Shown one piece after another: positions 1-60,454 of a DNA stretch of 60,454 nt. The DNA comes from Flavobacteriia bacterium (GTDB lineage: Bacteria; Bacteroidota; Bacteroidia; Flavobacteriales_D; Crocinitomicaceae). How positions within the stretch are numbered: the stretch's first letter is position 1; every line of letters begins with the position of its first letter. The position numbers were made by a program, and so were the translations under genes. The stretch is taken from contig JACOTM010000002.1 of assembly GCA_016178305.1 (NCBI GenBank), positions 1 to 60,454 of the forward strand, given 5' to 3'. The notes beneath the pieces are model-generated. The model was not told the origin of the DNA. It saw only the letters and a list, made by a program, of their open reading frames with translations, and ran no database searches.

Positions 1-47
1 AAATAATTGACCTCTAATTTTCAAATTAATAATTTGTAATTTAGAGC

Positions 48-1418
48 ATGCAAAAAAATAAAAATTTAAAAAATTGTATCTCAACTATCTTTCTACTATT
101 TTTTGGATGGGTAATTTTTATAATTTTTATCTTTATTAATGGTGAGAAGTTAAACTCAAATTCAAAATACATTGCAACAAATTCTTCTATTATTTCTGTA
201 ATCAACTTAGAATCGTTACTTAAAGAATCACTAAAGCAAATATTTATTAAAGACCAAAATGCTAAAGTATTAAGAACACTTCATAATTATATTTCAATTA
301 CTAAGAATAAATCGAAAGAAGATTTAGGTATCGATTTTTTATCCAATGTAATTTGTTATTCAATACCATACAAAGAAGGTGAAATACTAACTTTTTCATT
401 TAATTTATATGACAAGGAATTATTCAAAAAAAATATTCAAAAAAACACATTCAAAAACAGTTGCTTTTTATTAAAAGAAGATGTTGGAATGTTTTTTTAC
501 TATCGATCAAAGAACAAAAGCACCACTATTTCAACGAAAGAATTAGAGTTATATGTTCGAACGAAATTAACATTCAAAAAATTAAAACCCGATTCACCTA
601 AAACTAAAAAGACAATTCTTCAAGCTGAAATTATTCATTCTTTTTTTGCTCCCGAAATAGCTATTATTCATTCCGATTTCTATACCGAATTTTACGATAA
701 TGGTTTAAAATTTAAAGGACAAATTAATTTAGCGAGTGTAAAAAAGAAAACCGAAAATTGTACTTTTATAAAACCTGATAAAAACAAGTTTCATTTTCAA
801 ACAAACTATTTACCTCAAAAAATAACTGATACACTGAATAATATTATTGAGAAAATTCCATTTAAAATTCCTCACTTAGTAAGTTTTTCTATGAATTATA
901 ATGGAATAAATTTTGAGAACATCAACAACGAATTAGCTTTACTCCCTGATTTTGATGTCGTTTTCTCTACTAAAACCCCTTTTTCAATTGATTCTTTTTT
1001 GATTGAAAATGCTTCAAAAATATATGGTGAAATGAAATTTATTAATCATCAGTTAATTTTAGGTAAAGAACGATTTTATGTGAAACAAATTGAAAAAAAT
1101 ATTATTTACATTGGTAAAACCAAAAATCCAATATTCGAAAAAAAACAGAATCACATAGTCTTTGAAATATCTGGAAATTTAAACAGTTTATTAAATATAA
1201 AAGGAAATAAATTTATTGTATCTATTGTCAAAATGTCACCTTTTTATAAATCGCTTGGGAATTTTATTCAGCATACTGAGCATTCAAATTTCAAACTCAT
1301 TCGAAAAAAATCGAACGAATTAAAAATAAATGGGCAATTATTATTTAAATCAAACCATTACCCTGCAAGTGAAATTTTAATGCTCATATTAACAAGTGGA
1401 TTATTGGAAATAAACTAA
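48..1418 (+). CDS. membrane-anchored protein of unknown function
   Basis: I do not recognise this 456-residue protein. A short lysine- and asparagine-rich N-terminus is followed by one strongly hydrophobic segment (about residues 11-31), so it is probably anchored in the inner membrane with a large extracytoplasmic domain. The rest is rich in Lys, Asn, Phe and Ile, has no obvious metal or nucleotide motif, and carries scattered single cysteines. The start is the first ATG after an AT-rich spacer. It is transcribed alone: the next gene starts 240 bases downstream and looks to have its own leader. The codon use matches its neighbours, so there is no sign of recent transfer. It is convincing as a gene because of its length in AT-rich DNA; its function is open. 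Confidence 0.75.
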   Translation: MQKNKNLKNCISTIFLLFFGWVIFIIFIFINGEKLNSNSKYIATNSSIISVINLESLLKESLKQIFIKDQNAKVLRTLHNYISITKNKSKEDLGIDFLSNVICYSIPYKEGEILTFSFNLYDKELFKKNIQKNTFKNSCFLLKEDVGMFFYYRSKNKSTTISTKELELYVRTKLTFKKLKPDSPKTKKTILQAEIIHSFFAPEIAIIHSDFYTEFYDNGLKFKGQINLASVKKKTENCTFIKPDKNKFHFQTNYLPQKITDTLNNIIEKIPFKIPHLVSFSMNYNGINFENINNELALLPDFDVVFSTKTPFSIDSFLIENASKIYGEMKFINHQLILGKERFYVKQIEKNIIYIGKTKNPIFEKKQNHIVFEISGNLNSLLNIKGNKFIVSIVKMSPFYKSLGNFIQHTEHSNFKLIRKKSNELKINGQLLFKSNHYPASEILMLILTSGLLEIN

Positions 1419-1658
1419 AATGAGTAATTATTTGAAATATATCTTCTATTTAATTCAATAGGAATCAATCAAAATAAAATATTCCCAATTATTTATTGTA
1501 CTTTTACATACAATAGTAGGTTTAAATTCTTCCAAGTAAAACTTTATTCATAATAAGCTATAAAATTGGTTATGTTCGTGAATTAATTACAGCGTTGTAT
1601 TTATTTTTTCTATTTTCTATTCAAAGTGAATAGATATACACAATTATATAATAAGTGA

Positions 1659-2102
1659 ATGGCGAAGTCGCAAGAAACCTTTGGAAAAAAAGAAAAAGAA
1701 GCTAAACGTTTAAAAAAACGTCAAGATAAAGCAATCAAACAACAAGAAAGAAAATCAACTTCTACATCAGGTGGAGGATTAGAAAGTATGATGGCTTATG
1801 TAGATGAAAATGGATTCATTACGGATACTCCACCAAATCCAGCAAATAAGAAAAAAGTAATTGCTGAAAACATTGAGTTAGGTGTCCCAAAAAGAGAAAT
1901 GGAAGATCCTATTCGAAAAGGAAAGGTTGAATTTTTCAATGATGCAAAAGGTTTCGGGTTTATTAAAGATTTAGAAAATCAAGAAAAATATTTTGTTCAT
2001 GTTAATGGACTTCTTCAAGAGATTAAAGAGAATGATAATGTTTCATTTGAATTAGAAAGAGGAATGAAAGGCCTAAACGCTGTCAGAGTTAAAAAGATTT
2101 AA
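1659..2102 (+). CDS. cold-shock-domain protein with basic N-terminal tail
   Basis: The C-terminal ~60 residues form a cold-shock OB-fold that binds single-stranded RNA or DNA: RNP1 is KGFGFI (about residues 102-107) and RNP2 is YFVHV (about 116-120). Classical Csp proteins are ~70 residues. Here a ~90-residue N-terminal tail is added, highly charged at first (repeated KEK and KRQ groups) and then glycine/serine-rich. Such tailed Csp proteins are common in Bacteroidota and are thought to act as RNA chaperones. The upstream spacer (1419-1658) holds an exact inverted repeat, CTATTCA-N3-TGAATAG, at 1617-1633, about 25 bases before the ATG, which could fold in the leader. A clear terminator follows. 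Confidence 0.9.
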   Translation: MAKSQETFGKKEKEAKRLKKRQDKAIKQQERKSTSTSGGGLESMMAYVDENGFITDTPPNPANKKKVIAENIELGVPKREMEDPIRKGKVEFFNDAKGFGFIKDLENQEKYFVHVNGLLQEIKENDNVSFELERGMKGLNAVRVKKI

Positions 2103-2125
2103 GGTTTATTTATTGAACACTGAAG

Positions 2126-2154
2126 AGGCTATCCATTTGGATGGCCATTTTTTT
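2126..2154 (+). terminator. rho-independent terminator of the cold-shock gene
   Basis: An 8-bp stem, GGCTATCC/GGATGGCC (one T-G pair), with a 4-base loop is followed by a run of eight T. It starts 24 bases after the cold-shock stop codon. Confidence 0.85.
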
Positions 2155-2223
2155 TGAATCGTAATAATCTTGATTTTAATAAAGTCTGAAAACTCGTATA
2201 GAATAAAAAATGAATTTATACAC

Positions 2224-3561
2224 CTAATTTATACGCTCCTCTTTCGGAACAAATAATAATAGAATCAAACCTACAACAAAGAAAAAAGCGACAGATATTA
2301 TAGAAAATCTAATTGATCCTGTTAGATGTTCCATTAAACCAAAAAATACTAAACCCAATACGATTCCTAATTTTTCGGTTACATCATAAAATGAAAAATA
2401 ACTTGCATGATCGGTTGTTTCTTGTGGTAAAAATTTTGAATATGTTGACCTAGCAATTGCTTGTACCCCTCCCATCACTAGTCCAACTAAAGATGCTAAA
2501 ATATAAAATTCAACTGGTTGATGAATTATAAAAGCATAGCAACAAATAACAACCCAAATAGATACTGAAAGTATTAATGTTTTAATGTTTCCAATTTTTC
2601 CAGATAAGCGAGACATTAAAAATGCACCTAAAGCACCTAAAATTTGAATCAATAAAATTGCAATTATTAATCCTGCACTTCCATCACCACCAGGCCAATT
2701 AATTTCTTTGTTTGCAAAAATAGTCGCCATCAACATAACAGTCTGTACACCAGTATTGAAAAAGAAAAAAGAAGAAAGATATTTTTTCAATCGATGCGTA
2801 GTTTTAAATACCTTAAAAACAATTTTCAGCTCTTTAAATCCCTTCCATAAAATGCCTTTTTCTTGTTTTTTATTATAAACATTATTGGGCAATACACGAA
2901 AGGTTATTTGACTAAACCCAAGCCACCAAATGCCGACAAATAAAAAACTATATTCAGCTGGTTGGTTTAATAATTTAATCCACAACAAACATAGAATCAA
3001 TAAAATCATCGCTCCAAAATACCCCATTGAAAAACCTCGTGCTGAAATTTTATCATGTTCTTCTACTTCAGCAATTTCAGGAAGAAAGGCATTGTAAAAA
3101 ACCAAACTATTCCAGAATCCAATACTTGCAATAAAGACAAAAAACATTCCTAATTCTAAAGGAACATTTTTAAACCAAAATAAAGAGATACAAGCGGCAG
3201 AACCTAAATAACAAAAAAATCGAAGAAATTTTTTCTTTTTCCCAGAGAAATCTGCAACCCCAGAAAGTAACGGTGATAATATAGAAACTACTAAAAAAGA
3301 ACAAGCTAAAACAAATGAAAACAAAACAGAAGAAGATATTTTCATTCCAAAAAACTCAACAGTTACCTGAACATCTTTCGGTAATTCCATTGTGGAAGCT
3401 TCTTCAAGGCTAACGTTAAAGAATTGTGCTTTAAACCTATTTTTGGTCACAGCATCATAAAAAATAGGAAATATTGCCGATGAAATAACTAAATTGTAAA
3501 CTGAATTTGCCCAATCGTAAAAAACCCAACCATTTATTATTTTCTTATTTCCTTTTTCCAT
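2224..3561 (-). CDS. MFS transporter, UMF1/Atg22-like
   Basis: A 445-residue integral membrane protein with about 11-12 hydrophobic segments. The N-terminus, with FYDWANSVYN followed by a conserved Ser/Pro-rich first helix, is typical of the UMF1 (Atg22-like) branch of the major facilitator superfamily. A loop between helices 2 and 3 holds SGVADFSGKKKK, the MFS motif-A equivalent. Eukaryotic Atg22 exports amino acids from vacuoles; substrates of bacterial members are mostly unknown. It follows the dehydrogenase-like gene by 13 bases, so the two are probably co-transcribed, and it could move a substrate or product of that enzyme (inference). The length is usual for the family. Confidence 0.85.
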   Translation of the reverse strand: MEKGNKKIINGWVFYDWANSVYNLVISSAIFPIFYDAVTKNRFKAQFFNVSLEEASTMELPKDVQVTVEFFGMKISSSVLFSFVLACSFLVVSILSPLLSGVADFSGKKKKFLRFFCYLGSAACISLFWFKNVPLELGMFFVFIASIGFWNSLVFYNAFLPEIAEVEEHDKISARGFSMGYFGAMILLILCLLWIKLLNQPAEYSFLFVGIWWLGFSQITFRVLPNNVYNKKQEKGILWKGFKELKIVFKVFKTTHRLKKYLSSFFFFNTGVQTVMLMATIFANKEINWPGGDGSAGLIIAILLIQILGALGAFLMSRLSGKIGNIKTLILSVSIWVVICCYAFIIHQPVEFYILASLVGLVMGGVQAIARSTYSKFLPQETTDHASYFSFYDVTEKLGIVLGLVFFGLMEHLTGSIRFSIISVAFFFVVGLILLLFVPKEERIN

Positions 3562-3574
3562 AAATTTTTAACCG

Positions 3575-4804
3575 TTATTTATTAACCGTTTCTCCTTTCA
3601 CATATTCTTTTAAATAAGTAAAATAAGATGATAATTCTCCATTTAATGTAGTTTCACTTCCCCTATCGATAATCAGATCTGGATCTTCGATAAACATAGC
3701 TGGAAAAATATATTTCAATAATGTATTTCCAAAATCTTCAGAAGCATCTAATGGTAATTCACAAGGTAAATTGTCAACTGCCATTACAGCAATTACTCCT
3801 TCTTTCAACATATCATCTTCTGATTCTGTAATTGGATTGTAACCATAAATAGGATCTATTATGGTACTTGGTCTAATCGTACAACCAATCGCTGAGTCAA
3901 TATCACATGAAATATCTGCAACAACAGACAATCTATTATTCGGGTTTTTCAAATCTTGTCTTGTAATGATATACGGTGACTTATCACTCCAAAAATGACA
4001 AGGGATATACATATCTGTATTCTCTAAAAATCGAGAGAAAGTAGATTTATATTCGCTTGGATTTGTATAAAAATCTTTTTTATCAAAAGGTTTACCATCT
4101 TTACGACCATAATAATCTTCAACTTCTAACTGAGTAAAAATGGGTTCATTAAAAGTACCTGCTAAATATTCTTCAGGAGAAACTTCTTTAATTGGTAATA
4201 AATCCATGATTTCTCTGGCACCATTTCCTACACGTCCAAATCCAGTCAACACAATTCGTGTATCTGCTGGGAGAACAACTTTTTTCAATTCTTCTTCAAC
4301 TTCGATTCGATTTGAACATTGATTGGCATGTTTCAACGTATATAATTTATGTTTTAAACCATAAGTTAAAAAACCATTGTAAGTACCAACAATTCCGGCA
4401 TACCTTCCAAATCCAATAATTCTTTTATTTTCTTTGTTTTTTAATGCTTCGTAATCAATCAATTGAATATTCTTCTCTAAAATTGCTTGTAATAATTTTC
4501 GATTATAACTTTGTTTTTTTAAAGTATGTGAAAAGAACATGAATTTTTTATTCGGAATCAAATCGCTAATATTCACTTCTTTGACACCTGCAATAATTGA
4601 ACATTCAGTTAAATCTTCTTGAACAGTTATTCCTTCGGCAATATATTCATCATCTTTATAAGCCCTTATTGGACTCGGTTGAACGATTATCTTAACATTT
4701 GGAAATTTTGCTTCCAGCTGTTTACATTGCTTTGGTGTCAGAGGAACTCGTTTATCTGGTGGTACCTTTCCCTCACGAATAATTCCTAATTTCACGTTTT
4801 TCAT
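3575..4804 (-). CDS. saccharopine/alanine dehydrogenase-like NAD(P) oxidoreductase
   Basis: A 409-residue protein of the AlaDh/PNT superfamily. The N-terminal ~140 residues (start KLGIIREGKVPPDKRVPLTP) form the substrate-binding domain shared by alanine dehydrogenase, transhydrogenase and LYS1-type saccharopine dehydrogenase. A Rossmann segment, GFGRVGNGA, lies near residue 190. The C-terminal part, with ADISCDIDSAIGCT, resembles saccharopine dehydrogenase (lysine-forming) more than alanine dehydrogenase, but I cannot fix the substrate. It is cytoplasmic, with no signal peptide. A UMF1-type transporter lies 13 bases downstream, and the KdsC-like gene lies 87 bases upstream in the same direction, with a weak GCGAAT/ATTCGC stem between them. 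Confidence 0.8.
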   Translation of the reverse strand: MKNVKLGIIREGKVPPDKRVPLTPKQCKQLEAKFPNVKIIVQPSPIRAYKDDEYIAEGITVQEDLTECSIIAGVKEVNISDLIPNKKFMFFSHTLKKQSYNRKLLQAILEKNIQLIDYEALKNKENKRIIGFGRYAGIVGTYNGFLTYGLKHKLYTLKHANQCSNRIEVEEELKKVVLPADTRIVLTGFGRVGNGAREIMDLLPIKEVSPEEYLAGTFNEPIFTQLEVEDYYGRKDGKPFDKKDFYTNPSEYKSTFSRFLENTDMYIPCHFWSDKSPYIITRQDLKNPNNRLSVVADISCDIDSAIGCTIRPSTIIDPIYGYNPITESEDDMLKEGVIAVMAVDNLPCELPLDASEDFGNTLLKYIFPAMFIEDPDLIIDRGSETTLNGELSSYFTYLKEYVKGETVNK

Positions 4805-4891
4805 ATCTCTAAACTAAAACTATAATACTTTACTAATTAATATAATAAGGCGAATAACTTTATTTTCATTATATCATTCGCTATCCTTTTA

Positions 4892-5572
4892 CTATGAATT
4901 CAATGGTTCTTTTAATAAATACGAATCTATAAATTCTCTTACACAACCTTCTCCTCCTTTTTTATTCAATATAACATCTACATGTGTTTTCACATTATCC
5001 ACGGCATCTGACGGACATGCTGAAAAACCAATATTTTTTATAATCTCTAAATCATTCACATCGTCACCAACCATGGCAACATTTTCATGTTGTATATTCA
5101 GTTTTTCACAAATATCGTTTAATATCTCCATTTTATTTTTCCTTCCGACATAAAAATGTTGAATTCCTAACATTTCAGAACGTGCTCGAACCATCTCTGT
5201 TTTAAACCCCGAAGATATTATTGCCACTTGAAAATCGCTTTTCGTTAAATGCAAAATTGCCATTCCATCTTTGGTATTGTATTTTTTAAATTGATCTCCG
5301 TTTTCGGTAAAATACATACCTCCATCTGTCATTACACCATCAACATCTAAAACTAAAAGTTTGATTTTTTCTAATTTTTTCTTCCAAAATTCCGTTTTGA
5401 ACATTGGTTTAAAAATTAATGAATGTAAATCAATATTATTTTCTTCAGCTACAGCCTGTAAATCAAAAATAGACATTTCCATTACATTCTCAATCCCAAA
5501 ATCTCCTAAAAAATCCTGAAACTCAACACCATATTTGGAACATATCCCTTTTATATTTTGATCTAAAAACAC
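4892..5572 (-). CDS. KdsC-type HAD phosphatase with N-terminal DUF1858-like domain
   Basis: Residues ~57-226 form a C0-type HAD phosphatase of the KdsC/YrbI group. Motif I is LDVDGVMTDGG with nucleophile D76 and D78, motif II is ISSG, and the acidic motif is VGDDVNDLE. KdsC removes phosphate from Kdo-8-phosphate and related 3-deoxy-ulosonates. Typical KdsC proteins are ~170 residues; this one has ~56 extra N-terminal residues with a helical pattern (YGVEFQDFLGDFGI, then FDLQAVAEENNIDLHSLI) that resembles the small DUF1858 fold. An internal ATG at codon 57 would give a standard-length KdsC, but the extension is patterned like a real domain, so I keep the long start. It lies 59 bases after a DAHP synthase gene. 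The exact substrate is not proven by sequence. Confidence 0.85.
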   Translation of the reverse strand: MFLDQNIKGICSKYGVEFQDFLGDFGIENVMEMSIFDLQAVAEENNIDLHSLIFKPMFKTEFWKKKLEKIKLLVLDVDGVMTDGGMYFTENGDQFKKYNTKDGMAILHLTKSDFQVAIISSGFKTEMVRARSEMLGIQHFYVGRKNKMEILNDICEKLNIQHENVAMVGDDVNDLEIIKNIGFSACPSDAVDNVKTHVDVILNKKGGEGCVREFIDSYLLKEPLNS

Positions 5573-5631
5573 TTTTTCTTGAATTTTGAATTATTAACTA
5601 TGGAAATGGAGATACATTAATCTTAAGTTAT

Positions 5632-6630
5632 TTATATCATTTTATATCCTACACTTGCTGCAACTGGTCTTAAAGATTCTAACAATGCTTTAAATTCAGC
5701 ATGATTCAATTGTTGTGAAGCATCTGATTTGGCTACTTTTGGATTTGGATGTGCTTCTATTAGCAAACCATCAATTCCCATTGCAACACAAGCTCTTGCT
5801 AAAACTGGAACTCCATAAGCATACCCCATTGCATGACTTGGATCTAGAACAATTGGTAAATTCGTTTTTTCTTGTAACCAAGCAACTCCACACAAATCTA
5901 AAGTAAATCTTGTTCCTGTTTCAAAAGTTCTTATTCCTCTTTCACACAAAATAACATTTTCATTACCTCCAGACAAAACAAACTCAGCAGCTTGAACAAA
6001 TTCTTGTAAAGTAGTACCAAAACCTCGTTTAATTAACACTGGTTTTTGTGTTTTTGCACATGCTCTCAAAATCCCTTGGTCATACATCGCTTTTGCGCCC
6101 ACTTGAATAACATCTGAATATTCAATAACATCTTGAATTTGAGTAGCATCTCTAACTTCTGTTATTACATTCAACCCATATTCTTCACGCATTTTAGCTA
6201 ATAGTTTCAAGCCTTCCAGCTCCATACCTTGAAAACTATAAGGGCTTGTTCTCGGCTTGTAACACCCTCCTCTTAAAGTACTTAATCCTAATTCCTTTAA
6301 TAATTCTGATGATTGTCTAATTTGTTCTTCTGATTCTACAGAACATGGACCACCAATTAAAACCGTATTTTTGGTATCTCCTCCTATTGTGATTCCTCCA
6401 ATTTTAACTACTCGTTTTACTGCTCTAAAATCTTTTGATGCTAATTGTATATCATTTCCAAACACCCAAAATTCTGCTGTTTTATCTTGAAGATTTACAG
6501 GAACTTCTTTCACTCCAGACCCCGTAATTAAGAAATTTTCGTTGTTTGAAATAATGTGAAATGCTTTATTTTCAGATGCTAATTGATGTACTTCATTAGC
6601 CGTTATTGTATTTTTTAATTGAATAATCAT
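5632..6630 (-). CDS. aroF: 3-deoxy-7-phosphoheptulonate (DAHP) synthase, type I-beta
   Basis: The enzyme condenses phosphoenolpyruvate with erythrose-4-phosphate, the first step of the shikimate pathway. The 332 residues divide into an N-terminal ferredoxin-like regulatory domain (~1-75), as in the Thermotoga enzyme, and a TIM barrel. Diagnostic motifs are GGPCSVE, RGGCYKPRTSPYSFQG (the DAHP version; Kdo8P synthase carries a KANRSS-type motif instead), LIKRG, CERGIRTFE, DPSHA and a final EAHPNP. No chorismate mutase domain is attached, unlike the AroG-CM fusion common in Bacteroidota, so a second DAHP synthase may exist elsewhere. Its ATG overlaps the stop of the upstream epimerase-CBS gene (ATGA), implying translational coupling. 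Confidence 0.93.
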   Translation of the reverse strand: MIIQLKNTITANEVHQLASENKAFHIISNNENFLITGSGVKEVPVNLQDKTAEFWVFGNDIQLASKDFRAVKRVVKIGGITIGGDTKNTVLIGGPCSVESEEQIRQSSELLKELGLSTLRGGCYKPRTSPYSFQGMELEGLKLLAKMREEYGLNVITEVRDATQIQDVIEYSDVIQVGAKAMYDQGILRACAKTQKPVLIKRGFGTTLQEFVQAAEFVLSGGNENVILCERGIRTFETGTRFTLDLCGVAWLQEKTNLPIVLDPSHAMGYAYGVPVLARACVAMGIDGLLIEAHPNPKVAKSDASQQLNHAEFKALLESLRPVAASVGYKMI

Positions 6631-7631
6631 AATTCACTTTTAATCAGATTTACAAAAGTAACAATTCCTGATGCTTTTCCATCTATTTTTAACACTGGCA
6701 AATACATTATTGGAAAAGAACAACTTTTTATTAATTTCAATAAATCAAAAACAGTTTCATTTTCAAGTATATACTTCGGATTTCTATTAATTATTTCTTC
6801 AACATTAATTTGATTTAAATCTGAAATTGAACTTAATAATCCTTTTCGAACGTCAGCATTTGAAATTAATCCTTTAAAATTTTGTTCTTCATCCACAACC
6901 AAGCAAAATCCTAAATTGCCTTTTTCAATCGATAATAATACTTTTTCTAGAGTCAATTCACTTTCAGAAACTACAGGTGATTCACTTAAAGGAATCATGA
7001 AATCTTTAACTTCAAACTCAGACTCTACCTCTCTTTTCGTTAGATTCATTAAAGCATGTCCAATACTCGGAGCATTAAACAAATAAGAACCAGAAACAGA
7101 AGAACTGACCCCCATATTGCGTAAAATAAATGATACTTCTGCATTTACTCCCCCGTCAACATGAATTGATTTTCCTGGATATAGTTTCCTGAAATTACGT
7201 ATTTTAGAAAAATTATAAGTATCAAATTTACCTCCGCTTTGACCAGGAATGGTTGCCATAATCAAAATAAAATCAAATTCTTGATATGCTGTAAAAACGT
7301 TTATATCTGTTGGTGTAACAATTGCCAATCCTTTTTTTCCTTGAATACAATCTGGAATTTCTAATGGTTGCTTTAAATCTTCAAATTGAAAAGTAAGGTA
7401 TTCAACAGGGTTTTCTTCAAGTAAGGTATAATATTTTGAAGGTTCTTCAGTAATAATATGTAAATCAATCGGTAAATCACACCATTGCCGAATCATTTTA
7501 ATATCTTCAAAAACTGAAATATCATCGTTACAATCTACATGCAATAGTTCAATTTGATGTTGTTTTAAATCTTCAATCACCTCTTTAAGTGGTCTTTTTT
7601 TATCACTATAGATAGATGCCGATATTTTCAT
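6627..7631 (-). CDS. ribulose-phosphate 3-epimerase-like barrel fused to a CBS-domain pair
   Basis: Residues ~1-190 match the RPE TIM barrel: ISAS start, LLHVD (H31, D33), IDLHI (H58), a PGQSGGKF phosphate loop, HVDGGVN (D159) and VSGSYLF. These include the metal-binding and catalytic residues of RPE, so catalysis is plausible. Residues ~197-334 form two CBS motifs (FMIPL...VVDEEQNFKGLISNADVRKGL and EIINRNP...LPVLKIDGKASGIVTF), an adenosyl-nucleotide-binding regulatory module. Ordinary RPE is ~220 residues without CBS; CBS pairs are normally found on the arabinose-5-phosphate isomerase KdsD. The next gene, DAHP synthase, overlaps by 4 bases. It is first in the operon; a TATCTTTA box lies about 22 bases upstream. 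I infer an allosterically controlled epimerase feeding 3-deoxy-sugar-acid synthesis. Confidence 0.82.
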   Translation of the reverse strand: MKISASIYSDKKRPLKEVIEDLKQHQIELLHVDCNDDISVFEDIKMIRQWCDLPIDLHIITEEPSKYYTLLEENPVEYLTFQFEDLKQPLEIPDCIQGKKGLAIVTPTDINVFTAYQEFDFILIMATIPGQSGGKFDTYNFSKIRNFRKLYPGKSIHVDGGVNAEVSFILRNMGVSSSVSGSYLFNAPSIGHALMNLTKREVESEFEVKDFMIPLSESPVVSESELTLEKVLLSIEKGNLGFCLVVDEEQNFKGLISNADVRKGLLSSISDLNQINVEEIINRNPKYILENETVFDLLKLIKSCSFPIMYLPVLKIDGKASGIVTFVNLIKSEL

Positions 7632-7713
7632 TTAATTGTTTTATTTTTTTGTCTCGTAAAGATAAGCAATTTGTGAAATTACAATGAAAGAATTCTAATT
7701 CAATTCTTATTTT

Positions 7714-7721
7714 TAATTTTG
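7714..7721 (+). promoter_or_regulatory. -7 box (TAATTTTG) four bases before the start codon
   Basis: Exact match to the Bacteroidota -7 consensus TAnnTTTG. Its last G is only 4 bases before the ATG at 7726, so transcription would begin at or next to the start codon. No good -33 TTG is seen at the right spacing. Confidence 0.5.
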
Positions 7722-7725
7722 CCTT

Positions 7726-8553
7726 ATGAATAAAAACCAAAACATTACAAATCAAGTTTATATTGGATCTGAAAACAGAGCTAGTTTAATTGATTTAAAT
7801 ATTCCAGAAAACTTTAACAATCAATTAATTATATTCATTCATGGGTATATGGGGTATAAAGATTGGGGTTGTTGGAATTTAGTAGGACAACATTTCTCAA
7901 ATTTAGGTTATGGTTTTTGTAAATACACTGTTAGTCACAATGGAGGGACGGTAGAAAACCCAATCGATTTTACTGATTTAGATGCCTTTTCAATAAATAC
8001 CTACTCCAAAGAATTAAATGATGTTTCATGTGTATTAAGTTGGCTCGAATCAAAATTCGAAATTTTACCTCAAATTCACTTAATTGGTCATTCAAGAGGT
8101 GGTGGAATTGCACTTTTAGCTGCAAAAGATGAACGTATTACTAAAGTAATTTCGTGGGCTGGAATTTGTGATATTGAAAAACGTTTTCCTACAGGCACGG
8201 AATTAAAAGTTTGGAAAACACAAGGAACACGTTACACTCTTAATTCCAGAACGAATCAAAAAATGCCTCATAAATATATTCAATTCGAAGATTTTGAAGC
8301 CAATAAAGAGATATTAAACATCCAAAAAGCTTGTGAAATTTTAAAAAAATCAACTTTTTTAATTCATGGTGATGCAGATACATCCGTTGATATTGAAGAA
8401 GGTCGAAACCTAGCTACGTGGTTAAAAACACGTTTGTTTGAAATTGAAGAAGCCGATCATACTTTCGGAAGTTCCCAACCGTGGAATGAAGAAAATTTAC
8501 CAGAAGCCTTGCAAAAAGTATGTGATTTAACGACCAGTTTTTTAAGTATTTAA
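7726..8553 (+). CDS. alpha/beta-hydrolase, cytoplasmic
   Basis: A 275-residue alpha/beta-hydrolase fold protein. The oxyanion region is FIHGYMGYKDWG near the N-terminus. The nucleophile elbow is GHSRGG with S123, the acid is the Asp of HGDADTSVD, and the histidine is in EADHTF close to the C-terminus, so the full triad is present. There is no signal peptide. The resemblance is to the serine-aminopeptidase (Hydrolase_4) group of esterases; the substrate is unknown. A TerB-like gene follows after a single base, so the two are co-transcribed. A -7 box immediately upstream suggests an almost leaderless message. Confidence 0.88.
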   Translation: MNKNQNITNQVYIGSENRASLIDLNIPENFNNQLIIFIHGYMGYKDWGCWNLVGQHFSNLGYGFCKYTVSHNGGTVENPIDFTDLDAFSINTYSKELNDVSCVLSWLESKFEILPQIHLIGHSRGGGIALLAAKDERITKVISWAGICDIEKRFPTGTELKVWKTQGTRYTLNSRTNQKMPHKYIQFEDFEANKEILNIQKACEILKKSTFLIHGDADTSVDIEEGRNLATWLKTRLFEIEEADHTFGSSQPWNEENLPEALQKVCDLTTSFLSI

Positions 8554-8554
8554 T

Positions 8555-8962
8555 ATGTCCGAAGAAAATAATAAAAATAAACTAGGAATCCTAACAGAGC
8601 TGATTAAACTGGCGAAAGCAGACAATGACATTCGAGATATTGAATTTAATTTTTTACTTGCCTTGGCTTCACAAATGGGAGTTTCAAAAGATGAATTTAT
8701 TAAGCTTTTTGAACAATATATTGAGTTTTTACCTCCCAAATTAGAGTTTGACAGAATCGTTCAATTTCACCGTTTAGTTTTAGTCATGAATGTTGATTCA
8801 AATACTACTGACGCTGAATTAGATTACATCAAACAAGCTGGTATTCGAATGGGATTAAATCCTTTAGCAACCAATGAAATTCTTCGAATATTGGATAAAT
8901 ATCCTAACAAAGTCGTTCCTACAGATGTCTTGATGAATGTTTTTAGATCTTTTCATAATTAG
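8555..8962 (+). CDS. TerB-like all-helical protein
   Basis: A 135-residue, leucine- and acid-rich helical protein resembling the TerB/DjlA-N fold. It has the pattern LIKLAKADNDIRDIEFNFL, where an acidic D-x-E pair marks the start of the metal-binding repeat, and a second similar repeat near DSNTTDAELDYI. Relatives in Bacteroidota are sometimes misnamed excinuclease subunits; nothing here resembles UvrB. TerB family members bind calcium or other metal ions and sit in envelope-stress contexts. It starts one base after the hydrolase stop codon. The function in this pair is unknown. Confidence 0.7.
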   Translation: MSEENNKNKLGILTELIKLAKADNDIRDIEFNFLLALASQMGVSKDEFIKLFEQYIEFLPPKLEFDRIVQFHRLVLVMNVDSNTTDAELDYIKQAGIRMGLNPLATNEILRILDKYPNKVVPTDVLMNVFRSFHN

Positions 8963-9011
8963 TTTTCGAATCCAAAAAAACACACTATTTTATTCATTAT
9001 TAACAAATTAA

Positions 9012-9629
9012 TTAAATAGCATCGTCTAATAAATTTGAAAATTTTTCATTTTTTTGAACTTCAAAATGATATTCCCAAAAACTTTTTAATTCACTATTTT
9101 CATCTACTTTTCGAATAGATTTTTGATACCCCATTTTTAATTTAGTAGGGATGTAAAATGCTAAAATAATTGCAACGACTATAGGAATCAGCCCAATTAT
9201 ATAACTCGTCAAATCAACATTACCTAATTCTTTCAATGATCTTAATATTGACAAAATCAACAACATTCCCACTGATTTATAACCGTCTATTCGAGATGTT
9301 AAGGCAGCATATATTCCAAAAGCAGGAACAATTAACACAACGATTAAAAGCAAGAAAATTATAGGAGATCCCAAACTTAAAGTGTTAGATATTGCAAACA
9401 CTGTTAACAATCTGATAATAACAGCCAAAACAAGTGCTCCAATATAGATATAAATTAAATTTTTATATTTTTCAGATTTAAATTTTGATGGTATTTTTGC
9501 AACTTCTTCAGCGATAAATTCAAGACCTAAACCTTTTTCAAAACGTAATTTATCAAAAGTTTCCTGATGTGTTTTCCCTTCTTTTACAATAGATGTATAA
9601 ATTTCTTTTTTAAGTTGTCTTTTGGTCAT
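9012..9629 (-). CDS. four-helix membrane protein of unknown function
   Basis: A 205-residue protein. The N-terminal ~45 residues are charged and amphipathic (KRQLKKEIYTSIVKEGKTHQ). Four hydrophobic segments follow at roughly 58-80, 88-112, 120-133 and 143-165, and a charged cytoplasmic tail of about 35 residues ends the protein. The N-terminal pattern, ending in GLEFIAEEVAKIPSKF, looks like a small helical hook rather than a signal peptide. No family is recognised. It ends 50 bases from the convergent TerB-like gene and appears monocistronic. Confidence 0.75.
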   Translation of the reverse strand: MTKRQLKKEIYTSIVKEGKTHQETFDKLRFEKGLGLEFIAEEVAKIPSKFKSEKYKNLIYIYIGALVLAVIIRLLTVFAISNTLSLGSPIIFLLLIVVLIVPAFGIYAALTSRIDGYKSVGMLLILSILRSLKELGNVDLTSYIIGLIPIVVAIILAFYIPTKLKMGYQKSIRKVDENSELKSFWEYHFEVQKNEKFSNLLDDAI

Positions 9630-9719
9630 CTTATTTTATAATTAAATTACTGAAAAATTGTCTCTTTTAAAGAAAAAATGAATAAAACGTGTTCTTTAAA
9701 TAATTCTGGAAAGAGATTT

Positions 9720-10343
9720 CTAATTTTCGTTTTTAAAATGTGACATTTCATTCGCGATATCATCCGCACTTACCTTATTTAATTCTCTCAATTCTTTTAT
9801 AATATTTGCCTTATTTTTTTCATCTCTATTCTGAGATAATTTTGCAGTTGCTTGAAATTCAGTTATTTTTATTTCAAAACCAATAATTCCTTTCATTGAA
9901 TTAGTTATAAATTCTTTTGAAATTTGATCCAAATGAATCGGGCATTTTGAAATTGCTTCATATTTATCTACTAAGGTATTCAATTTATGATATAATTCAT
10001 CTCCTTCAATAAGCTTTATTTTACCATAAACATGGACAGCCATATAATTCCAAGTCGGAACATTTTCATGATCATACCAAGAAGAAGAAATATAATGATT
10101 CGGGCCATTAAATATCACCAAAACTTCAGTATCATTTTTCAAACTTTTCCATTGCTCATTCGCTATTGAAATATGGCCATCTAAAAAATAATTACCGTTT
10201 TCTTTTTGAGAAATTTCAATAGGTATATGTGTCGCTACAATTTTTGAATCTAATTGTGAAATGATGATTCCGAAACTATTTTTAGCGATAAAATTGACAA
10301 TAGTCGGTATATCTTTTAATTCAAATTCTTTAGGAGTAAACAT
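9720..10343 (-). CDS. PaiB-type FMN-binding regulator
   Basis: A 207-residue protein with the start pattern MFTPKEFELKD and a split-barrel FMN-binding fold. It contains ATHIPIEI, GHISIANEQW, VLVIFNGPNHYISSSWY and VPTWNYMAVHVYG, all characteristic of the PaiB family (FMN-binding negative transcriptional regulators, named for control of sporulation and protease genes in Bacillus). Most members are probably flavin oxidoreductase-like proteins, and a DNA-binding role is not generally shown. It is cytoplasmic. The gene stands alone 134 bases downstream of lon. Confidence 0.88.
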   Translation of the reverse strand: MFTPKEFELKDIPTIVNFIAKNSFGIIISQLDSKIVATHIPIEISQKENGNYFLDGHISIANEQWKSLKNDTEVLVIFNGPNHYISSSWYDHENVPTWNYMAVHVYGKIKLIEGDELYHKLNTLVDKYEAISKCPIHLDQISKEFITNSMKGIIGFEIKITEFQATAKLSQNRDEKNKANIIKELRELNKVSADDIANEMSHFKNEN

Positions 10344-10427
10344 AATTCAATTTTAAAAATAAGACAGTCGAAAGTTACTGCTTTTAATTAATCTTTCAAC
10401 TATCTTATAAGTAATTTTAGCTTAAAG

Positions 10428-10470
10428 CCAAAGTTCGATTAAAATTTTACACTCAAATTTTGATCAATCT
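10428..10470. repeat. dispersed intergenic repeat, partial copy A
   Basis: Shares the string AAGTTCGATTAAAATTT (10431-10447) exactly with copy C at 33570 and continues with ACACTCA. It lies just past the lon stop codon. Only the left part of the element is present here. Confidence 0.55.
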
Positions 10471-10477
10471 CAAGTTA

Positions 10478-12925
10478 TTAAACAATCTTTACAGCATTTT
10501 CAACTTTCTCTTTTGTTAAGGCAATATCCAATACTTCTTTCATGGATTTTACATAATGAAAAGTCAAACCTTTTAAATATGTTTGGTTAATCTCTTCTAT
10601 ATCTTTTTTATTTTTCTCACACAAAATAATTTCTTTGACACTTGCCCTTTTCGCTGCCAATATCTTCTCTTTTATTCCTCCTACTGGCAAAACTTCTCCT
10701 CTCAACGTAATTTCACCTGTCATCGCTAAATTTTTCTTCACTTTACGCTGCGAAAACAAAGATGCCAATGAGGTTAACATTGTAATTCCAGCACTTGGTC
10801 CATCTTTTGGTGTTGCCCCTTCAGGAACATGAACATGTACATTAAAATTATCAAATACATCCTGGGATAATTTCAACCAATCACTGTGTGCTTTTAAATA
10901 TTCCAATGCGATTACAGCAGATTCTTTCATTACATCGCCAAGATTTCCTGTCAGTGTTAATTTACCTTTTCCTTTCGTTATTGAAGATTCTATAAATAAT
11001 ATATCCCCTCCAACACTTGTCCATGCTAATCCTGTAACAACACCTGCCACACTGTTATTATCATATTTAGTACGTCCTCTACCTGCTCCCAAAACTGTAA
11101 ACAATTCATCTTTGGTAACTTTAGCTTCTATTTCCTCTTCCATAGCAATTTGTCTCGCTCTATTTCGAACCAATTTTGCTACTTTTTTATCCAAGCCACG
11201 AACACCTGATTCGCTTGTATATTCTTCGATTAATAATTCAATGATTTTAGTATCCATTGAAAAATCTTTCTTTTTAATGCCATGTTCGTCAATTTGCTTT
11301 GGAATCAAATGTCTTTTTACAATTTCAATTTTTTCTTCAACAGTATAACCATTTACTTCGATAATCTCCATTCGATCTCTTAATGGTCCTGGAATTGTAG
11401 AAAGATTATTTGCTGTTGCAATAAACATCACACGTGATAAATCAAATTCTGTTTCCACATAATTATCATAAAACTCATGATTTTGTTCGGGATCAAGTAC
11501 TTCCAACATAGCAGAAGAAGGATCACCATGGTTACTTTTTCCTAATTTATCAATTTCATCCAAGACAAAGACTGGATTTGATATTCCAGCTTTTTTAATA
11601 TTTTGAATAATACGTCCTGGCATTGCTCCTATATACGTTTTTCGATGTCCTCTAACTTCTGATTCATCATGCACTCCTCCCAAAGACATTCGAATATATT
11701 TTCTTCCTAAAGCTTCTGATATCGAACGACCTAAAGAAGTTTTTCCAACTCCGGGAGGTCCATAAAAACATAAAATAGGTGATTTCATATTTCCCTTCAA
11801 TTTCAATACAGCTAAATATTCAAGAATACGTTTTTTAACATCTTCCAATCCGTAATGATCTTTTTCTAAAATTTTAGCTGCTCTTTTTAAATCTAATTTA
11901 TCTGTTGAATATTCTCCCCAAGGTAAATCTAAAATTAAATCTAAATAATTTAACTGAACAGAATATTCTGCGCCTTGTGGATTCATTCTTTGAAAACGTT
12001 CCAATTCTTTATTGAAAATTTTAGCAACCTTTTCATCCCATTTTTTTGAAGAAGCTCGTTTTCTCATATCTTCAACATCCTGGGTTTGAGGATTATCACC
12101 TAATTCATCTTGAATCGTTTTCATTTCCTGATGCAAGAAATATTCACGCTGTTGACGATCCAAATCTCGACGAACTTTTGATTGAATTTCATTCCTCATT
12201 TCTAACATTTGAATTTCTAAAGTCAAATGTTCCATAGCCATTTGCACTCTATTTTTCAAATCAAATTCCTCTAACATTTCTTGTTTTTTATGCACATCTG
12301 CATTCATATTTGAAGAAATGAAATTCACTAAAAATGTAGGACTATCTATATTTTTTAAAGCAAATGAAGCTTCGGAAGGTATATTGGGACTATCGTGAAT
12401 AATTTGTAAAGCTAAATCTTTAACTGTTTTAAACATTAAAGTTAATTCTTTATTTTTTTTATCCACAGTTGGCTCAACCATTAACTCAACTTTCGCCTTT
12501 AAATAAGGTTCTGTTTGAGTTGGTTCAATCATTTTAAATCTTCTTTTTCCTTGAATAATGACCGTTGAGCTACCATCTGGCATTTTCAACATTCGAATAA
12601 TCTGAGCAACTGTTCCGATAGCATGTAAATCATCAAAACCAGGATTTTCTTCTTCTTGATTTTTTTGAGAAACAACTCCAATCGTTTTCGTTCCTTTATT
12701 TGCTTCTTGAATCAATTTTATCGATTTATCTCGACCTACAGTAATCGGAATAACAACTCCTGGAAAAAGCACATTGTTTCTTAAAGGTAAGATTGGTAAT
12801 TCATCTGGAAATTCCTGCGTATTCATGTGCTCTTCTTCCTCTGTAGTAATTAATGGGATGAATTCAGCATCGTTTTCTTCATTCCCAGCTAATTGAATTA
12901 ATGTTTTTTCTAAAATATCGTTCAT
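10478..12925 (-). CDS. lon: ATP-dependent Lon protease
   Basis: An 815-residue LonA protease that degrades misfolded and selected regulatory proteins in the cytoplasm as a hexamer. In order it has an N-terminal substrate-binding LON domain from about residue 42 (LPILPLRNNVLFPG), a central coiled region, an AAA+ module with Walker A GPPGVGKTS near residue 390 and Walker B VFVLDEIDK, and a serine protease domain with PKDGPSAG (catalytic Ser near 710) and the dyad Lys in GGIKEKILAAKR. The length is normal, with a ~40-residue acidic extension before the LON domain. A direct repeat, TGACA-CAA-TGACG, lies 18-30 bases upstream of the start (12943-12955, minus strand) and may be a stress-control element. 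Confidence 0.98.
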   Translation of the reverse strand: MNDILEKTLIQLAGNEENDAEFIPLITTEEEEHMNTQEFPDELPILPLRNNVLFPGVVIPITVGRDKSIKLIQEANKGTKTIGVVSQKNQEEENPGFDDLHAIGTVAQIIRMLKMPDGSSTVIIQGKRRFKMIEPTQTEPYLKAKVELMVEPTVDKKNKELTLMFKTVKDLALQIIHDSPNIPSEASFALKNIDSPTFLVNFISSNMNADVHKKQEMLEEFDLKNRVQMAMEHLTLEIQMLEMRNEIQSKVRRDLDRQQREYFLHQEMKTIQDELGDNPQTQDVEDMRKRASSKKWDEKVAKIFNKELERFQRMNPQGAEYSVQLNYLDLILDLPWGEYSTDKLDLKRAAKILEKDHYGLEDVKKRILEYLAVLKLKGNMKSPILCFYGPPGVGKTSLGRSISEALGRKYIRMSLGGVHDESEVRGHRKTYIGAMPGRIIQNIKKAGISNPVFVLDEIDKLGKSNHGDPSSAMLEVLDPEQNHEFYDNYVETEFDLSRVMFIATANNLSTIPGPLRDRMEIIEVNGYTVEEKIEIVKRHLIPKQIDEHGIKKKDFSMDTKIIELLIEEYTSESGVRGLDKKVAKLVRNRARQIAMEEEIEAKVTKDELFTVLGAGRGRTKYDNNSVAGVVTGLAWTSVGGDILFIESSITKGKGKLTLTGNLGDVMKESAVIALEYLKAHSDWLKLSQDVFDNFNVHVHVPEGATPKDGPSAGITMLTSLASLFSQRKVKKNLAMTGEITLRGEVLPVGGIKEKILAAKRASVKEIILCEKNKKDIEEINQTYLKGLTFHYVKSMKEVLDIALTKEKVENAVKIV

Positions 12926-13245
12926 ATATATAATACTAAGTACGTCATTGTGTCAGTTTGAAAAGAATCCGATTTTACTCAAAAGCAAAAACTGCTCAGT
13001 TTCAAAATTGTGATGTAGCTTTTTCAATTGTTATGCCAATAATAATTAACTGCTATTTTGTCACCTTATTTCTAAATGAATTTCTTCAAATGAATTATTG
13101 CTCTCATTTTTTTAACATAGTATTTCGATTCTGTTTCTTATTGAAAAAATTATCAAATTCCAATGGCTATAAAAAATAAGCTTTTATCTTTGTGCTTCCT
13201 TTTAAAAGGATTGGGTAAATAAAAAACTACAAGTAAAAACAAGTT
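12926..13245. promoter_or_regulatory. divergent lon/glyA promoter region
   Basis: This 320-base gap separates divergently transcribed lon and glyA. On the plus strand TATCTTTG at 13185-13192 fits the TAnnTTTG -7 consensus for glyA and would give a leader of about 50 bases. On the minus strand, next to lon, lies the TGACA-N3-TGACG direct repeat. An open frame of 73 codons (12958-13179) looks like chance. I see no RNA gene or mobile element. Confidence 0.5.
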
Positions 13246-14520
13246 ATGAAGAGAGACCAAGAAATTTTTCAATTAATTGAAGATGAAAACAATCGTCAAT
13301 TACATGGTATTGAACTAATTGCTTCAGAAAATTTTGTAAGCGAAGAAGTAATGCAAGCCATGGGAAGTGTATTAACAAACAAATATGCAGAAGGACTTCC
13401 AGGAAAAAGATATTATGGTGGTTGCGAAGTAGTTGACAAAGTTGAACAATTAGCAATCGATCGTTTATGTAAATTATTTGGTGCTACTTGGGCAAATGTT
13501 CAACCGCATTCAGGAGCACAAGCAAACGCTGCTGTATTTTTAGCTTGTTTACAACCTGGTGATAAAATTTTAGGCTTTGATCTTTCTCATGGTGGACATT
13601 TATCTCATGGTTCTCCCGTAAATTTTTCTGGAAAAGTTTACAAACCATTTTTTTACGGTGTTAATAAAGAAACTGAAACTGTTGATTATGAGCAATTAGA
13701 AGAAGTCGCTTTACGTGAAAATCCAAAATTAATTATTTGTGGTGCTTCTGCTTATAGTCGTGACTGGGATTATGCCCGAATTCGTAAAGTTGCAGATAAA
13801 ATAGGTGCTTTGGTATTAGCAGATATTTCTCACCCAGCTGGAATGATTGCTGCTGGACTATTGAACGATCCTTTTGATCACTGTCATATCGTTACAACAA
13901 CGACACATAAAACATTACGTGGACCTAGAGGTGGTGTGATTATGATGCGTCATAATATTGACAATCCTTTTGGAATTAAATGGAATAATGGAAATTTAAA
14001 ATCAATGGCTGCATTGTTAGACGCTGCTGTTTTTCCAGGAATGCAAGGAGGTCCTTTGGAACATGTGATTGCTGCAAAAGCAGTTGCATTTGGTGAAGCA
14101 TTAACGGATAATTACAAAAACTACATGAAGCAAGTGAAATTAAATGCTTCTGTCATGGCTGAAGAATTCGTAAAAAGAGGTTATAAAGTGATTTCAGGTG
14201 GAACAGAAAACCACTCTATGTTAATCGATTTACGTTCAAAAAATGTTACGGGTAAAGATGCTGAAAATGCTTTAGTTAAAGCAGATATTACAGTTAATAA
14301 AAATATGGTTCCATTTGATACCGAATCTCCTTTTATAACTTCAGGAATGAGAGTTGGAACACCTGCGATTACTTCTAGAGGTGTTAATGAAACTGAAATT
14401 CCACAAATCGTTGAATTAATTGATAAAGTATTATCAGATTATACCAATGAAGCAACCATAGAAGCCGTTCGAAAAGAAGTTAACGCTTTAGTTAATGGAC
14501 GTCCTTTATTTAAATGGTAA
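13246..14520 (+). CDS. glyA: serine hydroxymethyltransferase
   Basis: Interconverts serine and glycine while loading tetrahydrofolate with a one-carbon unit; PLP-dependent and cytoplasmic. The 424 residues cover the standard family length. Motifs are [26 protein letters not shown], the PLP lysine K222 in [13 protein letters not shown], and MQGGPLEH. The start fits the alignment of the family N-terminus. It has its own -7 box about 55 bases upstream and a strong terminator downstream, so it is a single-gene unit. Confidence 0.98.
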
Positions 14521-14540
14521 TAAAAATATTATAAGAAATG

Positions 14541-14571
14541 AAAAGACCGGATTTTAAATTCGGTCTTTTAT
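14541..14571 (+). terminator. rho-independent terminator of glyA
   Basis: AAAAGACCG and CGGTCTTTT form a 9-bp perfect stem, extended inside by ATTT/AAAT. The T-rich end of the right arm serves as the U-tract, and the A-rich left arm would make it work in both directions. Confidence 0.85.
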
Positions 14572-14593
14572 TAACCTTCTAATTATACAATTT

Positions 14594-15040
14594 TTGAAAA
14601 TCTATAAATCTAGAAAAAATAAATTCTACAAACTAGGTTATATTTTACCTTTTGTCTTTGTTTCAACCGTTATTTTCGTTAAAATCATTCATAAAGACAA
14701 GAATACTCTTAGTGAATTTATAAATGGTTTTACAATTGCTTTTCTATTAACTTTTTTCTGGTATTTAATTCAAAAAAAATTAACTTATATAATTTCTCAG
14801 GATACTTTAACCTGTAAATTTCTTTTAACCAAACAGATTATTGAATTATCAAAAGTCACTAAAATTAAAAAACAAAAATCTCGATATATCGCCACAAAAA
14901 CGTGTGGATTAGCTTCTTTCGGACTTATCCTTTTTTATAACAAATATGATGAATTATACATTTCTCCAGAAAAAGAAGTAGAATTTATTACCGATTTATT
15001 AAACCAAAACCCACGAATAATAATTGAAGATTTTAATTAA
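14594..15040 (+). CDS. two-helix membrane protein, possible PH-like domain
   Basis: A 148-residue protein with two hydrophobic segments (about 15-30 and 45-62) and a basic C-terminal domain containing LTYIISQDTLTCKFLL and a short strand pattern. This is the usual layout of small bacterial PH-domain (YdbT/DUF304-like) membrane proteins in Bacteroidota, but the match is loose. There is no ATG in frame; the start is TTG. It ends in a 4-base overlap with the convergent VOC gene. The function is unknown. Confidence 0.65.
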   Translation: MKIYKSRKNKFYKLGYILPFVFVSTVIFVKIIHKDKNTLSEFINGFTIAFLLTFFWYLIQKKLTYIISQDTLTCKFLLTKQIIELSKVTKIKKQKSRYIATKTCGLASFGLILFYNKYDELYISPEKEVEFITDLLNQNPRIIIEDFN

Positions 15041-15510
15041 AAATGTTGATCAAATAAGATTGCATTACCATCAGGGTCAGTTAACGTAAAATATCCTGGG
15101 CCTTCAGAATTTTCTTCCACTCCACTATCTAATTTAATATTTTTTTCTAACAAATGTTTCTCTATAATTCGAATATCATCATTCTTTTTAACTTTTTTCG
15201 CGTTTTCATCCCAACCAGGATTAAAAGTTAAAATGTTATTTGAAAAAAATCCTTGAAACAAACCAATAACTGTTTTTCCATTTTTCAAAATGACATAATT
15301 ATCCTTGCTATGGTCAGCAAAAACCTCAAAACCAATATCTTCATAGAATTTTTGAGATACTTTTAAATCTTTTACACTTAAACTCATAGAAAAATTACCA
15401 AGCTTTAATTTTTCATTATTTTTTTTCTCTTCTGTAGTCGATAGCAAACTATTCATCCCAAAGCCAAAGCAAAATGAAATTGCTATTCCTATTATTATTC
15501 CTGATTTCAT
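15037..15510 (-). CDS. exported or membrane-anchored VOC (glyoxalase-like) protein
   Basis: Residues after the N-terminal hydrophobic segment form a VOC fold: FSMSLSVKDLKVSQKFYEDIGFEVF at the start of the first beta-alpha-beta module and LTDPDGNAILFDQ at the end of the second. This resembles glyoxalase/bleomycin-resistance/dioxygenase proteins. A hydrophobic stretch at the N-terminus (KSGIIIGIAISFCFGFG) suggests export or membrane anchoring, which is unusual for this mostly cytoplasmic superfamily. I prefer the second ATG (15510), which puts the hydrophobic segment at the very N-terminus; the first ATG (15537) adds nine residues. The substrate is not deducible. Confidence 0.8.
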   Translation of the reverse strand: MKSGIIIGIAISFCFGFGMNSLLSTTEEKKNNEKLKLGNFSMSLSVKDLKVSQKFYEDIGFEVFADHSKDNYVILKNGKTVIGLFQGFFSNNILTFNPGWDENAKKVKKNDDIRIIEKHLLEKNIKLDSGVEENSEGPGYFTLTDPDGNAILFDQHF

Positions 15511-15613
15511 ATGTATTTTATTGTTTTTAAATGTCATATGGAATCGCCATTTTGAAATTCATCGGTGTTAGTGACGTTTTTCGCTCATGGCTTATTTCAT
15601 ATATTCATTTATT

Positions 15614-16096
15614 TCAAACTATTTCTCTTGCACGTTCTAATTCTTCTTGATAATCATATCTTAAATCTTCATGAATTTTTAATAGGGCTTTATCAATAGC
15701 ATTAATTTGTCGAATATATATATTTAAAATAACTGGATTACGATTCAAGGCAAATTTTAATTCGCGCATTTTTTCACAAAAATAAAGAAGTAGTTCAATT
15801 TCAGTCTCTGTGTTTTTAGAAAATTTGACTTGTTTTTTCAATAATTTCAATATCCTTTGAATAGATTTCTTCATCGTTTTCCAACTTCTATTATCCAAAG
15901 CATCAAATTCCAGTTCAATTACGTGCTTTATTTTCTGAAGATAATTTTCCTCATCAATTGATTCAAATAATATATAATTCAATAATTCTTTATTTTCCTT
16001 ACTAAACTTCATTAATTGAAAAATAAGATCCAATTGCTCTTCCGAATCTAATTGTTTTAATTCCTTTTTTATTTCACTAATAGAAGCTATTTTCAT
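15614..16096 (-). CDS. conserved helical protein downstream of hipA
   Basis: A 160-residue all-helical, lysine- and glutamate-rich protein. It contains KKELKQLDSEEQLDLIFQLMKFSKENKELLNY, then LKKQVKFSKNTETEIELLLYFC, and a C-terminal LHEDLRYDYQEEL. I recognise the pattern as a widespread Bacteroidota family of unknown function that usually stands alone. Here it starts 13 bases after hipA and so looks like the third gene of the hipBA operon. Nothing in it resembles a kinase, nuclease or DNA-binding domain. Whether it belongs to the toxin-antitoxin system or just reads through from it is undecided. Confidence 0.75.
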   Translation of the reverse strand: MKIASISEIKKELKQLDSEEQLDLIFQLMKFSKENKELLNYILFESIDEENYLQKIKHVIELEFDALDNRSWKTMKKSIQRILKLLKKQVKFSKNTETEIELLLYFCEKMRELKFALNRNPVILNIYIRQINAIDKALLKIHEDLRYDYQEELERAREIV

Positions 16097-16109
16097 AGTT
16101 TATAATCTT

Positions 16110-17378
16110 TTATATCCGATTAATTGCTTTTTGAATATCTGTAGATATAGTTTTTCGAGAGTAATTTCCAATTTCATAATTTTTCGCTAATTGCTCAAAT
16201 TCAGAAACTGCATTTTTCACTTCTTCAATGATGCCATGTGGATTTCGAATTCCAACTTTTTGGGCCATTTTTAAAATATCTTCTCGCTCAATGTCTTTTG
16301 ACTTACCGTTGATATTCATTTTATGGAATTTTAAACTTGGCAAAAACGGATCAAATGGATAAGTCAAATCATAAGAAGGCGATAAGCTCCAATTCCCTTC
16401 ACGATTCAGGATAAAGCCTAAATTTTTGAGATGATCATCCATATTACATGAAGCAATATTGAATACCATTTGTCGAAATAACATTTCTTTATCCAAGTGT
16501 TTAAATTTCATTTGTTCTAAAACGACAAAACATTGTTCATAGTTAAATACACTTGTTTTACTTGAATAACCTGTAATTGCTAATAGCGTTTGAAAATGAA
16601 TCTTCTCCCCTTTTACCCGATCAAATCTTTTAGTCTGAAAATGAATGTTTCCTTGATTTTCAATTAATTTAGAATCATTAATAGTTAAACCTGCATTTTT
16701 TGCCATCAAATAATAAACGTATTCTACACTCGTCTTTTCTTTTCCCCATACTGACTCAGATTCATGTCCTAATTTCACAATAAAATAGTCGAATTCTTTA
16801 TCTTCATGAAGCACATCACCTGCTTTAATTTCACCTGTTTTAGGATGTACAGCTACTAAAATTTTCGCTTGGGCTCCTCCTACTGATGACCCTATAGTCA
16901 AAATATTCTGCAAGGCTTGTTGATTATTTATAAAATCAGAAAAAGCATATTTATTTGAAATAATTTTTTCTGAAATCTCAACAATTTCACCAAAATCAAC
17001 CGTATCAATTGTGTTTATTATCGATTTTCCAGGCTCATATTCCATTGCTCCAATTCCTCTTTTTCCAGTGTACATTAGGCGTTCGATTGGATTCAATTCA
17101 CTTTCTAATATATTATTTTGATTAAGCCAAGTTTGAAAAACTCTGTTTCCAAAATAATCAGGTAAACTATCTGCAATGGAAGGTGGTAACCCTTGAAATA
17201 TAGGTTCATAAGTCGTTGCTGTATGAATCTTTATTTTTTTATTAATTAGCAACGGGGAAATATTCAAATTACTTTCTTGGTAATCCGAATCTAATTCAAA
17301 AATTGAACGATTATTGACGCCATCCCAATAGAGATAACCTATTGTTTCATCCCATATTTTTACTTTTATCGAACTCAT
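16110..17378 (-). CDS. hipA: HipA-family serine/threonine kinase toxin
   Basis: HipA toxins phosphorylate glutamyl-tRNA synthetase or related targets, stop growth and promote persistence. This one has 422 residues with the full N-terminal subdomain (LPPSIADSLPDYFGNRVFQTWL), which rules out the split HipS/HipT arrangement. The kinase core is complete: glycine-rich loop with GSSVGGAQAK (S164/S165, the usual autophosphorylation region), VK at 201-202, E219, catalytic NMDDHLKN (D314-N319) and metal-binding SYDLTYPF (D337). HipB lies 14 bases upstream and an unknown helical protein 13 bases downstream. All catalytic residues are in place, so it should be active when not bound by HipB. Confidence 0.93.
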   Translation of the reverse strand: MSSIKVKIWDETIGYLYWDGVNNRSIFELDSDYQESNLNISPLLINKKIKIHTATTYEPIFQGLPPSIADSLPDYFGNRVFQTWLNQNNILESELNPIERLMYTGKRGIGAMEYEPGKSIINTIDTVDFGEIVEISEKIISNKYAFSDFINNQQALQNILTIGSSVGGAQAKILVAVHPKTGEIKAGDVLHEDKEFDYFIVKLGHESESVWGKEKTSVEYVYYLMAKNAGLTINDSKLIENQGNIHFQTKRFDRVKGEKIHFQTLLAITGYSSKTSVFNYEQCFVVLEQMKFKHLDKEMLFRQMVFNIASCNMDDHLKNLGFILNREGNWSLSPSYDLTYPFDPFLPSLKFHKMNINGKSKDIEREDILKMAQKVGIRNPHGIIEEVKNAVSEFEQLAKNYEIGNYSRKTISTDIQKAINRI

Positions 17379-17392
17379 CAGCTTTCAATATA

Positions 17393-17665
17393 TCATTTTC
17401 CAGATTCAAACATCGTTTTGGGAGAAATTCGTTCCACTTTCATAATTTCTTCTAAATCATTGATTTTATTAAAAACTTTCAGGATTCTCAAAACAAAAAT
17501 TAATGATGTATTCTTTCCTCGTTCTATTTCTCCAATGCGCACACGAGTCGTACCAATATGATCGGCTAAATCTTGCTGACTTAAACCTGCTTGTTTGCGC
17601 ATTATTTTAACTCGACCTCCAAATTCTACCAACAAATCGCCTTCTAACAAATATCTCCAATCCAT
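17393..17665 (-). CDS. hipB: HipB-type antitoxin, XRE helix-turn-helix
   Basis: A ~90-residue protein with a single HTH_3 domain: FGGRVKIMRKQAGLSQQDLADHIGTTRVRIGEIERGKNTS. This is the usual DNA-binding core of HipB antitoxins, which bind HipA and repress the operon. The C-terminal tail (VERISPKTMFESGK) is short, as expected. Two in-frame ATGs exist (17677 and 17665). I choose the second because the nearest -7 box would put the first almost on top of the transcription start. Direct repeats upstream are likely its operators. Confidence 0.9.
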   Translation of the reverse strand: MDWRYLLEGDLLVEFGGRVKIMRKQAGLSQQDLADHIGTTRVRIGEIERGKNTSLIFVLRILKVFNKINDLEEIMKVERISPKTMFESGK

Positions 17666-17683
17666 AAAAAGAATCATATATAT

Positions 17684-17724
17684 ATCAAATATATAAAATA
17701 TAATTTAAAATGAATCAAATATAT
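17684..17724 (-). promoter_or_regulatory. tandem hipBA operator/promoter repeats
   Basis: ATATATTTGAT occurs twice on the minus strand (17684-17694 and 17714-17724), 30 bases apart, just ahead of hipB. Each copy contains TATATTTG, a -7-type box, so a repressor bound here would cover the promoter. About three helical turns separate the copies. Confidence 0.5.
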
Positions 17725-17741
17725 TGCATTACATATTTCAA

Positions 17742-18167
17742 TTATTCTAATATTTTGGTATTACGAATCAAAAAAGTAACTATGAAATAGAAAACACCAA
17801 AATGTATTAGCGTTAAATAACCTACTGAAAACAAAAAAGGAAACATAATTTGATCTGATGGAATCTTTTCATATTCTTTCAAACTCCACTTCTTTCCTAA
17901 TTTCACAATGTAATTTCCCAATATTATGGTTGAAATTACCTCAAAAATAATATAACAAAACGCTAATAGATTGATTTTTGAATTTTCAAATCCGAATGAA
18001 TATTTAAAAATCGGCAATGAAGGAACACCAAAAAACATTAAAAAATACAGCTTTTTAATTCCATATATAGATGTATCAGCGAATGAACCAATCACTTTAT
18101 TGATCGCCATTATATAAATTTTCTTTAGCGATCTTGACTCTTTTTTATCTTTTTCCGATAAATACAC
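17742..18167 (-). CDS. membrane protein of unknown function
   Basis: A 141-residue protein with a charged N-terminus and about three hydrophobic segments (roughly 42-58, 68-88 and 110-133). I recognise no family. It is the last of three genes running 19662 to 17742: it starts 14 bases after the small barrel-like protein, which itself overlaps the lipoprotein esterase. A hydrophobic hairpin around ILGNYIVKLGKKWSLKEYE looks like a short cytoplasmic loop. Confidence 0.65.
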   Translation of the reverse strand: MYLSEKDKKESRSLKKIYIMAINKVIGSFADTSIYGIKKLYFLMFFGVPSLPIFKYSFGFENSKINLLAFCYIIFEVISTIILGNYIVKLGKKWSLKEYEKIPSDQIMFPFLFSVGYLTLIHFGVFYFIVTFLIRNTKILE

Positions 18168-18181
18168 TTTTAAATTTTTGT

Positions 18182-18724
18182 TTACTTTTTTATTTGATAG
18201 AAAATAGAAAATTGCCCATAAAAAGGATAAATTGTGCCTAATCCTTTTGCTCCATTGCCTGTAATTGCATTAAACCCACCACTTGCGACACATCTAAAAT
18301 TAGCAGGAAATTTATAACCAACTCCTGTTTCAATAGATATTAAGGCACTGTTACTCGCTATTCCTTTGTAGATTATTGAACCGTAATTTGCATGAGCATA
18401 CCCTAAATTTAAGCGTAATAAAGGCTGAACAGCTTTCTCTATTCTAAAATATTTTATGACTGACAATTCAGTTGTTAAAGTTGGAATTGCATTTGACATA
18501 AAAGCTGAACCTAATCGAGAGCTTAGTAAATTGAATCCGAAATGAATTTTTTGATTGAAAATTTTTGACGAACTAAACTCCCAAGAAATTCCATTTTCCC
18601 AATAAAATCCAGTAAATTTCTTCATTCTAACACCTGCATCCAATGTTATTTTAGCAGTACTATCTTGTGCATTTGTCACACCTAAAATCAAAAAAAATGT
18701 GCTACTTAATAAAAATTTCATCAT
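18182..18724 (-). CDS. secreted or outer-membrane protein, probable small beta-barrel
   Basis: A 180-residue protein with a clear signal peptide (LLSSTFFLILGVTNAQ, cleavage around residue 20). The mature part alternates polar and hydrophobic residues in short strands (GVRMKKFTGFYWENGISWEFSS, LNLGYAHANYGS, IYPFYGQFSIFYQIKK) and ends in an aromatic residue pattern, like an eight-strand outer-membrane barrel. It has no enzyme motif. Its ATG overlaps the stop of the lipoprotein esterase (ATGA), so the two are translationally coupled. Confidence 0.7.
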   Translation of the reverse strand: MMKFLLSSTFFLILGVTNAQDSTAKITLDAGVRMKKFTGFYWENGISWEFSSSKIFNQKIHFGFNLLSSRLGSAFMSNAIPTLTTELSVIKYFRIEKAVQPLLRLNLGYAHANYGSIIYKGIASNSALISIETGVGYKFPANFRCVASGGFNAITGNGAKGLGTIYPFYGQFSIFYQIKK

Positions 18725-19662
18725 AGTGAACTTTGTATTTCTGTAAATGTTGTATGTTGTAAATCAATATCTTCTGTTGTCACAGCATCACGTCCCTTCA
18801 AGCGCGTAAATACATGTAATGAAGACTTTACCATCGTTATTTTAACTTTCGTACCATCTGCATGCTTAATACCTTTTTCAATGATTGGAGCTGAAGAAGG
18901 ATCGGCCGATTCGTCATTTTCTGATTTATAAACAGTCATTTTCACGTTTGACGGTAAATCAATTCCCTTTTCAATCGCCTTTCTGACTTTTTTAGTTAAG
19001 ATATTCAACTGCTTCAATGCTTGATATGGTCTATATTTATACCAAAATCCGTTTTCACCAGTATCAAATTTTGAAGTCGTATAACTAATCATTGGACCTG
19101 CAACTGACACGACAGATAAAGTTTTGTTAGAAGGAACGATGATTGGATCAATTAAAAAAACATTTTTTAATACGTCTGAATTAATTTTAGAATTATGAAT
19201 AACATCTATTAATAAAGGACAACCTGTTGAAGAGCCAATAAAATGAATGTTCTGGTATCCTAAACTTCTTAATTTATTGTATTCTTCTATAATCGGCGCT
19301 TGCCAATCTTCCCAAGAAGCTTTTTTAAAATCCGAATAATCACGTCCATGTCCTCCAAGTAAAATGATCGAGGTATAAAATGCATTTGTTTTTTTTCCTA
19401 AATCTCTCAATTCAATCCACTCGAAAGTAGTTGCAGAAAAACCATGAACGGCAATAATTACAGGTTTATCTAGATCTAAAGCTGTTGGATTCGGGATACT
19501 TGCTGAAAGTAAAAAATTCTCGGGATGAGTTAAACTTGAATCATTGATAATATTCCCGTCTAAATCAATAGAATTAACAATTGGTGGCGTTTTGCCTCCA
19601 TCTTTTTTACAAGAGGAAAACAGCATGAAAGCCGTAATAAAAATAAATGCAATATTTTTCAT
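18721..19662 (-). CDS. lipoprotein alpha/beta-hydrolase (esterase-like)
   Basis: A 313-residue hydrolase with a lipoprotein signal (FITAFMLFSSC; Cys at residue 18), so it is anchored in the envelope. The fold is alpha/beta-hydrolase: AVHGFSATTFEW gives the oxyanion region, and the nucleophile elbow is IGSSTGCP, in the place of the usual GxSxG. A possible acid is in KSENDESADPSS, and the histidine is likely in SSLHVFTR near the C-terminus. The substrate is unknown; lipid or peptidoglycan esters are possible for an envelope protein. It leads a three-gene unit with a barrel-like protein and a membrane protein. Confidence 0.82.
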   Translation of the reverse strand: MKNIAFIFITAFMLFSSCKKDGGKTPPIVNSIDLDGNIINDSSLTHPENFLLSASIPNPTALDLDKPVIIAVHGFSATTFEWIELRDLGKKTNAFYTSIILLGGHGRDYSDFKKASWEDWQAPIIEEYNKLRSLGYQNIHFIGSSTGCPLLIDVIHNSKINSDVLKNVFLIDPIIVPSNKTLSVVSVAGPMISYTTSKFDTGENGFWYKYRPYQALKQLNILTKKVRKAIEKGIDLPSNVKMTVYKSENDESADPSSAPIIEKGIKHADGTKVKITMVKSSLHVFTRLKGRDAVTTEDIDLQHTTFTEIQSSL

Positions 19663-19760
19663 GTGAATTTAAAATGTATCAAATTATTGATTAAAGTTAG
19701 AAAATAAACAATAATAAAGAATAAAAACGATCTAAAAAGAGTAATCCATTTCGTCGTTTT

Positions 19761-20213
19761 TCATCTCAAAAGTCCACTTTCAATAACAGGAATTAAAAAT
19801 GAATGATTTAATTCCGAAACTGATTTTACTAAAGGGTTATAAATTTTCCAATCTCTATATTCTTCTAAATCAGCAAAAGCAATTGTTTTTTTTACATTAT
19901 CTTTTAGAATCACCATTTTCAGGCGGTTAAAAAAATCGATTTTTAACAAAAGTCCTAATTCCTTCATTTTTTTTACCGAGCGATCAATTGCGCAACCAGA
20001 AGGGCTTTCAATAGATTCGTCTATTGCAAAAACAACAAATTGATTTTCAATTATTTCAACAGCTGCTTTTAAGGGTGTTCCATGTGAATCCCATGATTTT
20101 GTAAATGGAATTAACTCTTTTAAAAGAATTTCACTTTCTAAATTGTTCAATTCTTTCGTTGATGGATAAATCCAAACACGTGAATTATCGGAAAATTCTG
20201 AAAAATAATTCAT
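19761..20213 (-). CDS. conserved Bacteroidota protein, often mislabelled ABC ATPase
   Basis: A 150-residue cytoplasmic protein. It has RVWIYPSTKELN near the N-terminus, SHGTPLKAAVEI, and ESPSGCAIDRSVKKMKELG with one conserved cysteine. This pattern belongs to a small family seen across Bacteroidota that databases often call an ABC transporter ATPase, although no Walker motif is present. It overlaps the upstream CCG protein by one base (TAATG), so it is strongly coupled to that iron-sulfur protein and is probably an accessory or assembly factor for it (inference). Confidence 0.75.
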   Translation of the reverse strand: MNYFSEFSDNSRVWIYPSTKELNNLESEILLKELIPFTKSWDSHGTPLKAAVEIIENQFVVFAIDESIESPSGCAIDRSVKKMKELGLLLKIDFFNRLKMVILKDNVKKTIAFADLEEYRDWKIYNPLVKSVSELNHSFLIPVIESGLLR

Positions 20214-21007
20214 TATAAATCTGCTGCTGTTGCAATTAATTCTGCAATATCTAATACTTTTATCTCTCCTTCTTTGTTGAAATTTTTAACACCATCCGTC
20301 ATCATCGTATTACAGAAAGGACAACCTGTAGCAATAATTGAAGCTTTTGTTTCCAAAGCATCCTCAGTACGTTCAACATTGATTTCTTTATTTCCTTTTT
20401 CTGCTTCTTTAAACATTTGTGCTCCACCTGCACCACAACACAATCCATTCGTTTTACAACGTTTCATCTCAACGATTTCAGCATCTAATTTCTCAAGTAA
20501 TTCTCTCGGAGCCTCATATACATCATTCGCACGGCCTAAATAACAAGGGTCATGAAAAGTAATTTTCTTACCTTTAAATTCGCCACCATCTTTAACTACC
20601 AATTTACCAGTATGAATCAAATCTTGAATCAACTGAGTATGGTGAATAACTTCGTATTTCCCTCCTAATTCTGGATATTCATTTTTTAAGGTATTGAAAC
20701 AATGCGGACAAGCGGTAACAATTTTTTTGACTTCATAGCCATCTAAGACTTGAATGTTCATCATTGCTTGCATTTGGAAAGTAAACTCATTTCCTGCTCT
20801 TTTAGCGGGATCTCCTGTACAACTTTCTTCTGCTCCTAAAACGGCAAAATTCACATTGCATTGGTTTAAAATTTTAACCAATGCTTTTGTTATTTTTTTT
20901 GCTCTATCGTCAAAACTTCCCGAACATCCAACCCAAAACAAAATATCTGCTGATTCGCCATTTGCTAATTTTTCAGCCATTGTTGGGACTTTCAAAGGAG
21001 TACTCAT
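20213..21007 (-). CDS. CCG-domain Fe-S protein, HdrD-type reductase subunit
   Basis: A 264-residue cytoplasmic protein with two cysteine-rich CCG domains as in heterodisulfide reductase HdrD, GlpC and LutA. The first has WVGCSGSFDDR, ESCTGDPAKRAGNE and ACPHCFNTLKNEY. The second has HDPCYLGR, GLCCGAGGAQMF and TGCPFCNTMM. Such domains bind unusual [4Fe-4S] clusters for disulfide or quinone chemistry. The start picks up almost exactly where the membrane Fe-S protein at 21862 ends in fused homologues, so the two are likely to be subunits of one enzyme. The downstream gene overlaps it by one base. Confidence 0.88.
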   Translation of the reverse strand: MSTPLKVPTMAEKLANGESADILFWVGCSGSFDDRAKKITKALVKILNQCNVNFAVLGAEESCTGDPAKRAGNEFTFQMQAMMNIQVLDGYEVKKIVTACPHCFNTLKNEYPELGGKYEVIHHTQLIQDLIHTGKLVVKDGGEFKGKKITFHDPCYLGRANDVYEAPRELLEKLDAEIVEMKRCKTNGLCCGAGGAQMFKEAEKGNKEINVERTEDALETKASIIATGCPFCNTMMTDGVKNFNKEGEIKVLDIAELIATAADL

Positions 21008-21018
21008 ATCTAAGTTCT

Positions 21019-21366
21019 TTAATTGTTATTCAATTCTTGTTGACAAACATCCAATGTGAATGTTTCTAAATCTATTATTTTTTCAGTTGAATCTTTGTAA
21101 GAAACAATAATCTTCACATGTTCTAAGACATTTCCTGCTTTCAAATTATAAGAAATTTCGCCGTCGTAATTATTTGAAATTGAAACACCTTTTCCCCTTA
21201 AAAGAATATTTTCATAAAACGATCCCTCAGAAAAATGAAGTTTCAGTTTATACAATTTTTCAGGAACTAAACATGTCGGATTTCCTTCTATTTCCATTGT
21301 AACTTTTTTCGTATCTTGAATAAAGCTAACGAGGAAAAAAAATGAAAAAATTATTATCAATCTCAT
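21019..21366 (-). CDS. small exported protein of unknown function
   Basis: About 115 residues starting at an internal ATG (21366) that puts a good signal peptide (RLIIIFSFFFLVSFIQ) at the N-terminus; an upstream ATG (21387) would overlap the previous gene. The mature domain looks all-beta (EIEGNPTCLVPEKLYKLKLHF, GEISYNLKAGN), with two cysteines. I recognise no family. It sits in the middle of the envelope/energy operon, 11 bases before the CCG gene. Confidence 0.65.
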   Translation of the reverse strand: MRLIIIFSFFFLVSFIQDTKKVTMEIEGNPTCLVPEKLYKLKLHFSEGSFYENILLRGKGVSISNNYDGEISYNLKAGNVLEHVKIIVSYKDSTEKIIDLETFTLDVCQQELNNN

Positions 21367-21376
21367 AATTAAGTTT

Positions 21377-21790
21377 TTACTTTTCAAATACTTGAATTGT
21401 AACTTCTTTTTCTATTAAATCTGTAAATCTACCTTCATAACGAGTAGCTCTAACCATGTGATTATCTACCCAATGATAATTTCCACCTCTCGGCTTCCCC
21501 ATTAATAATCCATGAAATTTAAATCCATGTTGATTCAACCATTTTTCTGTTACATCTCTATGTTCTTCAGTTCTAGAAGTGAAAAAAGTGATTATATGTC
21601 CTTCATCAAACCATTTATTCAAAGTAACTAAAGCTTCTGGATAAAGTGCTGCTGTAGCCATTCTTTCTGGTTCTTCATTTGGAATATCATCACAAATTGT
21701 TCCATCGATATCAATTAAATAATTTTTTACATCTTCTGGTAAAACAGGACTAATTAAATGACCATTTTCCTCTTTTTGCACTAATTTCAT
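21377..21790 (-). CDS. HAD-superfamily phosphatase, small
   Basis: About 137 residues of a HAD-type hydrolase. The nucleophile motif is YLIDIDGTICDD, motif II is FFTSRTEEH, and a later VDNHMVRATRY replaces the usual acidic DD pair. Close relatives in Bacteroidota are often called phosphoheptose isomerase, but the motifs say HAD phosphatase. I use the ATG at 21790 because the longer reading (21850) adds 20 residues that are unlike the family N-terminus. The substrate is unknown. It is the fourth gene of the operon led by the amidase. Confidence 0.75.
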   Translation of the reverse strand: MKLVQKEENGHLISPVLPEDVKNYLIDIDGTICDDIPNEEPERMATAALYPEALVTLNKWFDEGHIITFFTSRTEEHRDVTEKWLNQHGFKFHGLLMGKPRGGNYHWVDNHMVRATRYEGRFTDLIEKEVTIQVFEK

Positions 21791-21861
21791 TGTTTTGTTT
21801 TTTTTGATTACTAACTCTCTACACGTTCCAACTTCACAAATTATAGTCAAATTATAGTTTT

Positions 21862-23178
21862 TTAATCTTCGCTAGCCCAGTTTAAACGATCCGTAGGTGA
21901 AAATTGCCATGGAGCACCATTGTTTTCAATATTAGTCAACATACCAGTTAATTCTGAAGGCATCTTAGATTCTTCCATTACTAAATATCTTCTCAAATCA
22001 ACAATTATTGACAAAGGATCAATATTTACAGGACATTCTTGAACACAAGCATTGCACGAAGTACAAGCCCAAATTTCTTCTTCAGTGATATAATCACTTA
22101 ACAAACTTTTACCGTCTTGGAAATCTTTCCCATTTTTACGTTTCCCTTCACCAACTTCAACTAAACGATCTCTCGTTTTCATCATAATATTTCTTGGGGA
22201 TAAAAGTTTTCCTGTAATATTAGCAGGACAAGAAGAAGTACATCGACCACATTCAGTACAAGAGTATGCATCCATTAAGTTTTTCCAAGTCAAATCAGTA
22301 ACATCTTTTACACCAAAAGGAATATGTTCTGATTCTCCTTCTGGCTGAGCAGCATAAGGGTCAGCTGTTGGATCCATCATTAATTTCACTTCTTTTGTAA
22401 CAGATTCCATATTTGTGAATTTCCCTTTCTTATTCAAATTTGAATACCATGTATTTGGAAAAGCTAATAGAATGTGTAAATGTTTTGAATAAGGCAAATA
22501 ATTCAAGAAAGCAAAAACCATTAAAATGTGTCCCCACCAACCAATTTGTTCAATTGTATGTAAAGTTCCAATAGAAGTAATATTTCCGAAAAACATTGGT
22601 CCAATCAAACTACTAATTGCAAAACCATAACTTTCATTGCTATGCAGTATATTTGCGGCTTCATCAGCTCCGTTCATTGTAAAAATACAAGTCACTAAAA
22701 TAATTTCCATGATAAGAATTAAGTTTGCATCTTTTTTAGGCCAACCAGCTAATTCTTTCATGTTTAAACGAGGTAATTTTAATAAATTTCTTCTGGATAA
22801 AAATATGATTGTTGCAAACAAAGCTAATACGGATAATATTTCAATAAAACTGATCAAAAAAGTATAAAATCCTCCTAAACTATCTTTAAAAAAGCGGTGA
22901 GTTCCGAAAATACCATCAATTACAATCTCTATTAGCTCTATTTGAGTTATAATAAAAGCACTGTATAAAGCAAAGTGTAAAAGTGCCGGAATTGGTCTTG
23001 TAAACATTTTCTTTTGCCCTAGAGCAACGAGAATCATTGTTTTCCATCTCTCTGATTTATTGTCTGTTCTATCCAAATCACGACCTAACAATATATTAGA
23101 GCGAATTTTTAACACATTCCAAGCAAATAAACCTGATCCAGTTAAAAGTAGTAGTACAAATAAAATAGAAGTAATCAT
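21862..23178 (-). CDS. membrane Fe-S protein, NarI-type cytochrome domain plus two 4Fe-4S clusters
   Basis: A 438-residue protein. The first ~260 residues hold about six membrane helices, including a NarI/HdrE-like cytochrome b region. Two [4Fe-4S] sites follow: CTECGRCTSSCP (C307-C317) and CTSCNACVQECP (C372 on). It ends with NIENNGAPW and DRLNWASED, the linker that in fused electron-transfer-flavoprotein:menaquinone oxidoreductases (EMO) and HdrED-like proteins leads straight into CCG domains. Those domains are encoded separately at 20213-21007. I infer a split membrane-bound reductase that passes electrons to or from menaquinone. The MCE gene is 5 bases upstream. Confidence 0.87.
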   Translation of the reverse strand: MITSILFVLLLLTGSGLFAWNVLKIRSNILLGRDLDRTDNKSERWKTMILVALGQKKMFTRPIPALLHFALYSAFIITQIELIEIVIDGIFGTHRFFKDSLGGFYTFLISFIEILSVLALFATIIFLSRRNLLKLPRLNMKELAGWPKKDANLILIMEIILVTCIFTMNGADEAANILHSNESYGFAISSLIGPMFFGNITSIGTLHTIEQIGWWGHILMVFAFLNYLPYSKHLHILLAFPNTWYSNLNKKGKFTNMESVTKEVKLMMDPTADPYAAQPEGESEHIPFGVKDVTDLTWKNLMDAYSCTECGRCTSSCPANITGKLLSPRNIMMKTRDRLVEVGEGKRKNGKDFQDGKSLLSDYITEEEIWACTSCNACVQECPVNIDPLSIIVDLRRYLVMEESKMPSELTGMLTNIENNGAPWQFSPTDRLNWASED

Positions 23179-23183
23179 TATTG

Positions 23184-24179
23184 TTATTTTTTTATTAATT
23201 CGGAATAGAATCTAAGATTAAATGTAATTTTTTTTCGAATATATCTTTCTGGATGCAACTGAATATCCGACACTAAATTTTGCATTTCTTGATTTGTTTC
23301 CACAAGTTCATTGTAAAGTTTTTCATCCTTTAACAATTTCCCAAGTGAGCCATTTCCATTTGCGGCATCAGACAATACGTTATTTAATTTTTGCAACGTT
23401 TGTTGCGCATCTCCAATTACATTTTTAAAATTAGCAGAAACCAAATCATCCGTTACTTTTTTTGCGTTTCCTAAAATTGCAGCTACTTTTTCATTTGAAA
23501 CTTTCAAATTGTATGTGATGCTTTCAACATTTGAAAATATTTGACCTAATTTAGCTTTTTCTGTAGCAACCAAATTTTCAACCTCATCAGCAACATTTCC
23601 AAATTTCGTTATGGTTAATTTCAAATCTTTCATTCCTTTATGAAGTTCTGCATTAGCGGTCGTATCCCAAAAAGCCGAAACATTATTTACAAAATTATCC
23701 AAACCAGTCATCATTCCTTTAAATTTAGAAACAACAGGATCTGCATAGGTTTTTACTTGAGAAACAATATCAACTTCTACTTGACCTCTCAAGGCTGAGC
23801 CTGGCTTATAAAAGCCTTTTGATAAATCTGAATTGAATTTTAAAATAACCCCTTTCGTTAAAAAGTCTAATGCTCCTATTTCAACAACCGAACCAATTGG
23901 TATTTTAACATTTTTATTTTGAATATTAAAAGTAACTTTTACCAATCTATTTGGTTTTTCATTCGGCATATATTCAACATTCAAAACTTTCCCTACTCCC
24001 ACACCATTTAATGTGACAGAACTTGCGGGAGCTAATTGCCCAGAATTTGGGAAATAGGCATAATAAACAGCATCACCACCAAAAAAACTATTTCCTTTTA
24101 AAAAATTGACTCCTGCAACTAATAAACCAATTGATGCCAAAGCAATCAATCCTGTTTTTATTTCCTTTGATATTTTCAA
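23184..24179 (-). CDS. MCE/MlaD-family lipid transport protein
   Basis: A 331-residue protein with one N-terminal membrane helix (GLIALASIGLLVAGVNFLKG) and an MCE domain (YYAYFPNSGQLAPASSVTLNGVGVGKV) like MlaD of the Mla phospholipid transport system. A long helical stretch follows, ending in TFNLRFYSELIKK. MCE proteins carry lipids across the periplasm together with an ABC transporter; no mlaE- or mlaF-like gene is in this window. It lies 4 bases after the amidase gene and 5 bases before the Fe-S protein, so it belongs to a tight operon. Confidence 0.9.
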   Translation of the reverse strand: MKISKEIKTGLIALASIGLLVAGVNFLKGNSFFGGDAVYYAYFPNSGQLAPASSVTLNGVGVGKVLNVEYMPNEKPNRLVKVTFNIQNKNVKIPIGSVVEIGALDFLTKGVILKFNSDLSKGFYKPGSALRGQVEVDIVSQVKTYADPVVSKFKGMMTGLDNFVNNVSAFWDTTANAELHKGMKDLKLTITKFGNVADEVENLVATEKAKLGQIFSNVESITYNLKVSNEKVAAILGNAKKVTDDLVSANFKNVIGDAQQTLQKLNNVLSDAANGNGSLGKLLKDEKLYNELVETNQEMQNLVSDIQLHPERYIRKKITFNLRFYSELIKK

Positions 24180-24183
24180 AATA

Positions 24184-25308
24184 TTATTTTTCTGCTAATT
24201 TAATAGCTTTTTCTAAATTAATACGTTCTCCATTCAAGAAAGCTACGACAAAAGCATGTTGAAATCCTTTTTCCCGTAACTCATTTTTTAATTTATTAGC
24301 CGCAGCTTCATTGTTTTCAAAACTACCTACGGTGTATTTATACAGGTTATTCTGCTGATATTCAGAAACATCAAAACCTTTAAAACGAGCATCTGTTGTT
24401 GGTATTTTTGAGTCTGAAGTCTCTATCTGAACTTTAAAAATAACCGTATTATTTTTTACTATTGCTGTATTTTGATCGTTGGGTATATTTTTAACATCAT
24501 TGTTGTTCGTATTTGAAATTGAAACTCCTTCAATTTCATTTTTATATTTTTCAAAAGCTGTAAACATGGCATTCGCCATTTTTCGTTGAGACAAAGTATC
24601 ATTTAAAAATTTTTCTTCTTCGTGATTAGTCAAAAAACCTGTTTCAATTAACACACTTGGCATGGTCGTTTTATACAATACTAAAAAACCTGCTTGTCTT
24701 ACTCCTCTATCAGACCTTCCAATTTTTTTGAATTCACCCTGAAGTTTGGAAGCAAATGTTATAGATTGATCTAAAAACACTGACAATTGTAATTGTCTGG
24801 CAATAATAGCATCTGGCGACAAATCAAAATCTTTGTATTTCGCACCTTTGTCATCTTCTAAATATATAGCCGCATTCTCTCTTTCTGCAATTTGTTTTTG
24901 AGCTTCTGTTTTATGCAATCCTAACACATAAGTTTCAGTCCCATAAGCTGCTTCTGCCGCTGAATTTGCGTGAATACAAATAAATAAATCGGCATTGTTT
25001 TTGTTTGCAATTTTAGCACGATCATCTAATTCAACAAATACATCTTTATCTCTGGTATAAATAACATTGATTGATGGATATTTTGTTTTAATTGCTTCTC
25101 CAAGTTTTAAAGCCATTGATAAGCAAACTTGTTTTTCCAATGCTGACTTCCCGTGACATCCAGGATCTTTGCCTCCATGTCCTGCATCAATCACTACTGT
25201 TTTTATTTTTGATAATCCATCTTCTTGAGACCATAAAAAATTGTTGCTAAAAAATGCAAAAATTAAAATAATGGTATAATTTATGTAATATGTCTTTTTT
25301 TTACTCAT
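24184..25308 (-). CDS. N-acetylmuramoyl-L-alanine amidase, AmiC-like, with SPOR domain
   Basis: Cleaves the amide bond between MurNAc and the stem peptide of peptidoglycan. About 374 residues from the ATG at 25308, which places a signal segment (NYTIILIFAFFSNNFLWS) near the N-terminus. The Amidase_3 zinc domain shows VVIDAGHGGKDPG, a second zinc His in IHANSA, and the catalytic Glu in LIETGFLTN. The C-terminal ~75 residues (KVQIETSD, YKYTVGSF, LREKGFQHAFVVAF) form a SPOR domain, which recruits proteins to denuded septal glycan. An upstream ATG at 25353 would run into the divergent promoter, so it is less likely. It heads an operon of seven genes. Confidence 0.92.
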   Translation of the reverse strand: MSKKKTYYINYTIILIFAFFSNNFLWSQEDGLSKIKTVVIDAGHGGKDPGCHGKSALEKQVCLSMALKLGEAIKTKYPSINVIYTRDKDVFVELDDRAKIANKNNADLFICIHANSAAEAAYGTETYVLGLHKTEAQKQIAERENAAIYLEDDKGAKYKDFDLSPDAIIARQLQLSVFLDQSITFASKLQGEFKKIGRSDRGVRQAGFLVLYKTTMPSVLIETGFLTNHEEEKFLNDTLSQRKMANAMFTAFEKYKNEIEGVSISNTNNNDVKNIPNDQNTAIVKNNTVIFKVQIETSDSKIPTTDARFKGFDVSEYQQNNLYKYTVGSFENNEAAANKLKNELREKGFQHAFVVAFLNGERINLEKAIKLAEK

Positions 25309-25325
25309 GTAACACGGTAATTTTT

Positions 25326-25363
25326 TAGTTTTGTAGCTAAATAATGTAAACAATACAAATTTA
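25326..25363. promoter_or_regulatory. divergent promoters for the amidase operon and lptD
   Basis: Plus strand: TAGTTTTG at 25326-25333, 40 bases before the lptD start. Minus strand: TAAATTTG at 25363-25356, 47 bases before the amidase start. Both fit TAnnTTTG and lie face to face, so the two units may share control. Confidence 0.55.
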
Positions 25364-25373
25364 ATTCAGATAG

Positions 25374-27905
25374 TTGTTCAAAAAGCGTTCCATATTCTTA
25401 GTTTTCTTCTATACATTGTTAATAATGTTCGGAACGAGTATGAGCTATGGAAATTATCAAGAAGAAAAAAAAGACACTTTATATCTAAATGACCAATCAA
25501 TAGAATCTCCTATTGTATATAATGCAAGAGATTCAATTTATATTGATGCTTCAAAAAATCAAGTTCATTTATTTGGAAATGCACAAGTAGAGTACGAAGG
25601 AATTAATATGAAAGCTGGTTATATATTAATTGATATGGATAAGAATGAAATTACAGCATCTTATCTTTATGATAAAGATAGTAATCATATTGAATTACCT
25701 GAATTTACAGATGGCTCCGACAAAATGGTTGCGTCCAAATTAAGGATAAACACAAATACAAAAAAAGTGTATATCGAAGAAGCAAAAATTGCTCAATCAG
25801 AAGCATTTATATACATGGAAGTCGGAAAAAGACATACAAATGAAGAAATCCATTTTATAAAAGGACGATTTACAACTTGTGATATGGAAGAACCACATTT
25901 CCATTTTCAACTTTCACGAGCAATAATGATTCCTGATAAAAAAATCGTAACTGGTCCGATGAATCTTTTTATAGGGGGGGTCCCTACTCCATTTGGACTT
26001 CCATTTAGTGTAATACCGCAACAAAAAAACAGGAAGCATGGTTTTCTTTTTCCGAATATAGTCCCCATGTCTGACTATGGTTTTGGTTTGCAAGATTTAG
26101 GTTATTATACCCCCATCAACGAAAAAATTCAAACTTCAAATTATATCACATTGTATAATAGAGGAAGTTGGGGCGTAAAAAACGTTACCAATTATTTAGT
26201 AAATTATAAATATAATGGGAATTTTGATTTTAGTTATCAAGATTTAAATATGGGATTTCCAACGAATTTACATAAAAATAATTTAGCTTTAAAATGGATT
26301 CATAATACAGATGTAAAAGCAAGTCCTTTTTGGAAATTTAATTCAAATATTAATTTCACGTCTAATAACAATTCAAAAGCTAATTTGTATCAACAAACGA
26401 ACTCTAATTACTTTACAAATCAATATAATTCAGATATAAATATTAGTCGAAATTTCCCAGGAAAACCTTACTCAATGGGAATGAAGTTATCTTTTAAACA
26501 AAATACTAAAACAAAAATGATGACTTTAAATAGTCCTTCATTTACTTTTAATGTGAATCGCTTTTTCCCATTTAAAAAAATTATTAAAGATCCAAAAAAA
26601 GAATGGAAGCAAGTCGTTTCTAGAATTGGCATTATTTATCGTATGGATTTTGGCAATCAAACCACATTTAGAGATTCCCTCCTCGCAAAAGCTCAATGGA
26701 ATAATATTCAAAATAGCTTCATCAATGGGGCTAATCAATCCATTTCAATACAAACAACAGCAGGTATATTTCATAATAAATTCAAACTTACTCCTTCAGC
26801 TGACTACAAATCAACACTTAATTTCCAACAAACTTTGAAAGAATTTGTTCCATTAACCCCAACTAAAGACACATTATTAATTTCTCAAATTCAAAAAACA
26901 GGAGTTTCTCATATTTTATCTTTCACAATGAATTTATCTACACAAATTTATAGTTATTATAGATTTGTTGGCAAAAATAAACCATTATTAAGACACATAT
27001 TATCTCCGACAATTGGTTTTAATTATACCCCTCAAATCAATTCTGTCGTTTCTTACTCAGATACGTTAAACAACATCATCCGATATTCACCATTTGAAAA
27101 AAGTTTATATAACAATTACACTACAAATTCAAATGGTCTAATCACATTTAGCTTTAATAATACATTTGAATTAAAAAAGAAATCCGAAAAAGATTCTACT
27201 GGATTTCGAAAGTTTAAAATCATAGAACAATTCTTAATTAATGGAAATTATAATATTTTGAAAGACTCGATGAAATTATCAGACATCAGTTTATCATTAC
27301 GTTCCACTCCTACGAAAGCTCTTAGTTTTGTTTCTAGTGCTTCAATTTCCCCTTATTTTTGGAATGAGAAAGGAAACGCAATTGCAAAATATGCTTTCAA
27401 TCAAAATGGAACCATTGGAAGGTTTACCCAAGTAAATTTCGCAACTACATACACATTAGCGTCTAAAGAAAGTCTTAAAAAAATCGAAAACAATAAACAA
27501 AACCCATCAAATAACTGGAATTCAGATTATCAATATTTTTCACTTCATCCAGAACAAATCGTAGATTTTAATATTCCTTGGAAAATGAATTTAACCCACA
27601 ATTATTCTATTGATTTAATCCAAAACACAAAACATTCTTATAAAAGAATACACACATTGATGTTAAATGGAGATCTAAGTTTTACCAAAAGATGGAAAAT
27701 TAGTGGTACAACAAATTTTGACATAAAAACATTTAAAATCATCAATACCCGATTAGAATTAACTCGGGATATGCACTGCTGGGGTCTTTCTTTTATGTGG
27801 GTACCAACAGGCTTAAATCGTTATTTCCAATTTAGAATTTTTGCGACAGGATCTATGCTTAGTGGTTTACAACAAACATTTTCAAAACCACCGTTATTCT
27901 TTTAA
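25374..27905 (+). CDS. lptD: LptD-like outer-membrane LPS assembly protein
   Basis: An 843-residue outer-membrane protein. It begins at a TTG codon, supported by an ideal signal peptide (KRSIFLVFFYTLLIMFGTSMSYG) and a -7 box 40 bases upstream. The N-terminal region (GNAQVEYEGINMKAGYI, SKLRINTNTKKVYI) is the OstA/LptA-like beta-jellyroll, and the rest is a large barrel with alternating strands. FTTCDMEEPHFHFQLSRA is a conserved signature in Bacteroidota LptD homologues. In other bacteria LptD inserts lipopolysaccharide in the outer leaflet together with LptE, which I do not see here. It is transcribed divergently from a cell-wall amidase, a typical layout in this phylum. Confidence 0.85.
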   Translation: MFKKRSIFLVFFYTLLIMFGTSMSYGNYQEEKKDTLYLNDQSIESPIVYNARDSIYIDASKNQVHLFGNAQVEYEGINMKAGYILIDMDKNEITASYLYDKDSNHIELPEFTDGSDKMVASKLRINTNTKKVYIEEAKIAQSEAFIYMEVGKRHTNEEIHFIKGRFTTCDMEEPHFHFQLSRAIMIPDKKIVTGPMNLFIGGVPTPFGLPFSVIPQQKNRKHGFLFPNIVPMSDYGFGLQDLGYYTPINEKIQTSNYITLYNRGSWGVKNVTNYLVNYKYNGNFDFSYQDLNMGFPTNLHKNNLALKWIHNTDVKASPFWKFNSNINFTSNNNSKANLYQQTNSNYFTNQYNSDINISRNFPGKPYSMGMKLSFKQNTKTKMMTLNSPSFTFNVNRFFPFKKIIKDPKKEWKQVVSRIGIIYRMDFGNQTTFRDSLLAKAQWNNIQNSFINGANQSISIQTTAGIFHNKFKLTPSADYKSTLNFQQTLKEFVPLTPTKDTLLISQIQKTGVSHILSFTMNLSTQIYSYYRFVGKNKPLLRHILSPTIGFNYTPQINSVVSYSDTLNNIIRYSPFEKSLYNNYTTNSNGLITFSFNNTFELKKKSEKDSTGFRKFKIIEQFLINGNYNILKDSMKLSDISLSLRSTPTKALSFVSSASISPYFWNEKGNAIAKYAFNQNGTIGRFTQVNFATTYTLASKESLKKIENNKQNPSNNWNSDYQYFSLHPEQIVDFNIPWKMNLTHNYSIDLIQNTKHSYKRIHTLMLNGDLSFTKRWKISGTTNFDIKTFKIINTRLELTRDMHCWGLSFMWVPTGLNRYFQFRIFATGSMLSGLQQTFSKPPLFF

Positions 27906-27965
27906 TACAACACAATATTTATGGAAATAAATGAGTTCTAGTATCATCTTAAATAAAACTTGAAC

Positions 27966-28721
27966 ATGAAACAAAAATATTCCTTAAATATCACCAACCC
28001 TTGTCGTGAAAATTGGAAAGAAATGTCTGAAAGTGATGTTGGAAAATTTTGCAATATCTGTGTGAAAGACGTTATCGATTTAACAAACCTATCAGACAAT
28101 GAATTAATTAAGATCATTGAAAATTCAAATGGAAAATTGTGTGGCAGATTATATCAAAACCAATTAGATCGTATTTTAATACAAACTTCCCCAACAAAAT
28201 TCAGCCCAAAGTTTCATCAAATTATGACCGGATTACTTTTAATATCAAGTAATAATCAATCGCTCGCAAATCAAAATCAAGATTATTTTCAAAACAAATA
28301 TTTTGAACAGCCGAAAAATGAATCCAAAATCATTCAAAAAACAATTGACCCAATAGACAGTGTTTTTCATATTATTAGTGGTATAATCTTACTTCCTGAT
28401 TCAACCATTTGTACCAATTCACAACTCATTTTACAAGATACTGAAATTCAAACTTCTATTTCTGAAACTGGAAGTTTTAAATTGGAAATTCCTGAAATTT
28501 ATTACAATGAAACAATGTACTTTAGTATTGTCACAAAAAGTAAAGTTTTTAATGTTACTTTAACCAAAAATGAAATAAAAAAAAATACCACTATTCTACT
28601 TAAAGTAAAAAATGAAAATTTCACCTATATTGGAGATTTATCTGTAATAGGGGGCGTTTGTGTAACTAGAGATCCTTTAAAACCTAAAAATAAAAAATGG
28701 AAATTTTGGAAAAAAAATTAA
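27966..28721 (+). CDS. Bacteroidota cysteine-motif protein with regulatory-like beta domain
   Basis: A 251-residue protein. The N-terminus has NPCRENWKEMSESDVGKFCNICVKDVIDLT followed by KLCGRLYQNQLDRI, a Cys-rich signature repeatedly seen in Bacteroidota proteins of unknown function. A hydrophobic segment (FHQIMTGLLLISSNNQS) follows near residue 80, then a C-terminal beta-sandwich resembling a carboxypeptidase-regulatory-like domain (ISGIILLPDSTI, LQDTEIQTSISETGSFKLE). The ATG at 27966 is preferred to the TTG two codons earlier. It is followed after one base by the CHAP-domain gene. The function is unknown. Confidence 0.72.
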   Translation: MKQKYSLNITNPCRENWKEMSESDVGKFCNICVKDVIDLTNLSDNELIKIIENSNGKLCGRLYQNQLDRILIQTSPTKFSPKFHQIMTGLLLISSNNQSLANQNQDYFQNKYFEQPKNESKIIQKTIDPIDSVFHIISGIILLPDSTICTNSQLILQDTEIQTSISETGSFKLEIPEIYYNETMYFSIVTKSKVFNVTLTKNEIKKNTTILLKVKNENFTYIGDLSVIGGVCVTRDPLKPKNKKWKFWKKN

Positions 28722-28722
28722 C

Positions 28723-29307
28723 ATGAAAAAATTAATCGTATTCATTTTCATTCTAATCATTACTTTATTCGGTTGTTTCTTTTTGAATAAAAAACTAAAT
28801 GTAAAATCGAAGTATAAACAAGGGCAAAAAATTGACAGTTTAAATCATGTTCTTGTATTTTACAATGACGGTATGAATTCTACCAGTGGTCGAAATTTAA
28901 CCGTTGATAATTACAATTTAGGATTAAAATATCAATGTGTTGAATTCGTAAAAAGATATTATTATGAATATTACCACCACAAAATGCCTAATTCATTTGG
29001 AAATGCTAAAGATTTTTTCAATCCTACATTAAATGATGGGGCACTGAATAAGGATAGAAATTTAATTCAATTTTCAAATGGAAGCAAGAAAAAACCTCAA
29101 ATTGGAGATTTACTTGTATTAGATGCAACTTCATTTAATCAATTTGGGCATGTAGCGATTATTTCAGATGTAACAGCAGATGAAATTGAAATCATTCAAC
29201 AAAACACGTCCCATTCAAGAGATTATTTTGACTGTTATCACCAAAATAATAAATGGTTTATCGATAATGATCGAATACTAGGTTGGCTCCGAAAAGATGA
29301 TTTATAA
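28723..29307 (+). CDS. CHAP-domain amidase/peptidase, membrane-anchored or lipoprotein
   Basis: A 194-residue protein with an N-terminal hydrophobic segment (LIVFIFILIITLFGCFF) that could be a membrane anchor or a lipoprotein signal with Cys at 19. The catalytic domain is CHAP: nucleophile Cys in KYQCVEFVKRYYYEY and His in FGHVAIISDV, with a following polar residue in the EIIQQNT strand. CHAP enzymes cut peptidoglycan or glutathionylspermidine-type amides. It lies one base after the cysteine-motif protein and ends in a 150-base convergent spacer. An envelope role is likely; the substrate is not determined. Confidence 0.85.
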   Translation: MKKLIVFIFILIITLFGCFFLNKKLNVKSKYKQGQKIDSLNHVLVFYNDGMNSTSGRNLTVDNYNLGLKYQCVEFVKRYYYEYYHHKMPNSFGNAKDFFNPTLNDGALNKDRNLIQFSNGSKKKPQIGDLLVLDATSFNQFGHVAIISDVTADEIEIIQQNTSHSRDYFDCYHQNNKWFIDNDRILGWLRKDDL

Positions 29308-29320
29308 TTACTTTTATCAT

Positions 29321-29437
29321 AGGATTTCCATTAAAATTTACACTCAGACTTTAATTCAATCTGTAAGAACCCGCTTGTTTCGTAGCTTTATAGCAGTGGA
29401 TTGAGCTTGTCTAAAAGAACTAAATCAAGAAGACATA
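29321..29437. repeat. dispersed intergenic repeat, copy B
   Basis: Between convergent genes. The left block, ATTAAAATTTACACTCAGAC (29329-29348), matches copies A and C. The right block, from GTCTAAAAGAACTAAATC (29409 on), matches copy C near 33655. The two blocks have almost the same spacing as in copy C (about 117 versus 120 bases). The middle is diverged and contains TGGATTGAGCTTGTC, similar to a palindromic repeat motif common in Bacteroidota genomes. Confidence 0.5.
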
Positions 29438-29459
29438 TCAAAGATTTTTAACAATAGAT

Positions 29460-29990
29460 TTATTTTTTCAAGTATTCATTAAACTTTTCTTTTCTAATTT
29501 GCCTCGTTCTTACTTTTGAAAATACTCCTTCAGGTTTTTCTATAAAATAATTCAGGTTATTATTTAAAAATGAATACGTTTTAAATAAATAACCATGATC
29601 TATATTCGATAATTTGTAATAATCTGTTTCAGTTTCTGGTCCTAATAAATTATAGTCTATAACTTTTTTAAAATAAATATTATCATCTCCTTTTCGCCAC
29701 CATTCTGTTGTATATTGATCATTAACAATTTTTTTGAAATTTTTATTATTTATTATTTCAAGTCCATTTTTTAACCTTATCGTATTAAATTCAGTATCGT
29801 TTTCAATATTAATTGGAATTAAAAACTTATATGTAACAAAAGTTAATATGGATATTAGCATATATTTTAAAAGACCTGATAAATTTTTTAAAGATTCAAT
29901 AAAATATTTTTTATTTTTTTTATAATCTAGATAATAAGCAAATCCTATCGGAATCGTTATTATTAAAAATGTGATTAAAACTTGCTCCAT
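29460..29990 (-). CDS. small two-helix membrane protein of unknown function
   Basis: A 176-residue protein with two hydrophobic segments at the N-terminus (about residues 3-17 and 38-57) and a basic, asparagine-rich soluble domain that is probably on the outer face of the inner membrane. It has FNTIRLKNGLEIINNKNFKK and a C-terminal VRTRQIRKEKFNEYLKK. No family is recognised. It converges on the CHAP gene and is followed upstream by a gap of about 55 bases to the response-regulator stop codon; it has no close operon partner. Confidence 0.65.
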   Translation of the reverse strand: MEQVLITFLIITIPIGFAYYLDYKKNKKYFIESLKNLSGLLKYMLISILTFVTYKFLIPINIENDTEFNTIRLKNGLEIINNKNFKKIVNDQYTTEWWRKGDDNIYFKKVIDYNLLGPETETDYYKLSNIDHGYLFKTYSFLNNNLNYFIEKPEGVFSKVRTRQIRKEKFNEYLKK

Positions 29991-30045
29991 TTTTTTGATT
30001 TTTGGTTCTTAAGCAAAGATTATAAGCTTTATGTTTAAAATAAAA

Positions 30046-30723
30046 TCACCCTTGTTCGGAGGCAAACAAAAATTTATTAGGTGATACCAAATTTGTTTTC
30101 ACTGCATACATAACAATGCCCGCAGTATTTTTAACACCCAATTTAGCCATTATATTTTTTCTATGCGTATTAATTGTATGGTTACTTAAAAACAACTGAT
30201 CTGCGATTTGTTGATTTGTCATTCCTTCAGCAATTAGTACAACAATTCCAATTTCTCTTTCAGATAGAACAACAGCTTCACAAGAAAAAGATTCAAAATC
30301 AATATCATTAACATCAATAGATGCACGCTGAATAGTTTCTAAAATTTGACCACAAAAAAACTTATTTCCTCTACCCGTTTCTTTAACAGCATTTATTATT
30401 TCACCTAAATCACAATCTTTTTTGACATAACTCACAACACCTGATCGGAGTGCATCTACCAATGTTTGAGCAGATTGTTCAGGAGTAATTGCTATAAATT
30501 TAACGTTGCATTCAACCGCTAAAATTTTATGAATAATATCAATATCAAAACCTTCCGACGTATAATCTATTAATACTAATGTTGCTCCGAAATTTTTTAT
30601 GATTTGTTTTAATTCCTTGTTATTTTTTGCTTCACCAATAATTTCAACATCTTTTTCCGTACTCAAAATTGTACGCAATCCAACTCTTATTAAATCATTA
30701 CCATCCGCTAAAACAAGTTTCAT
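30046..30723 (-). CDS. orphan NarL/LuxR-type response regulator
   Basis: About 225 residues starting at the internal ATG 30723, where the receiver domain begins (KLVLADGNDLIRVGLRTIL). The receiver has D8, D10 and the phosphorylatable D53 in VLIDYTSEGFD. The C-terminal LuxR helix-turn-helix contains LSEREIGIVVLIAEGMTNQQIADQLFLSNHTINTHRKNIMAKL. No sensor kinase lies beside it; the only kinase in the window is the orphan HisKA_2 protein at 48.5 kb. A 37-base perfect palindrome upstream (30787-30823) may be its own operator. The target genes are unknown. Confidence 0.88.
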   Translation of the reverse strand: MKLVLADGNDLIRVGLRTILSTEKDVEIIGEAKNNKELKQIIKNFGATLVLIDYTSEGFDIDIIHKILAVECNVKFIAITPEQSAQTLVDALRSGVVSYVKKDCDLGEIINAVKETGRGNKFFCGQILETIQRASIDVNDIDFESFSCEAVVLSEREIGIVVLIAEGMTNQQIADQLFLSNHTINTHRKNIMAKLGVKNTAGIVMYAVKTNLVSPNKFLFASEQG

Positions 30724-30786
30724 CTTATTTAGAATAATTTTAAACAAAACAAATTTATAAATAAAATACTTTTAATTGCTCTTTTT

Positions 30787-30823
30787 ATCTATTTTATTTA
30801 GAAAGAATCTAAATAAAATAGAT
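30787..30823. repeat. perfect 16-bp palindrome upstream of orphan regulator
   Basis: ATCTATTTTATTTAGA and TCTAAATAAAATAGAT form a perfect inverted repeat with a 5-base loop (30803-30807). It lies 64 bases upstream of the response-regulator start and 74 bases downstream of the helicase stop. It has no T-run on either side, so it is not a classic terminator. Confidence 0.7.
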
Positions 30824-30896
30824 TAACTTACTGATTTATGGAGAGATACAAAAAGAATAATTCTTTTAATTCTCTGTTCTTACTTTAATTTCGAAA

Positions 30897-32315
30897 TCAC
30901 ACAAAATACTCGTCTGCAAAATTCACCAAATACACTCGTTCTGTAGCGCGTGTTAATGCAGTGTATAGCCACCGAAAATAATCTTGATTCATCATTTCTT
31001 CTGTCATATAACCTGCATCAATAAAAACACTTGCCCATTGTCCACCTTGAGATTTATGGCATGTTACAGCATAGGCATATTTAATTTGCAAAGCATTAAA
31101 ATATGAATTCTTTAAAATTAAATCGTATCGCTTACGTTTGTTTTTTTCATGCAAATAATCTTCTTCGATCCTGAAAAAAAGTTCTTTTAAACGTTCTCGT
31201 GAAATATTTGGCGATTCAACATTCAACGATTCTTTAAACATTAAAACCTCTAAATCAGTCACGTCAGGATAATCTACAAAATCAATTAATGCACGTACAA
31301 ATTCAAACCCATAACGTTCTTCCTGTTTGATTATTCGAGAAACTTTAATCATTTCACCATTAGCTATAAATCCCACATTGGAAGTATCATCCAACCAAAA
31401 ATAATTGTTTTTGACAACCATTAAACAATCGTTATTACATAAGATATCTTCATACCATAATATTCTTGAACGAATTTGATTGTTGTAATTATTTGCCCAT
31501 TTATTGGAGCGCGTTATAACGATCGTTTCATCCATTCCGTAATTATCCATCGATGATTCTAAATATTCTTGAAGTTCTCCACCATTTATGCGAATTAAAT
31601 CTCCTTTTTTTTGAAGGATAAAAGTTGGATAACCTTCATCCATTTTACTTCTTAATCGAGTTGCATTCTCTAAAATTGAAGATTTTTTCGATTGTCTTAA
31701 AACTTCGGTTAACTGAAATTCTTCTATTTTCAAATTAAAAAAATGATTCTCTAAATAAACTTTATTTAATGCTGGTGAGTGGTCACATCCTACAGGAGGC
31801 AATTGGCCTTCGTCTCCGAGTAAAATCAATTTACAACCCTCTCCCGAAAAAACATATTCCATCAAATCTTCTAATAAATTCCGTTCACTAATAGAACCAT
31901 CTTTTTGCATCGAAAAATCGCCTATCATCGATGCTTCATCAACGATGAAAGTTGTATTTTTATGAAGATTCGAATTTAAACTTAAACGAATTGCTCCATC
32001 AGTAGCTGCTTGTTTTCGATAAATTTGTTTGTGAATAGTAAATGCCAATTGATTAGATTTCTGACTTAAAACCTTTGCTGCTCTTCCAGTTGGAGCAAGC
32101 AATTTACATCGAAATTTATTTTTCACTAAGGTTTTTACCAAAGCCCCAAGAATTGAAGTTTTACCAGTTCCAGCATATCCTTTCAATAGAAAAAGTTGAT
32201 TTTTTTCAATAACTGCAACAAACTCAACCAAGCGTTGAATCAATAAAGATTGATGTTCGGTTGGTTCATGTCCAAAATTGGAATAAAACTCATGAATAAA
32301 ATCTGATTTATGCAT
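30897..32315 (-). CDS. RecD-like ATP-dependent DNA helicase
   Basis: A single-polypeptide SF1B helicase of 472 residues from the ATG at 32315. Motif I is LLKGYAGTGKTSIL near residue 48. Motif Ia is KLLAPTGRAAKVL, motif II is FIVDEASMI, motif III is LLGDEGQLPPVG, and the C-terminal UvrD_C_2 region has YAVTCHKSQGGQW and YTALTRATERVYLV. It is related to RecD2 and the Dda/Pif1 group and lacks RecB/RecC partners here. The ATG overlaps the end of the upstream PLP-enzyme gene by 8 bases (ATGCATAA), which favours this start over 32363. It probably acts in DNA repair or replication restart. Confidence 0.9.
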   Translation of the reverse strand: MHKSDFIHEFYSNFGHEPTEHQSLLIQRLVEFVAVIEKNQLFLLKGYAGTGKTSILGALVKTLVKNKFRCKLLAPTGRAAKVLSQKSNQLAFTIHKQIYRKQAATDGAIRLSLNSNLHKNTTFIVDEASMIGDFSMQKDGSISERNLLEDLMEYVFSGEGCKLILLGDEGQLPPVGCDHSPALNKVYLENHFFNLKIEEFQLTEVLRQSKKSSILENATRLRSKMDEGYPTFILQKKGDLIRINGGELQEYLESSMDNYGMDETIVITRSNKWANNYNNQIRSRILWYEDILCNNDCLMVVKNNYFWLDDTSNVGFIANGEMIKVSRIIKQEERYGFEFVRALIDFVDYPDVTDLEVLMFKESLNVESPNISRERLKELFFRIEEDYLHEKNKRKRYDLILKNSYFNALQIKYAYAVTCHKSQGGQWASVFIDAGYMTEEMMNQDYFRWLYTALTRATERVYLVNFADEYFV

Positions 32316-33243
32316 ATAAAATGATCCCTTCTTTTGCTTGAATTGCTTGAGCGCCTTGTACACCTCCAGTATGAATAAAAATAACTGTTTGGTTATCTAA
32401 ATTCCCTTTCTTTAATTCTTCAAATAAAGTAAACATCACTTTACCAGTATAAATTGGATCAAGCGGCACTTTCGTTTTGGAATAAAAATCACGTATAAAA
32501 TTTAATAATTCGATTGTATATTTTGCATATCCTCCAAAATGACTTTCTTGATGAACATTGACTTTTGAGAGTAATTCCTCAATCAAATCTTTTTCAAAAA
32601 CGGAAGAAATATACAAATTCGTCATTTCCTCAATTGAAGCATAATTTTTAAGTACTGGAACGACATTCAATTTTGCATTTTCAGCTAAACCTAAAAGAAT
32701 TCCGCAACTTGTAGTCGTTGTCCCTTGAGCAACAAAAACGTGATCATAAGTACGATTGATTTCTTTGATAATTTCCTGACAACCAATCATTCCATAAAAA
32801 TTAGCCCCGCCTTCTGGAACTTGATAAAAATTGGGATATTGAACACTTAATTCCTCTTTATAAATTCGTTCATTTCTTAAATCATATTTTGTTCGAGGAA
32901 CAAAAACCAAATGCATACCAAGGTCAGCACATCTTTGCAAGGTTATATTCGAATTTACATTCAATTCGTCTCCTCTGACAATTCCAACAGCCTTTACTCC
33001 TACTTTATGACAAGCTGCTGCTGTTGCCACTAAGTGATTTGAATATGCCCCTCCAAAAGTTAATATTCCTTCTTGTTTCAATTGTTGGGCTTGTTGAATA
33101 TTGTATTTTAATTTTCGCCATTTATTTCCTGAAACATCGGAATCAATCAAATCGTCTCGTTTAATAAATAATTTACAATTTCTGCTTTCCAATTCCTCCA
33201 AACTAATTTCCTGCAAGATTGATTTTTCGACTGAATACAACAT
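32308..33243 (-). CDS. D-cysteine desulfhydrase / ACC deaminase-like PLP enzyme
   Basis: A 311-residue fold-type II PLP enzyme. The PLP lysine is K41 in SGNKWRKLKYN; GGAYSNHLVATAA gives the phosphate/substrate loop, VAQGTTTTSCGI is the second PLP-phosphate loop, and FIHTGGVQG is the C-terminal motif. The family contains 1-aminocyclopropane-1-carboxylate deaminase and D-cysteine desulfhydrase; most bacterial members like this one are thought to act on D-cysteine. It is cytoplasmic and translationally coupled to the helicase gene. Substrate choice cannot be made by eye. Confidence 0.87.
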   Translation of the reverse strand: MLYSVEKSILQEISLEELESRNCKLFIKRDDLIDSDVSGNKWRKLKYNIQQAQQLKQEGILTFGGAYSNHLVATAAACHKVGVKAVGIVRGDELNVNSNITLQRCADLGMHLVFVPRTKYDLRNERIYKEELSVQYPNFYQVPEGGANFYGMIGCQEIIKEINRTYDHVFVAQGTTTTSCGILLGLAENAKLNVVPVLKNYASIEEMTNLYISSVFEKDLIEELLSKVNVHQESHFGGYAKYTIELLNFIRDFYSKTKVPLDPIYTGKVMFTLFEELKKGNLDNQTVIFIHTGGVQGAQAIQAKEGIILYA

Positions 33244-33272
33244 ATTTTAATATATCTGTCAAAAATAGATGT

Positions 33273-33280
33273 TAACTTTG
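33273..33280 (+). promoter_or_regulatory. -7 box (TAACTTTG) four bases before the DUF5522 start
   Basis: TAACTTTG fits TAnnTTTG exactly, and its final G is 4 bases before the ATG at 33285, again predicting transcription starting at the initiation codon. Confidence 0.5.
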
Positions 33281-33284
33281 TAAG

Positions 33285-33473
33285 ATGAAAGAAGATTTTT
33301 CAAATTTTTCAGGTAAACCCAAATTAGAGGAAGACGAATTTTACATGAGTCCAGAAGGCTATATTATTTTCACTGAAAAATATCACTTAAAAAGAGGATA
33401 TTGCTGTAAAAGTGGTTGTAAACATTGCCCTTATGGTTTCGATAAAAAAACAGGAAAAGTAAAAAACAATTAG
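33285..33473 (+). CDS. DUF5522 small zinc-binding-like protein
   Basis: A 62-residue protein with the DUF5522 signature: EDEFYMSPEGYIIFTEKYHLKRGYCC followed by SGCKHCPYGFD. The five clustered cysteines (CC, C, C) look like a metal site. The family is short, cytoplasmic and of unknown function, present in many bacteria and in eukaryotic organelles. The start is supported by a -7 box immediately upstream. It is a complete gene, not a fragment. Confidence 0.9.
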   Translation: MKEDFSNFSGKPKLEEDEFYMSPEGYIIFTEKYHLKRGYCCKSGCKHCPYGFDKKTGKVKNN

Positions 33474-33569
33474 TCACCTCATATTAACCAATATATCTTC
33501 AACTCTACAACAGTTCAGAATAAGAATCAATTAATTTAATTTTAAAAATTAAAACAAGAATATGAACCT

Positions 33570-33775
33570 AAGTTCGATTAAAATTTCACACTCAGATTTT
33601 ATTTAAATTTGAACGAAAGATGTTTATTTTCAAATGTATAGAACTATAATTTAAGTCTTTCGAAAGGAGCTAAATCAAGATAACATTACTACTCTTTTGA
33701 ATTTAATTGGAAAACTTTTTTGTATTTCACCTATAAAAAGCGATTCAAATGCAAAATTTTAATTGAACTCCTATG
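33570..33775. repeat. dispersed intergenic repeat, copy C with inverted partner
   Basis: The 335-base gap 33474-33808 between convergent genes holds the fullest copy. The left block, AAGTTCGATTAAAATTT (33570-33586), matches copy A exactly, and GAGCTAAATCAAGATAACAT (33667 on) matches the right block of copy B. A partial inverted copy of the left block (on the minus strand GAGTTCAATTAAAATTTTG, 33751-33769) closes the element, giving imperfect terminal inverted repeats around ~200 bases with no reading frame. No other feature is seen in the gap. Confidence 0.5.
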
Positions 33776-33808
33776 TTTGAAATTAGAACTCAAAAAAGTA
33801 GAATTTCT

Positions 33809-34498
33809 TTAATTTCCTGCTAATTTTATTAATCCATCTTTATTAATAATGTCTAATTTACGGGTATGGATTTCTACAAGACCTTCTTCTTTAAAATCTT
33901 TCAATAAACGAATCAATGTTTCTGTAGCTGTTCCGACATAATTTGCTAAATCTTCGCGGGTCAAATTGATTTCTTCTTCTTTGTAAACATCATCTAAGAT
34001 CAACAAAACACATGCTAATCGTTCACGAACAGATTTTTGAGCCATATTCGTAATAAAAATCGCTCTTTCACTCAATTCTTTTGATAACTCACGCATAATT
34101 CCATTTCTGAAACTCGTATTTGTATCAATCATATTTAAAAAATCTTCTTTCGCTATAAAACAAATATTGCATTCTTCGAGTGCAGTAGCAGAAACTTTAT
34201 ATGGTTCACCACTAAACATAGATCGAAAACCAATAATTTCACCTTCACCTGCAATTTGAATAATTTGTTCTTTTCCTTCCTCTCCTCTTGTAAAAACTTT
34301 TACTTTTCCTTTATTGATACAAAAAACACCTCGAGGAAAGCTTCCATCTAAAAATAACCCTTGATTTTTTTTATAAAAAGCACACGATTTTTGCTCATTT
34401 AACTCATTAACATGATCTTCACAAAAGGAAGCAAATAATGAATCTTTTCGTACAGCGCAATGCTGACAACTAACGTGTTTATGTGACTTATCCAACAT
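33809..34498 (-). CDS. Crp/Fnr-family transcription regulator with N-terminal cysteines
   Basis: A 229-residue CRP/FNR regulator. An N-terminal CxxC (C11, C14) plus C26 and C39 precede the cyclic-nucleotide-binding-type barrel (GVFCINKGKVKVF, GEGEIIGFRSMFSG). The C-terminal HTH is LTREDLANYVGTATETLIRLL. The extra cysteines resemble Fnr, which binds an oxygen-labile [4Fe-4S] cluster, though the spacing differs from that of E. coli Fnr and a fourth ligand has to be assumed. It is divergent from hemN and next to the cbb3 oxidase genes, which fits control of microaerobic respiration and haem synthesis (inference). TATATTTG 19-26 bases upstream is a good -7 box. Confidence 0.88.
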   Translation of the reverse strand: MLDKSHKHVSCQHCAVRKDSLFASFCEDHVNELNEQKSCAFYKKNQGLFLDGSFPRGVFCINKGKVKVFTRGEEGKEQIIQIAGEGEIIGFRSMFSGEPYKVSATALEECNICFIAKEDFLNMIDTNTSFRNGIMRELSKELSERAIFITNMAQKSVRERLACVLLILDDVYKEEEINLTREDLANYVGTATETLIRLLKDFKEEGLVEIHTRKLDIINKDGLIKLAGN

Positions 34499-34516
34499 AT
34501 AAAACTAATTACTTTT

Positions 34517-34595
34517 CAAATATAACTATTAATTCTTAATTGCTTTTAACATGATTGAAGTCATTTTTTTAACAAACAGACTTTTTCTAACTTTG
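34517..34595. promoter_or_regulatory. divergent fnr-type/hemN promoters
   Basis: Minus strand TATATTTG at 34524-34517 for the regulator and plus strand TAACTTTG at 34588-34595 for hemN. Between them lies an imperfect palindrome, ATGATTGAAGTCAT (34551-34564). No canonical TTGAT-N4-ATCAA Fnr site is present. Confidence 0.5.
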
Positions 34596-34615
34596 CCATA
34601 GGATTTATTTATAAT

Positions 34616-35986
34616 ATGAGCGATAAAAAAATATTGATCCAAAAATATAATGTACCAGGACCGAGATATACCTCTTATCCCACAGTACCCTTTTGGAAAA
34701 ACGATCAACTTTCTCAAAAAGAATGGATTGAAACAATTGAAAGGAATCGAAATGCTTTTCAATCCAATGAAATTAGTGTTTATATTCACTTACCTTTTTG
34801 TGAAAGTTTATGTACTTTTTGTGGTTGTCATAAACGAATTACTAAAAATCATTCTGTTGAAGAACCTTACATAGATACTTTAATTAAAGAATGGAAAATT
34901 TATCGTTCGTTATTAAATTTCAAACCAACAATTAAAGAATTTCATTTCGGTGGAGGTACACCAACATTTTTTAAAGCTTCCGAACTCAAAAGACTTTTAG
35001 TTGCCTTATTCGAAGCAGAAAATATTGACTCTAAAGAACACGAATTAAGTTTTGAAGCTCATCCCAATAACACAACCGAAGATCATTTAAAAACTTTATT
35101 CGACTTTGGTTTTAGACGATTAAGTCTTGGGATACAAGATTATAGTCCCAACGTTCAAAAAGCAATTCATCGTTTTCAACCATTTGAGAATGTTCAAATT
35201 GTTCATGAATTAGCGAAAGAAATCGGTTATACTTCAATTAGCCACGATTTAGTTTTTGGCTTACCGAAACAACATCTCAAAGATATACTTTCAACAATTG
35301 AAAAAACGTTGTTACTAATGCCAGATCGAATTTCACTATATAGTTATGCACATGTTCCTTGGATTAAAGGGAATGGACAACGTGGGTATAATGAAAGTGA
35401 TTTACCGAAAAATGAAGAAAAACGGATTTTATATGAACAATCCAAGGAATTTTTAGAAAAAGCAGGTTATATCGAAGTTGGAATGGATCATTTTGCCTTA
35501 AAACATGATGATTTAGCAAAAGCTATGCAATCCAAAAAATTACATCGCAATTTCATGGGTTATACGACTCAAAGTACAAGTATGATGATTGGATTAGGAA
35601 TGTCTTCTATTTCTGATAGTTGGTATGGTTTTGCACAAAACGATAAATCTGTTGAAGAATACACTCAAATTGTAAATGAAGGAAAACTTCCTGTTTTTAG
35701 AGGTCACATTTTAACGGAAGAAGATTTATTAATCAGAAGACATATTTTAAATTTAATGTGTCATTTTGAAACCGAAATTGATAAAAATTCAATCATTCAA
35801 TCACTTTTTCCTATAATTAAAAGTAGATTAGCGGAAATGATTAAAGATGGTTTAGTAAATATTGAAGGTCAAAAAGTGAAAATTACCGAAATTGGAATTC
35901 CATTCGTTCGTAATTGTTGCATGGCATTCGATCAGGATTTAAACAAACAAGAAATAAGAGAAAATTTGTTTTCGAAAACTATTTAG
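34616..35986 (+). CDS. hemN: oxygen-independent coproporphyrinogen III oxidase
   Basis: A 456-residue radical-SAM enzyme that decarboxylates coproporphyrinogen III to protoporphyrinogen IX without oxygen. The radical-SAM/Cys cluster is LPFCESLCTFCGCHK (C62, C66, C69, C71), with FHFGGGTPTFF for SAM binding and the N-terminal YTSYPT typical of true HemN rather than HemW. It is cytoplasmic and of normal length. It supplies haem under low oxygen, fitting its place between an Fnr-type regulator and cbb3 oxidase genes. Confidence 0.96.
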   Translation: MSDKKILIQKYNVPGPRYTSYPTVPFWKNDQLSQKEWIETIERNRNAFQSNEISVYIHLPFCESLCTFCGCHKRITKNHSVEEPYIDTLIKEWKIYRSLLNFKPTIKEFHFGGGTPTFFKASELKRLLVALFEAENIDSKEHELSFEAHPNNTTEDHLKTLFDFGFRRLSLGIQDYSPNVQKAIHRFQPFENVQIVHELAKEIGYTSISHDLVFGLPKQHLKDILSTIEKTLLLMPDRISLYSYAHVPWIKGNGQRGYNESDLPKNEEKRILYEQSKEFLEKAGYIEVGMDHFALKHDDLAKAMQSKKLHRNFMGYTTQSTSMMIGLGMSSISDSWYGFAQNDKSVEEYTQIVNEGKLPVFRGHILTEEDLLIRRHILNLMCHFETEIDKNSIIQSLFPIIKSRLAEMIKDGLVNIEGQKVKITEIGIPFVRNCCMAFDQDLNKQEIRENLFSKTI

Positions 35987-36001
35987 AGAAATCAAGGCTA
36001 T

Positions 36002-36045
36002 AAAATATAAGAATCAAGGACTAAATCTCTTTCATCTTATATTTT
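36002..36045. repeat. inverted repeat in hemN-ccoI spacer
   Basis: AAAATATAAG (36002-36011) and CTTATATTTT (36036-36045) are exact inverted arms around a 24-base loop. The surrounding text (TCAAGGCTATAA, CTTTCATCT) resembles the ccoP-ccoG spacer at 43660-43730. Confidence 0.45.
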
Positions 36046-36067
36046 TCAATCTTTAAGTCTAGTGATT

Positions 36068-38434
36068 ATGAGTGAAAATTGTTACCATTGTGGGGATGAT
36101 GTTATCGGTAAGGGTTACCTTATTGAAGATAAAAAATTTTGCTGTAATGGTTGTATGATGGTTTATCAATTGCTTTCTGAAAATAACATGGGAGCTTATT
36201 ACACTTTGGAAAAAAAACCTGGAGTAAAACCTTCTAATTCGAACGAAAGTAAATATACCTTTTTAGAAGTTGAAAGCATACAAGAAAAATTCATTGATTT
36301 TAGAGAAGGGAATACTTCAAAAATCACCTTCTTTCTACCCGAAATTCACTGTTCTTCTTGTATTTACTTATTAGAAAACATTTCTAAAATTGAACCAAAC
36401 ATTTTAAATTGCCAAGTAAACTTCACAAAAAGAGAAGCAAAAATAGCCTATAATTCAACTAAAATTAAACTTTCAGAAGTAGCATTATTGTTAGATAAAA
36501 TCGGCTATGCCCCTAATTTTGGAAACAAGCAAGAAACTGAAAAAAAAATGGACAAACAATTCTTATATAAATTAGGAATTGCAGGGTTTGCTTTTGGAAG
36601 TATTATGCTCTGGAGTTTTCCTGAATATTTAGGGATAGAGGATATGAATCAAAAAATGCGAAACTTTACCTCTTATTTATCATTTATTGTTTCGCTACCT
36701 GTTTTATTATATTCTGCAAACACTTATTTTATTTCAGCTTATAAAGCTATAAAATATAGAAATTTAAATTTAGATGTTCCTATAACCATCGGAATTATAG
36801 CTTTATATACACAAAGTACTTATACTATTTTTACTGGGGATGGTCCTGGCTATATGGACTCATTTGCAACATTTATTTTTTGGCTTTTAATCGGAAAATG
36901 GTTTCAAAACAAAACGTATAAAACATTGTCATTTGAACGAGATTATAAATCTTATTTTCCAGTTGCAATTACAAAAATTAGTGACCATAAAGAAACAATT
37001 GTAGAAATTGAAGAAATCAAGCAATATGACAGCATACTCATTCGAAATGAAGAAGTCATACCTTGTGATTGCGAATTAATTTCGGATGAAGCTAAAATCG
37101 ATTACAGTTTTGTTACTGGTGAATCTATTCCAATTCTAAAAAAGAAAGGCGATTTTATATATGCCGGAGGAAAACTATTAGGTCAACGTAGTCAATTCAA
37201 AGTTCTAAAAGAAAGTAACCGAAGTCATCTAACACAACTTTGGAATGATGTTACAAAAGAAGATAAAGAAGCCAACCAGCGTACTGTTCAAGATAAAATT
37301 TCTGTTTATTTTTTAGTAATTATTTTAATTATTTCAGCGGCATCAGGAATCAGCTGGGCATTCATCGATAGTTCCAAAATCACACAAATTGTAGTATCGA
37401 TATTAATTGTTGCTTGTCCATGTGCGTTAGCAATTTCAGCTCCTTTTACTTATGGAAATATTACCCGTGTTTTAGGTAGCAAAGGATTGTATATTAAAAA
37501 TGCAAAGGTAATTGAGCGAATTAATGAAATTTCAGATATTGTTTTCGATAAAACGGGTACTTTAACAACAGGTATTCTAGACGGTATTGAGTTTATAGGC
37601 GATGAATTAACTGCAAAAGAAAAAGCGATGATAATATCTGTTGCACATTCATCAACACATCCTTTATCTCGAGGAATTGTTCAATTTTTAAAAAAGAATA
37701 TCACGAATGAACTACCTGAAGTAACAAAATTTGAAGAAATATCAGGAAAAGGAATCGAGGCAATTTGTGATGCAAAAAATGTAAAAATTGGATCAAAAAA
37801 AATGATTGCTCCCCTGTCAATCCAAGAAGAATTGTATGAAACATCTGTTTATATATCAATAGATGGAGAAATAAAAGGAAAATACATTTTTCATTCAGAA
37901 TTGAGACCTGGTATCGAAAAAATGGTTCAAAATTTAAACAAATATCAACTTCATATTTTATCTGGTGATAATAAAAAAGATGAAGCATTATTAAAAATCT
38001 TTTTTCCTAAAAACACTACTTATTTATTTAATCAATCCCCGAAAGACAAACTTCAATTTATAGAAGAATTAAAGCAAAAACAACATAAAGTAATGATGAT
38101 TGGTGATGGTCTGAATGATGCTGGTGCTCTTGGTAAGTCGGACGTTGGCATTGCTGTTTCAGAAGATATTTTCAGATTTACACCATCATCAGATGCCATT
38201 ATAGAAGCCTCTAAATTATACATCCTTCCACAACTAATCGGAATCTCTAATTTTTCAAAGATAGTCCTTCGTATTTGTTTATTTTTTTCTATATCCTACA
38301 ACATTATTGGTCTATCAATCGCAATAAGTGGTCAAATGTCTCCATTAGTTGCAGCCATATTAATGCCTATAAGTTCTATTTCAGTTGTCGCAATTAGCAC
38401 TTTTACGGTATTAATTAAAGGAAAAAAAATCTAA
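36068..38434 (+). CDS. ccoI: CcoI/FixI copper-transporting P-type ATPase
   Basis: A 788-residue P1B-type ATPase that exports copper for assembly of the cbb3 oxidase. The N-terminal zinc-binding region has CYHCG (C5, C8) and FCCNGCMMVY. An HMA domain with CSSC (C95, C98) follows, then about eight membrane helices. The intramembrane metal site is CPC (C450, C452), the phosphorylated aspartate is D494 in DKTGTLTTG, and GDGLNDAGAL is the hinge motif. The GTG at 36062 also opens the frame, but the ATG two codons later is the better start. It follows hemN in the same direction across an 81-base spacer. Confidence 0.93.
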   Translation: MSENCYHCGDDVIGKGYLIEDKKFCCNGCMMVYQLLSENNMGAYYTLEKKPGVKPSNSNESKYTFLEVESIQEKFIDFREGNTSKITFFLPEIHCSSCIYLLENISKIEPNILNCQVNFTKREAKIAYNSTKIKLSEVALLLDKIGYAPNFGNKQETEKKMDKQFLYKLGIAGFAFGSIMLWSFPEYLGIEDMNQKMRNFTSYLSFIVSLPVLLYSANTYFISAYKAIKYRNLNLDVPITIGIIALYTQSTYTIFTGDGPGYMDSFATFIFWLLIGKWFQNKTYKTLSFERDYKSYFPVAITKISDHKETIVEIEEIKQYDSILIRNEEVIPCDCELISDEAKIDYSFVTGESIPILKKKGDFIYAGGKLLGQRSQFKVLKESNRSHLTQLWNDVTKEDKEANQRTVQDKISVYFLVIILIISAASGISWAFIDSSKITQIVVSILIVACPCALAISAPFTYGNITRVLGSKGLYIKNAKVIERINEISDIVFDKTGTLTTGILDGIEFIGDELTAKEKAMIISVAHSSTHPLSRGIVQFLKKNITNELPEVTKFEEISGKGIEAICDAKNVKIGSKKMIAPLSIQEELYETSVYISIDGEIKGKYIFHSELRPGIEKMVQNLNKYQLHILSGDNKKDEALLKIFFPKNTTYLFNQSPKDKLQFIEELKQKQHKVMMIGDGLNDAGALGKSDVGIAVSEDIFRFTPSSDAIIEASKLYILPQLIGISNFSKIVLRICLFFSISYNIIGLSIAISGQMSPLVAAILMPISSISVVAISTFTVLIKGKKI

Positions 38435-38468
38435 CGAATCTCCAATGCTTACTTTAACATTCTTCAAA

Positions 38469-38909
38469 TTAATTTGATAACACAGGAAATTGTCTCAACA
38501 AACGTTTGAATAAAAAAGGAGTAACATTTTTTTCTTCTTTATTTTTCATAATTACAACTTTATCATTTTTAGTAATGTAATAAGTATAATTATATATTCC
38601 GAAATTGATATATGAATTATTTGGATGCACGCTGGTAATTGTTTCAAAATCAAAACCTAAACGCTGAACTGTCAACTTTTTCACAATAACCTCATCGTAA
38701 TCTTTCGTCATTAAACTGGTTAAAATTGCCCAATTTTTATTGATTATTTTTAAAGTCTCTGAACTAATCGTTTTAGTAGATTTACGAACTTCAGAATGAT
38801 AATGGTTTTTACATCCTATTCCACAAAAAATCTTATCAGATCTTCCAAAGATAGCTTTTTCACATATTAAACATGTTCTGTTTTTGGTGTTAGTTTTCAA
38901 TTGACACAT
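38469..38909 (-). CDS. zinc-ribbon protein of unknown function
   Basis: A 146-residue protein. The N-terminus has a treble-clef/zinc-ribbon pattern, CLICEKAIFGRSDKIFCGIGCKNHYH, followed by a helical and beta region (TLKIINKNWAILTSLMTKDYDEVIVKKL). Similar proteins are widespread in Bacteroidota without a known role. It is transcribed against the flow of the cbb3 operon and lies in the gap between ccoI and ccoS. A DNA- or RNA-binding role is possible from the zinc ribbon (inference only). Confidence 0.72.
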   Translation of the reverse strand: MCQLKTNTKNRTCLICEKAIFGRSDKIFCGIGCKNHYHSEVRKSTKTISSETLKIINKNWAILTSLMTKDYDEVIVKKLTVQRLGFDFETITSVHPNNSYINFGIYNYTYYITKNDKVVIMKNKEEKNVTPFLFKRLLRQFPVLSN

Positions 38910-39610
38910 AATTTATTTGAGTATAATAATTTTTAATTCTTTCTTGAATTTAAGAAAAATGTTGAGAAGTTGGTTTCGAATTTTAAAAAATATTTGGGAA
39001 TAGTCGTTTCTATCCGTTAGAAACACCTTTCCCCTTATCACTATTAAGTTTTAGTAAAAAAAACAATGTAATATTAAATTAATTGAAGCTTTTAAAAATA
39101 GTTGTTTCTATCCGTTAAAAACCCCTTCCCCCCACATCTATCAAACCTTTCCAAAAAACACGCCATCAAATCCACCATTTTTTTAATAAGCCTTTCCCAA
39201 CCAAATTTATTTAATGTCCTCCCCAATTTTAAACATCATATTACGTCGTATTTTACTTTTAAATTTAAAATTCTATTTCTAAAAAATAATTTATACCGTT
39301 TCTAAATAACATATTAAAACTGGTTATAAAACACGCTAACTATTGAATTAACTAACTTTTTTATATTTCTGGGTAACTTAATCGTTTAAAAATATAATAC
39401 GTTAAATCACTTAGAAATAAAAATTCATCAAAAACATTATTCGTTTCAACTACTTTTTATCTATATTTAGGAAACAAAACACCGTCAAAAAGTACTTTAT
39501 TAACTGAAACAACACTATTGCTAATTGAAAAAATAAAAACATGATACAAATCAGGTTTTCCTCTAATTCGAATCATTCTTTACTTTTTGCTTATTCAATT
39601 ACTTTGTAAC
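38910..39610. promoter_or_regulatory. 700-base leader/promoter region of the cbb3 operon with direct repeats
   Basis: The longest gene-free stretch in the window. It contains two near-identical copies, 98 bases apart, of a C-rich element: positions 38999-39034 and 39097-39131. Each holds GTTTCTATCCGTTA; in the first copy this makes an inverted repeat, GTTTCTA-TCCGT-TAGAAAC, and each copy runs into CCTT(T)CCCC. The rest is AT-rich and pyrimidine-heavy on the plus strand. No clear Fnr box, tRNA or convincing reading frame is seen. It probably carries the main promoter and controls for ccoS-ccoNO and may encode a small RNA. Confidence 0.5.
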
Positions 39611-39799
39611 ATGGGAATAATATACATAATGCTTGTAGTAAGTTTGATTATTGCGCTCTTTTTTTTAGGCTCATTTTTATGGGCAATTAAAACAGGACAA
39701 TACGAAGACGACTATACACCTTCAGTTAGAATTCTCTTTGAAGATGAATTAATAAATAATAACCAAAACAAAAACGAAAATGGAAGTTCAGAAGTTTAG
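39611..39799 (+). CDS. ccoS: cbb3 oxidase maturation protein CcoS
   Basis: A 62-residue protein from the ATG at 39611: IIYIMLVVSLIIALFFLGSFLWAIK gives one membrane helix, followed by TGQYEDDYTPSVRILFEDEL, matching CcoS, which is needed to insert haem and copper cofactors into CcoN. The TTG at 39587 would add eight residues that are not typical. It overlaps ccoNO by 20 bases, so translation is coupled. In many bacteria ccoS lies beside ccoI; here it has moved next to the structural genes. Confidence 0.9.
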   Translation: MGIIYIMLVVSLIIALFFLGSFLWAIKTGQYEDDYTPSVRILFEDELINNNQNKNENGSSEV

Positions 39800-41975
39800 T
39801 TACGATAACAAAATCGTAAAGAATTTTGCCTACGCCACCATTATTTGGGGGATTACAGGTATGCTTGTTGGGTTGATTGTGGCTTTACAGCTAGCTTTTC
39901 CCGAGTTTTTTAATGACTATCTAGGGTTTAGTTTCCTTTCCTTTGGTAGATTAAGACCGTTGCATACTAACGCAGTAATTTTTGCCTTCGTAGGAAATGG
40001 TATTTTTATGGGGGTCTATTACTCATTACAACGCCTTTTAAAAACACGTATGTGGAGTGATAAATTGAGTAATATCAATTTTTGGGGTTGGCAAATTTTA
40101 ATACTTTGTGCTGTTGCGACACTGCCTTTTGGTATCACTACAGGTAAAGAATATGCTGAGTTAGAATGGTGGATTGATATTCTCATTGCAGGCTTATGGG
40201 TTGTATTTGGTTTCAATATGTTTGCTACGATTTTAACACGAAGAGTTAAGCACTTATATGTTGCTATTTGGTTCTTCATTGCCACATTTGTCACAGTTGC
40301 TATCTTACATATCTTTAACTCTTTTGAACTACCCGTTTCTTTCTTTAAAAGTTATTCTTGGTACGCAGGTGTTCAAGATGCGTTAGTTCAATGGTGGTAT
40401 GGACACAATGCTGTTGCATTCTTTTTAACAACTCCATATCTAGGTTTGATGTACTACTTTGTTCCTAAAGCTGCTAACCGCCCTGTTTATTCTTACAGAT
40501 TATCTATTATTCACTTCTGGGCTTTAATCTTCATTTACATTTGGGCAGGTCCTCACCATTTATTATACTCTTCTTTACCAGATTGGGCTCAAAGTTTAGG
40601 CGTTGTTTTCTCTGTAATGCTTATTGCTCCATCTTGGGGAGGTATGTTAAATGGCTTATTGACTTTAAGAGGTGCATGGGACAGGGTTCGTGATGATGTT
40701 ATGCTGAAATTCATGGTTGTTGCTTTGACTTGCTACGGTATGGCAACTTTTGAAGGTCCTCTTTTATCTTTGAAAAATGTCAATGTTATCTCTCACTTTA
40801 CCGATTGGACAATTGCACACGTTCATGTTGGAGGTTTAGGTTGGAACGGTATGTTTACTTTTGGTATGCTTTACTGGTTATTTCCTAAATTATACAGAAC
40901 TGAGTTATATTCTAAAAAATTAGCAAACCAACACTTCTGGATTGCAACCTTAGGTATCTTATTATATGCAATTCCTATGTACTATGCTGGTTTTGTTCAA
41001 GGACAAATGTGGCAAGAATTTAAACCTGACGGAACATTGGCTTACCAAGATTTCTTAGAAACGGTTCAAATTATTAAACCTTTCTATGTCTTACGATCTT
41101 TAGGTGGTTTATTGTTTATTGTTGGTGCTGTAATGATGTTCTACAATTTAGTAAAAACAGCTAAAAGTGGTCAACTATTAGCTAATGAAGAAGCTGAAGC
41201 TCCTGCCTTAATGAAAACATCAAACTCCACTAATAAAGGAGAATATTGGCATCGAAAAATAGAAAGCAGACCTGTAAGAATGATGGTTTTTGCAATACTT
41301 TGTGTTTCTATTGGAGGTTTGGTACAAATTATCCCTACAATGATTGTAAAAAGCAATATCCCTACTATCGCAAGTGTGAAACCTTATACACCACTTGAAT
41401 TAGAAGGTCGTGATATTTACATCAAAGAAGGTTGTTATAATTGTCACTCTCAATTAATTCGTCCTTTACGATTTGAAACTGCTCGTTTTGGTGATTATTC
41501 TAAAGCAGGTGAATTTGTTTATGATCATCCATTCCAATGGGGATCAAAAAGAACAGGACCTGATTTGGCACGTGAAGGAGGAAATATCAAAATTAAAAAA
41601 AGTAATTTTTGGCACTATCAACACATGGTACGTCCGAAAGATGTTTCTAAAGGCTCTATCATGCCTGCTTATGTTTGGTTAAAAGAAAATGACCTTGATG
41701 TTTCTTTAATTGAGAAAAAAATAAATGCGATGAGAACTTTAGGGGTTCCTTACAAAAATGGTTACGAAAAGCAAGCAAAAGCTGATTTAGACAAACAAGC
41801 ATTGGAAATAGCAACAGACATTATGAATAATCAACCTGCTGCTATCATGAAAAATGTTAACAAAGAAACTGAAATAAACAAATTGCAGAAAAAAGAAATC
41901 GTAGCGCTAATTGCATACTTACAACGATTAGGGAAAGATGCAATGACGACAACGACAACAATGCCTTCAAAGTAG
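39780..41975 (+). CDS. ccoNO: cbb3 cytochrome oxidase, fused CcoN-CcoO
   Basis: The catalytic haem-copper subunit of the high-affinity terminal oxidase fused to its mono-haem cytochrome c subunit. Residues ~1-460 hold about twelve membrane helices with the CcoN pattern RLRPLHTNAVIFAFVGNG, VQWWYGHNAVAFFLTTPYLG and TDWTIAHVHVGGLGW, including the haem and CuB histidines. Residues ~500-731 are CcoO, with GCYNCHSQLIRP (C552, C555, H556) and TGPDLAREGG. The N-O fusion is well known in Bacteroidota. It is the second gene of the operon, followed by ccoQ after 24 bases. Electrons come from quinol through CcoP/CcoO to oxygen at the CcoN centre. Confidence 0.96.
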   Translation: MEVQKFSYDNKIVKNFAYATIIWGITGMLVGLIVALQLAFPEFFNDYLGFSFLSFGRLRPLHTNAVIFAFVGNGIFMGVYYSLQRLLKTRMWSDKLSNINFWGWQILILCAVATLPFGITTGKEYAELEWWIDILIAGLWVVFGFNMFATILTRRVKHLYVAIWFFIATFVTVAILHIFNSFELPVSFFKSYSWYAGVQDALVQWWYGHNAVAFFLTTPYLGLMYYFVPKAANRPVYSYRLSIIHFWALIFIYIWAGPHHLLYSSLPDWAQSLGVVFSVMLIAPSWGGMLNGLLTLRGAWDRVRDDVMLKFMVVALTCYGMATFEGPLLSLKNVNVISHFTDWTIAHVHVGGLGWNGMFTFGMLYWLFPKLYRTELYSKKLANQHFWIATLGILLYAIPMYYAGFVQGQMWQEFKPDGTLAYQDFLETVQIIKPFYVLRSLGGLLFIVGAVMMFYNLVKTAKSGQLLANEEAEAPALMKTSNSTNKGEYWHRKIESRPVRMMVFAILCVSIGGLVQIIPTMIVKSNIPTIASVKPYTPLELEGRDIYIKEGCYNCHSQLIRPLRFETARFGDYSKAGEFVYDHPFQWGSKRTGPDLAREGGNIKIKKSNFWHYQHMVRPKDVSKGSIMPAYVWLKENDLDVSLIEKKINAMRTLGVPYKNGYEKQAKADLDKQALEIATDIMNNQPAAIMKNVNKETEINKLQKKEIVALIAYLQRLGKDAMTTTTTMPSK

Positions 41976-41999
41976 TATAAACGAAATAAATAAGAACGC

Positions 42000-42206
42000 A
42001 TGTTACGATTTATAAAACATAATTTAACGGGAATTGACGGAGTTGCAATCTACCCTATTATCTCCCTGCTCATCTTTGTCATTTTCTTTGCCGCTGTTAT
42101 TACATTGGTGATACGAATGAAAAAAAAAGATGTAGAAGAATTAAGTCAAATACCTTTTGAAACTAGTGAAAACGAAAATCAAGAGACAATAGGAATTTTA
42201 AAATAA
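42000..42206 (+). CDS. ccoQ: CcoQ/FixQ-like small subunit
   Basis: A 68-residue protein with one membrane helix (IYPIISLLIFVIFFAAVITLVIR) and an acidic C-terminal tail (EELSQIPFETSENENQET). The size, position between ccoNO and ccoP, and single helix fit CcoQ, which stabilises the cbb3 complex. It starts 24 bases after ccoNO and ends 6 bases before ccoP. Confidence 0.85.
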   Translation: MLRFIKHNLTGIDGVAIYPIISLLIFVIFFAAVITLVIRMKKKDVEELSQIPFETSENENQETIGILK

Positions 42207-42212
42207 TAGAAG

Positions 42213-43652
42213 ATGAAAAAGTCATATATTATATCAAGTGCATTGCTTTTCATGATGTTGTTTAACGCAACCATCTTCGCACAAGACGGAGAAGCAATTT
42301 TCAAATCAAAATGCAGTGCTTGCCATATTTTAGGGAAAGACGGGACTGGACCTAATTTAGCTGGTGCAAAACAAAAGTGGGTAGATGCCGGTGAAGGTGA
42401 TATGCTAGCTGAATGGGTGAAAAATTCAACTGCTTTAATTGCTGGTGGTAAAAGTAAATTAGCAAACGAAATCAAAGCATACAGTCCGATGGATATGCCT
42501 GCTCAGGATGTTACTCCTGCTGATGTGGACGCTATCTTTACATTTATCGACACTCCTGTAGCTACTCCATCGATTGAAAATACATCTCCAACTAATAAAC
42601 CTGTTACTCCAGAAGTTACTTATATTCCCAATTACAATGATAATTTAACTTTATTTTATTGGTTACTTTTAGCGATTGCAATTTTGGCTATCGGAATAAT
42701 CATTATGTCTTCTTCAATCATGAATTTAGCTAAATCAGATTATTTCAAAAATAAATTAGCCGAGAAAAACGCTAAAGAAGAAAATAATTCTTCAATTAAC
42801 ACAACTTTAATTGCAATTTTAGGAATGTTTGGATTAATGGCAATGAATAATTCTTCATTAGCTTTAAGTTTCAATAGTCCTGGGGAAGCAGTGGAAAAAG
42901 CTCCGTGGTTAATGGTGGAAAATAGCGATATTTATTTTTTAATTGCAATCAATTTAATTTTAGTTGCTGTAATATTTTATTTAAAAGGAATGTTCAAAAA
43001 CTTAATGAATTTAATTCGTTCTAAAGAAGAAACAGTTGTAGCTGACACTCCTAAAGCGATGAAAAAAATCAATAAAGTTTTAACTGATGTAGTTCCAATC
43101 GAGGAAGAAGAATCTATTTTAATGCATCATGAATACGATGGTATTAGAGAATTAGACAATAATTTACCTCCTTGGTGGGTTTGGATGTTTGTAATCACAA
43201 TTATTTTTGCTGTTGTCTATTTATTCAATTATCACATTCTAAAAACAGGTGACTTACAATATACTGCTTATGAAAAAGAAATGAAACAAGCAGATAAAGA
43301 AGTCAAAGCGTATTTAGAAGCAAATGCGATGGATATTGATGAAACTTCTGTTACCTTATCAACTGATTCAGGAGATTTAGATAAAGGAAAAGCATTATTT
43401 GAAACAAATTGTGTGACTTGCCACAACCCAAAAGGAGAAGGAATTATCGGACCCAATTTAACAGATAAAAATTGGATTTATGGATACGACATCAAGGATG
43501 TTTTCAAAACTATAAAAAATGGGACTTCAAATGGAATGCCTGAACATGGTTCTAAATTCAATCCAGTTCAAATTCAACAAGTCGCTTCTTTTGTTTTATC
43601 ATTACCTGAAACGAAAGGAAAAGAAGCACAAGGAGATATCATTGAAAAATAA
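42213..43652 (+). CDS. ccoP: CcoP-type subunit with an extra N-terminal cytochrome c domain
   Basis: 479 residues. A signal peptide (ends ATIFAQ) is followed by a class I cytochrome c domain with CSACH (C34, C37, H38), TGPNLAG and a PMDMP methionine ligand. Four hydrophobic segments follow (about 148-170, 197-217, 243-260 and 318-338). The last is preceded by the CcoP N-terminal signature DNNLPPWW. The C-terminal domain has CVTCH (C400, C403, H404), GPNLTD and M442. Standard CcoP has two c haems side by side after one or two helices; here one haem domain is at each end. The helix count puts both domains in the periplasm, so the arrangement is sound. It ends the structural set ccoS-NO-Q-P. Confidence 0.92.
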   Translation: MKKSYIISSALLFMMLFNATIFAQDGEAIFKSKCSACHILGKDGTGPNLAGAKQKWVDAGEGDMLAEWVKNSTALIAGGKSKLANEIKAYSPMDMPAQDVTPADVDAIFTFIDTPVATPSIENTSPTNKPVTPEVTYIPNYNDNLTLFYWLLLAIAILAIGIIIMSSSIMNLAKSDYFKNKLAEKNAKEENNSSINTTLIAILGMFGLMAMNNSSLALSFNSPGEAVEKAPWLMVENSDIYFLIAINLILVAVIFYLKGMFKNLMNLIRSKEETVVADTPKAMKKINKVLTDVVPIEEEESILMHHEYDGIRELDNNLPPWWVWMFVITIIFAVVYLFNYHILKTGDLQYTAYEKEMKQADKEVKAYLEANAMDIDETSVTLSTDSGDLDKGKALFETNCVTCHNPKGEGIIGPNLTDKNWIYGYDIKDVFKTIKNGTSNGMPEHGSKFNPVQIQQVASFVLSLPETKGKEAQGDIIEK

Positions 43653-43659
43653 CAAATAG

Positions 43660-43712
43660 ATTCAAGACTATAAGATTCAGGATTTTAAGACAAATACCTT
43701 AAAGTCTTGAAT
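43660..43712. repeat. stem-loop in ccoP-ccoG spacer
   Basis: ATTCAAGACTATAAG (43660-43674) and CTTAAAGTCTTGAAT (43698-43712) form a 15-bp stem with one mismatch and a 23-base loop, 8 bases after the ccoP stop codon. It resembles the hemN-ccoI spacer in text and may weaken read-through into ccoG. Confidence 0.6.
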
Positions 43713-43746
43713 TCTTTAGCCTTTCATCTATAAAATTCTTTACAAC

Positions 43747-45144
43747 ATGAGCGAAGATAAAGAAGATTTTAGAGATCGTATTGCCACTGTAAATGAAGAT
43801 GGTAAACGCGTTTGGATATTTCCTAAAAAACCAAAAGGCCGATATTTCAACTATCGTAAAATAACCAGTTACTCACTTTTAGCATTCCTCTTTTTATTAC
43901 CACATATAAAAGTTCATGGAGACCCTTTCCTACTTTTGAATGTTATTGAAAGAAAATTTATCATTTTTGGATATATTTTTTGGCCTCAAGATTTCTATAT
44001 TTTCGCTATTGCAACAATACTCGGAATCGTTTTTATAATTCTTTTCACTATTATTTACGGTAGAATCTTTTGTGGGTGGATCTGTCCTCAAACCATTTTT
44101 ATGGAAATGATATTCAGAAGAATCGAATATTGGATTGAGGGAGATTATACACATCAAAAAAAATTAGCCAATCAATCTTGGAATGCTGAAAAAATAAGAA
44201 AAAGAATCCTCAAACATTCTATTTTTTGGATCATTTCTTTCATGATTGCCAATACATTTTTAGCTTATATTATCAGCGCAGATGAATTATGGAGAATTCA
44301 AACAGATAATATGGTTAAACACTACGGCGGTTTAATTGCAACTGCTGTTTTTACAACTGTATTCTATTTCGTATTTGCCCGATTAAGAGAACAGGTTTGC
44401 ACAACAATTTGTCCTTATGGTAGGTTACAAGGTGTATTACTCGATCCAAATTCTATGGTCGTAGCATACGATTACAAAAGAGGAGAAGGACGAGCAAAAT
44501 TCAAAAAAGGAGAAGACCGAAAAAATATCGGCAAAGGAGATTGCATTGATTGTAAATTATGCGTGCATGTATGTCCTACTGGAATCGATATTCGGAATGG
44601 TACGCAATTAGAATGCATCAACTGTACTGCTTGTATTGACGAATGTGATACAATTATGGAAGGTGTTGGTCAAGAAAAAGGCTTAATCCGCTTCGTTTCT
44701 GAAAATGGCATCAAAAATGGAACCGGTTTTCAATGGACAAAAAGAGTAAAAGCCTATACTGTTTTATTATTTGTTTTACTAGGTATTTTAGCAACTCTAT
44801 TGGTAACTCGACAAGATTTCCAAGCTACTATTTTCAGGCAAAGAGGAACTTCTTATATCGCAGAAAATAATGGAATGATTGAAAACATTTTTGAAATTAA
44901 CTTATCTAATAAAACCCGAAATGATTTTAAAATCCAATTGAAATTAGAAGATAAAATTGGTTCAATTAAGCTGGTAGTAAAAAACTTAACTTTAAAAAAA
45001 GAAGCTCATTTAAAAGACCGCTTCATTGTTCAATATCCTTTCTCTGCAATGGAAAATGGCAAAAAAAATATAATTATCATTGTGCTCGGAAATGGAAAAG
45101 AAATTCAAAGAGTAAAAGCACGATTCATCGGTCCAATGCTCTAA
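43747..45144 (+). CDS. ccoG: CcoG/FixG/RdxA cbb3 assembly Fe-S protein
   Basis: A 465-residue membrane protein with about five helices and two ferredoxin-type clusters in the middle (CIDCKLCVHVCPTGID and CINCTACIDECD). A periplasmic Ig-like tail follows the last helix. The WICPQTIFMEM and TICPYGRLQG motifs are typical of CcoG, a cupric reductase that readies copper for CcoN. It is the first gene after the structural oxidase genes, with fixH and the SafE-like gene following closely. Confidence 0.94.
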   Translation: MSEDKEDFRDRIATVNEDGKRVWIFPKKPKGRYFNYRKITSYSLLAFLFLLPHIKVHGDPFLLLNVIERKFIIFGYIFWPQDFYIFAIATILGIVFIILFTIIYGRIFCGWICPQTIFMEMIFRRIEYWIEGDYTHQKKLANQSWNAEKIRKRILKHSIFWIISFMIANTFLAYIISADELWRIQTDNMVKHYGGLIATAVFTTVFYFVFARLREQVCTTICPYGRLQGVLLDPNSMVVAYDYKRGEGRAKFKKGEDRKNIGKGDCIDCKLCVHVCPTGIDIRNGTQLECINCTACIDECDTIMEGVGQEKGLIRFVSENGIKNGTGFQWTKRVKAYTVLLFVLLGILATLLVTRQDFQATIFRQRGTSYIAENNGMIENIFEINLSNKTRNDFKIQLKLEDKIGSIKLVVKNLTLKKEAHLKDRFIVQYPFSAMENGKKNIIIIVLGNGKEIQRVKARFIGPML

Positions 45145-45190
45145 TTTAATACAATTAAACGGAGTATTTATAAATTTCAAATTAACAAAA

Positions 45191-45613
45191 ATGAGCTGGG
45201 GAAAAGGTATCACAATAGCAATGATTGCTTTCATGACATTTATTTTATACATGGTATTTACTTTAATGTCCAAAAATACAGATTTAGAAAGCGACGATTA
45301 TTATAAAAAAGAAATCGAATTCGAAAAAGAAATTCAATCGCTAACAAATACCAGTAAATTAAAAGAAAAAGTGAAAGTTTCTCAATTAGAAAAATATGTC
45401 GTTATTCAATTCCCAGCTATCGAAGGAATAGACTCTATGCGGGTTGAATTATTCAGACCTAATAATGAAAAAGATGATCAATTATTTATTTTGAAAGAAA
45501 CCAAAACATTAACCATTCTAAAATCAAAACTCAAAATAGGAATCTACAACTTAAACATTCATTTCAAAATCAAAAATGAATCATATATGCAAAAAGAAAC
45601 GATTCGAATTTAA
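45191..45613 (+). CDS. ccoH: FixH/CcoH family protein
   Basis: A 140-residue membrane protein. One N-terminal helix (GITIAMIAFMTFILYMVFTLM) is followed by the FixH pattern, ESDDYYKKEIEFEKEIQSL, and a small beta-rich periplasmic domain. FixH/CcoH is an assembly factor for cbb3 oxidase that works with CcoI. It starts 46 bases after ccoG and is followed 31 bases later by the SafE-like gene, as in many ccoGH operons. Confidence 0.9.
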   Translation: MSWGKGITIAMIAFMTFILYMVFTLMSKNTDLESDDYYKKEIEFEKEIQSLTNTSKLKEKVKVSQLEKYVVIQFPAIEGIDSMRVELFRPNNEKDDQLFILKETKTLTILKSKLKIGIYNLNIHFKIKNESYMQKETIRI

Positions 45614-45644
45614 ATGATTAAACAAAACTAAAAGAAAATAAAAT

Positions 45645-46394
45645 TTGAACACATTACTTCTTTGGGCTTTTGGAATTGGTGTAATAGCCAATTTGCATTG
45701 TTTGGGAATGTGTGGTCCTATTGCAATGGCTATTCCAATCAATCGATCAAGTAAAACCACTCAATTTTGGGGTGTTTTACAATATAATTTTGGAAGAATT
45801 ACTACCTACTCTATTTTAGGTTTTTTAGTCGGATTGATTGGTCTTGGAATACATTTCATCGGATTTTTACAAAGTTTAAGTATTGTTGCAGGATTTGGAA
45901 TTATTATTTATGCTTGGCGAAAAGTAATATTTGATGGTACTGTAATTCAAAATTTTTCTTCAAATTTTCTTCAAAAATTTACATCTAAAAATATGGGTAA
46001 AATTTTGAAAAACAACCATTCCTTCAAAATATTTTTACTTGGTCTATTGAATGGACTTCTTCCTTGTGGAATGGTTTATACCGCACTTATCACTTCAATT
46101 ACTGCTGGTACACCTTTTTATTCAATGTTCTGCATGCTTACTTTTGGTTTAGGAACTTTACCAGGAATGCTTGTTATTACTCTTTTCGCAAATCAACTTT
46201 CAATAAAATTTAGAGGTCGAATCAATAAAGTTCTCCCCTATTTTGTAACCATTATTGGTTTACTAATTCTACTTCGCGGTCTTAATTTAGGGATTCCATA
46301 CCTAAGCCCTGAAATAAAATTCAGTGAAAAAACAAAAAAAGTGGACTCAATTACTTGTCATAAAAGCTTCAATCCAAATAAAATAGAGAAATAA
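45645..46394 (+). CDS. SafE/TauE-like membrane transporter in cbb3 cluster
   Basis: A 249-residue membrane protein with about six helices. It begins LLLWAFGIGVIANLHCLGMCGPIAMAI, the first Cys-containing motif of the urease-accessory/DsbD-like SafE family, and LLNGLLPCGMVYTALI repeats it in the second half. Members next to ccoGH are thought to help with copper uptake or thiol chemistry during oxidase assembly. The start is a TTG; no in-frame ATG precedes the first helix. It is the last gene of the cluster and is followed by a pyrimidine-rich spacer. Confidence 0.85.
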   Translation: MNTLLLWAFGIGVIANLHCLGMCGPIAMAIPINRSSKTTQFWGVLQYNFGRITTYSILGFLVGLIGLGIHFIGFLQSLSIVAGFGIIIYAWRKVIFDGTVIQNFSSNFLQKFTSKNMGKILKNNHSFKIFLLGLLNGLLPCGMVYTALITSITAGTPFYSMFCMLTFGLGTLPGMLVITLFANQLSIKFRGRINKVLPYFVTIIGLLILLRGLNLGIPYLSPEIKFSEKTKKVDSITCHKSFNPNKIEK

Positions 46395-46454
46395 ACTTTC
46401 TTCCTCATTTTTCCCCTTTCATACGAATATTCTAAGAAATTAAAACTATTTTAT

Positions 46455-46462
46455 TAATTTTG
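46455..46462 (+). promoter_or_regulatory. -7 box (TAATTTTG) of natAB-type operon
   Basis: TAATTTTG matches TAnnTTTG and sits 20 bases before the ATPase start, giving a short leader. It marks a new transcription unit after the cbb3 cluster. Confidence 0.5.
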
Positions 46463-46482
46463 AATTCTAATTTAACTCGTAT

Positions 46483-47253
46483 ATGATTGAAGTAACAAAT
46501 CTTTACAAAGAATTTATTCTCTCCAAACAGCAGCAAAAAGAATTAAATACTACAGATAAAAAATCAATTGCTGTAAATAATATCAGCTTTAAATGTGAAC
46601 CTGGAAAAATATTTTCACTATTAGGTCCAAATGGGGCTGGAAAAACTACAACATTAAGAATGTTATCTACTATTTTTAAACCGACATCTGGAACAATAAA
46701 AATTGCAGGAATCGATGCTATTGAATATCCACAAGAAGCACGAAAAAAAATTGGCTTTCTAACAGGTTCAACAGGATTATACGCACGATTAACTCCCAAT
46801 GAATTAGTAGAATATTTTGCTAAGCTATACCATGTAAAGCATTCAGACCTAAATATTCGAAAAGATAAATTATTTACCTTATTGGATATGCATGATTTTC
46901 AAAACAAACGAATTGGAAAATTAAGTACCGGTATGAAACAAAAAGTTTCAATCTGTCGCACAATGATTCACGATCCTCAAGTCATTATTTTTGATGAACC
47001 AACCAGCGGTTTAGATGTAATTACAGCAGAAAATATTATCAAATTAATTAAAGATTGTAAATCCGAAGGCAAAACTGTAATTTTTTCAAGTCATATCATG
47101 AGTGAGGTTGATTTACTTTGCGACGATATTGCTATTATTCATAAAGGAAAATTACTATATAGCGATACGATGAATGAGTTTAAAAATCAAATGATTACAG
47201 AAAATCTAACAACTGAATTTATTCACATTGTCAATTCTTCAAAAAATAACTAA
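46483..47253 (+). CDS. ABC transporter ATP-binding protein, NatA-like
   Basis: A 256-residue ATPase with Walker A LLGPNGAGKTTTL, Q-loop ATG-type GFLTGSTGLYARLT, signature GKLSTGMKQKVSI and Walker B VIIFDEPTSGLD. It also has the NatA-type N-terminal insertion SKQQQKELNTTDKKSIAVN before the core. It pairs with the membrane gene that begins 2 bases after its stop codon. NatAB exports Na+ in Bacillus; related pairs in Bacteroidota export various ions or lipids, so the substrate is unproven. Confidence 0.92.
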   Translation: MIEVTNLYKEFILSKQQQKELNTTDKKSIAVNNISFKCEPGKIFSLLGPNGAGKTTTLRMLSTIFKPTSGTIKIAGIDAIEYPQEARKKIGFLTGSTGLYARLTPNELVEYFAKLYHVKHSDLNIRKDKLFTLLDMHDFQNKRIGKLSTGMKQKVSICRTMIHDPQVIIFDEPTSGLDVITAENIIKLIKDCKSEGKTVIFSSHIMSEVDLLCDDIAIIHKGKLLYSDTMNEFKNQMITENLTTEFIHIVNSSKNN

Positions 47254-47254
47254 G

Positions 47255-48445
47255 ATGATTTTTACCATTTTCAAAAAAGAATTAAAAGACACTTTAAGAG
47301 ATCGAAGGACTTTTATGACAATGATTGTAATTCCTGTTCTAATATTTCCAATCGTATTGAATTTATTTGTTGGAGTTTCAGAAGGCTACAATAAAGAATC
47401 TGCTACTAAAAAAATAAACATTGGAGTTGTTGCTTCTCCTGAAAATAATGTCATTGATGAATTAAAAAACATCCCTTCAATAATTGGTGATAAAAAAGTG
47501 ATTCGATACAAAGACACACTCTCTCTTATAAATGATATTCGAAAAGACAGTTTACAAGTTGGCATTTTTATGAATGAAAATTTCGAAATGCATTTAACTG
47601 AAAAAACAACTGCTCCTGTAATGGTTTATTATAATGCAACTGAAATGGGTATGAAAGATCGCGCTGAACAATATATGACCATCATCCAAGAAAATGCAAA
47701 ACGTAAACGCTGTCAAGAATTACACATCGATGAACAAAAATTGACTCCTATTTTCTCTTCCTACATTAATGTGGCTTCTGACAAAGAAATGATTGGAAAA
47801 TTAGCTGGCGGAATTTTACCTTACATTTTCATTGCTTTTGGTTTCATAGGATGCATGTATCCTGCTATCGACTTATTTACTGGAGAAAAAGAAAGAGGCA
47901 CAATCGAAACTTTATTAACGACACCTGTTCAACGATGGCAGATTCTATTCGGAAAAATGGGGGTAGTTGTATTATCAGGTCTTTTAGCAGCAACATGTGC
48001 TTTACTCGGCTTATTTTTGTCTATTGAAGTATTTAAATTAGTAGAAGATAAAGAGTTATTAGCAATCATTCACAGTATTTTAAGTCCAAGTTTCATCTTC
48101 GCATTGTTTACTTTATTATTTCCGCTCACAATTTTCTTTGCAGGTGTCATGATTCCTATTGCTATTTATGCCAAAACATTTAAAGAAGCACAAAGTATTA
48201 TTACACCTTTGAATATCGTCATGGTACTACCTGCAATGGTTGGTTTTTTTCCAGGAATCAAATTGGATTGGATAACTGCCTGTATTCCAGTTATTAATGT
48301 CGTATTATCAACAAAAGAACTTATATCTGGTACTTTGGATATAGGTCTATTAGGTGTTTCATTTAGTGTCATGGTCTTGTTGGCAATAACAGCTATTTTT
48401 ATTTCATTTAAGCAATTTGATAAAGAAACCAATATCATACAATAA
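47255..48445 (+). CDS. ABC-2-type permease, NatB-like
   Basis: A 396-residue membrane protein with an N-terminal helix (TMIVIPVLIFPIVLNLFVG), a ~150-residue extracytoplasmic domain, and five or six helices in the C-terminal half. FTGEKERGTIETLLTTPVQRWQILFGK is the typical ABC-2 permease loop. The NatB group is recognised by this layout (large soluble loop after helix 1). It starts at the ATG two bases after the ATPase stop codon; an upstream TTG reading is less likely. Confidence 0.9.
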   Translation: MIFTIFKKELKDTLRDRRTFMTMIVIPVLIFPIVLNLFVGVSEGYNKESATKKINIGVVASPENNVIDELKNIPSIIGDKKVIRYKDTLSLINDIRKDSLQVGIFMNENFEMHLTEKTTAPVMVYYNATEMGMKDRAEQYMTIIQENAKRKRCQELHIDEQKLTPIFSSYINVASDKEMIGKLAGGILPYIFIAFGFIGCMYPAIDLFTGEKERGTIETLLTTPVQRWQILFGKMGVVVLSGLLAATCALLGLFLSIEVFKLVEDKELLAIIHSILSPSFIFALFTLLFPLTIFFAGVMIPIAIYAKTFKEAQSIITPLNIVMVLPAMVGFFPGIKLDWITACIPVINVVLSTKELISGTLDIGLLGVSFSVMVLLAITAIFISFKQFDKETNIIQ

Positions 48446-48455
48446 ATAAAACCCT

Positions 48456-48500
48456 TATATTTGCGCAACTTTAAACTTTTAAACCGAGTTTAAGTTGTGC
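48456..48500 (+). promoter_or_regulatory. promoter and 5' leader hairpin of the sensor kinase gene
   Basis: TATATTTG at 48456-48463 is a good -7 box. Right after it GCGCAACTTTAAAC (48463-48476) pairs with GTTTAAGTTGTGC (48488-48500) as a 13-bp stem with one bulged base and a G-T pair. The stem ends 7 bases before the ATG at 48508, so it would cover the start site in the mRNA. Confidence 0.55.
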
Positions 48501-48507
48501 TAAAACT

Positions 48508-49767
48508 ATGGAAATTAATAAATATTTGAAATCAAACTTTTTTCAAAAAATTATCCAACCTCCTAAACGAACTTTTAATGATTATTTTGAAGAAGCAAGA
48601 TATGTTCTTTCATATAGAATGTGTTTATTTCTTTCAATCGCTTTAGGTTCACTTTTTATTATTTTATACATTTTTTACAATGAAATGTATTCTATCCTTA
48701 CATTTATTGGTTTTTTAAGTGTTTTTATATCCTTTTTCTTCATTCGCCTTACAGGAAAATATCAAACCTTCGCCCTTTCTTTTAATATTTTTGCAGCTGT
48801 ATTATGTGAATTTACACTTTATGCCATAAAAGATCAACCACACATTGTCGATGGTTTATGGATGGTTATCAATATTCTCTTTGCATTTATGACTGTAACC
48901 AAAAGATGGGCATTAATCATTACTGTTTTTCATACCTTAAGTCTTTCTTTCTTTTTTCTTACTTTTTACAACGAACAAATTGTCTTAATCAAACTTTTAA
49001 ATGAACAACAAGTAATTGGAAATGCTTTGAATATTATTATTTGTTTTTCTGTAATTTTATTTTTATGTTGGCAAAACATTAACACGACTAATTATGCTCA
49101 AATTCAATTAAACAGAACGAAAGAAGCCCTTCAAAGTCAATACAATATCATCAATAAGCAAAATATTGAAAAAACGGCAATGGTGAAAGAAATTCATCAC
49201 CGTGTCAAAAATAACCTGCAAGTGATCGTTAGTTTACTTCGTTTACAATCCCATGAATTAGCAAATGAAGAAGCAATTGAAAAATTTAGAGACACTACCA
49301 GTCGCGTTTTGACAATGTCTTTGATTCACGAAAAAATGTATCAAACTGAAGAGTTATCAAAAATTAATATCGAAGAATATTTCAGTAGTTTAGCCCGAGA
49401 TTTAATTCATTCATATCAAATTGAATTTGAAGTCGAAACCACAATAGAGTGCAACATTGAAAAATTAGGACTAAAACCAATCGTTCCTTTAGCATTAATT
49501 ATCAATGAATTATTTTCAAATTCATTAAAATATGCTTTCAATTTCAAAGATGAAGCTAAAATCGAATTAAAATTAAACCAAATAGACACGACTTATTTTG
49601 AATTGGAATATTCAGACAATGGTACTTGGAAAGAGCCTAAAAAAGAACAATCTTTTGGGTTAAGTTTAATTGAAACTTTAACTGAACAACTAGACGGTTC
49701 AATGGCTTTCGAATTTAGCCCTAAAACAAGTTATAAATTCATCCTTAAAAACACCGAAGACAAATAA
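48508..49767 (+). CDS. orphan sensor histidine kinase, HisKA_2 type
   Basis: A 419-residue membrane kinase. The N-terminal ~185 residues hold about six helices with no large sensor loop. A short coiled region follows, then the HisKA_2 box EIHHRVKNNLQVIVSLLRLQ (H230/H231) and a HATPase_c domain with NELFSNSLKYAF (N box), YSDNGTW and FGLSLI (G boxes). No response regulator or other partner lies beside it; the nearest in the window is the orphan NarL-type regulator at 30 kb. A leader hairpin suggests control at translation. Confidence 0.92.
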   Translation: MEINKYLKSNFFQKIIQPPKRTFNDYFEEARYVLSYRMCLFLSIALGSLFIILYIFYNEMYSILTFIGFLSVFISFFFIRLTGKYQTFALSFNIFAAVLCEFTLYAIKDQPHIVDGLWMVINILFAFMTVTKRWALIITVFHTLSLSFFFLTFYNEQIVLIKLLNEQQVIGNALNIIICFSVILFLCWQNINTTNYAQIQLNRTKEALQSQYNIINKQNIEKTAMVKEIHHRVKNNLQVIVSLLRLQSHELANEEAIEKFRDTTSRVLTMSLIHEKMYQTEELSKINIEEYFSSLARDLIHSYQIEFEVETTIECNIEKLGLKPIVPLALIINELFSNSLKYAFNFKDEAKIELKLNQIDTTYFELEYSDNGTWKEPKKEQSFGLSLIETLTEQLDGSMAFEFSPKTSYKFILKNTEDK

Positions 49768-49939
49768 ACCTGACTTTTATCATGTTTCTGTTTGATTACA
49801 ATCATTCTGTTTTCAGAGATTCATTTGTTATTTTGTAAAATGACTTGGTGTAAATTCTCTTACCAATCATACAAGATATTCATTGAATTATCAAAGATTT
49901 GAGCAATTCTACATTGTATTAAACCAAATTAAAATATAG

Positions 49940-50872
49940 ATGAAAACAGAAGCACTTTCAAAAGAAGAATTACTTCTCGCATTTGAAGAAAAGATTAATT
50001 CAGAACAAAAAATTGAACCACTAGACTGGATGCCTGATGAATACAGAAATCATTTAATTCGCCAAATCTCACAACATGCCCATTCCGAAGTCATCGGTAT
50101 GCAACCTGAAGGAAATTGGATTACTAGAGCGCCTTCTTTAAGAAGTAAAAAAATATTACTTGCTAAAATTCAAGATGAAGGTGGACATGGTTTGTATTTA
50201 TACAGTGCTGCTGAAACACTTGGAGTTAGTCGAGATCAATATATACAATGGTTGCATGAAGGAAAAGCTAAATATGCTTCTGTTTTTAATTATCCAGCTT
50301 TAAATTGGGCTGATATGGGAGCTATTGGTTGGTTGGTTGATGGTGCTGCAATTACCAATCAAGTTTCTTTACAAAGAACTTCTTACGGTCCATATTCACG
50401 TGCAATGGTTCGTATTTGCAAAGAAGAATCTTTCCATCAAAGACAAGGCTACGAAATTATGTGGAAAATGATGGAAGGAACAAAAGACCAACAACAAATG
50501 GCTCAAGATGCCTTAAACCGTTGGTGGTGGCCAGCATTAATGATGTTCGGTCCTCATGATGGAGATTCTCCACATACGAGCAATGCTATGAAATGGAAAA
50601 TAAAACGCGAAACAAATGATATTTTACGTGAGAAATTTATTAACAAAACAATTCCTCAAGCTGAATTAATTGGATTGAAAGTACCAGATACCCAAATTGA
50701 ATTACTTAGTGATGGTAGCTATAAACACAGTGATATCAATTGGGATGAATTTTGGCAAGTTGTAAATGGAAATGGACCATGTAATGCACAACGATTAGCT
50801 CATCATATTCAGGTTCATAATGAAGGAGCTTGGGTACGTGAAAGTGCTAATTTAAGCGGAAATCTGGAGTAA
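49940..50872 (+). CDS. paaA: phenylacetyl-CoA epoxidase catalytic subunit PaaA
   Basis: Catalytic di-iron subunit of the 1,2-phenylacetyl-CoA epoxidase, which makes a ring epoxide from phenylacetyl-CoA. The 310 residues match the family length. Iron ligands are in [26 protein letters not shown] and [13 protein letters not shown], and substrate-pocket sequences such as [17 protein letters not shown] are kept. It is cytoplasmic. It heads a three-gene paaABC unit; the 114-base gap to paaB is longer than usual. Confidence 0.97.
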
Positions 50873-50986
50873 ATAAAATTAAAAATGTAATTTATTTTGG
50901 TCAATTAACATTGAAATCTTCGGATATTGAACACAACATCTAAAATAAATTTAAAATAATTTAAGAATATAACTAAATATAAAACT

Positions 50987-51280
50987 ATGAATAATAAAGA
51001 TACTCAAGGAGAATTATGGGAAGTATTTATCCAAAGTAAACCAGGACAATCATTTAAACACGCAGGAGCAATACATGCTTTTGACCGCGAAATGGCTATA
51101 GAAAACGCTAGAGACACTTACACCAGAAGAGGTGAAGGAAGTGGATTATGGGTTGTAAAAAGCAAAGATATTGTGGCAGTTACTCCAAACGAAGAAGGAT
51201 ATTTCTTTGACCCTTCAAATGACAAAGTTTACCGTCATCCTACTTTTTATGAAATGCCTGAAGGAGTTAAAAACATGTAA
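50987..51280 (+). CDS. paaB: phenylacetyl-CoA epoxidase subunit PaaB
   Basis: A 97-residue small subunit: GELWEVFIQSKPGQSFKHAGAIHAFDREMAIENARDTYTRRGEG is the family signature. It has no cofactor and helps assemble the PaaABC complex. It is 9 bases ahead of paaC. Confidence 0.95.
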   Translation: MNNKDTQGELWEVFIQSKPGQSFKHAGAIHAFDREMAIENARDTYTRRGEGSGLWVVKSKDIVAVTPNEEGYFFDPSNDKVYRHPTFYEMPEGVKNM

Positions 51281-51289
51281 TCTTAAGTT

Positions 51290-52039
51290 ATGGAAAATAA
51301 ATTAAAATACTATCTTCAAATTGCTGATAATGCATTGATTTTAAGTCATCGTTTAAGTGAATATTGCAGTCGAGCTCCTTTTTTAGAAGAAGATTTGGCG
51401 AACACTAATGTAGCTTTGGATTTAATAGGTTTAGCTGAATCTGTTTACGAAGAATATGCAAAAATTGAAAATAAAGGGAATTGTGGTGATGATATTGCCT
51501 ACAGAAGAAAAGAAACAGAATTTTACAATGTAACTCTTGTTGAACAACCTAATCATGATTTTGCACACATCATGGTACGGCAATTTTTTACCGATGCTTT
51601 TCATTATAATTTCTTTTTTGAATTATGTAAAAGTAAAGACCATTTTCTTGCCGCATTAGCAAAAAAATCAATCAAAGAAGTAACATATCACCTAAGAAGA
51701 AGTTCTGAATGGATGATTCGATTAGGGAAAGGGACAGAGGAAGCTAGTCAGCGTACTCAAAAAGCAATTGACCATTTATGGAAATACACTCCTGAATTTT
51801 TCATCGAAAATTGTACAGATATTGAAATGAATCAAAATGGAATGGGAGTAGATTTACAAATTGTACAAGCGAATTGGAAACAAAAAATTAGCGAAATATT
51901 CTATATGAGTCAATTCAATATTCCCTCAACAGATTTTTTAATTAAAGGAGGAAAAGAGGGGCTTCATTCCGAAAACTTAGGTTATATTTTATGTGAAATG
52001 CAATTTTTACCAAATAAATATCCAGATGCTAAATGGTAA
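51290..52039 (+). CDS. paaC: phenylacetyl-CoA epoxidase structural subunit PaaC
   Basis: A 249-residue ferritin-like fold subunit that supports PaaA but has lost the di-iron site. Signatures are YRRKETEFYNVTLVEQPNHDFAH, KEVTYHLRRSSEWMIRLG and LWKYTPEFF. In E. coli paaD and paaE follow; here a strong terminator and an oppositely oriented gene come next, so the electron-transfer subunit PaaE must be elsewhere or be replaced. Confidence 0.95.
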   Translation: MENKLKYYLQIADNALILSHRLSEYCSRAPFLEEDLANTNVALDLIGLAESVYEEYAKIENKGNCGDDIAYRRKETEFYNVTLVEQPNHDFAHIMVRQFFTDAFHYNFFFELCKSKDHFLAALAKKSIKEVTYHLRRSSEWMIRLGKGTEEASQRTQKAIDHLWKYTPEFFIENCTDIEMNQNGMGVDLQIVQANWKQKISEIFYMSQFNIPSTDFLIKGGKEGLHSENLGYILCEMQFLPNKYPDAKW

Positions 52040-52064
52040 TTAAAAGATAAAACACTTCTATATT

Positions 52065-52133
52065 GAGGAACTTCAAAAACTTCTTTTCTTCGCTCAAATT
52101 TTAAGAAGTACATAACGGAGTTCCTCTTTTTTT
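52065..52133 (+). terminator. terminator of paaABC
   Basis: GAGGAACT (52065-52072) pairs with AGTTCCTC (52119-52126), and inside it ACTTCTT pairs with AAGAAGT, giving a two-stem structure followed by a run of seven T. Confidence 0.8.
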
Positions 52134-52190
52134 ATACCGAAAACATTAATCTACATTTATTTCAACGAATCCTAATTAAAGAAAAAGAAG

Positions 52191-53003
52191 TTATTTTTTT
52201 CCTATATGTTTAAATAACAATGGAATAGTAACTACTGATTCAACAGCACGCATGTGGTCAAGAGACGGATACCATTTAGGCATTAAATTAAACACTCTAA
52301 TGATTTCTTTTTCAACCCACGGTTTATTTGTTCCTGTAACTTTAATGTTTGAAATTTTACCTTCTTTAGATACAATAAAAGTAACTTCAACTTCAATTGT
52401 TAAATCTTTCGTAATTTCTTCATTAGGATATGAAAAATTTTCTTCAACTAAAAAATAGAGCGAACGTGTACCACCAGCAATAAATGCTTCAACATGTGGT
52501 GGAAATTCAGGATCCATATCCTGTCCTTTTTCATTCCAACATTCCCGCAAGATCAATGAATCTAATTTAAATTGCTCATACCAACTAACTGTTCCAGTGG
52601 TATAAAAATATTTAAACATACCATTTTTCTTTCCATTTTTATATTCACCTTCTTGACTAACACTCCCATCCTCAAAATAACCATATATTGGTCCTTCTAA
52701 TAAATTATTATTATAACTTACTTTTTGCTCCAATTGACCATTTTTAAAATAATAATAAAAATCGCCTTGTTTAAATTTACATTTTTTATCCTTGTAAAAA
52801 CCTATCATTTGGAGTTCGCCAGAGATATAATAATCTTTGACCATCCATTCCTCCTTTTTTTGTCTGTGAATCACACGGAAAAAAAACGCATCTGTCTTTT
52901 TACAAACTTCCCAATTATAATTATAATAGCATGACACACTATCCTGAGAGTAAAGCGTGTTAAAAAGAGTCAAAAAAGAAAAAAGAAGCAATAATTGTCT
53001 CAT
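52191..53003 (-). CDS. MORN-repeat protein with TonB-like C-terminal domain
   Basis: A 270-residue exported protein with a signal peptide (QLLLLFSFLTLFNTLYSQ). The middle holds several YwqK/MORN-type repeats (YYFKNGQLEQKVSYNNN, GYFEDGSVSQEGEYKNGKKNG, KYFYTTGTVSWYEQFK). The last ~90 residues resemble a TonB C-terminal domain (VTFIVSKEGKISNIKVTGTNKPWVEKEIIRVF). Such proteins are common in Bacteroidota and probably bind partner proteins in the periplasm; the role is unknown. It is single and faces paaC convergently. Confidence 0.82.
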   Translation of the reverse strand: MRQLLLLFSFLTLFNTLYSQDSVSCYYNYNWEVCKKTDAFFFRVIHRQKKEEWMVKDYYISGELQMIGFYKDKKCKFKQGDFYYYFKNGQLEQKVSYNNNLLEGPIYGYFEDGSVSQEGEYKNGKKNGMFKYFYTTGTVSWYEQFKLDSLILRECWNEKGQDMDPEFPPHVEAFIAGGTRSLYFLVEENFSYPNEEITKDLTIEVEVTFIVSKEGKISNIKVTGTNKPWVEKEIIRVFNLMPKWYPSLDHMRAVESVVTIPLLFKHIGKK

Positions 53004-53065
53004 CTAGATTATTTTTTGTGAATTTAGGAAAAAAAATTGAAAATAAAATATTCTAATTAAATATA

Positions 53066-53095
53066 TTGAATCATTCTTAATTATCATTAATTTTG
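53066..53095 (+). promoter_or_regulatory. promoter of the LtaS-like gene, near-leaderless
   Basis: TTG at 53066-53068 and TAATTTTG at 53088-53095 (19-base spacing) match the -33/-7 pair of Bacteroidota. The -7 box ends 7 bases before the ATG at 53103, so the leader would be only a few bases. Confidence 0.55.
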
Positions 53096-53102
53096 ACGTC
53101 AA

Positions 53103-55007
53103 ATGCATCAATTAAAGAACTTTATTAAAATTCCAAATTACATCAAAGCATTACTACTACGCTTTTGTATATTATTACTATTCATGTTTCTAGCTCGTAT
53201 TGTTTTTTACATCGCGAATAAAGATTCTTTCCTTTCGATTACATTTAACGATTCATTTATTTCAATTTGGTTTGACATTATTACTATTTCAATCGTATTT
53301 CTGCCTTACTATGCCCTTTATTTAATTCCTTTTAAGAATAGAGAAAATAAATTTTATAAACTATTTTTTAAAATACTATTTCATACTTTCAATTGCTCTT
53401 TACTCTTTTTAAATCTCATTGATGTTGAATATTTTCAGTTTACTAATAAACGTTCAACTTCAGATTTATTTACAATTGTCGGAGCAGGAAATGACATTTC
53501 TCAATTATTAACATCTTTTATTACAGATTTCTGGTGGTTGATTTTATGCTTTATTCTTTTTATTTTATTTACTAACTTCTTATACAAGAAAACAGAAAAA
53601 TATGTTGATAATTATAAGTCAACCAAATCATTTTGGACAATCAATATTTCTTCTTTTTTTACTTTAATGCTTCTATTTATCGTACTTGGTAGAGGCTCCA
53701 TTGGAGTAAGACCTATTAGTGTAATAGATGCTTCAAGATTTACAAATATTGAAAATACGGCACTTATTTTAAATACTCCTTTCACAATGCTCAAATCGAT
53801 AGGAAAAGAAAAATTAGAGGAAAAAAAATATTTTTCGGAGCAAGTAGAAAAGACATTATTCAATCCTATTCGCACATCAAATCCGCAAAACATTCTGCCA
53901 GACAGTACAAATGTGGTTATTATTATGCTCGAAAGTTTTGGAAATGAATTTGTTGGAAAATTTAACAAAAGTAAAACATACACTCCTTTTTTTGATTCTA
54001 TTCTCAATCAATCATTAACTTTTGAATATGGAATATCAAATGGTAAAAAATCAATTGAGGCTGTTCCTGCAATTTTGGCTTCAATACCAACTTTAATGGA
54101 CAATCCATATATTTCATCTTCTTATAACGGAAATAAAATCAATACATTGCCCTCAATCTTGACTAAATTTGGTTATTCCACAGCTTTTTTTCACGGCGCA
54201 ACAAATGGCTCTATGAAATTCAACAGTTTTGCAAGTCAAGCAGGATTTCAAAAATATTTCGGAAGATTTGAATACAATAACGATGCTCATTTTGATAAAA
54301 CTTGGGGAATTTTAGATGAATACTTTAATCCATGGACGGCCAAACAAATCACTAAAATGAAAGCACCTTTTTTTGCAACTTTATTCACACTCTCCTCTCA
54401 TCATCCCTACTATATCCCTCCTCACATGAAAAACAAAGTCAAAAAAGGGAATCAACCAATATGTGCTTCTATTAACTATGGAGATTATTCATTAAAGAAA
54501 TTTTTTGAAGAAGCAAAAAAACAGCCTTGGTTCAATAATACGTTATTTGTTCTTTGTGCAGATCACACCCCTGCTACCAATAGTCAGTTTTACAGCCATC
54601 GTACACAAATGTATCGAATTCCAATAGCGTTTTATCATCCCAAAAAGTTGCTAAAACCGTCACTTGAAAAGATAGTCTTCCAACAAATTGATATTTTCCC
54701 TACTATTTTAGACTTGTTAAACATCCATACAAAATATTATTCTTTTGGAAATTCATACTTCGAATCACCTCATAAAGAAGGAGTTACTTTCATTGAAGGC
54801 AGCTATCAATATTTTTTTGACAACTACATGCTAACGTACTCAAACGATAAGGCACGAAATTTGTATGATTTCACTGATCGAAATCAAATTACGAATGATT
54901 TATTTAAATTAAAAAATAAAGACGTCATCAAAGCAGAAAGAAGGCTTAAAGCCATTATTCAATGCTATAACCGTGATTTGATTAAGAATCAAACAACAGT
55001 TGAATGA
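53103..55007 (+). CDS. LtaS-like phosphoglycerol transferase/sulfatase family
   Basis: A 634-residue membrane protein with five N-terminal helices and a large periplasmic sulfatase-fold domain of the LTA-synthase family. Metal ligand E277 lies in MLESFG, the nucleophile position is S317 in NGKKSIEA (Thr in staphylococcal LtaS), and D487/H488 lie in CADHTPAT. LtaS-type enzymes move phosphoglycerol from phosphatidylglycerol and leave diacylglycerol. Gram-negative relatives decorate periplasmic glucans or LPS. The lipid-kinase-like gene 6 bases downstream fits diacylglycerol recycling. Confidence 0.88.
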   Translation: MHQLKNFIKIPNYIKALLLRFCILLLFMFLARIVFYIANKDSFLSITFNDSFISIWFDIITISIVFLPYYALYLIPFKNRENKFYKLFFKILFHTFNCSLLFLNLIDVEYFQFTNKRSTSDLFTIVGAGNDISQLLTSFITDFWWLILCFILFILFTNFLYKKTEKYVDNYKSTKSFWTINISSFFTLMLLFIVLGRGSIGVRPISVIDASRFTNIENTALILNTPFTMLKSIGKEKLEEKKYFSEQVEKTLFNPIRTSNPQNILPDSTNVVIIMLESFGNEFVGKFNKSKTYTPFFDSILNQSLTFEYGISNGKKSIEAVPAILASIPTLMDNPYISSSYNGNKINTLPSILTKFGYSTAFFHGATNGSMKFNSFASQAGFQKYFGRFEYNNDAHFDKTWGILDEYFNPWTAKQITKMKAPFFATLFTLSSHHPYYIPPHMKNKVKKGNQPICASINYGDYSLKKFFEEAKKQPWFNNTLFVLCADHTPATNSQFYSHRTQMYRIPIAFYHPKKLLKPSLEKIVFQQIDIFPTILDLLNIHTKYYSFGNSYFESPHKEGVTFIEGSYQYFFDNYMLTYSNDKARNLYDFTDRNQITNDLFKLKNKDVIKAERRLKAIIQCYNRDLIKNQTTVE

Positions 55008-55013
55008 TACAAA

Positions 55014-55886
55014 ATGAAACAGAAAATACGCTTTATTATTAACCCCATATCAGGAGTTAAGAAGAAAAACAATATTCCCGATTTAATTAAAGAATATTTA
55101 GATCATTCTAAATTTGACTACGATATTTCATTCACAGAATACAGAAAACATGCCAAAAGCTTAGCTTATCAATCTTCCTTAGAAGGTTTTGATATTGTTT
55201 GCGCTGTTGGTGGAGATGGCTCAGTTCATGAAGTCGGCACAGCACTTATTGGAACTCCTACAAAACTTGCTATTCTACCAGCTGGCTCAGGAAATGGTCT
55301 TGCAAGACATTTACATATCTCTCTTGATATTGCTAAAGCAATACAATGTATCAATGAAAATAAATCTATAAAAATGGATACTGTAATTGTCAATGACAAA
55401 CCTTTTTTAGGTGTAGGAGGCTACGGCTTTGATGCTCTTATTGCAAAAAAATTCAGCGAGTACCATACGCGGGGATTTATGAGTTACATCAAATTGGTAA
55501 TGAAAGAATATTTCAAATTTTCTCCAAAAACAATTAATATCAATATGAATGGTAAAATCAGAAATGAATCTGTCGTTCTTTGTACAATTGCTAATGCTTC
55601 TGAATTTGGCAATGGTTTTGTTGTTTCCCCAAATTCAGATGTAACTGATGGGAAAATTGAATTATGCATCTTAAAACCTTTTTCGATTTGGTCTGCTCCT
55701 TCAATAGCTTACCGTTTTTTCAAAAGAACAGCCGATAAATCTCGATTTTCAGAAATAATTTCATTTGAAAAAGCTCGTATTCGCTTAACAGACAAAATTG
55801 CACATTATGATGGAGAGCCTTTCGATGTCAGAGAAGAATTAAATGTGCAAGTAGTTCCAAAAAGTTTAAATATCTTAGTCGGATAA
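55014..55886 (+). CDS. diacylglycerol/lipid kinase, YegS/DgkB-like
   Basis: A 290-residue kinase of the DAGK catalytic superfamily: NPISGVKKK for the N-terminal nucleotide loop, CAVGGDGSVHEVGTAL for the GGDG core and LPAGSGNGLARHL. Catalytic and metal residues of the C-terminal half (DAL, DGKIELCIL) are kept. It is soluble or peripherally bound and probably makes phosphatidic acid from diacylglycerol. It starts 6 bases after the phosphoglycerol-transferase-like gene; the next gene begins 12 bases on. Confidence 0.9.
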   Translation: MKQKIRFIINPISGVKKKNNIPDLIKEYLDHSKFDYDISFTEYRKHAKSLAYQSSLEGFDIVCAVGGDGSVHEVGTALIGTPTKLAILPAGSGNGLARHLHISLDIAKAIQCINENKSIKMDTVIVNDKPFLGVGGYGFDALIAKKFSEYHTRGFMSYIKLVMKEYFKFSPKTININMNGKIRNESVVLCTIANASEFGNGFVVSPNSDVTDGKIELCILKPFSIWSAPSIAYRFFKRTADKSRFSEIISFEKARIRLTDKIAHYDGEPFDVREELNVQVVPKSLNILVG

Positions 55887-55898
55887 AAAAATAAAAAT

Positions 55899-56351
55899 AT
55901 GTTTATAGAACCCAATATAGAAGCAATCTTAGAAAAATTAAGTCATCTTTCTCCTGAATCAAAAGCGCAATGGGGAAATATGAATGCGCAAAGAATGGTA
56001 GAACATTTAACGGAGATGGTTCAAGTGTCTAATGGAAAAATTAAACTTCAATTAGAAATTCCTGAAGAAAACATACCCAAAATGCAAACATATCTTTTAA
56101 CTGACAAACCTATGGCTAAAGGTATTGTTGTTTCTTTTGCTCCTTCAGATGTTCCTCATAGAAATGAAGAATTAGACCTAGCAATCGATGAGTTAGTTGA
56201 AGAATGGTTAGCATTTGAAGATTTATTTGAAGAAAATCCTTCCTTAAAAATACTACATGCCTATTATGGTGACTTAGATTATGTACAATGGAAACGTTTA
56301 CACGCGAAGCATTTCTCACATCATTTTGACCAATTCGGAATATTAGAGTAA
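55899..56351 (+). CDS. DinB/DUF1569-like small protein
   Basis: A 150-residue helical protein. The N-terminal pattern AQWGNMNAQRMVEHLTEMVQ and the C-terminal HAYYGDLDYVQWKRLHAKHFSHHFDQFG, with several spaced histidines, resemble the DinB/DUF1569 metal-binding four-helix fold. The assignment is by pattern only. It is the last gene of a three-gene unit with the phosphoglycerol transferase and lipid kinase; a link to them is unproven. Confidence 0.6.
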   Translation: MFIEPNIEAILEKLSHLSPESKAQWGNMNAQRMVEHLTEMVQVSNGKIKLQLEIPEENIPKMQTYLLTDKPMAKGIVVSFAPSDVPHRNEELDLAIDELVEEWLAFEDLFEENPSLKILHAYYGDLDYVQWKRLHAKHFSHHFDQFGILE

Positions 56352-56360
56352 TATCAATAA

Positions 56361-56405
56361 AAATTCAAGTTGACTTCTTAAAATTTAAAGTCAACTTGAA
56401 TTTTA
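56361..56405. terminator. strong two-way terminator between convergent genes
   Basis: AAAATTCAAGTTGACT (56361-56376) and its exact inverse (56390-56405) form a perfect 16-bp stem with a 13-base loop. The A-rich left arm and T-rich right arm allow use in both directions. Confidence 0.88.
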
Positions 56406-56418
56406 CCTCTTTTTAAAA

Positions 56419-58146
56419 TTATATTTTTTGAACTTTAATTATTTCAACTCCTTTATCCGAAATCACTTTTAACAAGTAAATCCCTTCTTTTAAGGATCGA
56501 ATATCCATGCTATAAGTAGTTTGATTCATCTCAATATCCGAAATCATTTTTTCAACTTTACCATTCATATTCACAACTTGAATTGCGTCTATTTTCAAAT
56601 CTATTTTTAAAACAATATTCACCGCATCATTTGTTGGATTTGGAAACACTTTCACAAAATTATTTTCATTTCCTAAGTCTAAGATTGAATTCGTAGAATC
56701 AAAAACAATAAACGAACCCATCATACCATCGTCTTCATGATGTAACAAATGGCAATGATACATATATGGTGTTACATCGTCTGCAAAATCTGTAAATTTG
56801 GTAATAAACTTAACACTATCATGTGGCATTACCAAAATCACATCTTTCCAACCAGTTTCACTAGCTGATGGTATCGTACCATTTTTCTCGATTACATTAA
56901 ATTGTATATCGTGAATATGAAATGGGTGTGCCACATGGGTTTTGTTTTGCAAAGTCCAAATTTCCGTTGAATTTAAAGGAATTCGAATATTGATTGAATC
57001 CATATTAAATACTGTTCCATTAATCCCGAATTGTCCTTCTGCTAAATTTGGCTCCATTCCTAATCCAGTTGTAATTGTATCAAAAACCAATAATCTATTA
57101 ACTGTAGCATCTTGAGCATTATAAGGAACATAAGGTACTAATTGACTTGGAATTGTTGTAATTGGTACTGGAGTTGTTGTTTGTGCGCCAACGTTCACAT
57201 GTAAAATAGGAAAATCAATTCCATTTAACGGATTTAAAGAATAACCTGGGATTGTATCTGGAGCTGTTCCAACCATTGTAGATCCATAAATTCCTAAGGG
57301 CATTTCAGAAGCATAGCTCATTAAATCGAAAGATTGCCCAGTAAAGGTTGTCAAATCTACTAAAATATCAACTCTTTCTCCTGGTGCCATCAATAATCTC
57401 GTTAATTGAATTGGGGTAGCAATATATCCTCCATCTGTGGTTATTTGATAGAAAGACATTCCATTTGAAAAACCGAAATTGTAAGCTCTCATGCTGCTTC
57501 CATTCAACAATCTAAAACGTACAACTTGAGAAGGAGCATTCAAAAAAGGATCTATGGTTCCATTTACCATAATAGAAGTATCCATTTCTGTTGAAATCGC
57601 AATATGCTGAAACTGATCAAATGCTTTTGATTGGACAACTAATGGAATATCATCTACCCCATAAGTTAACGGAACATTTAACGTTGCCTCTACAGCATCA
57701 TGAATAATAAACATTCCTGCGATTCCTCTTGATACATGTAAATCCGTCTTTCCTTCTCCATGTGGATGATACCAAAATGTTCCAGCATTGTTTAACACCT
57801 CAAACGCAGGACTCCAAATTGCCCCTGCTAATATTTTTTGATGCGGACCACCATCATTCATTGAGGAAACATGTAAACCATGCCAATGAATTGTCGTTGT
57901 AACAGGTAAACCATTCGTAACATTAATCAACATATTATCTCCTTTATGAGCAACAATTGTAGGAGCTAAAATGGGACCATTAATTCCAAAAGTTGGAGTT
58001 GGAATATTATTATAAAAGTTAACATTACCTGTTTGAATATTTAAATCAACAGTTGAAGTTGTAACTGTTGGAGGAATCTGTAATTCATTTTGAGTAAATC
58101 CCTGTAATGAGAAAATTAAACTCACTAAACAAAATATTTTTTTCAT
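56419..58146 (-). CDS. T9SS-secreted multicopper oxidase
   Basis: A 575-residue protein with a signal peptide (FCLVSLIFSLQGFTQ), three cupredoxin domains and a C-terminal type-A T9SS sorting domain (VKVFPNPTNDAVNIV... GIYLLKVISDKG). Copper ligands are complete: HWHGLH, WYHPHGE, HPFHIHDIQF and MYHCHLLHHEDDGMM. The layout is like CueO/laccase (no Met-rich segment is obvious). It is likely secreted or surface-bound, oxidising Cu(I) or phenols. The upstream gene is a T9SS thioredoxin-like protein, 14 bases away; an HYC_CC_PP family gene lies further upstream. Confidence 0.92.
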   Translation of the reverse strand: MKKIFCLVSLIFSLQGFTQNELQIPPTVTTSTVDLNIQTGNVNFYNNIPTPTFGINGPILAPTIVAHKGDNMLINVTNGLPVTTTIHWHGLHVSSMNDGGPHQKILAGAIWSPAFEVLNNAGTFWYHPHGEGKTDLHVSRGIAGMFIIHDAVEATLNVPLTYGVDDIPLVVQSKAFDQFQHIAISTEMDTSIMVNGTIDPFLNAPSQVVRFRLLNGSSMRAYNFGFSNGMSFYQITTDGGYIATPIQLTRLLMAPGERVDILVDLTTFTGQSFDLMSYASEMPLGIYGSTMVGTAPDTIPGYSLNPLNGIDFPILHVNVGAQTTTPVPITTIPSQLVPYVPYNAQDATVNRLLVFDTITTGLGMEPNLAEGQFGINGTVFNMDSINIRIPLNSTEIWTLQNKTHVAHPFHIHDIQFNVIEKNGTIPSASETGWKDVILVMPHDSVKFITKFTDFADDVTPYMYHCHLLHHEDDGMMGSFIVFDSTNSILDLGNENNFVKVFPNPTNDAVNIVLKIDLKIDAIQVVNMNGKVEKMISDIEMNQTTYSMDIRSLKEGIYLLKVISDKGVEIIKVQKI

Positions 58147-58160
58147 CTTAAGTAAATTAA

Positions 58161-58802
58161 TTATGGATGAATCACCCTGATTTTTTCCGTTAAAACATCC
58201 TCATTTACAGTTAGTTTAATAAAATAGGTTCCATTAGGTATTGCTGAAACATTTAATTCATGACTAATCTTTCCTTTTATTTGATTTTGTAAATTTTGTA
58301 CTTTCAACACATGGCCATTTAAATCAGTCAATTCAATTTTTACATTCGAGTTTTCAAGTAAAGAGAAATTTATTTTTACAAAATCAGCTGAAGGATTTGG
58401 AAAAATTTCAAAAGTCGTGTTATCATAATTTAATGTTTTGACACCCGCCAACAAATTTAAAATAGAATTTTTCATCGCCGTTGTATCTGATGGATCAAAA
58501 CCTAAATAATAATTTTGAAGAACTTCATGGTTTACACCTCCTAATAAAACAACTGTTGGCATAGCAAATCCACCATAATATGCAACTTGAACTTCTCCAC
58601 TATCCATCGGAATAAATAAAGGTAAATTATTATCCACTACCCAACTGGAAGAATCTTTTCCTGCTTCTAAATCTGAAAATAAATGCACTTGATTTCCATT
58701 GCAATCTAAACCTTGAAAGTCCATAGCATTCGTTTGAGCATCTGATTTACTGGATACAATGCTAAAAATTAATGAGATTATGAATAATTTAATATTTTTC
58801 AT
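58161..58802 (-). CDS. thioredoxin-like T9SS protein with missing CxxC core
   Basis: A 213-residue protein with a signal peptide (KLFIISLIFSIVSSKSDAQ), a remnant thioredoxin/redoxin fold, and a C-terminal type-A T9SS domain (FEIFPNPSADFVKINF... GTYFIKLTVNEDVLTEKIRVIHP). The fold starts normally (MDFQGLDCNGNQVHLFSDLEAGK) but jumps straight to WVVDNNLPLFIPMDSGE and YYGGFAMPTVVLLGG, which is the C-terminal half. The first strand-helix with the redox CxxC is absent, as if about 50-70 residues were deleted in frame. It may be a binding protein or a decayed gene. The multicopper oxidase follows 14 bases on. Confidence 0.82.
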   Translation of the reverse strand: MKNIKLFIISLIFSIVSSKSDAQTNAMDFQGLDCNGNQVHLFSDLEAGKDSSSWVVDNNLPLFIPMDSGEVQVAYYGGFAMPTVVLLGGVNHEVLQNYYLGFDPSDTTAMKNSILNLLAGVKTLNYDNTTFEIFPNPSADFVKINFSLLENSNVKIELTDLNGHVLKVQNLQNQIKGKISHELNVSAIPNGTYFIKLTVNEDVLTEKIRVIHP

Positions 58803-58857
58803 TTGATTTTTTTTAATACGTTTTTAATTTTTGAATATTTCTTAGATAGAACTGATT

Positions 58858-59247
58858 TTAGATTCTATATACACAATTTAATACAATAATATCTTTGGAA
58901 TTCGCTTCAATTGGTGGAGGTTTTATAAACTCCTTTTTTTTATAAATAAAGCTTAAATACTGCTTATCTTTTGGTGTAAAATGATGTACTAATACCGAAT
59001 AAAACGGTTTAACGAGCTGAAATTTCAAAATATTAGTCTTCGTATCCAAATTTGATTTCTTAAATGATACTTGAATGTTTTTGCAACATTTATTCAAACT
59101 GATTTTTTTTTCACAACATTTTTGATGTGGAAATCCAATAATTGCGGCTGAAATAAATTTTCCCTTACAAAAATGAACGTCCGCAGAGAAATTAATACTT
59201 AATAAAAAGTAAACAGCAATAAATATATATGTTATAACATTTTTCAA
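58858..59247 (-). CDS. HYC_CC_PP family protein, probable metal-linked
   Basis: About 129 residues from a TTG start at 59247 (another TTG at 59256 opens the frame, but it lies inside a TAAATTTG promoter box). The signal segment NVITYIFIAVYFLLSINFS is followed by VHFCKGK, QKCCEKK, KCCKNI and a C-terminal KPPPIEA, the features that name the Bacteroidota HYC_CC_PP family. The paired cysteines suggest metal binding. Members often lie beside metal transport genes; here the copper oxidase pair is downstream, so a copper role is plausible (inference). Confidence 0.78.
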   Translation of the reverse strand: MKNVITYIFIAVYFLLSINFSADVHFCKGKFISAAIIGFPHQKCCEKKISLNKCCKNIQVSFKKSNLDTKTNILKFQLVKPFYSVLVHHFTPKDKQYLSFIYKKKEFIKPPPIEANSKDIIVLNCVYRI

Positions 59248-59327
59248 CTTACTCAAATTTAGTCAAAAAAAGAATGTATTTCTAAAAAAACTATACTTTA
59301 TTATTGAAATCTTAGACTGGATAATTC

Positions 59328-59801
59328 CTAAGTTAACTGATTGATAATTTCAATTTCTGAAGGATAAATCGAAATTAATTCTTCTTTTGAAAATAACTCA
59401 AAATCTCGAAAATCAAATCCTGGAGCAACAACGCAGGAAACCAATGAATAACTATCTATATCGCAAACTGTAGAACCAAAAATAGTATTTTTAGAAACGA
59501 GATACTGTGGTTTTTCACCGGCATTAATATCTAATCCTACTTTTTGCATTTTATGACCTTCAGCATGTAATGAATGTACAATTAACGAACTTCCTTCATG
59601 ATAAAACCAAATTTCATCACTTTTTATTCTATGAAATTTTGAAACATTTTCTGACGTTAATAAAAAATAAATAGCTGTCATTAATTGTCGATTTCCACCA
59701 TCGATATTCATCTCGGATCTATATGTTTCAGAAAAATAACCTCCTTCAGGATGTGGTATTAAATTTAATTTTTCTACTAAAAAAGCGATTCTATCTTGCA
59801 T
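59328..59801 (-). CDS. DUF985 cupin-fold protein
   Basis: A 157-residue protein with the DUF985 (cupin_5) signature LIPHPEGGYFSETYRSE at the N-terminus, FHRIKSDEIWFYHEGSSLIVH and SCVVAPGFDFRDFEL. The fold is a single cupin barrel, possibly a sugar- or small-molecule-binding enzyme; no activity is assured. Its start abuts the stop codon of the outer-membrane gene, so the two are co-transcribed. Confidence 0.9.
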   Translation of the reverse strand: MQDRIAFLVEKLNLIPHPEGGYFSETYRSEMNIDGGNRQLMTAIYFLLTSENVSKFHRIKSDEIWFYHEGSSLIVHSLHAEGHKMQKVGLDINAGEKPQYLVSKNTIFGSTVCDIDSYSLVSCVVAPGFDFRDFELFSKEELISIYPSEIEIINQLT

Positions 59802-60454
59802 TTAATCTATTGGTCCTTTTGTAAATTGAGTTCCTTTATTTTTAATATTCGGAAAAAAGTATTTCAAATCAATAGTCATATAGCTTCCTTTAACAGGATG
59901 TTTATTTACATTGATTACAGATTCAGAATATCGATAATAATTAAACAAATAAAATAATGGTGCAATTGGAACAACTGCTGATCCACCAAAATAAAAATAT
60001 CCTTTTTTTTCTGTTCGATATTCAAATCCTATACTTGCATTAACATTGATATTCGTTCGTCTAGCAAGTTGCCCTTCATGAATAAAATTATTAACTCCAG
60101 AAAAATAATAAACTTTTTTTATATTCGATGAACCGAATGATAGCATTGCTCCCATAGAGACATTTGCATAAAATCGCTCACTCATTTGAATGTAAACCAA
60201 ACCATTTAAAGGAATATCATAATTTACGAAAGAAATATTATTCTTTTCGTAAAAATTGGAATCAATTAATGATGCTTTAATTCCAAAATTTCTTTTGTTA
60301 TAATTGATACCTGTCTCAAAGGCTAATAATTTTGTAAGCCCGATACGAATAGTTGCACCATAAGAATAACCTACTTTTTGATAAAAAGTTGTCGTAAAAT
60401 TTTGATCGCTTACATCAAATTTTTGTTCTCCTAAAAAACTACTTGGAATTATTG
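59802..60454 (-). CDS. outer-membrane beta-barrel protein, 5' end outside window
   Basis: The frame stays open from the stop codon at 59802 to the window edge at 60454, with no true ATG start in between (the TTG at 60200 is internal). The translation alternates strands such as VGYSYGATIRIGLTKLLAFETGINYNKRNFGIKASL, YFYFGGSAVVPIAPLFYLFNYYRYSES and GSYMTIDLKYFFPN, as in PorT-like or OmpA-like small barrels of Bacteroidota. At least 217 residues are present. The cupin gene follows directly. Confidence 0.78.
   Translation of the reverse strand, partial: IIPSSFLGEQKFDVSDQNFTTTFYQKVGYSYGATIRIGLTKLLAFETGINYNKRNFGIKASLIDSNFYEKNNISFVNYDIPLNGLVYIQMSERFYANVSMGAMLSFGSSNIKKVYYFSGVNNFIHEGQLARRTNINVNASIGFEYRTEKKGYFYFGGSAVVPIAPLFYLFNYYRYSESVINVNKHPVKGSYMTIDLKYFFPNIKNKGTQFTKGPID

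Follow-up and report, generated by a model that had tools for sequence, protein, structure and literature searches.

Synthesis of 3-deoxy-D-manno-octulosonate (Kdo), the sugar that anchors the outer-membrane coat (LPS), is usually presented as a single route served by KdsD, KdsA, KdsC and KdsB. Ribulose-phosphate 3-epimerase (RPE) inverts the carbon beside a carbonyl by way of a metal-bound enediolate. AlsE interconverts allulose-6-phosphate and fructose-6-phosphate, of which D-ribose-5-phosphate and D-arabinose-5-phosphate (A5P) are the 1-nor analogues; these two pentose phosphates differ at C2 alone, next to C1. To our knowledge AlsE carries no CBS pair. We know of no enzyme that catalyses the 2-epimerization of D-ribose-5-phosphate, and a search of the open-licence PMC literature listed no paper on such an enzyme. 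One abstract names Kdo8P synthase among drug targets (PMC6650799).

The window analysed here (the whole stretch of 60,454 nucleotides from contig JACOTM010000002.1 of a member of the Crocinitomicaceae) carries a gene whose product joins an RPE-like barrel to a pair of CBS domains (RPE-CBS). The fusion has the fold and the four metal ligands of Rpe, but differs from it by a six-residue lid deletion, replaced pocket residues and the C-terminal CBS pair; it is a paralogue of a normal rpe and itself falls under the RPE equivalog cut-off. With AlsE it shares the RPE-family barrel (Z 20.3 to 3ct7), and the AlsE reaction would be the chemical analogue of a ribose/arabinose-5-phosphate epimerization; the fusion nevertheless scores 36.1 bits against the AlsE equivalog cut-off of 271 (PRK09722). 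Its likeness to KdsD/KpsF/GutQ lies in the same presumed place in the pathway, a mutually exclusive distribution and an apparently similar CBS pair, whereas the SIS domain is absent and an RPE barrel forms the catalytic part. The partner synthase encoded next to it belongs to one superfamily with KdsA and the type I-beta DAHP synthases and has DAHPS-type loops and an N-terminal extension, but falls into a kds-linked group whose GAK-MYD and DPSH-GYAYG motifs are altered.

An RPE barrel joined to a CBS pair

The fusion is encoded at 6627-7631 on the minus strand and comprises 334 amino acids counted from the ATG; the plus strand of the same interval contains many stops. Its features are listed below.

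7041..7631, minus strand: RPE-like TIM barrel, fusion residues 1-197 (PF00834 and model)
7539..7541, minus strand: metal ligand H31, aligned with H33 of the genome's own RPE
7533-7535, minus strand: metal ligand D33, aligned with D35 of the genome's own RPE
7458-7460, minus strand: metal ligand H58, aligned with H66 of the genome's own RPE
7155-7157, minus strand: metal ligand D159, aligned with D175 of the genome's own RPE
7512..7529, minus strand: remodelled stretch that follows the metal-binding strand, from N35 to residue 40 (alignment)
6639..7013, minus strand: CBS pair, fusion residues 207-331 (PF00571 and structure matches)

The Pfam model Ribul_P_3_epim (PF00834) matches residues 2-185 with 77.2 bits against a gathering cut-off of 21.1, and the CBS model (PF00571) matches in two stretches (44.8 bits, cut-off 24). 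An AlphaFold2 model based on an 80-row alignment reached a mean pLDDT of 88.7 and a pTM of 0.83, and the best solved structures for the modelled barrel are RPEs (5umf, Z 21.6; 2fli, Z 21.4), after which AlsE is ranked. The architecture that the first-pass annotation had proposed, an RPE barrel with a C-terminal CBS pair, is thus confirmed by both Pfam families, by the structure prediction that it had called for and by relatives in 47 of the 150 genomes sampled from the order. It had also known of no described enzyme of this build, and we came to the same result: neither an RPE-CBS fusion nor a Kdo route without KdsD in Bacteroidota was the subject of any paper among the matches listed from the open-licence PMC literature.

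Since relatives spanning the whole fusion occur in those 47 genomes, neither the fusion nor its reading frame is an artefact; a sequencing artefact or a pseudogene is ruled out by 109 distinct homologous ORFs. An in-frame stop was seen in one of 80 loci collected from genome contigs (L105).

The fusion heads a three-gene operon

The fusion is the first gene of a minus-strand operon in which it is followed by a DAHPS-like and then a KdsC-like gene:

6627..6630, minus strand: 4-nt stop/start overlap of the fusion with the next gene, indicating translational coupling (ORF ends)
5632..6630, minus strand: type I-beta DAHP-synthase-like enzyme, 332 aa, with an N-terminal extension (PF00793, 227.9 bits)
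4892..5572, minus strand: KdsC/YrbI-type HAD phosphatase with an N-terminal extension of ~65 aa (TIGR01670)

The phosphatase scores 164.7 bits with TIGR01670, over the cut-off of 106.95. A profile of its N-terminal extension gave no significant match in the PDB, and the same genome contains two further KdsC-like genes over the cut-off.

Of 20 loci taken from genomes of the order, 18 show this gene order (one of the exceptions is dispersed and the other is cut by a contig edge), as do 74 of the 80 contig loci, the other six ending before the next gene; the two locus sets partly overlap. The 4-nt overlap is present in 16 of 18 scorable loci in the former set and in 73 of 78 in the latter. The contig loci come from a scan with an alignment as query, which returned 379 relatives, 80 of them kept, Fluviicola and Crocinitomicaceae included; the same scan with the single fusion protein gave no match. 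A plasmid origin was considered and rejected, just short DAHPS-type matches being present in three plasmid records.

RPE-CBS and KdsD exclude each other

The profile sample comprised 150 genomes of the order, the window's own included. The 47 with an RPE-CBS covering the whole fusion (split over two contigs in genome G055) are made up of 41 of the 42 genomes of the window's family (f1, taken to be the Crocinitomicaceae) and six genomes from three other families. At the scale of the phylum, the fusion was found at E up to 1e-25 in two of 395 sampled genomes, both of the window's family. KdsD was detected in 87 of the 150 genomes at E up to 1e-30; 44 of these matches score over the curated cut-off of the model and 43 under it, the latter being mostly SIS-only proteins of ~200 aa. 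The genomes that lack both RPE-CBS and KdsD led us to a newly seen fusion, TAL/FSA-CBS, in which a transaldolase/fructose-6-phosphate-aldolase domain (PF00923) is joined to a CBS pair; it is present in nine genomes, once cut by a contig edge and once seen as its CBS half alone.

The three proteins show zero overlap among the 150 genomes. Seven genomes have none of them: in G145 a contig edge interrupts the operon, and the other six are 57-90% complete. Counted by genus, 17 of 57 genera have RPE-CBS, 36 KdsD, three TAL/FSA-CBS and one none (the KdsD figure comes from the search tally, the others from a manual count). If the rows are treated as independent, RPE-CBS and KdsD would fail to overlap with a probability of 1.6e-25 by genome and 4e-11 by genus; the rows are not independent, and shared ancestry inflates these P values. 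Three families of the order (f3, f8 and f10) each hold both KdsD genera and RPE-CBS genera.

No KdsD was found at E up to 1e-30 in any of the 47 RPE-CBS genomes. A KdsD hidden in the window's own genome was also sought with TIGR00393 (KpsF) at E up to 1e-3, which gave three matches, none of them KdsD: the CBS pair of IMPDH (42.3 bits), the fusion itself (31.8) and, as the sole SIS match, a weakly scoring protein that looks like GmhA (22.1).

The rest of the Kdo pathway

A KdsA over the cut-off was likewise found in none of the 47 RPE-CBS genomes. The matches to the KdsA model that these genomes do contain are, where their place was listed, DAHPS-type genes scoring 116-138 bits: in most genomes the operon's own DAHPS, in G096 and G102 another one. 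G082 has no match at that threshold, since a contig end truncates its operon. KdsB was detected in 45 of the 47 genomes and PF04413, which we take to stand for WaaA, in 46. By family, KdsB is present in 41 of the 42 genomes of the Crocinitomicaceae and five of the six outsiders, and PF04413 in 41 of 42 and all six.

Comparison with 11 controls indicated that nine KdsB sequences from the family and two from outsiders keep the motifs QGDEP, FSR, H-G-Y, LE..E.LEQ and D.PED, presumably the contact sites of standard KdsB, and the best solved-structure matches of the window genome's own KdsB are KdsB structures. Neither KdsB nor WaaA is linked to the operon. Their retention suggests that these bacteria probably continue to make and use a sugar of the CMP-Kdo type. 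Both standard first enzymes of the pathway, KdsD and KdsA, thus appear to be lacking across the family while the downstream ones are kept, and the operon offers one candidate for each of the two missing steps.

A conserved metal site in an altered pocket

The pocket was examined by aligning 109 distinct RPE-CBS ORFs, the window's included, with 22 canonical RPEs from genomes of the order. The four His/Asp/His/Asp ligands (H31, D33, H58 and D159, at positions which we take to be the metal-binding residues of RPE) had been noted in the first annotation of the window as kept; they align with the corresponding residues of ordinary RPE and do not vary in any of the 109 ORFs, so the barrel is probably catalytic. 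Several glycines, presumably of the RPE phosphate site, are kept as well. Other pocket residues are changed. RPE M37 is replaced by N in 104 ORFs and by K in five (N35 in the window protein) and F143 by Q in 104 and E in five, whereas five replacements (M68I, H90Q, G144S, Q146G and E173H) are found in all 109. The six conserved lid residues of RPE (PNISFG) are absent from every one of them, leaving a gap after residue 40.

In a tree, RPE-CBS and canonical RPE form two groups with a support of 100/100, and the barrel of the fusion scores below the equivalog cut-off of the RPE model TIGR01163 (74.2 against 212.6 bits). A search for a second, ordinary rpe in the genome, a check put forward in the first-pass annotation, located one on another contig (G000:C124:17993-18583, 262.8 bits); the genome is 3.6 Mb in size and 99.99% complete. 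With an ordinary rpe present and the pocket altered, a plain RPE carrying an energy sensor was dropped as the leading reading.

A CBS pair probably related to that of KdsD

The CBS pair had been described initially as a module of the KdsD kind. Structure matches and a local profile test agree with this, whereas the family models give a mixed picture. The only CBS entries among the 50 structure rows listed are KdsD pairs (3fna, Z 15.6; 4o9k, 15.3; 3k2v, 15.1), and Foldseek places 4o9k first among CBS chains, with others, including the AMP-bound CBSX2, close behind. The title of 4o9k describes a complex, and we take its ligand to be CMP-Kdo. The KpsF model matches the fusion in its CBS part alone (157-267 of 268), the SIS domain of KdsD being absent, and gives the fusion a lower score than the genome's own IMPDH; CbpB, at 39.0, outscores KpsF for the window's protein. 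The KpsF model is matched by 16 of 16 A1 members and the CbpB model by 15 of 16.

A profile of ten KdsD CBS pairs from the order, tested with IMPDH as the one other CBS family in the comparison, gave 64-76 bits for TAL/FSA-CBS, a median of 36.9 over 111 RPE-CBS rows (one without a match; 40.2 for the window) and 23.0 for the genome's own IMPDH. In the reverse test, the CBS profile of the fusion ranked the KdsD rows first, with 25-42 bits for 12 of the 13 and 19.3 for the other, against 14-21 for TAL/FSA-CBS and 18.7 for the own IMPDH. Some RPE-CBS proteins (L050 and L051) read GNGDLR where KdsD has TDGDLRR and the window protein SNADVRK. Descent of the CBS pair from KdsD is likely, and TAL/FSA-CBS presents the same kind of module on another catalytic domain.

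The partner synthase

The partner synthase scores 323.4 bits with the DAHPS model TIGR01361, over its cut-off of 267.75, and 132 with KDO8P_synth (TIGR01362), under the cut-off of 314. Its loops are DAHP-type (KPRTS and DPSH), and the KANRS loop of the KdsA type is absent. It belongs to a kds-linked group with the altered motifs GAKAMYD and DPSHAMGYAYG; at the same sites two DAHP synthases of trp operons read GARNTQN and DPSHGIGIRK. The group, delimited by a score of at least 325 bits (the others found score 214-242), occurs in 57 of the 150 genomes: the 47 with RPE-CBS, G145 and nine with KdsD and KdsA. In three genomes (G035, G063 and G093) it adjoins kdsD and kdsA, and in G028 a kdsC-like gene. 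Its presence in the nine genomes with KdsD and KdsA means that it is not simply a substitute for KdsA there.

Aromatic synthesis need not depend on the operon's enzyme, because the window's genome has two more DAHPS genes, fused by eye to chorismate mutase. In a tree, the FL-DAHPS of RPE-CBS genomes form one clade (96/97) in which the three outside families group together (96/89); in the tree of the RPE domain the outsiders take another position, three genomes of the family falling outside them, at weak support. We propose the operon enzyme as a putative Kdo8P synthase. It is the weakest link of the scheme: either it accepts A5P, or the operon makes another ulosonate.

Proposed role and rival explanations

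On balance we favour the reading that the fusion is a non-orthologous replacement of KdsD, heading Kdo synthesis in the Crocinitomicaceae and a few neighbours, and consider it rather probable. A re-tooled RPE barrel would stand in the place of the SIS domain of KdsD, before a KdsD-like CBS pair, and its metal-bound enediolate chemistry would turn a central pentose phosphate into A5P. This could be achieved by epimerizing D-ribose-5-phosphate at C2, through the kind of alpha-carbon inversion performed by RPE at C3, or by isomerizing ribulose-5-phosphate, as KdsD does. The coupled DAHPS-like enzyme would then join A5P and PEP instead of KdsA, the KdsC-like phosphatase would take off the phosphate, and activation and transfer of the sugar would fall to KdsB and WaaA, which are not linked to the operon. 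A product of the pathway, likely CMP-Kdo, would be sensed by the CBS pair, rather than energy charge. A ribose-5-phosphate 2-epimerase would require the least change from known chemistry, the inversion being the same and AlsE offering the analogy. The narrower proposal, that the barrel is such an epimerase making A5P for Kdo and that one kind of CBS sensor sits in one order on three unrelated catalytic domains (a SIS isomerase, an RPE-type epimerase and an FSA/transaldolase-type aldolase), is tentative and may well prove wrong.

As no RPE-CBS genome has KdsA, the product of the barrel could be something other than A5P. The operon might make a different ulosonate, with the barrel acting on a C4 aldose or another sugar: the RPE reaction would have its exact 1-nor analogue in the conversion of erythrose-4-phosphate (E4P) to threose-4-phosphate, the DAHPS-like enzyme would keep an E4P-size pocket, the KdsC-like enzyme would dephosphorylate the product, and KdsB and WaaA would handle a Kdo analogue. 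The DAHP-type loops and the equivalog scores of the partner fit this view, as does the absence of KdsA wherever RPE-CBS occurs, against its presence in eight of the nine TAL/FSA-CBS genomes. However, the KdsB of RPE-CBS genomes keeps the standard motifs, A5P is a known substrate of type I-beta DAHP synthases that share these loops (P. furiosus), and we know of no lipid A sugar of the C7 or another ulosonate kind. We regard this explanation as rather unlikely.

A true regulated ribulose-5-phosphate 3-epimerase, setting the supply of xylulose-5-phosphate and E4P for the adjoining DAHPS while its CBS pair senses adenosine nucleotides, would agree with RPE as the best family and fold, with the conserved metal ligands, with the DAHPS-like neighbour and with CBSX2 among the close Foldseek matches. 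The first-pass annotation had seen in the gene an epimerase under the control of energy charge, a claim that the later data do not support. Against it stand the canonical rpe elsewhere in the genome, the missed equivalog cut-off and the family-wide changes of the lid and of M37, M68, F143-G144-Q146 and E173 in all 109 homologues; KdsD pairs come first among the CBS entries, both in the structure rows listed and in Foldseek, and the genome context and phylogenetic profile point to Kdo. The exclusion with KdsD and KdsA and the KdsC gene would be left unexplained, and the idea now seems quite improbable. The least probable alternative, which we hold to be very unlikely, is that A5P comes from another enzyme, such as the isomerase domain of GlmS/GFAT, and that RPE-CBS has another role or acts as a regulator. 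A5P isomerase activity can indeed come from other proteins: an E. coli mutant in A5P isomerase is reported to be complemented by GFAT genes from several species (PMC11301363). The invariant metal ligands argue that the barrel is probably catalytic, and such a source would not explain the presence of RPE-CBS and TAL/FSA-CBS just where KdsD is lacking.

If the narrower proposal above holds, three chemistries would serve one committed step under one regulator within a single bacterial order. A CBS pair recurring on two further catalytic domains, just where the usual enzyme is absent, would represent a clean natural case of modular takeover of a committed step. A family that appears to lack the two standard first enzymes offers a ready genetic test for a new route to A5P. 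Plain annotations such as 'ribulose-phosphate 3-epimerase', 'transaldolase' and 'DAHP synthase' should be treated with caution for genes of this kind.

For the aldolase fusion, a precedent may be seen in FsaA, which according to a passage of one paper joins glycolaldehyde and glyceraldehyde-3-phosphate into arabinose-5-phosphate (PMC9947464). The TAL/FSA-CBS gene of G075 adjoins kdsA, and that of G004 lies between kdsA and a kdsC-like gene.

Fusions and single-domain proteins of the order

A transaldolase/fructose-6-phosphate aldolase domain (PF00923) joined to a KdsD-like CBS pair (TAL/FSA-CBS) was found in nine of the 150 genomes of the order, all nine of which lack both the arabinose-5-phosphate isomerase KdsD and RPE-CBS. 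The two members scanned with the KpsF model (TIGR00393) scored 55.7 and 69.2 bits, and kdsA adjoins the fusion gene in genomes G004 and G075. The KdsA proteins of the five TAL/FSA-CBS genomes examined (kdsA genes in L066, L067, L068, L075 and L166) carry KDNR at a position where the other KdsA proteins in the analysis have KANRS or KANRT. In many genomes of the order KdsD consists of the SIS domain alone, is about 200 aa long and is devoid of the CBS pair; its gene adjoins kdsA in several of them.

L068:4718-5728, minus strand, TAL/FSA-CBS gene
L159-L167, TAL/FSA-CBS entries
L063:4808-5410, one example of SIS-only KdsD, KdsD model match spanning about 150 residues

RPE-CBS itself is present, at 69-84% identity, in genome records whose titles give Kuenenia, Chryseobacterium, Actinomyces or Chitinophaga as the organism (L079, L080, L082, L128, L132); these are probably wrong automatic MAG names.

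Operon surroundings and other DAHP synthases

The KdsC-like phosphatase has an N-terminal extension of about 65 aa, which resembles a degenerate Xre helix-turn-helix. The extension in L071 matched HTH_3 with an E-value of 0.0023 and 18.4 bits, below the cut-off of 23; a profile of the extension gave no significant match in the PDB.

Window 5375-5572, minus strand, phosphatase extension
L071:4816-5013, phosphatase extension with the HTH_3 match
Window 3575-4804, minus strand, AlaDh/PNT-type protein
Window 2224-3561, minus strand, Atg22-like MFS protein
L192:6392-7597, entry given together with the two preceding genes
G000:C11:1908-2627 (L007), DAHP synthase 1
G000:C92:12460-13179 (L008), DAHP synthase 2

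The AlaDh/PNT-type and Atg22-like genes follow the operon in many relatives, and in G060 an AlaDh/PNT-type homologue was seen by eye near the TAL/FSA-CBS gene. The two DAHP synthases of the window genome (G000) differ from each other, and both, as judged by eye, appear to be chorismate mutase fusions.
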